From a virus, in IMG/VR virus record IMGVR_UViG_3300042564_001377, positions 1-28,097 of that record: a stretch of DNA of 28,097 nucleotides, one strand, 5' to 3'. The first letter of the stretch is position 1, and every line of letters begins with the position of its first letter. The position numbers were made by a program, and so were the translations under genes. The notes beneath the pieces were generated by a model that worked only from the letters and a program-made list of their open reading frames with translations, made no database searches and was not told where the DNA came from. Positions 1-28,097 of the stretch are shown here, piece by piece.

Positions 1-2
1 GT

Positions 3-689
3 ATGGATATTCTTTATTCAGTATTATTCGGTCGTGAGTCTGCAGGTTTAACTGATGCTGCTGGTAACGCTATCAATACAACTCGTGGTTTACGCGATAC
101 TATTGTTAACGCAGGTGGTATTTCTTCTTCTACAGGAACTGCAAACACAGTTGGATTAGCTGACTTATCTGCATTATCTCGTTTGATGGATGCTAACCGT
201 TGCCCTTCTGAGTATTTATTATGGGCTGGTGCTGATTTCGATAACGCTTTTGATACAACTATCACAGCTGCTACTCAATTCGTTAACGGAGCAATCAACT
301 ATGGTTCATTCAATGGCAAGAAAGATGTTGCTATCGCTTTAGGCGTTAACTCTATCGCTGCTTACGGACGTACTTTCCACAAGAAGCGTCTTAACGCTTT
401 ATCTCACCCACAAATCACTTCAGTAGGTGGTGCTACAGTATTCTCTAAAGAGGCTTACTTAGTTCCTGCTGGAAAGATTAAGGTTGAGCAAGGTGGTGGT
501 CAAGTAGACCGTATGATGATGCGTTACTTAGAGATGCCAGATGGCGTTAACTCGAGGTTCCGTGAAAAGCTCTTAGGAGGACTTGCCCCAACACCTACTT
601 CAGATACTGATACACTTGATGTTGTTTATTCAAGTATTGAGGGACTGGAAACCGTTGGAAATGAGCACTTTGTGAAATATTCAGTATAA
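3..689 (+). CDS. Probable major capsid protein, C-terminal part (5' end outside window)
   Basis: The reading frame is open from the first full codon, so the methionine at position 3 is probably internal and the protein continues upstream. The visible 228 residues are rich in Ala, Gly, Thr and Ser with few charges. They contain beta-rich stretches such as KIKVEQGGGQVDRMMMRYLE, typical of a phage shell protein. The first 180 codons use a narrow codon set (Leu mostly TTA, Arg only CGT/CGC, Phe mostly TTC, Gly mostly GGT), as expected for an abundantly made protein. The last 45 codons lose this bias (see findings). A strong terminator follows, so this is the last gene of its unit. The capsid call is inference from composition, codon bias and gene order; I see no diagnostic motif. 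Another abundant structural protein is possible. Confidence 0.6.
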   Translation: MDILYSVLFGRESAGLTDAAGNAINTTRGLRDTIVNAGGISSSTGTANTVGLADLSALSRLMDANRCPSEYLLWAGADFDNAFDTTITAATQFVNGAINYGSFNGKKDVAIALGVNSIAAYGRTFHKKRLNALSHPQITSVGGATVFSKEAYLVPAGKIKVEQGGGQVDRMMMRYLEMPDGVNSRFREKLLGGLAPTPTSDTDTLDVVYSSIEGLETVGNEHFVKYSV

Positions 690-709
690 TTTCGCTTAAT
701 GTTTGGCTT

Positions 710-744
710 AAAAGGGAGGAAGAAATTCTTCCCTTTTTTGTTTT
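710..744 (+). terminator. Rho-independent terminator after the capsid gene
   Basis: A 12-bp stem (710-721 with 726-737, one G-T wobble) has a GAAA loop and runs into TTTTTTG followed by four more T. It lies 21 bases after the stop of the upstream structural gene and just before the next promoter, so it insulates the endonuclease from the capsid unit. Confidence 0.85.
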
Positions 745-750
745 AAATAA

Positions 751-782
751 TTTGCAACTATAAATTTTTCTCTCTATCTTTG
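751..782 (+). promoter_or_regulatory. Bacteroidota-type promoter for the HNH gene
   Basis: TTTG at 751-754 is followed after 20 bases by TATCTTTG at 775-782. This matches the TTTG-N(19-21)-TAnnTTTG arrangement used by the primary sigma factor of Bacteroidota. It sits between a terminator and the ATG at 805. Confidence 0.8.
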
Positions 783-804
783 TTTTGTAACAAACAATAA
801 AGAG

Positions 805-1551
805 ATGAATAAAGTATGCACAATTTGTAAACAAGAAAAAATTCTTGAAGATTTTACATTTGAAAAAGGAAACAAAAAAGATGGACGCCGAGCATCTTGT
901 AAGGAATGCTGCCGAAAGAAAAATGCTGAATACATAAAAGCAAATCCTGACAAAAAACTTGAGTCAGATAAAAAATCTTACGAAAAATTAAAAGAAAAAA
1001 AGTTGGCTCAAAAAAAAGAATACTACCTTAAGAAACGAGAGGAGATTCTATTGAAGCGCAAAGAATATGCTGCAAATAATAAGCAAAAAATAGCTGAAAG
1101 GTTTAAAGCTTACAGAGAAAATAATCTTGAAAAATCAAAGGAAAGAAACAGAATATATCAGAGGAAGCATTCGGCAATTCTATCGCAAAAAAAGAAACAA
1201 TTAATAAATTCAACTCCATTGCGTCAATTCAAAGAAAGAATAAGGATGCTAACAAAGGGAGCCTTTTATAGGCTAAAGCAAGATAAAAGATTTAATACAC
1301 ACACCATCTTAGGCGCAGATTGGGAAGTCGTTAAAGAGCATTTTGTATCTCAATTTAAAGATGGTATGACTTGGGAAGCATTTGTTGCTGGAGAAATACA
1401 CGTCGACCATATTCAGCCACTGGCATCTGCTAAAACAGAAGAGGAGCTAATAGCGCTTTGCCACTACACCAACCTGCAACCTTTATGGTGCTTGGATAAT
1501 TTATCCAAAGGAGCTACCTTTGAAGGAGTAAATTATAAAACCAAACAATAA
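805..1551 (+). CDS. HNH endonuclease, free-standing (homing-type)
   Basis: This 248-residue protein starts with a zinc-finger-like knuckle (C5, C8, C32, C35). A long Lys/Glu-rich helical region of about 100 residues follows, then a C-terminal HNH nuclease domain. The core H199-V-D-H202, with downstream CHYTNLQPLW and NLSKG, fits the HNH branch in which DHIxPL and a TNLQPLW segment form the metal-binding beta-beta-alpha fold. Such enzymes cut DNA and often spread as homing endonucleases between structural genes of phages. The gene has its own promoter and follows a terminator, so it looks like an autonomous insertion between the capsid gene and the next structural-region gene. Its composition is very Lys/AAA-rich compared with its neighbours. 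The nuclease call is firm; the homing role is inference. Confidence 0.9.
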   Translation: MNKVCTICKQEKILEDFTFEKGNKKDGRRASCKECCRKKNAEYIKANPDKKLESDKKSYEKLKEKKLAQKKEYYLKKREEILLKRKEYAANNKQKIAERFKAYRENNLEKSKERNRIYQRKHSAILSQKKKQLINSTPLRQFKERIRMLTKGAFYRLKQDKRFNTHTILGADWEVVKEHFVSQFKDGMTWEAFVAGEIHVDHIQPLASAKTEEELIALCHYTNLQPLWCLDNLSKGATFEGVNYKTKQ

Positions 1552-1555
1552 TAAA

Positions 1556-2374
1556 ATGAAAGCATCCGATTTTAATCTTCTATCAGAGAAGATGATTAGA
1601 AAGCTCAAGCCAGACGAAAGAGCTATTTACAGAGTAATCAATGTTCGCCCTGACCCTGATAATGCAGGAAAGTTTTTAATGCCATCTGCATTACAGATTC
1701 GTTCAACTGACACTATTTTAGACAAAGGTACAGGAGAGTTTGTTAATATTGCAGCCATTGAGCGTACAGACTTAGAGGGCAATGCTATATTTATTAACAT
1801 TATTTTTAATGCATCAAATATGGGTTACCTATTTTTAAATGGTAATAACCCTTTGCATCAGAAAATCTATCAGTATGTAGAGTTATGTAATTATAACGAA
1901 TCAAACCCTGATAGAAATGCAAATGACTACGAAGCATTATTTTCTCGTATTGATGCGCAGAAAGAAGCTAAGACTGAAAGAAACTTGCGTAAATTAATCG
2001 TAAAAGCAGTTAACTTAGCGTTAGATTTAGATGACACTAAGGCAAGAGAGGTTGCTTTGGCGCTTGGTATTGACGCTGAAAGTAATGATGAATTGCGTAA
2101 TGAGTTAGAGGATTATGCTGGAGATTATCCAGAAGAGTTCTTAGAAGTTGTTGAAAGAGCTTCTTTAGTGAATGAGACTGCGTTAAAGGACGCTGTTAAA
2201 AAGAACATTATTAAGAATGATGTGAATGCATCGTGCTTTAAATGGGTTGAAACAGGAAAGGTAATCTTTACTTACGTTAAAGGTAAGGACAAGAATTACT
2301 TTAAGGAATTAGCCGACCATTTATTAGAAACAAATCCAGATGAGCTAGAAGCCATCAAGAGCCGTGTAGGCTAA
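1556..2374 (+). CDS. Hypothetical phage protein, capsid-adjacent
   Basis: This is a 272-residue soluble protein that starts four bases after the HNH stop, with no promoter of its own visible. The N-terminal third (to about residue 90) looks beta-rich. The middle (about 115-215) is strongly helical and charged, and the C-terminus forms another short mixed domain ending in a Glu-rich helix. There is no signal peptide or membrane segment and no catalytic motif I can name. I have the impression that similar proteins sit next to capsid genes in other Bacteroidota phages, so a virion or assembly role is possible, but this is unproven. The first 24 codons use CTN leucine codons, unlike the rest of the gene, which may reflect sequence carried in with the HNH gene. 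A strong terminator follows. Confidence 0.75.
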   Translation: MKASDFNLLSEKMIRKLKPDERAIYRVINVRPDPDNAGKFLMPSALQIRSTDTILDKGTGEFVNIAAIERTDLEGNAIFINIIFNASNMGYLFLNGNNPLHQKIYQYVELCNYNESNPDRNANDYEALFSRIDAQKEAKTERNLRKLIVKAVNLALDLDDTKAREVALALGIDAESNDELRNELEDYAGDYPEEFLEVVERASLVNETALKDAVKKNIIKNDVNASCFKWVETGKVIFTYVKGKDKNYFKELADHLLETNPDELEAIKSRVG

Positions 2375-2413
2375 ATCCGATTACAGGATTGATTTGTTTG
2401 GTTGGGTTAATAA

Positions 2414-2447
2414 GAAGGCGTTACATATTGTAACGCTTTTCTTTTTT
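2414..2447 (+). terminator. Rho-independent terminator
   Basis: The perfect 8-bp stem GCGTTACA/TGTAACGC (2418-2425 and 2429-2436) has a three-base loop. Three weaker A-T/G-T pairs extend it outward, and it is followed by TTTTCTTTTTT. It ends the HNH and capsid-adjacent unit. Confidence 0.9.
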
Positions 2448-2466
2448 ATAGCAATTTTATTTATTG

Positions 2467-2474
2467 TATATTTG
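2467..2474 (+). promoter_or_regulatory. Putative -7 element of the tail-fibre promoter
   Basis: TATATTTG matches TAnnTTTG and lies 22 bases upstream of the fibre ATG, directly after a terminator. No clear TTG is present about 20 bp upstream, where the terminator T-tract lies. The promoter would therefore be weak or helped by a phage factor. Confidence 0.55.
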
Positions 2475-2496
2475 AACAAATTATCCTAGGCTCAAT

Positions 2497-5400
2497 ATGG
2501 CTATAAATTTTTCAGCACAATTTATTGTAAACGAAAAGACCTCGACTAGGGTTTTGCGTTTAACAGATACATCGACAGGGTTTACCTTATCAAAAGGTAA
2601 CTTTATAGTTACGTTCCCAGATGGCTCTGTGGTATCAAACACAGACTTTTCATCCCCTGAGATTACTGCTCCTGGAGGGAATACAAGTATATCTTTAATA
2701 ACAGATGTTGATAATACTGTTTTAACAGGGACATATATAATTAATTATGTTGCTTTAGATACGTCTTTAAACGAATATAATAAAACGGAAACGTTTGATT
2801 TTAACTGGGAGAAACCTGCTAAGGCAATTATTAATGATTCAGATGTTGTTTTGCCAGAGGTTCAGTTTAAGGACTTAACTGCTTATGAAACTTCAGGTAG
2901 TTTTACAGGAGTTTTAACTAGAAACTTTTATACAGCAACTCCTTCAACAAGTGAGGTAGGAGTAATTACAAAGACTAGTGTAGGAGACATTTTAACGCCC
3001 TCTCACTTAACGAAATACTACGAGGGTATATATCTTGTCAACTCTGATATTTCGGTGGCTTATACGCACACTTCTAAGTCCTGGCTGACTGTTGCTTATA
3101 CAGATTTATTGCAAGAAACATTTGATGTAAGAGAAGCTCCTACTCAAGACGAGTTGGTTGCTTTAATGAATACCTACAAAGACCAGATTGAGGCATATAA
3201 GTCAACAAATCCTAGTCAGTATGAGATAATGAATGAGCAATACGATTTAGTATTAGCTTTGTACTCTCATATTCTTGCTCGTTATGAAACTAATACACTT
3301 GATGGGTCTAAGGCTATTTTAGACCAATTATTAGGATTGCTTCCCCCTGCAAGTTCTTATACCTATAAGGCAACTCAGATGTTGCCGTTTACAATTAACT
3401 TTTCTACATCTTTAACTGGTACTGGAACAACTGGTACTATTCCTAAGTTTACGGCGGCTAATGCTCTTGGAGATAGTATTATCAGGGAGAGTGGCGGAAT
3501 GATTGGTATTGGTAAAGCACCTACGACAGTATTAGATGTTAACGGTACTATTCAAGGCACAGCTATTGTTAAATCAGGCGGCACTTCTTCTGAGTTCTTA
3601 AAGGCAGACGGTAGTATTGATTCAAATACTTACTTAACAACAGGTTCTGCAGCTTCTAATTATCAACCATTAGATGGCGACTTAACTGCTATTGCAGGAT
3701 TAGCTGGAACAATTGGTTTACTAAGAAAGACAGCTGCTAATACTTGGGAGCTTGACACATCTGTTTATTTAACAGGAATTACATCTTCTCAGATTACAAC
3801 TGCTTTAGGATATACGCCTGAAAATGCAGCTAACAAAGGTGTTAATAATGGATATGCTGGATTAGATAGTACAGGTAAAGTTCCTTCTACGCAACTTCCT
3901 TCTTATGTTGACGATGTAATCGAGGCAGCTAACCTAGCAGCATTACCTGCAACAGGTGAGACTGGAAAGATTTATGTAACGTTAGATACGAATAAAATCT
4001 ATCGTTGGACAGGCAGTGTTTACGTAGAAGTATCTCCTACTGTTGGAGTTGTTTGGGGGGCAATTTCTGGAACATTAGCTAATCAAACTGACTTACAATC
4101 GGCTTTAGACGCTAAGCAGGGAACATTAACATTAACTACTACAGGTACAAGTGGCGCAGCAACATTAGTTGGTTCAACTCTGAATATCCCTATATATCAA
4201 GGAGGTGTAACTAGCTTTAATACAAGAACGGGTGCTATTACATTAACATCTTCGGACGTTACGACTGCTTTAGGATTTACTCCTGTAACAAATGCTCGCA
4301 CGTTAACTATTAATGGATTAACTCAGGATTTATCAGATAATAGAAGTTGGACAGTTTCAGGTACTATACCATCTGGCGGTACAGCTGGTCAAATCTTGGC
4401 TAAGATTGATGCAACTAATTACAATACTCAATGGATTGATAATTTTGCATCTCAATTAAAACATGAGGTTAAACTTGGAGCTACTTTAACAAAGGGTAAG
4501 GCTGTTTATGTGTCAAGTGCTGATGGGACTAATATGATTGTTTCTGCAGCATCAAATGCATCAGAAGCTACTTCATCAAAAACTCTAGGATTACTAGAAA
4601 CTGGAGGCGCAACAAATGACCTTGTAAAGGTTGTTACAGAAGGATTACTTTCTGGATTAGATACGTCTACAGCTACAGCTGGAGACCCAGTTTGGTTAGG
4701 TACAAACGGAAACTTAATCTTCGGATTAGCCAATAAACCAACTGCTCCTGCACACCTAGTATTTATTGGTATTGTAACACGTGTGCAATCTAATAATGGA
4801 GAAATATTTGTTAAAGTTCAGAATGGCTTTGAGCTAAATGAGATTCACGATGTATCAATTGTTTCTAAAGCTAACAACGATGGCTTATTCTATGAAGCAT
4901 CAACTGGTTTATGGAAAAATAAAAGCATTGCAACAGTTCTAGGATACACTCCACAACCCGCTTTTGCTTCTGGTACTGGATTTGTTAGAATAGATGGGAC
5001 TACTATTAGCTATGTTAATGAAACATATGCTACTACAACACAATTAGCATTAAAAGCAAATATCTTAAATCCTGTATTTACTGATAATATATATATTAGC
5101 GGAACTAATCCAAGATTGTATTTTACAGATACGGATAGCAATCCCGATTATACGATTTTTATAGATGAAGGTAATTTCTATATTTTAAATCAAACTTCAG
5201 GAGCTTATAAATTATTAATACAAGAAACAGGTAATATTAGTGCGGGTGTTGGCAATAGCATGATTGCTACTTCATTTATTAAAAGAGGAGGAACTTCCGA
5301 GCAGTTCTTAATGGCAGACGGCTCTGTAAGTGAAGGCGATGTATTTAATTATCCAGGAATTGGAATAGCAGTATCTGGCGGTGGCGGATGGCTTACTTCA

Positions 5401-8100
5401 ATAGATGATAATTCCGTTAATTGGAATGCGGCATATTCAGCTCGTATTAGTTCTCTTACAACAACAGGGAACAGTGGTGCTGCTACTTTAGCATCTAACG
5501 TTTTAAATATACCTAATTATACCATTGCGGGATTAGGTGGTCAACCAGCATTTACTTCTGGTACTGGATTTATTAAAATAAGTGGTACAACAATTAGCTA
5601 CGTTGATGAATCTTACTATTTAGCATCTAACCCATCTGGATATATTACAGCTGCTGCTTTAGCTCCTTATTTACCTTTAGCAGGAGGCACATTAACTGGA
5701 GCTTTAGGTGGAACAAGTGCTAGTTTTTCTAGTAGTGTAACTGCTACTTCTTTTATAAGAGTTAACGGAACTTCAGCTGGATTCTTAAAAGCAGATGGCT
5801 CTGTTGATGTTAGGTCATTTGTCACTACTGGTGCGCTAGATAATTACCTACCTTTAACGGGAGGCTCACTAACTAATAGCTTAAGCTCTGGTTATGTTTT
5901 ATCTGTAACAAATACTACAGCGGCAGCAGATGCAAATGGCTTGTATGTAAACATTGCTTCTGGGTCAACTGGAACTCCTTTCAGAGTTGATAGAGGAGGA
6001 GTTTCTATTATAAGTGTTAATCACTTAGGCGCTTCACTTTTCAAAAGCACCATAACTGCAAATCAATTTATTAAAGCTAATGGTACTTCATCTGAGTATT
6101 TGATGGCGGACGGCTCGGTGAGTACAGGTCTTTCCTTTACTTATCCAGATGCGGGCATAGTAGTTTCTACTGGCACTGCTTGGGGAACTTCGATAACTAA
6201 CAATTCTAGTAATTGGAATACAGCTTTTGGCTGGGGTAATCACGCTGGATTGTATCTACCAATAGGCGGAGGTACTCTTACGGGAGCTTTAAGTGGTACA
6301 AGTGCGAGTTTTAGCGGTCAATTGACAGCAAGAGCTACTTCAACCTCTGCACCAAGTAGTGGTACAGGATTATATTTAGGATGGGGAGGCTCTACAAATA
6401 ATTACAATGGAATAAATTTCCAAGGTGTTTCTGCTACTGATATGTATTTTGGTAGAGCAATATCAAGCGACGATTTAGTAATTAGGTCAGCTAGTGGTGA
6501 AATAATAAGATTTACTGCTTCAGGAGCAGCTAATTTTAGTAATCCAGTTACTATTAATATGTCAGCTGGGAACTATCCTAGATTTATTTCTACGGTAGGG
6601 GCTAAATCTTGGGAGATAGGATATAGAAGTGGTACAACAAATTACGAATTAAGAGAAGACGGAACTACTAGATTTTCTGTTGCAAACGGAGGCGCCGCTA
6701 CGTTTTCGAGTAGTGTTACGGCTGCAAGTTTTAGTGTTTCAAATGGAAGTTTTTCAAATAATGGATTTTGGGGAACTTTAATAACTGCAGGGACAGGTTC
6801 GTATTCTGACTTTGCAATTATTGATAATACTAGCACTCAAATTATGCGTGTACCAACAGGTACAAGAAATGTATTTTTTTCTAGTAGTGTTACGGCAACG
6901 CAAGTCGCAATAGGTACAACATCACCAGCGACATTCTTACACGTTAATGGAGCTACTGCTGCTTTACCTGCAACTAGTGGAACTACACAAAGTGCAGGTA
7001 ATAGAGTTAGGCTTTCAACTGCTGCAGGAACTGGTATCTTAGATATTGGATGTGCAGGAGGTACTGGAATGTGGTTACAATCAACTGACCTAACAGACCT
7101 TTCATTAAAATATCCTTTATTGCTTAATCCTAATGGGGGCAACGTAGGAATCGGAACGACTTCGCCAGGAGCTTTATTAAATGTACATGGTACGGCTTCA
7201 AATAAATTAACACTATCAGGCGGTTCATCTCAAAACGCTTTAACACTTTCTGAAATTAGTGGTTTTGGAAATAGTTTTTATTTATTTAATGGAGATGGTG
7301 GTTTAGGTAACGGTTTTGGTATTTACAATATTACAACAGCTACATTGCCATTTCATATTTCAAATGGAGGTATATCTATTTTCTCGAGTGGTTTAAGTAG
7401 AATGCTATTATTTAATTCAACTAATTCAAGTGGACCATATGCTGCATGGCAAAGAAATGGTTCTGATGAATTTTATATTGGTAAATCTAATGCAATTGGC
7501 GGAGGTAGCGGTTTTTATGATTTATATACTAATTCAGCAGGTGGTGGCTTAAGATTTTTTACAAATGGTGCGGTTTCTCCTGCATTAACAATTACTACTG
7601 GTGGTAACGTAGCAATCGGTTCGACTGCTCCAGGAGCAACAAGATTATATGTCGTTGCGGCGACTAGCTCACCTGGATTAAGGATTGAGGCAGACCCAGG
7701 TCAAAATGCTTTATCAATTGGAGGAACTGGCAATATTTCTGTAGATTATCCAGGAATTGGCGGGGGAAGATTTTTATTAAATAGTGATGGAGCTTTGACT
7801 ATTAGAAGCACAATGACTGCCAGTTCATTCTTTGAATCTTCAGATAAAACTATAAAGACTTTAATCGAGGATAATTACCAGACTAAAGGAATCGAAAGCG
7901 TAACTGCAAAGTTATACCTAAAAAATGGCGTTGAGGAGTTAGGTTATTTTGCTCAAGATTTACAAGGCATTTTACCTAGCGCAGTTAGTAAAGGAGCGGA
8001 CGGATTATTAAGTTTATCTTATCGCGAGGTGCATACTGCTAAAATAGCTAGATTAGAAAAGCGTGTTGCAGAATTAGAAAAACAACTAAATCTGGATTAA
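2497..8100 (+). CDS. Giant tail fibre / receptor-binding protein with C-terminal S74-type chaperone
   Basis: This 1867-residue protein should form the host-recognition fibre. Residues 1-115 form a beta-rich N-terminal domain that may attach to the tail, and a helical stretch follows at about 215-275. The shaft is modular. It has GYTP-type repeats near 438, 595 and 815, and a compact domain at about 649-788. Four copies of a GTS-x-FLxADGS motif start near residues 359, 928, 1087 and 1193. Three YLPLxGGTLTGAL-like units lie between about 1055 and 1270, and four IGTTSP-like units lie near 337, 1472, 1552 and 1706. The C-terminal 90 residues carry S1781-S-D-K1784, then GYFAQDLQ and a terminal coiled coil (KIARLEKRVAELEKQL). 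This is the layout of the S74 intramolecular chaperone, which trimerises the fibre and cleaves itself off in known members. Self-cleavage here is predicted, not seen. Confidence 0.92.
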   Translation: MAINFSAQFIVNEKTSTRVLRLTDTSTGFTLSKGNFIVTFPDGSVVSNTDFSSPEITAPGGNTSISLITDVDNTVLTGTYIINYVALDTSLNEYNKTETFDFNWEKPAKAIINDSDVVLPEVQFKDLTAYETSGSFTGVLTRNFYTATPSTSEVGVITKTSVGDILTPSHLTKYYEGIYLVNSDISVAYTHTSKSWLTVAYTDLLQETFDVREAPTQDELVALMNTYKDQIEAYKSTNPSQYEIMNEQYDLVLALYSHILARYETNTLDGSKAILDQLLGLLPPASSYTYKATQMLPFTINFSTSLTGTGTTGTIPKFTAANALGDSIIRESGGMIGIGKAPTTVLDVNGTIQGTAIVKSGGTSSEFLKADGSIDSNTYLTTGSAASNYQPLDGDLTAIAGLAGTIGLLRKTAANTWELDTSVYLTGITSSQITTALGYTPENAANKGVNNGYAGLDSTGKVPSTQLPSYVDDVIEAANLAALPATGETGKIYVTLDTNKIYRWTGSVYVEVSPTVGVVWGAISGTLANQTDLQSALDAKQGTLTLTTTGTSGAATLVGSTLNIPIYQGGVTSFNTRTGAITLTSSDVTTALGFTPVTNARTLTINGLTQDLSDNRSWTVSGTIPSGGTAGQILAKIDATNYNTQWIDNFASQLKHEVKLGATLTKGKAVYVSSADGTNMIVSAASNASEATSSKTLGLLETGGATNDLVKVVTEGLLSGLDTSTATAGDPVWLGTNGNLIFGLANKPTAPAHLVFIGIVTRVQSNNGEIFVKVQNGFELNEIHDVSIVSKANNDGLFYEASTGLWKNKSIATVLGYTPQPAFASGTGFVRIDGTTISYVNETYATTTQLALKANILNPVFTDNIYISGTNPRLYFTDTDSNPDYTIFIDEGNFYILNQTSGAYKLLIQETGNISAGVGNSMIATSFIKRGGTSEQFLMADGSVSEGDVFNYPGIGIAVSGGGGWLTSIDDNSVNWNAAYSARISSLTTTGNSGAATLASNVLNIPNYTIAGLGGQPAFTSGTGFIKISGTTISYVDESYYLASNPSGYITAAALAPYLPLAGGTLTGALGGTSASFSSSVTATSFIRVNGTSAGFLKADGSVDVRSFVTTGALDNYLPLTGGSLTNSLSSGYVLSVTNTTAAADANGLYVNIASGSTGTPFRVDRGGVSIISVNHLGASLFKSTITANQFIKANGTSSEYLMADGSVSTGLSFTYPDAGIVVSTGTAWGTSITNNSSNWNTAFGWGNHAGLYLPIGGGTLTGALSGTSASFSGQLTARATSTSAPSSGTGLYLGWGGSTNNYNGINFQGVSATDMYFGRAISSDDLVIRSASGEIIRFTASGAANFSNPVTINMSAGNYPRFISTVGAKSWEIGYRSGTTNYELREDGTTRFSVANGGAATFSSSVTAASFSVSNGSFSNNGFWGTLITAGTGSYSDFAIIDNTSTQIMRVPTGTRNVFFSSSVTATQVAIGTTSPATFLHVNGATAALPATSGTTQSAGNRVRLSTAAGTGILDIGCAGGTGMWLQSTDLTDLSLKYPLLLNPNGGNVGIGTTSPGALLNVHGTASNKLTLSGGSSQNALTLSEISGFGNSFYLFNGDGGLGNGFGIYNITTATLPFHISNGGISIFSSGLSRMLLFNSTNSSGPYAAWQRNGSDEFYIGKSNAIGGGSGFYDLYTNSAGGGLRFFTNGAVSPALTITTGGNVAIGSTAPGATRLYVVAATSSPGLRIEADPGQNALSIGGTGNISVDYPGIGGGRFLLNSDGALTIRSTMTASSFFESSDKTIKTLIEDNYQTKGIESVTAKLYLKNGVEELGYFAQDLQGILPSAVSKGADGLLSLSYREVHTAKIARLEKRVAELEKQLNLD

Positions 8101-8101
8101 T

Positions 8102-8551
8102 ATGAGTTGGATTGATATTGCAAACAATGAAGTGGTTACTTGGGATGATTTGCAGAGCGCAATTTATAGTGAAATTTTTGAACAATTATTACCTATCCCG
8201 CCATCTGGTACTTCTGGATTGCGATGTGTTCGCAGGGAATTAATACAATCATATGTTCAGATTGAATCTGCGCCATTGGCGGGTGTGCCCAATAATGAGC
8301 TGGTCGTAAAAAGCCAAGTAGTAGCGCCTCCAGCAACATATTACAAAGTATTTTCTTGCCCATTTGCTCTTGAAGAATTTTATACTAAAACTGCTCCAGT
8401 TTCATTGCTTGATATAGGACAGCGATATTACCTTGATACAACTCCAAGGTCGTACTTCTATTGGAATGGAGATTATTTTACTGGTAATAGACCATCTAAT
8501 TATATGCCAGCACTTATAAGAGATGGTCGTTTTACTGGATGTCCTGTATAA
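8102..8551 (+). CDS. Hypothetical protein downstream of the fibre
   Basis: The start codon follows the fibre stop by a single base, so translation is probably coupled. The 149-residue product has no signal peptide or transmembrane segment. It has a short helical N-terminus (residues 1-30) followed by a beta/loop-rich part with many Pro, Tyr and Phe and four cysteines spread through the chain. Its position suggests a fibre accessory, tip protein or assembly chaperone. I recognise no family, and the functional idea is from context only. Confidence 0.7.
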   Translation: MSWIDIANNEVVTWDDLQSAIYSEIFEQLLPIPPSGTSGLRCVRRELIQSYVQIESAPLAGVPNNELVVKSQVVAPPATYYKVFSCPFALEEFYTKTAPVSLLDIGQRYYLDTTPRSYFYWNGDYFTGNRPSNYMPALIRDGRFTGCPV

Positions 8552-8585
8552 AAATAAAATAATAAACTTTTAAATAAATAATAAT

Positions 8586-9002
8586 ATGGCTATTAATTTC
8601 ATAATTTCACAATTAGACTCAATCCCTTCCCTTGACGGAATGGAGAAAGTAATTTCTACAATTCATTGGAGAGCACAAAAGGCTCATCAAGTAGACGGAA
8701 CTGATGTGTTTACAGCTGACACCTATGGAGCTTTATCCGTAGACGCACCACACGAAGCAAGCTTCACTCCTTACGATGAAGTGACCAAAGAAATGGTTGA
8801 AGGATGGCTTACTGATGGCTTAGATACTGAGGCAATCGAGGCAAATTTAGACGCACATATTCAGAACTTTTTAACACCTCCTATTGTGGCATACGCTTTG
8901 CCGTGGATTCCTGTGGTATCAGCACCAGCTGCAGAAGAAACAACTGAAGAAGAAACCACTACAGAAGAACCTACAACTGAAGAAGAAATAATTACTGAAT
9001 AA
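8586..9002 (+). CDS. Phage structural-region protein resembling DUF7936, with Thr/Glu-rich tail
   Basis: The 138-residue protein has the order of short motifs that I associate with a small conserved phage family (DUF7936 as I recall). These are LDSIPSLDGMEKV, a central HWRA, AxxYGAxSVD, FTPYDEVTKEMVEGW, a helix ending in LDAHIQNF, and ALPWIP. The fold is probably a small beta-sandwich plus helix. After residue 115 the chain becomes a low-complexity run of Thr and Glu, likely a flexible acidic tail. It lies in the fibre gene cluster, 35 bases after the previous gene. In other phages such proteins occur among tail and fibre genes but have no known activity. The family name is from memory and should be treated as tentative. 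Confidence 0.75.
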   Translation: MAINFIISQLDSIPSLDGMEKVISTIHWRAQKAHQVDGTDVFTADTYGALSVDAPHEASFTPYDEVTKEMVEGWLTDGLDTEAIEANLDAHIQNFLTPPIVAYALPWIPVVSAPAAEETTEEETTTEEPTTEEEIITE

Positions 9003-9006
9003 TTAT

Positions 9007-9014
9007 TATATTTG
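9007..9014 (+). promoter_or_regulatory. Putative -7 element (TATATTTG)
   Basis: A perfect TAnnTTTG match lies in the short gap between the acidic-tailed protein and the gene at 9037, 22 bases from its ATG. No convincing TTTG is found about 20 bp upstream, so this is a possible internal promoter only. Confidence 0.4.
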
Positions 9015-9036
9015 TCAAAAATAACCAAACAAAGAA

Positions 9037-9471
9037 ATGGAAAAAATTACGTTAAGTCTTAACGACGCATTAGCTTTAGAAGCAGAATTAAATGGTATAG
9101 TAAACCAGCAGACACAAGAAGTTCTTTTTAAAGGACTTTTATCTGAAAAGATGAGTTTAAAGACCAAGTACTGGTTGACTAAGTTGTCTGATAAATTAAC
9201 TTCTGAGAAGAAAACTATTGACACATTAAGAGAAGAGTTAATTAAGAAACACGGAACAGAAGGTGAGAATGGAGCTATTTCTATTGTTGCCTTTGAAGAC
9301 AATGATAGAACAAAACCTACTAAGGAGTACATCTCTTTCATAAGCGAAGTAAATGCATTGTTAGCTGAAGAGAAGGAATTTGAATACAACCCATTGTCTC
9401 TTGAAGAATTAGAAGATATTTCCTCAGAAGGAAGATATAATTTAATCTTTAAATTAATTAAAGAAGATTAA
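9037..9471 (+). CDS. Small helical phage protein, unknown role
   Basis: This 144-residue, highly charged and mostly helical protein shows heptad-like periodicity over residues 40-75 (YWLTKLSDKLTSEKKTIDTL). A short beta segment follows near 85-95 and an acidic C-terminal helix that includes PLSLEELEDI. Proteins with this outline (helical hairpin, then a small beta stretch and a LSLEEL-type element) are common next to tail genes in phages and resemble DUF1617-like proteins. I cannot confirm membership. Its stop overlaps the start of the next small gene by one base (TAATG), so the two are probably translationally coupled. A tail-assembly accessory role is a guess. Confidence 0.75.
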   Translation: MEKITLSLNDALALEAELNGIVNQQTQEVLFKGLLSEKMSLKTKYWLTKLSDKLTSEKKTIDTLREELIKKHGTEGENGAISIVAFEDNDRTKPTKEYISFISEVNALLAEEKEFEYNPLSLEELEDISSEGRYNLIFKLIKED

Positions 9472-9596
9472 TGGATATTATTTCATTAGGTATTATATAT
9501 GGGGCGATTTGCATAGTAGCAGTCGCCCTTTTATCTTATAGGATTGTTAAGAATCCTGATGGAGAGACGTTTGCCTACAAAAAGGTTTTGAGGTAG
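9471..9596 (+). CDS. 41-residue single-pass membrane microprotein
   Basis: The ATG overlaps the stop of the preceding gene by one base (TAATG). The product starts with a hydrophobic segment (residues 4-22, including GIIYGAICIVAVALL) and ends with a short basic tail (YRIVKNPDGETFAYKKVLR). A single membrane span with a positive C-terminal tail fits a small phage membrane protein, perhaps linked to the lysis genes that follow. I recognise no family. Confidence 0.6.
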   Translation: MDIISLGIIYGAICIVAVALLSYRIVKNPDGETFAYKKVLR

Positions 9597-9617
9597 TATA
9601 AAAGACCACTATCTTTG
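9587..9617 (+). promoter_or_regulatory. Bacteroidota-type promoter for the lysis cassette
   Basis: TTTG at 9587-9590 is followed after 19 bases by TATCTTTG at 9610-9617, a consensus pair. The next ATG is at 9637. The -33 element lies inside the last codons of the preceding microprotein gene. Confidence 0.75.
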
Positions 9618-9636
9618 TTATAGATATCTTAGAAGA

Positions 9637-9927
9637 ATGGACAATACTATTGAGCAATTAAAAGCTTATTTATTCCCGACAGTAATTTCGATTATGTCGA
9701 TAATGATTTGGCACGACGTCAGTGAAATGAAAGCTGATATTAAGCAGTTAATAGTACAATCTAATGTAGATAAGACAAGGATAGATAACCTAGAGCGTCA
9801 AATCTACAAAACAGGATTAAGAGTACCAACCCCTCCTTCTAAGCTACCACTTCAGGTAGATATGCGTCAAGTAGTGGCAATTAAGCCAGATGAAGACGAC
9901 GAGAAATATCACTTGTACCATTTGTAA
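9637..9927 (+). CDS. Small coiled-coil membrane protein (lysis-associated)
   Basis: This 96-residue protein has a hydrophobic N-terminal span (about residues 10-25). A helical coiled-coil region follows (about 28-58, including VDKTRIDNLERQIYK), then a Pro-rich and acidic tail. The layout resembles small phage membrane proteins of the XhlA type or i-spanin-like proteins that accompany holins. It is the first gene after a consensus promoter and lies 35 bases before the holin candidate. The membrane/coiled-coil description is direct; the lysis role is inferred from the neighbours. Confidence 0.7.
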   Translation: MDNTIEQLKAYLFPTVISIMSIMIWHDVSEMKADIKQLIVQSNVDKTRIDNLERQIYKTGLRVPTPPSKLPLQVDMRQVVAIKPDEDDEKYHLYHL

Positions 9928-9962
9928 TATCAAGCATTTATATACCTAACTCACTAAAAATT

Positions 9963-10253
9963 ATGTCTTTCATTTCTTCCCTTTTCCGCGATGACAATGA
10001 TATAAACGAAAAGTCAGTCCTTGGCTTCTTGTCATTCGCTATCTTATTCATCTATGGTGTTGTAGATGTAGTTACAGGATATTTTGGTCAACAGTTCGTT
10101 ATCGAACCAATTATCTTAGAAGTATTCGCTGCTTTAACATTCGGCTGTTTTGGTATCTCATCTTACGAGAAAGTTCAAAACCGTAAGACAGATGCTGAAC
10201 GCGAAAAGAACTTACCTGGAGGCTTAGACCCTCTACCAGAAGATGAAGGTTAA
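9963..10253 (+). CDS. Holin-like protein with two membrane spans
   Basis: The 96-residue protein has two predicted transmembrane segments (about residues 18-40 and 47-67). A charged C-terminal tail contains SSYEKVQNRKTDAEREK and ends in acidic residues. Size, topology and position two genes upstream of an endolysin fit a holin that permeabilises the inner membrane for lysin release. The N-terminus is short and polar. The gene overlaps the next gene by 11 bases. Holins diverge too much for a family call by eye, so the function is inferred from topology and context. Confidence 0.7.
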   Translation: MSFISSLFRDDNDINEKSVLGFLSFAILFIYGVVDVVTGYFGQQFVIEPIILEVFAALTFGCFGISSYEKVQNRKTDAEREKNLPGGLDPLPEDEG

Positions 10254-10848
10254 TATAGCCCTATTCGTGTGTTGTATGATTGCTATCTTCTATGCTTACA
10301 CAAAGCATATGGAAGCAGGAGAGGCTCGCCCTAATGACACACTAGTTGTACACGATACAGCTTGGCAGAAATACGATTCATTGATAGTTAAAAAAGTTCC
10401 TGTGCCTTACGAGGTTATTGTGGAGGTTGCATCTAAACCAGAAATGTTGCCTGACACAAACTATGCTAAATTAAAGCAGCAGTATATGGCGTTATTGCAA
10501 CTCTATCTAAATAAGATGGTCTACCACGATACTATTCGCGTAGGAACATATGGATACATTGCGTTATTAGACTCAGTAAAAGAAAACAAGATAGCATACA
10601 GAAGAACGCGTGATAATTTCGATATACCAGTTGTTAAAGAAACTAAAACTATTACTAAGTATGCACCACCTACGCGTAACCTATTTATTGGAGGAGGCAT
10701 TGTCGTTAACAACACTATTGGGATAAGAGGTGCTGAGGCAGGAATGATATTTAAAACAAAAAAAGACCAGTTGTATAACGTTAAAGCGTCCGTTGATTTA
10801 GACGGTAAAGTTATGTACGGCGTTGGTTATTATTATAAACTAAAATAA
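10243..10848 (+). CDS. Membrane-anchored periplasmic protein, possible spanin-like role
   Basis: This 201-residue protein has an N-terminal membrane anchor (about residues 4-19, with no clear cleavage site). A charged periplasmic region follows, with helical and short beta parts. The C-terminal 60 residues alternate polar and hydrophobic positions with repeated Gly (FIGGGIVVNN, GVGYYYKLK) and end in aromatic residues, much like strands of an outer-membrane protein. It overlaps the holin-like gene by 11 bases, as spanin genes often overlap their neighbours. It may correspond to the DUF6808-type proteins seen in Bacteroidota phages, which is from memory. Linking the inner and outer membrane during lysis is a reasonable inference but not shown. 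Confidence 0.65.
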   Translation: MKVNIALFVCCMIAIFYAYTKHMEAGEARPNDTLVVHDTAWQKYDSLIVKKVPVPYEVIVEVASKPEMLPDTNYAKLKQQYMALLQLYLNKMVYHDTIRVGTYGYIALLDSVKENKIAYRRTRDNFDIPVVKETKTITKYAPPTRNLFIGGGIVVNNTIGIRGAEAGMIFKTKKDQLYNVKASVDLDGKVMYGVGYYYKLK

Positions 10849-10849
10849 A

Positions 10850-11026
10850 ATGTATTTAATCAGATGTATTAAAGCGTTGTTCACTGCGAAGAAAAAAGTA
10901 GCAGTAGCAGTTGAGAAGACTCAAGACGCTGTAGTAGAAATTAAAGATGTGGTAGCGGAAGCTATTGCAGAAGTTGCTGTACCAACTCCTAAGAAGAAGA
11001 AGTATTACGCTAAAAAGAAAAAATAG
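10850..11026 (+). CDS. 58-residue Lys/Ala/Val-rich small protein
   Basis: ATG at 10850 directly follows the previous stop and TAG ends at 11026, one base before the endolysin start. The product begins with a short hydrophobic stretch (MYLIRCIKALF). A long amphipathic helix of Ala, Val, Glu and Lys follows, with a very basic end (KKKKYYAKKKK). It could lie on a membrane surface or bind nucleic acid. No family is recognised. The spacing and codon pattern support a real gene inside the lysis operon. Confidence 0.6.
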   Translation: MYLIRCIKALFTAKKKVAVAVEKTQDAVVEIKDVVAEAIAEVAVPTPKKKKYYAKKKK

Positions 11027-11027
11027 T

Positions 11028-11954
11028 ATGCTATTAAAAGTAGGTTCAACAGGGGAAGATGTGACTAAGCTACAAGTTAAGCTTGGCGTAGACCCTATTG
11101 GCAAGTTTGGTCCTAAGACAGAGGCAGCTGTCAAAGGTTGGCAGTCTGCCCACGGTTTGACGCCAGATGGAATTGTAGGAGATGCGACGTGGGCGAAGAT
11201 GTTTGCTCCAGTTACAGCGCCTCCTACGGCTCATACAGTTGTTAATACTCCCACTTCATTTACTCCAATTGCAACACCTCCTACAGGCTATACAGTAGTA
11301 ATAGATACTCCTGCATCATTTGCGCCACCTGCACCAAGTGTAAGCTTGCCAGTATTTAAACTAGACGCTCTTAAAGGACACGTTCCTCAAGCTGTTATTG
11401 ATGCAATTCCTGATACAGCAGCTCGTTTTGGAATTACAACTCCATTAAGATTAGCGCATTTTTTGGCACAGTGTGGTCATGAGTCTGGTGGCTTTAGAGC
11501 TACACAGGAGAATTTAAATTACTCGGCAAAAGGCTTATGCGGAATCTTCCGTAAGTATTTCCCTAGCGTAACTGTTGCAATGCAATACGAACGCAAACCA
11601 GAAAAGATTGCTAACCGTGTTTATGCATCTCGTATGGGTAATGGTAACGAAGCATCTGGTGAAGGATGGAAATATCGTGGTAGAGGCTATATCCAATTGA
11701 CTGGTAAGGAAAACTACAAAGCATTTGATGCTACTGTTCCTGAAGATATTACATCTAATCCAGACTTAGTAGCAACTAAATATGCTCTAGCCTCCGCAGC
11801 ATTTTTCTTTAAGAAGAATGGCTTATGGGCTATCTGTGATAGGGGTGCTGATATGGGTACAGTTACAGCTGTAACTAAACGTGTAAACGGCGGGACTATT
11901 GGTTTAGCAGACCGTCAAAAACATTTTAACGAGTTTTATCATTTATTAGCATAA
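11028..11954 (+). CDS. Endolysin: peptidoglycan-binding domain plus GH19 lysozyme/chitinase-type domain
   Basis: This 308-residue enzyme cleaves the peptidoglycan sugar backbone at lysis. Residues 1-60 form a PG_binding_1 domain (VGSTGEDVTKLQVKLG, then GPKTEAAVKGWQ and DGIVGDATW). A Pro/Thr linker (61-108) contains two copies of a TPPT-TVV-TPxSF unit. The GH19 catalytic domain fills the rest, with the general-acid candidate E152 in QCGHESGGF and a second conserved acid E212 in GEGWKYRGRGYIQLTG. I choose the ATG at 11028 because it begins the binding domain exactly and lies one base after the preceding stop. An in-frame upstream ATG at 10965 would add a Lys/Arg-rich leader inside the previous gene. 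No signal peptide is present, so export depends on the holin. Confidence 0.93.
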   Translation: MLLKVGSTGEDVTKLQVKLGVDPIGKFGPKTEAAVKGWQSAHGLTPDGIVGDATWAKMFAPVTAPPTAHTVVNTPTSFTPIATPPTGYTVVIDTPASFAPPAPSVSLPVFKLDALKGHVPQAVIDAIPDTAARFGITTPLRLAHFLAQCGHESGGFRATQENLNYSAKGLCGIFRKYFPSVTVAMQYERKPEKIANRVYASRMGNGNEASGEGWKYRGRGYIQLTGKENYKAFDATVPEDITSNPDLVATKYALASAAFFFKKNGLWAICDRGADMGTVTAVTKRVNGGTIGLADRQKHFNEFYHLLA

Positions 11955-12079
11955 TGGCAAAGCAAAAACCATCATCGGAGAACAAAAAGGTTGTATTTGG
12001 TGTACGTCGTAATGGCAAGCACAAGAAGACAAATGGTCCCAAAGAAAGCCCATCTAAACCCTCGCGCGGGCAAGGATAA
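11954..12079 (+). CDS. 41-residue basic small protein
   Basis: The ATG overlaps the endolysin stop by one base (TAATG). The product is strongly basic with little hydrophobic content: FGVRRNGKHKKTNGPKE in the middle and PSRGQG at the end. Small proteins with a similar pattern of RRxGKxKK, GPK and RGQG occur beside lysis genes in other Bacteroidota phages as I recall. The role is unknown; nucleic-acid binding or a disordered virion peptide are possibilities. The close packing argues that it is a true gene. Confidence 0.6.
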   Translation: MAKQKPSSENKKVVFGVRRNGKHKKTNGPKESPSKPSRGQG

Positions 12080-12081
12080 TT

Positions 12082-12540
12082 ATGAGACTATTGCTTAGCA
12101 TATTGTTATTTTGGTTTATGCGACCACAAGAAATAACTGTAGCATCTGTACAGAATAATGTACAGATTGGCGCTCTTGCTGGCAATAGAAACTTAGAGTT
12201 TGGTGTGAAGAATATGTTAGAGGAGTTCTTGCAAGAAGCAGGACACGATATATCCGATGGCGCACCAACTCAGATTAAGGTAGAGATTCTTTATTTAGAC
12301 GTATTAAAAACTCAATCTAACCTGTCAGTATTCCACAATAATAAGGAAGCTGTAGTTATTAGAATGAGAGGTAGATTAATACAGGATGGCAAGGTTAAGA
12401 AGACCGTTATCGTAGAGGAGCAAGCAGAAGAAGTTTCAATGTCTGCATTGTTAATTGACGAGGGCGGTAAGTTTAATCAAACCAACCTAAGTAGCGCATT
12501 AAAGAAATCTTGTAACACCTTAATCACTAAGCTATTATAA
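12082..12540 (+). CDS. Predicted exported protein, CsgG-module partner
   Basis: This 152-residue protein begins with a basic-hydrophobic N-terminus (MRLLLSILLFWFM) that can act as a signal sequence or anchor. A compact alpha/beta domain follows. Its alternation of strands (IKVEILYLDVL, AVVIRMRGRLI, KKTVIVEEQ) and a C-terminal helix (SSALKKSCNTLITKLL) recalls periplasmic lipoprotein folds of the YajG/LptE or ABC-auxiliary kind, although no lipobox cysteine is present. It starts three bases after the preceding stop, and its last base is the first base of the next gene's start codon (TAATG). It therefore belongs to the envelope-protein block. The function is unknown. Confidence 0.7.
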   Translation: MRLLLSILLFWFMRPQEITVASVQNNVQIGALAGNRNLEFGVKNMLEEFLQEAGHDISDGAPTQIKVEILYLDVLKTQSNLSVFHNNKEAVVIRMRGRLIQDGKVKKTVIVEEQAEEVSMSALLIDEGGKFNQTNLSSALKKSCNTLITKLL

Positions 12541-14315
12541 TGAAAAAACTATTCTTTACCCTTGCAGCAATTCTGCTGCTTACCTACAGCACATCTGCTC
12601 AAACAGTTAAGTTAAGTTTGCAAAATGCAAACACTAATACTAATGTCAATGGCGCTGTAATTAATAAGGGAGACGAGTTTCTTGTAACTGTGATGGCAGA
12701 CGGGAACGGAAACACTTCTACTCGCGCTTTATACTTTGACTTTGAATATCAGAATACCGCATTCCAATTTATAAGCGTTAATCATACTGGCACAGGAGGG
12801 AACGGAGGCATCATTCCTTATGGTTCACAAATATCAATGGACTATCAGGATTATCCAGGCTATAACTACAACAAGACTACCCAGAACACAACTGATAATG
12901 GGAACACTAACTACTACAATTCTCAATACAACTACACTCAGGGCGGCTCTAAGTCAATTCTTCGTGTATACCTTAACTGGTCTGTAGCGTCAGGTGGTTT
13001 AGGTAAAGATAGGCTACTTGTTCTTAAGTTTAAATTAAAGACAGATGCTCCTGGATACGCTTGGAATCCAATTGCAATGAACTTTGCAGCAGCGTTCAAT
13101 CAGAACGGAACTAGCGGAGCTACATTAATGACAACGCCTCTTACAAGCGTTATTATGCTAGACCCAACTGCTACTAAGTATGTTACAGCAAGCATTGATT
13201 ACAACGCAAATACGGACGCTCAGTCACTGACTAGAATTGCCTTTACAGATAGCGTTAGAAACACAGTGTACCTAGTAGACGCACTATCTGACGGGACAAT
13301 TCCTGTTGACCAAAATCAACTGCAACCTAATACTGTTTACCACGTTAGGACATTGTTTAATATGGACAGCATTAAAGACCTATACGCGGCAGCAGTTACT
13401 GTCTCTGACTACACAACTGCGCAGGCTGAGTTTGTCACACAGAACTTAGATGGAACATTCAAGAATCAAAATATCATTACAGGTATGGGATATCTTGCTG
13501 CCAACGTGAATAATAACAAGAACTTTGATGGAGGCGACTTAGTCAAGTTGTTTGCGCAGGTATCGGGTGTAGAGTCATTGTTTACCCTGCCAACTAACTA
13601 TGCAGCAGGAACAGATATGTATGCAAGTGTACCTACGTTTACTGATTCTACTTTTAATGCATTAACTGCAGCTAATTGGAAGGACGTAAGTAGAAACTAT
13701 GTTCGCTTTAAGACAGCTGAGATTGGAAAGAACCTTCCGTTAAAAATCAAGTTTGTTATCCCAGGCGATATCAATAGAAGTCACAGCTCACAAGTTGTTA
13801 TTGGCAACTCAATAGCTACTAATGCAGTACCTAGCTTAAAGAAAAACTTAGCTAGAACAAAAACTGCTAACTTATTAATTAACACTCCTCAGTTTGTACC
13901 ATCTATTAATGTCACAATTCTTGGAAAAACTGTGACAAGCAACAGTTTTGAGATACCTGTTAAAGTAAATACAGGAGCAAGTAATGTTGCAGCACTCCAA
14001 TTTGAGTTCGTTTATGACCCAACAAAAGTTAAATTTGTAGAGCTGTTAAATGAGCTACCTAATACTTGGTATACCTTTGTAGATAATAAGGCAGGACGTG
14101 TAAGATTTGGGGCATTAGACAAGGAGTTAAAGAATCCAGTAACAGGTGAGCTTACGCCATTTAAGTTAAAGTTTGAAACCATTGGTAATGGAGCTGATAT
14201 TAACTCAGTAATACGCGTGTCTCCTAATATGGATGCGGCATCTAAGACAGGATATCAACTAGGAATTAATTTAAACCTAGAGGTTATAAAATTAACGGGA
14301 ATAAATAATTTTTAA
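12540..14315 (+). CDS. Secreted protein with two cohesin-like domains and a dockerin-like segment
   Basis: The 591-residue product has a clear signal peptide (residues 1-20, ending STSAQ). Residues 22-195 resemble a cohesin-type beta-sandwich (DEFLVTVMADGN, ALYFDFEYQNTAFQFISV, LLVLKFKLKT) with a Gly/Asn/Tyr-rich insertion. A middle region carries two dockerin-like stretches, near 283-300 and at 317-345. The second contains ANVNNNKNFDGGDLVKLF, whose spaced Asn/Asp residues look like a calcium loop. A third acidic GDIN occurs near 410. Residues 454-591 form a second cohesin-like domain (FEIPVKVNTG, ALQFEFVYDPTKVKFVEL, LTPFKLKFETIG). Cohesins and dockerins bind each other in cellulosomes and in some bacterial surface proteins. 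In a phage it may be a surface or envelope scaffold. Domain calls are by eye and need profile search. Confidence 0.8.
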   Translation: MKKLFFTLAAILLLTYSTSAQTVKLSLQNANTNTNVNGAVINKGDEFLVTVMADGNGNTSTRALYFDFEYQNTAFQFISVNHTGTGGNGGIIPYGSQISMDYQDYPGYNYNKTTQNTTDNGNTNYYNSQYNYTQGGSKSILRVYLNWSVASGGLGKDRLLVLKFKLKTDAPGYAWNPIAMNFAAAFNQNGTSGATLMTTPLTSVIMLDPTATKYVTASIDYNANTDAQSLTRIAFTDSVRNTVYLVDALSDGTIPVDQNQLQPNTVYHVRTLFNMDSIKDLYAAAVTVSDYTTAQAEFVTQNLDGTFKNQNIITGMGYLAANVNNNKNFDGGDLVKLFAQVSGVESLFTLPTNYAAGTDMYASVPTFTDSTFNALTAANWKDVSRNYVRFKTAEIGKNLPLKIKFVIPGDINRSHSSQVVIGNSIATNAVPSLKKNLARTKTANLLINTPQFVPSINVTILGKTVTSNSFEIPVKVNTGASNVAALQFEFVYDPTKVKFVELLNELPNTWYTFVDNKAGRVRFGALDKELKNPVTGELTPFKLKFETIGNGADINSVIRVSPNMDAASKTGYQLGINLNLEVIKLTGINNF

Positions 14316-14321
14316 GTTAAA

Positions 14322-14675
14322 ATGAAGAAGACGATAGCATTTTTGTTGATAGTGATGCTGGCAGCTTGCCAAGATATAGAGACATTAGAAAAAGAAGTTA
14401 GCTTAGGCGTAGCTCCATCTGCAACAGATATTACTAGTATAGTAGTAGAAGGTAAGCAGGCAACTATTGTAGCTAATACAGTTGTAGGAGCCAAGTATTC
14501 TATTCAGGTGTACAAGTTCGGAAAAACCGAACCAGTGCGAACGGTTGGCTTTACAGCAACGTCTGTAGCTACAATAAAAAGTATCCAGTTGGATACAATT
14601 TCCCGTGGGTTATATGACCTTACATTAACAGATGTATCGGGCGTAACAATTAAAAAACCTTTAATAATTAATTAG
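14322..14675 (+). CDS. Small lipoprotein
   Basis: The 117-residue protein has a typical lipoprotein signal: MKK, a hydrophobic core and the lipobox LAAC with Cys16 as the lipidated residue. Acidic residues follow the cysteine (QDIETLEKE), which in Bacteroidota can favour outer-membrane or surface export. The mature part is a single beta-rich domain of about 90 residues with short strands (ITSIVVEG, ATIVANT, YSIQVYKFG, GLYDLTLTD), like a small Ig-type or fibronectin-like sandwich. It follows the cohesin-like gene by six bases. It could anchor other members of the block at the outer membrane or act as a phage-encoded exclusion lipoprotein. Both ideas are inference. Confidence 0.75.
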   Translation: MKKTIAFLLIVMLAACQDIETLEKEVSLGVAPSATDITSIVVEGKQATIVANTVVGAKYSIQVYKFGKTEPVRTVGFTATSVATIKSIQLDTISRGLYDLTLTDVSGVTIKKPLIIN

Positions 14676-14677
14676 CT

Positions 14678-14824
14678 ATGATAACATTTGCTAATGGTAT
14701 ATCAATAGGGAATAACCCCTCAATAACAAAGACTAATGTAGGTGTTAGAATAACTAACGACTTAGGATTAAATATAGAATTGTCCAACGAAATTTGGCAA
14801 TCATTAACTAAAAACAAAAAATAA
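14678..14824 (+). CDS. 48-residue microprotein
   Basis: The gene starts two bases after the lipoprotein stop and ends one base before the next start. The product has no signal or membrane segment. It appears to be a small beta-rich chain (FANGISIG, VGVRITNDLGLNIELS) ending in a short Lys-rich tail. No relative is recognised. The exact packing between two genes supports it. Confidence 0.5.
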   Translation: MITFANGISIGNNPSITKTNVGVRITNDLGLNIELSNEIWQSLTKNKK

Positions 14825-14825
14825 G

Positions 14826-15134
14826 ATGGCAGAAGAATCAGAAAACTCAGGCGGCTCATTAAAGAGTATCCTTATCGGACTAGCAAGTACAATTGCACTA
14901 GGTGTAGGCGGATTTATGACAAAACAATTAACAGGAGAAGAAGAAGCAGCAGCTGCACCAGCGGCAGTAACAGCTCCAGCTCCTGTAATTAACATTACAA
15001 CCAATAACACTCAGCAGCAAAAGCAAGCGGCATCTGCAGGCGGCACAAGAGTTGTTGAGCGGGTTGTAGAAAAACCAGCAGCACCTAAGAAGAAGACTGA
15101 GAAAGAGGCGCTTGCGGAGGAACCAAAATGGTAA
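14826..15134 (+). CDS. Single-pass membrane protein with Ala/Pro-rich tail
   Basis: The 102-residue protein has a short acidic N-terminus, one Gly/Ala-rich membrane segment (about residues 13-32, SILIGLASTIALGVGGFM), then a flexible run of Glu, Ala and Pro (about 38-52). A Gln/Asn stretch follows, and then a basic-acidic tail with KPAAPKKKTEKEA. The long disordered tail after one inner-membrane span is what a periplasm-spanning linker or a TonB/spanin-like tether would have. No known family motif is seen. Its stop codon lies inside the next small gene (7-base overlap), so the genes are likely co-translated. Confidence 0.65.
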   Translation: MAEESENSGGSLKSILIGLASTIALGVGGFMTKQLTGEEEAAAAPAAVTAPAPVINITTNNTQQQKQAASAGGTRVVERVVEKPAAPKKKTEKEALAEEPKW

Positions 15135-15232
15135 AATTAAGTAGTATTACTACTAATAATAACAAAAATACAAACCAATATTGGCGGGTAAATGATAATT
15201 ATCCAAACCAATGGTTTGCATTACTAATATAA
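15128..15232 (+). CDS. 34-residue microprotein
   Basis: ATG at 15128 overlaps the end of the previous gene by 7 bases, and the stop lies three bases before the CsgG-family gene. The peptide is rich in Asn and Thr, with two tryptophans and a hydrophobic end (NQWFALLI). Nothing recognisable is seen. Support is mainly that it fills a gap otherwise empty in a tightly packed operon. Confidence 0.4.
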   Translation: MVKLSSITTNNNKNTNQYWRVNDNYPNQWFALLI

Positions 15233-15235
15233 ACT

Positions 15236-15940
15236 ATGAAGAAAATATTAATCCTATTACTAGCTTCATTTGGAGCAACCGCCCAAGTAGCCTCTGTCAA
15301 AACAGAAGCCTATACAGCTTCGTTTGAGAAGAAGATTAATATCGATTCATTAATGGACTATGATGGTCCGAAGATTCCTATTCAGCTATTGTCTTTAGGT
15401 ATCAACGAGGAGGTTTACGCGGCGTATCCTGAGCTAAAAGACAAGCGTGTGGGTCTTGGTGTCACTAACATTGTTATCGAGTTCCTAGAGGAAACTAATC
15501 GCTTCACGTTTACTGAAGACAAAGCTGAGATTAAGAACAGAATGGTAAAGCAATTCCAAGCCTCACAGGCTGGAATCTCTGAGAACAAGTTAGACGGTAG
15601 AGGTAAGATTAAGTTAGCTCAGTTTTTTTGTTACATCGAATGTTACGACTTCTCGATTAGTGAAGATGAATCCATTTCAATTAAAGGAGATACAAAACAA
15701 ACTGTAGTAACAAGACTAGGCTTACAAGTTAAGTTTGTTAACGCAGAGACAGGAGAGTTCTTTACAGGTTCAGGATTAGGTGAAGCTAAAACTACGCGCG
15801 AAGCAACATTAATGAATGATGGAAACTTTGCGGAGGTTAAATTTAATCAGTCTACTATTGGTACAACCACAAAGAAAGCCTTAGAAAATGCTGCCGCAAA
15901 GATTATTGTTCGAATGATTAAAAAGAAAATATTCAAGTGA
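15236..15940 (+). CDS. CsgG-family exported protein (curli secretion channel-like domain)
   Basis: The 234-residue protein starts with a cleavable signal peptide (1-17, ending GATAQ). Residues 72-230 follow the CsgG domain order: VGLGVTNIVIEFLEETNRF (family nucleotide-like fold start), IKNRMVKQFQASQAG, then KLAQFFCYIECYDF. After these come VVTRLGLQVKFVNAETGEF and a C-terminal helix KALENAAAKIIVRMI. In bacteria CsgG makes an outer-membrane ring that exports curli subunits. Two differences stand out. There is no lipobox cysteine, and the stretch between ECYDF and VVTRL (residues 139-156) is short and charged, so the usual pore-forming hairpin may be reduced. It may form a periplasmic ring rather than a channel. 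Its TGA overlaps the GTG start of the next gene. Confidence 0.8.
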   Translation: MKKILILLLASFGATAQVASVKTEAYTASFEKKINIDSLMDYDGPKIPIQLLSLGINEEVYAAYPELKDKRVGLGVTNIVIEFLEETNRFTFTEDKAEIKNRMVKQFQASQAGISENKLDGRGKIKLAQFFCYIECYDFSISEDESISIKGDTKQTVVTRLGLQVKFVNAETGEFFTGSGLGEAKTTREATLMNDGNFAEVKFNQSTIGTTTKKALENAAAKIIVRMIKKKIFK

Positions 15941-17202
15941 AATGGTTATGGCTACTAATTTTTATTCTGACGTTATTTGGGGCTAGTGGTCAAGTACTAA
16001 CACAAGTCTTCGTAGACCCTTGTAGCGGAAAAGTAACAACCGTAGTGGTACCACTTGCTAACGGGAAAACAACAGTAGTTTATAGAGGACAGTACAGAGT
16101 AGTAACGGCAAACGATATTACCACAGGAGCTTTGCAGGCGTGGATTAATGAATTGACAATTAACTTCCCTTGCCCGCAAGCTACTGTTGCTGTACAACAA
16201 ACAGTTACAAATGCTGTTCAACAAGCGGTTGCACAAGCTACATCTGCAGCAACAGCAACTGCGACAGCGGCAGCTACTTCAGCAGCAACATCTGCGGCAA
16301 CATCAGCTGCCTCCTCAGCGGCATCAGGAGCAGCATCTTCTGCAGCAAGTGGTGCAGTAACATCAACACCAGCACCTTCATCACAAAGCAGTTCAAGTAG
16401 TTCATCTCAAGGTGAAAGTAGCTCTCCTAAAACAGAGTCTAAGTCAGAAACAAAATCAGAGTCTAAGAGCGAAGAAAAGTCTGAATCTAAATCCGAATCG
16501 AAAAGTGAAAGCAAGAAAGAATCTAAGTCAGAAAAGAAAAGCGAGTACAAGAAATCGAACGCTGTGGCGAATCCGATTATATATAGCTCGGACCTTACAG
16601 TCGCTCCAGCAAGTGATATCATTTCTATTATCGCAAGCGTAGGGATGAGCCAAAGTTCACTAATGGGCAACTCTTCGTGGGGTATATCTTCTATGATATG
16701 GTCTACATTTGACCAGTTTGCTTTATCAGGCAGATATACATTAATGAACTTTAATTCAGGCAAGCTACAATCTATCTCCAACTTTGGCGTCACAGGCGTT
16801 TATTTAGGCGGCACAACGCTTGGATTTGTTACCGCTGCACATATTCAACCTTTGGGGAAATACGGTGTCTCAGGAGCCAACTATACACTTAGTGTTGCTG
16901 GGGCAGATGCTGGTTATAACATCAGTAATAATATAATGTTATTCTATACTATCCCCGTTAAGATTAGTAAAAGGCTTACTATTTCGCCAGATGTTTATTT
17001 ATCAGGCAGTTCTACTGGATACTTAACTGCACAGCAGAAGTTTATTACATCTGATGACATAGGTATCCTTACAGGCGCATCCTTTGATATAGCGCTTACT
17101 AAACGCTTTAAGTTTAATTTCGCCTTAAAAACGGGATTCAATACTAATCCAATTATTCCGCAAACTTATTTGGGTATGATTGGGACTAAAATAAATTTAT
17201 AA
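15937..17202 (+). CDS. Outer-membrane beta-barrel-like protein with Ala/Ser and Ser/Lys/Glu linker
   Basis: The 421-residue product begins at GTG (15937), which overlaps the preceding TGA. No in-frame ATG lies nearby, and this start gives an intact signal peptide (1-19, ending GASGQ). Residues 20-95 form a small domain with two cysteines (C29 and one near 79) that could pair. Residues 97-147 are almost only Ala, Thr, Ser and Gly. Residues 147-206 are Ser followed by a degenerate SESK repeat. Residues 210-421 alternate hydrophobic and polar residues in strand-length blocks rich in Gly, Ser and Tyr, as in an outer-membrane barrel. The last residues are MIGTKINL. The extended linker could cross the periplasm or the surface layer. 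No named family is recognised. Confidence 0.75.
   Translation: MKWLWLLIFILTLFGASGQVLTQVFVDPCSGKVTTVVVPLANGKTTVVYRGQYRVVTANDITTGALQAWINELTINFPCPQATVAVQQTVTNAVQQAVAQATSAATATATAAATSAATSAATSAASSAASGAASSAASGAVTSTPAPSSQSSSSSSSQGESSSPKTESKSETKSESKSEEKSESKSESKSESKKESKSEKKSEYKKSNAVANPIIYSSDLTVAPASDIISIIASVGMSQSSLMGNSSWGISSMIWSTFDQFALSGRYTLMNFNSGKLQSISNFGVTGVYLGGTTLGFVTAAHIQPLGKYGVSGANYTLSVAGADAGYNISNNIMLFYTIPVKISKRLTISPDVYLSGSSTGYLTAQQKFITSDDIGILTGASFDIALTKRFKFNFALKTGFNTNPIIPQTYLGMIGTKINL
16225..16552 (+). repeat. Low-complexity coding repeat (Ala/Thr/Ser then Ser/Lys/Glu)
   Basis: About 150 bases of near-repeating GCA/ACA/TCT-type codons encode Ala/Thr/Ser. They are followed by about 120 bases of degenerate TCT-GAA-TCT-AAA units. 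Codons vary within the repeats, so the peptide composition, not the DNA, seems to be maintained. Confidence 0.75.
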
Positions 17203-17211
17203 GTATCTTTA
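17180..17211 (+). promoter_or_regulatory. Imperfect Bacteroidota-type promoter
   Basis: TTG at 17180-17182 and TATCTTT at 17204-17210 are 21 bases apart. The last base of the -7 element is A instead of G. It would serve the small gene starting at 17231. Confidence 0.4.
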
Positions 17212-17230
17212 CTCAACCAAACAAAAAGAT

Positions 17231-17434
17231 ATGATTCAATTTATGATTCCCTCAGATGCCATCAATGAGATTGAGATGGAACATATTAAGTATCTTGGGA
17301 TACAAGACACTAAAGTTAAAACCCTTTTAGACATCCTAGATGGTATTGAAACGATTCCAGTTGAATCAAAAATCGCCCTAGAAACCAACGTATTAGATGC
17401 TTTAAGCGAAATTGTAGTAAGATTAAGAAAGTAG
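17231..17434 (+). CDS. 67-residue hypothetical protein
   Basis: This small, mostly helical, acidic protein carries IESKIALETNVLDALSEIVV-like helices in its second half and a short N-terminal beta-like start (MIQFMIP). It has no membrane segment. It appears to form its own transcription unit, with an imperfect promoter just upstream and a hairpin terminator 28 bases downstream. That isolation suggests separate expression, possibly as a small regulator or inhibitor, but no motif supports a function. Confidence 0.6.
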   Translation: MIQFMIPSDAINEIEMEHIKYLGIQDTKVKTLLDILDGIETIPVESKIALETNVLDALSEIVVRLRK

Positions 17435-17462
17435 AATAATTTTTCATATAGGTTGTTTATCT

Positions 17463-17498
17463 AATGCCTTGGTTCTATGAGCCAGGGCATTGTCTTTT
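17463..17498 (+). terminator. Rho-independent terminator before the tail operon
   Basis: AATGCCTTGG (17463-17472) pairs with CCAGGGCATT (17482-17491) through 10 bp with one wobble and a nine-base loop, followed by GTCTTTTA. The U-tract is short, but the position between two transcription units supports the call. Confidence 0.75.
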
Positions 17499-17521
17499 AT
17501 AGATAAAATTTCATAACTTTG
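17490..17521 (+). promoter_or_regulatory. Bacteroidota-type promoter for the neck/tail operon
   Basis: TTG at 17490-17492 and TAACTTTG at 17514-17521 are 21 bases apart, matching the family consensus. The start codon of the first neck gene is at 17545. The -33 element overlaps the arm of the terminator hairpin. Confidence 0.7.
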
Positions 17522-17544
17522 GATAAATATAACATTATAGGATA

Positions 17545-18234
17545 ATGCCAATACTTATTAAAGATGCGCACGACTTTGTCCGCTCCATTATAAAAAAGAA
17601 TAAAAGCGGCTTTGTTAGTCCAGGAGATATTGATATTGCGATTAATCGTAGTGTATCTGACTGGATAAATTCTACTGTATATAAGTATAAGAAATCAGGC
17701 AAATTCCCTTTTGACCATTTACTAATTAAGAGAAAGTCTTTCTCTGTAACTTCGTCTACAGCAACTCAAAGCTTGTCTACTACAGATTATGTAGAGGCAT
17801 TGACTATTTATTTGACTATAAGTGGCAATACGAAAGAAGGTAGCATCTTTAATTGGGATGAATTCTTAGAGGTTCAAAATAGTAAGATATTGTTTCCTAC
17901 AACAGATGAACCTGCTGCAACTATTTATGTAGCAGAAGAATCATCTGTTAATGTACCAAAGATTCAATTTGCTCCTGTACCTGCAAGTGGTGTTACTTAT
18001 GATTACACATTAGTATATATGAGAAAGCCCGCAAAGGCTGTTTTCGCATTTACGACTAGCTCAGGTAACATCACTTATAATCCAACTGGAAGCGTAGATA
18101 TTGATATAGACGACAGATACTTTACAGATATTATGACTAGAGCATTAATGTATCTAGGGGTTTCACTTAGAGATGGAGATGTAGCGTCTACTGAAGCAAT
18201 GAGAGATAACAACCAACGCTCTGACCAACAATAA
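17545..18234 (+). CDS. Neck / head-tail connector ring protein candidate
   Basis: This 229-residue protein is the first gene of the tail operon. A helical N-terminus (IKDAHDFVRSIIKKNKSG, then DIDIAINRSVSDWIN) is followed by a beta-rich middle and a C-terminal helical part (RYFTDIMTRALMYLGVSLRDGD) with a polar Asn/Gln end. This helix-beta-helix outline and the gene order (three 210-250 residue proteins, then a very large nozzle-like protein) match the stacked neck rings of short-tailed Bacteroidota phages such as the crAss-like group. No sequence motif alone proves it. The role is inferred from order, size and outline. Confidence 0.65.
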   Translation: MPILIKDAHDFVRSIIKKNKSGFVSPGDIDIAINRSVSDWINSTVYKYKKSGKFPFDHLLIKRKSFSVTSSTATQSLSTTDYVEALTIYLTISGNTKEGSIFNWDEFLEVQNSKILFPTTDEPAATIYVAEESSVNVPKIQFAPVPASGVTYDYTLVYMRKPAKAVFAFTTSSGNITYNPTGSVDIDIDDRYFTDIMTRALMYLGVSLRDGDVASTEAMRDNNQRSDQQ

Positions 18235-18236
18235 TT

Positions 18237-18872
18237 ATGACCACGAAAAACGTATTATCTGAACAAATTCAGCGTATTTATGCTAGATTTATTGACAAAG
18301 AAAATTTGTCAGATGTAATCGATACAAGAGAGATTAATCTTCTTATGAATCAAAGCATCAATAAGGTTCTTAAACTACAGGTAGCAGATTCATTTAAGGC
18401 AGGTTTAGTAGATGTCCCTAAGTGCAACTTACTTGAGTACACTTGTGCTGTAACAGCTGATGCAGGTAATAATCGTTCTTACATTACATTACCTGCAATT
18501 CCATTAACATTGCCTATGGATATGGGTATTTGGTCTATTGCAGCAGCTACTGGAGCAATGACTCCTTATATACCTATTCCTGCTCAAGATGTTCTTGTTT
18601 TCCAAGGGGCTAATTTGAGTTATTTAGAAGGTAAGATTGGATATTACTTACAAGGCAAAAGAGTTTATTTTACTAAAAATATTACGCTAACAGCTAACGG
18701 AACAGTTACGTCTGTTGTAGTTAATTTATTAGTTATAGACTTTAGTCAAATTGGAGATAATGATGTTTTACCTATTTCTCCAGAAGTAGAATCTGCGATT
18801 ATTGACGATGTTTTGCAGACAATTAGTAACGGGCGAGTATCACAAGCAGAACTTGCTAGTAAACAACAATAA
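18237..18872 (+). CDS. Neck / head-tail connector ring protein candidate (second)
   Basis: The 211-residue protein starts two bases after the previous stop. Like its upstream neighbour it has a helical N-terminal region (EINLLMNQSINKVLKLQVAD), a central beta-rich region (about 55-165) and a C-terminal helix (EVESAIIDDVLQTIS) followed by a polar Gln end. The shared outline suggests the two arose by duplication or adopt the same fold in successive rings. No membrane segment or signal peptide is seen. The structural role comes from context. Confidence 0.65.
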   Translation: MTTKNVLSEQIQRIYARFIDKENLSDVIDTREINLLMNQSINKVLKLQVADSFKAGLVDVPKCNLLEYTCAVTADAGNNRSYITLPAIPLTLPMDMGIWSIAAATGAMTPYIPIPAQDVLVFQGANLSYLEGKIGYYLQGKRVYFTKNITLTANGTVTSVVVNLLVIDFSQIGDNDVLPISPEVESAIIDDVLQTISNGRVSQAELASKQQ

Positions 18873-18874
18873 TA

Positions 18875-19633
18875 ATGAAGACTAAGAGTTTAGATGTTAT
18901 TGTAAGAGACACGCTATTAGATAGCGGCTTACCTTTGCATTATTATACTAGATATTTACACCACGGATTACGATGCTTAGATGAACTCTCTATGGACTTT
19001 GATATGGGCAACGTTAAGACTGTTGTTCTTAGTGTTACTGACTATCGTCGCGCCATTCTTCCTGCTGACTTTGTTGATGTTGTGGCTGTATCTGGAAAGC
19101 ACGGTGAGAAACTTCTTCCATTAGAGCGAGTTCATAACTTAAATAAACTATATAATCGTGATTCGGAAGGCAATAAGATTCCTTATCCTGCAGAGCAATC
19201 AGTTAATTACGATGCTGAATTTAATTATAACTTAATTAGCGGTGGTGCGACTATGAACTCCAGAGGTGAGTTAATTGGTCGCTTCTATGGTCGTCAAAGA
19301 AATCCTTTAATGACCTATGATATTGACACTGTTAATTCGGAACTAGTGTTCAGCAACACAATGGACTTGATTGAAGTTACATTAACTTACATTACTACAG
19401 GAGTTTCTCGCTCTACAGCTAACGTTGTAACGCCATACGCTAATGACGTAATAAGTAAGTACATTGTAATGATGGCAGCAAAAGCCGAGAAAGCAAGATT
19501 AGGAGAGTATCAATTAGCGCAACAAGATTACCTTAACGCTCGTAGAATTTTCAGAGCTAGAATGAATGCAATGGATTACGCAGAAATAATTGCACTTATT
19601 AGAAATGGTATCAACGGCGCACTTAAAAACTAA
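18875..19633 (+). CDS. Neck / tail-tube-like structural protein (third)
   Basis: The 252-residue protein begins two bases after the previous stop. The N-terminal helix pair contains YYTRYLHHGLRCLDELSMDF. A beta segment then leads to AILPADFVDVVAVSG, a pattern I associate with T7 gp11-like tail-tube or connector proteins and with neck proteins of crAss-like phages (P-x-DFVDVV). The C-terminal 70 residues are helical (ISKYIVMMAAKAEKARLG, LNARRIFRARMNAMDYAEI). It precedes the nozzle-like gene by eight bases. This is the most recognisable of the three ring candidates. Confidence 0.72.
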   Translation: MKTKSLDVIVRDTLLDSGLPLHYYTRYLHHGLRCLDELSMDFDMGNVKTVVLSVTDYRRAILPADFVDVVAVSGKHGEKLLPLERVHNLNKLYNRDSEGNKIPYPAEQSVNYDAEFNYNLISGGATMNSRGELIGRFYGRQRNPLMTYDIDTVNSELVFSNTMDLIEVTLTYITTGVSRSTANVVTPYANDVISKYIVMMAAKAEKARLGEYQLAQQDYLNARRIFRARMNAMDYAEIIALIRNGINGALKN

Positions 19634-19641
19634 TTAACATA

Positions 19642-22600
19642 ATGGCTAAAGTATCTTTAAAAGCTACAGGCGGATTAAATAAAGATGTTGACCCGAATTT
19701 ATTGCCTGAAGGCGATTACACGGCAGCAACTAATATAATCTTTGATTCAGGTAAGACAGGTGGAGCTGGAGCAATTAAGATGCTTGAGTCGATTACAACT
19801 GCTGGATTTAACTTTGGCAGTGACACAATTAAAGCTACGCACCAAGCTGCGGATGGTCAGATATATGTATTGACCGCAAACGGCGGAACAGCATATATTT
19901 ATAGAATTCCTACTACACTAGATTCTAAGGTTACAATTCTTAGCTATACTCATAGTGTTAGCGTAGACTTTGCTCCAGATATTAAGGTGTTAGATAATTC
20001 TATTATCTGGAACTATCACGCAACAGGAACTCCATTATTGTTTTCTTTAGATGGATGGACAACTGCTGTAGTAAATCCTGCTATTGGAGACTTAACGTTA
20101 GTTAAAAGAACGCCTAATAATGTATTTACTGTAGATAAAAACCAAGGCGCAGCAGATAGTGGCTTAGAGTTTTTAGAAACTAGAGACTTTCAGTTTGCGG
20201 GCAGATATCAATATAAGTCAGGTGAATATTCTGTATTAGGAGCTTACTCTCAAATGTATAAAGGTGCGGATGGAGTTAGTAGCTATACTTTTACTTATTC
20301 ATTTGCAGGAGCACCTGCTAATGCAGAATTCTTTGAACTATATACGAGAATAGGTAATGCTGGTATTTGGAGACGTATTGATACAGCTAAGATTGGGACT
20401 GACACAGGATTAAGCTGGACAGGTCAAATATATGAAAGCTTAGATACCGTAACTACGGCTAAGCCATTTGATGCTATCCCAATTAGTGCTAAACATATTG
20501 AAATAGCGAAGAACAGAGTTTTCTTAGCAAATATTGTAGATGACTATGATGTGTCTTCAGCTAACTTAGACTTTACAATATCTGAGTTAACAGGAAGTGA
20601 CTACCAGCCATCTACAACATCTGGTACACACGCAACATATTTAACGGAAAGTAATCTCGCTGAAGCTGGAATAAGTAGTAGAGAATTAGTTTCTACTGCT
20701 TACTATAAGCCATTTGCCAACGATTCGACATATGGTATTGGATTAGCTTATTACGATGAAGCTATGAAAACCCGTGGCGTTGAAAAATATGTTAAGTTTA
20801 AAACAGGCAAGTTTGTTTATCCAATACTTCCAACAATTAGGGTTGGATTAAATGCAGGTTGGGCAAAGCCTAGCTGGGCAAGGTATGCTCAATTGGTATA
20901 TACTAAGAATATATCTAAGTCATATATCTACGAAGGATTTGCAAGTAATATCTTTTTTGAATTAACGTCTCTTGAAACAGACCCTTCGACTAAAGCAGTT
21001 ACAGAGATAACTACTATTTCTCAATCCATTACAGCTGACCAATTTAAGAACGTCAAGTTTATGGTTGTTGACTTGATGGGAATGTTTAGAGCGGGTTTAA
21101 TTTATAACTTTTCAGCTGACGACAGAATTACAATTAATACTCCTAATGGATTATTTGATTTTAAGATAGATAGTCAAAACGATAACTTCCTTTATTGTAA
21201 GTACGATAAGGGGACAATGTCAAATCCTGTTATCCCTACCTCAAGGAACTTATACTTTGAGATTTACACGCCAAAGCAGGTTCCAGAAGACGAATCATTG
21301 TTATTCTATGAGTATGGAAACTTAATGGATATTAGTTCTTGGGCAGCATCTACTAATAAAGATATTTCTGGAGCAGGAACGTTGAACACAAACAAGCTTA
21401 TTGGAGATATGGTATTCTCTAAGATTGATTTGCCTGTTTATTCTACAGCTCCATTTATTTACAACACAACTAAGTCTAACCCTGCAATATATGCTGATGA
21501 CGCTGTGACAGTAGCAAATATTGCTTTTGCATCAACAATGCAATCTTCATTAACTAATCCAGGAACTGCTACAGATGTATTTTTAATTCCAACCTACACA
21601 AGTTTTGGCGCCAACGCCGACGAAGCAGTATTTATTAATTCATCGGGAGTAGAAAGCGCTACAGGTCCCGAAGTAAGAATATCAGGATTTTATGATGCTG
21701 GAGACCAAGAAGCAGGCAATAAATTAATAATTAATTACTATATTAAAGCATCGTGGGTACTTCGATTTGACAATCTTATTCCTCCAGCGACTCCAAGCGG
21801 AAGTATGAGGTGGGTTTTAACGTCTCAGATTTATAGAGTTCCATACAATAATACAACCAATACTTATGGGTCTGCAGTTGTTTATGGAACAGAAGTAGGA
21901 ATTTCTGATAGAACTGTAACTACTGCAACAGAAGGAAATTCTATAGACGAAATCATCACTCAAGAGTTGCTTTTGAGTGCAAATGCTAATATTTCGGCTA
22001 ATGACAAATTTTATGTTCGTCTAAAACTTACGTTAACTGCATCAGGGGATATTCAACAGGCATTAATAAACATAGCAAAACAAACATCTGCATCTAATGG
22101 CATAGTTATGACTCTTAATGGAGATAGAATTAAACCTATAGTTACTACAACATACAACGCAAATTCTATTATATCAGGGGCAACTAACAAGTTTGTTATA
22201 AGGGCGTCTTCTACCGCTACGGCAAGACCATTCTGGAATACTTCAGCTGGTAAGCCAACGGTTTTGATTTCCAAGAATCTTAACCCGACTGGCAGAAAGA
22301 ATACTATTCGTTACGGAGGTAATTATGTGCCAGGAACTAAGATAAATAACCTTAGCTCATTCTTTGCTTTAGACAGCGCAGATGTGCCAATTGAAAACGG
22401 CGAAATCGTATCATTACAAAGAGCTTCAAGACTTCAAGGTAATGGCACAATGCTACTTGCTTTATGCCAAAATGAATCAGCTTATTTATTGTTAGGAGAA
22501 CAGGAATTAACTCAGGCTAATAACCAAGGAGTTCTTTCTATCTCATCCAATGTTATTGGAACAATCCGTAACCTTGGATATAATTACGGGCTACAAGACA

Positions 22601-23331
22601 AGCAATCTTCGTTTAATTACAAAGGAAATGTTTGGTGGTGGGATAACTACAACAAGAAGATTGTCAAATATAACGAACAAGGTATTGAGCTTGTAAGTGA
22701 CAATTTTATGCGTTCTGCTTTCTTAACTAAATCAGGTGCGGCTAGATTTGCTTTTGACCCGTTCTATAATATGTGCTTTGTCTCTATCGGAAGTGAAACA
22801 ACTTCTTTAGGATACTCTGATACATTAAAGCGATGGGTGTCTGAATATACTTTTAAGACAGACTTTGCTGAAAGCTACGGTGACAAGATGGTATTGTTTA
22901 AAAGTGGCGTTGTCTACAAGTCATTGCAGTCAGGATTTAATGCATTCTTAGGGGCAGCAGCTGTTGACTCTACAATTGCTTTTACATTGAATAGTAGATT
23001 ACCTATTATGCCTCTGAACGTATCTATAACGCACGATATGAACGTTATGGACTACTCTCAAGCTAATGGAGTCAAAGCGAATTTATTGTCAATTGCTATA
23101 TCTAATGAGAATGGTCAAGCAAGCGCAATAAACGAAACAAACTTTATTGCAGAGGACAATAGACTGTATGCTCATATCTTAAGAGATAGCAATTCAACAG
23201 GCGGCTTAATAGAAGGAAATTACATTATTAGTTATTTAACACTTTTTACAGTATCTTTAAAGGATAAAACTCAGAATATGAGATTAAATTCCTTAGATAT
23301 AGAAGTACAACCAGTATCAGGACACTCATAA
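19642..23331 (+). CDS. Tail nozzle / stabilisation protein
   Basis: This 1229-residue, beta-rich protein has no signal peptide. It opens with KATGGLNKDVDPNLLPEGDY followed by an ATNIIFDSG segment, the start typical of short-tail nozzle or stabilisation proteins in Bacteroidota podophages (functionally like T7 gp12 or P22 gp10). Propeller-like stretches follow, including QAADGQIYVLTANGG (about 72-86) and, near the C-terminus, YKGNVWWWDNYNKKIVKYNE (about 993-1012), which looks like a repeated beta-blade. The middle is long and Thr/Ser/Asn-rich. Gene order after the neck proteins fits. It should form the tail end through which DNA and internal proteins leave. The family is assigned from memory of the opening motif and gene order. 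Confidence 0.8.
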   Translation: MAKVSLKATGGLNKDVDPNLLPEGDYTAATNIIFDSGKTGGAGAIKMLESITTAGFNFGSDTIKATHQAADGQIYVLTANGGTAYIYRIPTTLDSKVTILSYTHSVSVDFAPDIKVLDNSIIWNYHATGTPLLFSLDGWTTAVVNPAIGDLTLVKRTPNNVFTVDKNQGAADSGLEFLETRDFQFAGRYQYKSGEYSVLGAYSQMYKGADGVSSYTFTYSFAGAPANAEFFELYTRIGNAGIWRRIDTAKIGTDTGLSWTGQIYESLDTVTTAKPFDAIPISAKHIEIAKNRVFLANIVDDYDVSSANLDFTISELTGSDYQPSTTSGTHATYLTESNLAEAGISSRELVSTAYYKPFANDSTYGIGLAYYDEAMKTRGVEKYVKFKTGKFVYPILPTIRVGLNAGWAKPSWARYAQLVYTKNISKSYIYEGFASNIFFELTSLETDPSTKAVTEITTISQSITADQFKNVKFMVVDLMGMFRAGLIYNFSADDRITINTPNGLFDFKIDSQNDNFLYCKYDKGTMSNPVIPTSRNLYFEIYTPKQVPEDESLLFYEYGNLMDISSWAASTNKDISGAGTLNTNKLIGDMVFSKIDLPVYSTAPFIYNTTKSNPAIYADDAVTVANIAFASTMQSSLTNPGTATDVFLIPTYTSFGANADEAVFINSSGVESATGPEVRISGFYDAGDQEAGNKLIINYYIKASWVLRFDNLIPPATPSGSMRWVLTSQIYRVPYNNTTNTYGSAVVYGTEVGISDRTVTTATEGNSIDEIITQELLLSANANISANDKFYVRLKLTLTASGDIQQALINIAKQTSASNGIVMTLNGDRIKPIVTTTYNANSIISGATNKFVIRASSTATARPFWNTSAGKPTVLISKNLNPTGRKNTIRYGGNYVPGTKINNLSSFFALDSADVPIENGEIVSLQRASRLQGNGTMLLALCQNESAYLLLGEQELTQANNQGVLSISSNVIGTIRNLGYNYGLQDKQSSFNYKGNVWWWDNYNKKIVKYNEQGIELVSDNFMRSAFLTKSGAARFAFDPFYNMCFVSIGSETTSLGYSDTLKRWVSEYTFKTDFAESYGDKMVLFKSGVVYKSLQSGFNAFLGAAAVDSTIAFTLNSRLPIMPLNVSITHDMNVMDYSQANGVKANLLSIAISNENGQASAINETNFIAEDNRLYAHILRDSNSTGGLIEGNYIISYLTLFTVSLKDKTQNMRLNSLDIEVQPVSGHS

Positions 23332-23342
23332 TAATATAGGAT

Positions 23343-24104
23343 ATGTTACCATTAATTTTAGGAGCAGTAGGCGGAATAACAAGTATTATTGGCGCAGTTG
23401 GCAAGAAAAACGAAGCCGTTAGCCAATTAGGTGCTCAGCGTCGTTTTGCTGATAAGCAGCGAAGCGAATTTAATGCTGGATATGCTGATTTGCTATCTCA
23501 AGCGCAAAGCGCTCCAACATACCAAGGAGATATATCTCGTTTTCAGAAAGTAGAGCAACAAGCTGATTTTGCAAAACGTATGGCATCTGGTATGTCACGT
23601 GGAGCAGGAGAGCAGATTGCTAGAGACCAAGCAGCACAAACATCTGCTAACGTATTAGCTGCTGCACAACGTGGTGCTGGCAGTGGTACTGATATTATGA
23701 CTGCTGCTTTATTAGCTCAACAAGGAGAGAATCAAGCACAGAATGCAATTAGTGTGCGTTCTGCTCAAGAACAAATGGCTGCTCAGAATATGGCGCAACA
23801 ACAGCAATTTGCGGCATTAGGTCAAACAGCGGCTGCATCTGCAAGAGAAAGAGGATTAGAGTTTCAATCTTTAGCAGCTAAACAAGCTGGCATTATGGGT
23901 GTTTCGCAGAATAAACTTTCAGGGCAACTAAATTTAAACCAGCAACTTTTTGAGGGGCAGCAAGCTAAAGCAGCAGCAGTAGCAGATGCTAACGCAAGTA
24001 TTTGGTCGGGCATTGGAGGTTTAGCATCAGGCATAGGCGGAGGTTTAATGCAAATGCAAAATCAAAAAGCAAATATGAATAATCTGGGAACGATGTATGC
24101 TTAA
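23343..24104 (+). CDS. Internal virion / ejection protein, Ala/Gln-rich
   Basis: The 253-residue protein has a hydrophobic Gly-rich N-terminus (LPLILGAVGGITSIIGAVG). A long helical body of Ala, Gln, Arg and Glu (about 25-205) is followed by a second Gly-rich hydrophobic stretch near 220-238 (GIGGLASGIGGGLMQ). This arrangement is seen in podovirus internal proteins such as T7 gp14 and P22 gp7, which leave the capsid and enter the host envelope. It lies 11 bases after the nozzle gene. Similarity is in layout only, so ejection is inferred. Confidence 0.7.
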   Translation: MLPLILGAVGGITSIIGAVGKKNEAVSQLGAQRRFADKQRSEFNAGYADLLSQAQSAPTYQGDISRFQKVEQQADFAKRMASGMSRGAGEQIARDQAAQTSANVLAAAQRGAGSGTDIMTAALLAQQGENQAQNAISVRSAQEQMAAQNMAQQQQFAALGQTAAASARERGLEFQSLAAKQAGIMGVSQNKLSGQLNLNQQLFEGQQAKAAAVADANASIWSGIGGLASGIGGGLMQMQNQKANMNNLGTMYA

Positions 24105-24164
24105 AAAATAAGGCACTCAGATAGAATAATCCTTTAGGACAATAGATTACTTATAAATTATAAA

Positions 24165-25721
24165 ATGGCAGGATTCGTTTATAACCCAGCAGAAAGTATT
24201 AGGCAAGACTTCCAACAGGCAGGTTCTGCGATAGGGAATATCTTTACGCAAATAATTCAGCAGCAGAAAAGAGACTACGACCTTGCTGAGAATACTTTCG
24301 CAAATATTGAGGCGCTTAAGAAAGACCTTAATATGTATGGGCAAAAGAGTATTACTTCAAAGGCTAATGCTTTATTAGGCAATGCAAGCCAAGCAATACT
24401 TGCTAATGGTAAATTAGATTATAGTAAGCTAGGTGAAATTCGTCAAGCTGTATCTGATATTAAAGACCTTAAGACAGGTTATGACTTAGGGGCTAAGGAG
24501 TACGAAAGAATGCTTCAAATGGGCTTAGCAAACAAAGAAAACTTAACTAGTTTTGAAGGCTTCTATAAGGATTTGTCAGCTAAAATGTCTGATGAGAACT
24601 TGATTAAGAATCCTCGTGATTTGCAGGCTGCATTAGCAGATACTTATACTAAGAGTTTGGATGCAACTAAGATGTTTGGTAAGTCATATCTAGCGGCTAA
24701 TCCTTATCAGAAATTCTCTCAAGAAGCAAAAGATGCTAAAGGGAATATGGTTCGTATTCAAGGTGAATTACCAGCAGGTTGGACAATCGATGCTAATGGT
24801 AATAAAATACCGCCTAAGCCAGTTACTATACAGAATCCTGATGGAACAACATCTACAGTAGATTATGCTGACCAAGCGTTAATGCAAATCAAAGCATCTA
24901 ATCCAGATGCTCTTGTGGCAATGCGTCGTCAAGCAGGATTTGCAGGAGAGAATATGAGCGATAAGCAATTGGTAGAATTTTATACATCTAAGATTCCAAT
25001 GTCAGCTCAGGTTCAACAAGTTGCATCAGCTGAAAAGTTAAGAACTGAAGCTGCACAAGCTAAAGCTGCTGAGTTTAAGGCGAATACAATGCAAGAAGAA
25101 TATAACCTTGATAGATTAAAAACATTGACAGCTATTAAAGCGACCAAAGTTTCTATTCAAAAGGATTTAGTATTAATGAAAAAGGCAAATGGAGAACAAA
25201 TTGGAAGCAAAAGTTTATCTGACTTCGGAATTACCAATGATGGATTCTATTTTGGGGATGAAGTAACTGTTCCTGTTAAAACAGCAAAAGGTCAAACCTC
25301 TTACATTAAAGCAAGTAAATTTAAGTGGAGTCCTGAAGGCAAATTGATGGTAGAAGGAATCCCTGGTAAAACAGATGCAATGACTAATGTGTTTGTACCA
25401 ACAGGTGGAGTTCAGTTGTATCCTGCAGATGAAAATACATTGGCTAGTTTCAAGATGGCTGTAAACAATATGGGGGCAGATAAGCAATCGAATATTACAG
25501 CTGGATATACTTTATTTAATTCATTGCCAAGACCAAAAACTACAGATGAATTATTGTCTGGATTTGGCGCTAATAGAGCACCTAAGACAGCAGATGATTT
25601 GATTAATTACATTGGTGCTCCAAAAGCAAAAAGTGCGCCTAAATCAGCTGCATCAACACAAACTAAAGGTTTGGGAACTATTGTAGTTGGAGGTAAAAAA
25701 TGGTCAGAGGTTAACGAGTAA
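24165..25721 (+). CDS. Probable internal virion (ejection) protein
   Basis: The 518-residue protein is Lys/Ala/Gln/Asn-rich and largely helical in the first 400 residues. A Gln-rich N-terminus (FQQAGSAIGNIFTQIIQQQ) is followed by coiled-coil-like helices, including SAEKLRTEAAQAKAAEFK (about 285-302). A beta-rich insert with SDFGITNDGFYFGDEV occurs near 345-400. The last 70 residues are Pro/Ser/Ala/Lys-rich and probably flexible. No enzyme motif is seen. Its place between two other probable internal proteins suggests it is packaged and ejected with them. A tail scaffold is an alternative. Confidence 0.65.
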   Translation: MAGFVYNPAESIRQDFQQAGSAIGNIFTQIIQQQKRDYDLAENTFANIEALKKDLNMYGQKSITSKANALLGNASQAILANGKLDYSKLGEIRQAVSDIKDLKTGYDLGAKEYERMLQMGLANKENLTSFEGFYKDLSAKMSDENLIKNPRDLQAALADTYTKSLDATKMFGKSYLAANPYQKFSQEAKDAKGNMVRIQGELPAGWTIDANGNKIPPKPVTIQNPDGTTSTVDYADQALMQIKASNPDALVAMRRQAGFAGENMSDKQLVEFYTSKIPMSAQVQQVASAEKLRTEAAQAKAAEFKANTMQEEYNLDRLKTLTAIKATKVSIQKDLVLMKKANGEQIGSKSLSDFGITNDGFYFGDEVTVPVKTAKGQTSYIKASKFKWSPEGKLMVEGIPGKTDAMTNVFVPTGGVQLYPADENTLASFKMAVNNMGADKQSNITAGYTLFNSLPRPKTTDELLSGFGANRAPKTADDLINYIGAPKAKSAPKSAASTQTKGLGTIVVGGKKWSEVNE

Positions 25722-25733
25722 AAAAATAACATA

Positions 25734-28097
25734 ATGGGAAAAAGAAGACTAGTAAAAAGTGAAGATGGTTCTTATGGAATTTATGATTCTGTATCTAAAA
25801 ATGTTATTGAAATCCCCGCTGGAGCTAAAGTAGTTAAAAGCGAGGATGGGGAGTATGGTATTTTTAGTAATGGTAAAGTAGATGCACTTGATTCATTTGG
25901 CTTAGACTCATTAAAAAAAAAAGAAAATACGGGATTATCTGGCGAGACAAGTTCTACGGCTGGGAGTTCTGAGGGAGGTAATCCAAGACAAATATTTGGT
26001 CTTAGTTATGCTGACTGGGGGAAGAAATATGGCAAGATAGGTGAATTCGCAGCAGACATTGTTGACGTTCCTGTATTCTTTAAGAATGAAATTTATAAAG
26101 GGGTACTTAATGGCGCTATAAGGGATGAGATAACAACTGCAAATGCTGTTGGCAACAAACCAGACTTTGACAGAATTGCTTCTCTAAGAAAAGATATTAA
26201 TAGCATATCACTACCTTCGTCTGTACAAAGGCGATTAGATTCACAAGATGACCCAATTACATCTGCTACGAAAACAGTTGCAGGAACAATTGTTAATTCC
26301 TTAGCATCAAGTGTTGGAGCTTACAAATCAGGTGCAGCTGGTGTTTTACCTGGTGCTGCAACAGGAGCTGCTATTGGAAACATATTTGCAGAGTTCACCG
26401 CTCCTCTAGGAGCAGTTGCTGGATATCAATCAGCAGCAAGTTATGCTAACGAATTTGGAGGTTCCGTAATAGAAGCAATGGAGGAAAAAGGCTATGACCT
26501 AACTAATCCAAAGGAATTATCTAAAGCTTGGGCTGATAAAGATTTAATGGAGGCTGCTAAGCAAAAAGGTCTTGAGCGCGGTCTTACTATTGGAGCTATT
26601 GATTTTATGACAGCTGGTCTTGCATCTAAAGCAGGAGTCGGTGCAGTTAAGGCAGCTGAGAAAATGGCTGTTAAATACGGCAAAGAATTGACTGAAGCTG
26701 GCGCTAAAAAAGTTACAGCTGCAGCAATTACAGGAACAGAAGCCATCAGTGGTTCTGTGGGAGAAGCAACTGCTCAGTTAGTTTCAGAAGGCAAGGTTTC
26801 CGATTGGGATGCTGTTGCAATGGAATCTATTGCTGAGATTGGCTCAAGTGCAGCTTCGTCTTCATATAGTTACTATAAGGCAGCTCAAATAAATCAAGCT
26901 GCTAATAAAGACAATTCTAATAAAATACAGTCATTACATACTGTATTAGAGCAACTGCCTGCGGATGACCCATCTGTAGAGGTTATTAATACTAAAATCA
27001 AGAATCTTAAAGAGGAGAATGACAATCGCAACGCTATTTTAGTAGAAAAATTAGATGCAGCACCAGTTCCAGTTACTAAACAGATTCTTGAATTAACTAA
27101 TCAGATTGAAGACGTAGAGCAAAAGCTAGATATTATGAAGACGTCAAATGATGTCTCAGAAGAAGCTACTCAGCAAAAACGCGCTATACAAGATTTGTAT
27201 TCAGGATTAGTTTCTGAAAGAGATTCATTGGTAAATGAATTAGAAACAGCTAAGAAAAGTGAAGCTATTATTGTAGGAGAACCAACGATTCCATCAGTAT
27301 TGCCTCCAAAGCAAATAGAGGCGACAGAAAATGCCATCTCTGCTATTGATGATTTCTTAGGTGAAAATAAAAAAGCATATACTCCTGTATTTAATTTAGA
27401 GCCTGGAAATAATTATACTGTTTCATTGGCTGTAAATAACAAGCCAGTCGAAAATTCTATTGTTGAATTTAATAAGGAAGAGAAGTCTGCTCAAAGAAAT
27501 TTAGACGAACAATTAGATTCGGATAAAATTACTAAAGAAGAGTATGATAATAATATTGCTGGTCTTTACAAGCAAGTAATAACAAGAGGATTAGAGGAGA
27601 AGAAGGCTTCGTTATTTGTTAAGCCAGAAACTGAAGTGGCGCAAGGAGAACTTCAGGCACCTACTATAGAAGAATTTGTTTATGAAACTGCTCCTGAAAA
27701 AAAAGAAGAATGGATTGGTGATTTTGAGATTATTGACAACAGAAATGGTAAAGCTGATTTAGAAAGACAAGGTGCTAATGGCAATTGGTACGTAAAGAAT
27801 AATGTTACAGGTCGTGAGTTGATGGCTAAATCTAAGTTAGAAGCACAAAGTATTATAGATGATGCTGATTCTTACGATTTTGGACAAGGAGAAACTCTTA
27901 CTAGACCTATTGAAGGAATAAAAGTAAAGGAGATTTTAGAACCATTACTTAATGTTGAAAATACTTCCAAGGCTTTAGAAAAACAATTTACTGATAACCC
28001 TAAAGAAATTGGGAAGATAAACGCATTAAATATAATTAATAAGGCAAAAAATATATCCGATAAAAATGAATATTTAAATTGCGATGCTTTTTGCACA
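25734..28097 (+). CDS. Very large internal virion protein, N-terminal part (3' end outside window)
   Basis: ATG at 25734 opens a frame without stop for 788 codons to the window edge. The N-terminus holds two copies of KSEDGxYGI (about residues 9-17 and 39-47). Residues 60-90 are Ser/Gly-rich. An Ala/Gly-rich, membrane-active-looking region (about 180-240) includes GAATGAAIGNIFAEF and APLGAVAGYQSAASYA. Coiled coils follow near 405-520 (LTNQIEDVEQKLDIM), then mixed regions. The last residues visible contain NCDAFC, which could be the start of a cysteine-peptidase active site. Giant proteins after the nozzle in Bacteroidota podophages are internal proteins that often carry enzyme domains near the C-terminus. 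The family is inferred from position, size and the glycine-alanine segment. Confidence 0.75.
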   Translation, partial: MGKRRLVKSEDGSYGIYDSVSKNVIEIPAGAKVVKSEDGEYGIFSNGKVDALDSFGLDSLKKKENTGLSGETSSTAGSSEGGNPRQIFGLSYADWGKKYGKIGEFAADIVDVPVFFKNEIYKGVLNGAIRDEITTANAVGNKPDFDRIASLRKDINSISLPSSVQRRLDSQDDPITSATKTVAGTIVNSLASSVGAYKSGAAGVLPGAATGAAIGNIFAEFTAPLGAVAGYQSAASYANEFGGSVIEAMEEKGYDLTNPKELSKAWADKDLMEAAKQKGLERGLTIGAIDFMTAGLASKAGVGAVKAAEKMAVKYGKELTEAGAKKVTAAAITGTEAISGSVGEATAQLVSEGKVSDWDAVAMESIAEIGSSAASSSYSYYKAAQINQAANKDNSNKIQSLHTVLEQLPADDPSVEVINTKIKNLKEENDNRNAILVEKLDAAPVPVTKQILELTNQIEDVEQKLDIMKTSNDVSEEATQQKRAIQDLYSGLVSERDSLVNELETAKKSEAIIVGEPTIPSVLPPKQIEATENAISAIDDFLGENKKAYTPVFNLEPGNNYTVSLAVNNKPVENSIVEFNKEEKSAQRNLDEQLDSDKITKEEYDNNIAGLYKQVITRGLEEKKASLFVKPETEVAQGELQAPTIEEFVYETAPEKKEEWIGDFEIIDNRNGKADLERQGANGNWYVKNNVTGRELMAKSKLEAQSIIDDADSYDFGQGETLTRPIEGIKVKEILEPLLNVENTSKALEKQFTDNPKEIGKINALNIINKAKNISDKNEYLNCDAFCT

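Follow-up and report, generated by a model that had tools for sequence, protein, structure and literature searches.

A Conserved Phage Gene Module Encoding CsgG-Fold, Cohesin and Beta-Barrel Proteins, Often Located Beside Lysis Genes

Organization of the Locus

The window analyzed here is a stretch of 28,097 nucleotides of viral DNA (IMG/VR record IMGVR_UViG_3300042564_001377, positions 1 to 28,097). Positions 12082-17202 contain eight ORFs on one strand, so that the run of eight co-directed genes described in the initial annotation is borne out when two very short ORFs are counted. The six main genes of this block are called A to F (Table 1). Overlapping start and stop codons, also noted earlier, are present at the A/B junction, where one base is shared (TAATG), and at the E/F junction, with a 4-base overlap (GTGA); the junctions between the endolysin gene, the 41-aa ORF and A are tight too. 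The products of A, B, C, E and F carry a signal peptide or a lipobox, in agreement with the previous count of at least four exported products, and D is the additional membrane-anchored one. These export signals are kept in relatives, in which signal-like N-termini are found in 219/237 B, 152/161 E, 163/164 F and 57/59 C proteins.

Table 1. Features of the lysis gene and module region of the window.
Feature	Position	Strand	Description
Terminator-like hairpin and T-rich tail	9501..9528	+	Closes the upstream unit; in gap 9472-9636
Bacteroidetes-type -7 box TAnnTTTG (TATCTTTG)	9610..9617	+	Proposed promoter of the lysis and module unit
Holin-like protein	9963..10253	+	96 aa, two transmembrane segments
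201-aa protein	10243..10848	+	N-terminal transmembrane segment; possible i-spanin-like lysis gene, by topology
Endolysin	11028..11954 (ORF opens 10965)	+	Peptidoglycan-binding domain and GH19
Putative 41-aa ORF	11954..12079	+	Basic; overlaps endolysin stop, ends 2 bases before A
Gene A	12082..12540	+	Exported, 152 aa; putative distant CsgG-family relative
Gene B	12540..14315	+	Exported, 591 aa; C-terminal cohesin domain, dockerin-like motif
Gene C	14322..14675	+	Lipoprotein; mature part resembles T9SS sorting domain
Putative 48-aa ORF	14678..14824	+	
Gene D	14826..15134	+	102 aa; single transmembrane segment
Putative 34-aa ORF	15128..15232	+	
Gene E	15236..15940	+	Exported; predicted CsgG fold
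Gene F	15937..17202	+	Exported; predicted beta domain, linker and C-terminal beta-barrel
Gene G	17231..17434	+	67 aa; last gene of predicted unit
Terminator-like hairpin	17460..17492	+	Conserved; compensatory changes among relatives
TAnnTTTG box (TAACTTTG)	17514..17521	+	Proposed promoter for separate transcription of the neck genes

The endolysin matches PHROG 181 endolysin (E 4e-72) and Pfam GH19 (E 5e-8). The 96-aa protein has no family match and is termed holin-like from its topology alone. A TAnnTTTG box occurs in the four long intergenic gaps (4/4), a result obtained in 1/2000 shuffles, and a sigma-70 promoter scan was uninformative. The lysis genes and the module are predicted to form one transcription unit (9610-17492), and the neck genes would be transcribed apart from it, from their own promoter-like site.

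Two CsgG-Related Proteins

The CsgG-type domain previously proposed for the block is located in E. Since window E has no direct family match in Pfam, NCBIfam or PDB sequences, its kinship to CsgG is shown through its fold and through a bridging homologue. The top 19 Foldseek matches of the E AF2 model are all CsgG (E 5.5e-7, probability 1.00, TM about 0.5), and a bacterial homologue from an Ignavibacteriales genome (L165_E, 38% identity) matches Pfam CsgG (PF03783) above cut-off. Thus, as modeled, E is a CsgG-fold protein. It is also the most conserved gene of the module, with a median identity of 67% among 56 non-redundant contigs. The model shows long paired strands, the first hairpin of which contains 8 charged residues in 26, versus 5 in 30 in CsgG; about 8 in 25 are charged across the family. 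E lacks a lipobox, a pattern matched by 3/83 ORFs of the family.

Gene A matches Pfam Lipoprotein_16 below cut-off (E 3.5e-4). An HMM of the A family reaches the bacterial protein L165_A at 9e-8, and L165_A is paralogous to L165_E of the CsgG family. This profile evidence places A in the CsgG family as a second and distant member.

The Cohesin Protein B and the Lipoprotein C

The C-terminal part of window B matches Pfam Cohesin (PF00963, E 1.1e-5, above cut-off), and a cohesin match of some kind (E 1 or better) is present in 16/20 B-family members. A dockerin-like motif comprises residues 322-335 and 409-417 of window B; its Ca-loop-like motifs are conserved in the alignment, but the best Pfam Dockerin_1 E-values in relatives are 0.02-0.07. 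Profile comparison of the N-terminal domain with the C-terminal cohesin gives a probability of 6% (E 0.006). Two cohesins around a dockerin had been proposed for this protein: the C-terminal cohesin is confirmed, the N-terminal cohesin and a true dockerin are not confirmed, and the original observation of the block is partly confirmed as a whole.

A T9SS sorting domain (TIGR04183/PF18962) is absent from window B. In relatives, B carries this domain with E-values down to 9e-12 (TIGR04183) and 2e-11 (PF18962); it is present on B homologues in 93/158 contigs and on gp015 of the Flavobacterium phage immuto. Gene C lies beside B in 59/158 contigs, and C and a B sorting domain occur together in 0 contigs. 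When compared by hhalign, C and the B sorting domains give a probability of 92.7 (E 4e-7), all other pairings remaining below 14, and they look homologous. C is the lipoprotein already recognized in the block, with a lipobox and acidic residues after the Cys. A new observation is that B either has its own T9SS domain or has beside it the lipoprotein C, with a related domain, and never both; these would be two alternative ways of anchoring B to the surface. A PHROG match of C to 'Cor superinfection exclusion' (0.008) is put down to the lipoprotein signal.

Proteins D, F and G and the Question of Export

The anchored disordered protein reported previously corresponds to D, which combines one transmembrane segment with an Ala/Pro/Lys-rich low-complexity tail and an invariant C-terminal Trp. 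It gave no match by tblastn and is present in 101/101 contigs of the two samples described below. Gene G is restricted to close relatives.

For F, the earlier description of a barrel-like protein with a long linker agrees with both AF2 and Foldseek. The model (mean pLDDT 66, about 80 in the barrel) comprises an N-terminal beta domain, a helix and Ser/Lys linker, and a C-terminal barrel of about 12 strands, so that F is, by its model, an outer-membrane-type barrel. Its first PDB match is FapF (E 2e-6), with KdgM and NanC close behind; a BFVD search returned generic barrels alone. Matches to DDHD, GltJ and other models in the low-complexity region of F are regarded as composition artefacts. FapF, the exporter of functional amyloid in Pseudomonas, resembles the F model in its 12-strand barrel, N-terminal helical region and linker. 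However, the identity is 6-9%, the scores of ordinary porins are almost as good, and no other Fap components are seen.

The fold of E and the FapF match of F, a known amyloid exporter, together with the csgG/csgF modules of pelagiphages (PMC7029224, PMC9599517), could point to curli-like export or adhesion (type VIII secretion), in which a channel formed by E and/or F exports B or another product and yields fibres or host aggregation. This explanation is improbable. No family match to CsgF, CsgE or curlin was found among the block proteins (Pfam, PHROG, NCBIfam), E has no lipid anchor and a more charged first hairpin than CsgG, and the FapF match is barely above those of ordinary 12-strand porins. 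Moreover, B has its own T9SS signal in most relatives and hence would need no new channel. The analogy to curli export drawn in the initial annotation is thus not sustained.

Distribution and Conservation of the Module

Two samples anchored on E comprised 51 and 50 viral contigs, all with sufficient flanking sequence (up to 373 kb). Every contig carries A, B, D and F (51/51 and 50/50), and the conserved co-occurrence suggested earlier as a check was found in all 101. The block is a real, conserved phage module. Its five-gene core has been found in more than 100 checked contigs, whose sizes range from about 30 kb to over 250 kb, and E in hundreds. Divergence of E correlates with that of A (0.84), B (0.80), F (0.83) and D (0.58), none of 500 permutations being as high; B, A and F are strongly divergent and E is constant.

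Among 50,697 annotated phage records, E was detected in immuto isolates alone; this cultured phage carries the module at about 11.6-16.4 kb. A blastn search against phages gave no match, and the lysis neighborhood of the crAss-like relative phi14:2 shows no similar module by annotation. The phages carrying the module probably have Bacteroidota hosts. Some relatives encode extra proteins, such as immuto gp013 (Lectin_C, 3e-15) and a GEVED protein in contig L065 (2e-12). An exported non-specific nuclease is encoded near the module in contig L049.

With respect to bacterial chromosomes, one convincing relative was found (L165, Ignavibacteriales); in 395 genomes of its phylum and 391 of its class, weak matches alone were seen beyond L165, and a viral scan with L165_E returned nothing. 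Its operon contains adjacent E-like and A-like proteins and, further on, a predicted exported protein that may be a barrel; the proposal that a 428-aa protein of L165 is an F homologue is without sequence support. This operon differs from the phage module in that its E homologue is of the lipoprotein type, in that it also encodes a CHASE2-adenylate cyclase and a transglutaminase-like protein, and in that it lacks B, C and D.

Linkage to Lysis Genes

Apart from the module itself, the lysis genes are its commonest neighbors. In the first sample the endolysin was found in 40/51 contigs and the holin-like gene in 41/51, the next other family in 23/51 and the neck genes in 8/51; in the second, the endolysin was found in 41/50. 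An endolysin of the window family was not in view in 11/51 and 9/50 contigs. The 201-aa gene occurs in 32/51 contigs of the first sample and 0/50 of the second. The holin-like gene lies within the module in 40 contigs, and the endolysin lies within it in 10 and at most 300 bp upstream in 48. Among contigs of at least 100 kb, 22/31 (13/20 non-redundant) have the endolysin in view, versus 3.7 (2.3) expected from random placement, an expectation that is too low because late genes are clustered. Co-divergence of the endolysin with the module is weak (0.3-0.4), and for this reason it is a neighbor rather than a strict partner.

In the window, the block lies directly upstream of the neck genes, and cohesin- and lectin-type folds can decorate virions; some or all of the products might then be virion proteins of the tail or head. 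This is very improbable, since A, B, C, E and F have conserved signal peptides and sorting domains of T9SS type are present. In addition, neck genes adjoin the module in the 8/51 contigs alone, and a conserved hairpin and a promoter-like box separate both gene groups. Virion decoration, as suggested in the initial annotation, is accordingly disfavored.

Proposed Role of the Module

We tentatively favor, at slightly less than even probability, the view that the module is mobile and that its products form a surface assembly spanning the host envelope, with lysis as its main time of action. In the window phage it would do so together with holin and endolysin. D would be seated in the inner membrane. 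A and E would be CsgG-fold periplasmic proteins, probably ring-forming. F would be the barrel in the outer membrane, with a long tether and a domain in the periplasm. B would be kept on the outer surface by its own T9SS domain in many relatives or with lipoprotein C in the window, and a protein with a lectin or GEVED domain could join the assembly in some relatives. These proteins may constitute one physical complex, which most likely would work on the outer membrane and the surface layer when infection ends, in opening them or in the escape of progeny.

The previous interpretation, a structure across the host envelope late in infection, is partly supported. Composition, export signals, the T9SS domains of relatives and the invariant co-occurrence strongly favor the structure; with respect to its timing, the predicted shared unit is favorable in this lineage, but immuto is not. 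In immuto, the endolysin and holin genes are at 43.7-44.8 kb, about 28 kb from the module, which speaks against a lysis role. Furthermore, a possible i-spanin gene in the window phage may already provide for disruption of the outer membrane, and the lectin and GEVED proteins of some relatives are more in keeping with binding at the surface than with rupture of a membrane. A more specific version, in which D, A/E and F form a lysis-stage conduit from the inner to the outer membrane that, with the surface cohesin placed by host T9SS or a lipoprotein, replaces or supplements spanins in opening a layer-covered outer membrane and passes as a unit between unrelated phages, jumbo phages included, is possible but less likely than not.

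Receptor masking or superinfection exclusion, with the displayed cohesin protein stopping adsorption of rivals, or of progeny to the cell or its debris, is the main alternative, possible but less than probable. In relatives, the T9SS sorting domain marks B as a surface protein, its carbohydrate- or surface-binding partners are variable (gp013, the L065 protein), and the divergence of B, A and F against a constant E is that of a constant base with a variable exterior. The exported nuclease near the module in L049 would also agree with masking, T5 Llp, a phage lipoprotein that blocks a receptor, is a precedent, and exclusion proteins reportedly keep phages from adsorbing to the fragments left by lysis (PMC9586334). 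However, such proteins are described as early-expressed (PMC9586334), whereas in many lineages holin and endolysin genes lie in one predicted unit with the module or are enclosed by it; moreover, a six-gene envelope-spanning set exceeds the needs of masking. Llp could be a functional analogue as an outer-membrane lipoprotein acting against adsorption, but it is a single early protein with no known homology to the module. PADLOC models of known anti-phage defence genes gave weak matches alone, the best being 0.004 (gene G) and 0.08 (low-complexity part of F).

Comparison with Other Phage Systems

Phage-encoded curli or type VIII modules have been described in pelagiphages and methylophage Melnitz, and the CsgG of Melnitz has been suggested to act in lysis (PMC7029224, PMC9599517, PMC9004378). 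They share with the present module a phage-borne cluster, a CsgG-fold protein and a spread over more than one morphotype of aquatic phage. In contrast, the module described here lacks CsgF and curlin and has two members of the CsgG family, neither with a lipobox. It adds a separate barrel, an inner-membrane protein and a cohesin protein whose anchoring would be by T9SS or lipoprotein, probably belongs to phages of Bacteroidota and is often beside or within lysis genes.

The T9SS type A sorting domain is also known from phage cargo proteins in Cryophage (PMC7468147) and crAss-BACON relatives (PMC6949934). Here, however, the cargo is part of an invariant multi-gene module, and many lineages swap the sorting domain for a neighboring lipoprotein with a related domain.

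Spanins (PMC6139136) are likewise membrane proteins linked to holin and endolysin, and C and D superficially resemble an outer-membrane lipoprotein and its inner-membrane partner. A spanin pair of C and D is rejected because C is often absent (present in 59/158 contigs), being missing in most relatives; D, furthermore, looks low-complexity rather than coiled-coil, and spanins have nothing like the barrel, cohesin and CsgG-fold proteins.

Significance

No description of this combination of genes was found in the open-access literature. The module appears to be of a new kind, on the basis of its composition, its conservation and its differences from the systems compared above, and its function is one that we infer. 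The presence of the five-gene core in more than 100 contigs implies a useful role in many phage lineages, and, since the cultured phage immuto carries it, this function is directly testable. The finding bears on how Bacteroidota phages pass the outer membrane, several of them, such as Bacteroides B124-14 and Croceibacter P2559S/Y, being listed as spanin-less (PMC6139136). If the module acts at lysis, it would be a new answer to outer-membrane passage; if it masks receptors, it would be an exclusion system of unusual complexity that makes use of the host T9SS.

The gene block and its conservation

The window record (28,097 bases, viral, linear) is probably a fragment. The co-directed block with overlapping junctions described in the initial annotation is borne out: within 12082-17202 the + strand carries six ORFs of at least 100 aa (A to F) and two tiny ones, A and B have one base in common, and the overlap between E and F is four bases. 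The junction between the endolysin gene and A is spanned by a 41-aa ORF.

A tblastn search of annotated phages with E matched only the immuto isolates from Flavobacterium sp. LMO8 (55% identity, 2e-67). In immuto, the cohesin and sorting domains are on gp015, which is clustered with gp016 (D), gp017 (E) and the F-like gp018; gp019 matches A. Scanning viral contigs yielded 109 E relatives for the window query and 246 for a divergent one, on contigs of up to 434 kb; the two sets may overlap, and 80 of each were kept. Profile HMMs were run on two E-anchored samples. The predicted co-occurrence of the CsgG-like gene with the cohesin-like and barrel genes was found throughout: A, B, D and F lie on the same strand in 51/51 contigs with enough flank (sample 1) and are present in 50/50 (sample 2), counts that include close relatives and in which E, also recognised by the A model, is left out when counting A. 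Since the samples were anchored on E only, this co-occurrence is not built in. Among 56 contigs made non-redundant on E, the best conserved gene is E (median identity 67%), ahead of D (50%), while A is at 31%, B at 28% and F at 23%; the distances of the module genes correlate with one another (0.58-0.93). One locus carries an extra gene between E and F (Table).

Predicted folds of the module proteins

Family-model and PDB-sequence searches gave no direct match for E, to CsgG or otherwise. The CsgG-type domain attributed to it is nevertheless supported as a predicted fold by its AF2 model (18 alignment rows, mean pLDDT 71), for which CsgG structures fill the first 19 Foldseek places (E 5.5e-7), and by a bridging Ignavibacteriales homologue that scores above the Pfam CsgG cut-off. 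In that chromosome segment (L165) the E-like lipoprotein is adjacent to an A-like protein 31% identical to it, which the A-family HMM matches at 9e-8; this lends modest support to A being a CsgG-family protein too.

The F model shows an N-terminal beta domain, a helix, a disordered linker and a barrel of about 12 strands, and its first PDB matches are FapF and then the KdgM and NanC porins, in agreement with the barrel-like protein with a linker proposed earlier. A second F-like barrel adjoins the module in one locus (Table). Because E is devoid of a lipobox and its first hairpin carries more charge than that of E. coli CsgG, we think that the outer membrane is crossed by F and not by E. Curli-like export is unlikely, since CsgF, curlin and the lipid anchor are all missing; the curli modules of pelagiphages and methylophages, which come closest among published phage systems, have the CsgG fold alone in common with this one (PMC7029224, PMC9599517, PMC9004378).

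D, annotated as membrane-anchored, has one TM segment. Its invariant terminal Trp (mostly PKW, immuto included) suggests a C-terminal docking tail.

Surface anchoring of B

Two cohesin-like domains around a dockerin-like stretch had been proposed for B. One cohesin stands (Pfam, residues 469-533, E 1.1e-5, above the curated cut-off); the alignment also shows a cohesin-like N-terminal part and a dockerin-like motif, neither of which is significant. Window B has no type IX secretion system (T9SS) sorting domain. TIGR04183 (T9SS type A sorting domain) is above cut-off at the B C-terminus of three related loci (L049, L073, L120) and of immuto gp015 (9e-12), and B of locus L164 ends in a sorting domain by PF18962 (2e-11). 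T9SS cargo encoded by phages has already been reported (PMC7468147, PMC6949934).

The lipoprotein expected in the block is C. Among 158 contigs, 93 have a sorting domain without C, 59 have C without a sorting domain and none has both; the other 6 have neither by the models used for the count, although TIGR04183 detects a sorting domain in immuto, one of these 6, and the L051 group, also among them, encodes a pair of small lipoproteins. Profile comparison of mature C with the B sorting domains gave a probability of 92.7 (E 4e-7), the other pairings of this comparison, including the true A-E relation, staying below 14. Acidic residues after the lipid cysteine of C (e.g. CQDIE, CSDLE) loosely resemble SDDFE and QKDDE, export signals that place lipoproteins on the Bacteroidetes surface (PMC5080379). 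From these sequences we infer that B reaches the cell surface by either of two routes, the sorting domain or C. That the module products are virion parts is very improbable, being at odds with their export signals.

C-type lectin or GEVED domains are variable surface-type partners, beside or fused with B-like proteins (Table).

Coordinates of features in the window and in related loci
Locus	Position	Feature	Remark
Window	690-804	Long gap	Hairpin, then TAnnTTTG
Window	2375-2496	Long gap	Hairpin, then TAnnTTTG
Window	9472-9636	Long gap	Hairpin, then TAnnTTTG
Window	17435-17544	Long gap	Hairpin, then TAnnTTTG
Window	9610-17492	Predicted transcription unit	
Window	10850-11026	58-aa Lys-rich protein	Between p10243 and endolysin; close relatives only
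Window	14826-15134	D	
L002 (immuto)	9935-10513	gp012	Annotated NUC1; near module
L002 (immuto)	10527-11525	Lectin/GEVED partner	
L045	8765-9424	Extra gene between E and F	Resembles GIY-YIG homing endonuclease (by eye)
L046-L080, L164		113-195-aa family	Apparent two-TM region
L049	10944-12377	Lectin/GEVED partner	
L049	16032-16616	Exported nuclease near module	Endonuclease_NS, E 3e-26
L051	2481-4787	Lectin/GEVED partner	
L065	10348-11451	Lectin/GEVED partner	
L164	11513-12334	Second barrel akin to F	HMM E 2.8e-18
L165	7977-15413	Ignavibacteriales operon	

Lysis genes and transcription units

The families around E in sample 1 (n=51) are the module itself (51), endolysin (40), the holin-like p9963 (38-41), C (36) and the possible i-spanin-like p10243 (32), followed by a two-TM-like 186-aa family (23); every other family reaches at most 17, the neck genes of the window 8. 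In sample 2 endolysin is within view in 41/50. In different contigs it directly precedes A, separates E from F, follows F or is divergent, and some arrangements have a holin-like gene between D and E. Among contigs 100 kb or longer, 22/31 (non-redundant, 13/20) have endolysin within view, against 3.7 (2.3) expected from random placement, an expectation that is too low because late genes cluster. Two observations count against a lysis link: immuto endolysin and holin lie at 43.7-44.8 kb, about 28 kb away from the module, and endolysin divergence tracks the module weakly (0.3-0.4).

TAnnTTTG is the Bacteroidetes -7 consensus. This box is present in 4/4 long intergenic gaps of the window, each time after a hairpin (1/2000 shuffles was as good), and these gaps may provide a simple transcription-unit map. 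The module shares one predicted unit with endolysin, p10243 and the holin-like gene. The hairpin that closes this unit is conserved, shows compensatory changes and is followed, before the neck genes, by a conserved TAACTTTG.

The 58-aa Lys-rich protein might be a cationic lysis peptide, and the recurrent 113-195-aa family (23/51 contigs; ahead of A or in the D-E interval) is possibly a second holin-like protein. The exported nuclease might break down DNA when the cell lyses or is superinfected.

Phage or bacterial origin

The E alignment, scanned over 84,980 species genomes, found three loci. Two are MAG contigs, one short and from Flavobacterium, the other of 254 kb and probably phage, with GH19 endolysin and tail-collar-like genes nearby (our reading of the translations); the third, L165, is likely a genuine chromosome segment. 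Besides the CsgG-family E-like lipoprotein and its A-like paralogue, the L165 operon encodes a transglutaminase-like protein, a CHASE2-adenylate cyclase and an exported product of 428 aa, perhaps a barrel. This operon may represent the cellular origin of A and E, or a cousin. Pelagiphage curli modules also contain cyclases (PMC9599517).

Possible role of the module

The role that we tentatively place first is action at the end of infection on the outer membrane and surface layer. The inner membrane would hold D, the periplasm rings of A and E like those of other CsgG-fold proteins, and the outer membrane F, with B outside the cell and all five assembled into one complex. Receptor masking or superinfection exclusion, ranked second and somewhat doubtful, has a precedent in T5 Llp (PMC9586334) and would suit the Lectin_C or GEVED proteins added in some relatives, but exclusion proteins are normally early. 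A search of open-access papers found none on this gene combination. Bacteroides phage B124-14 and Croceibacter phages have been listed as spanin-less (PMC6139136), and they pose a question that a module acting on the outer membrane at the end of infection may answer.
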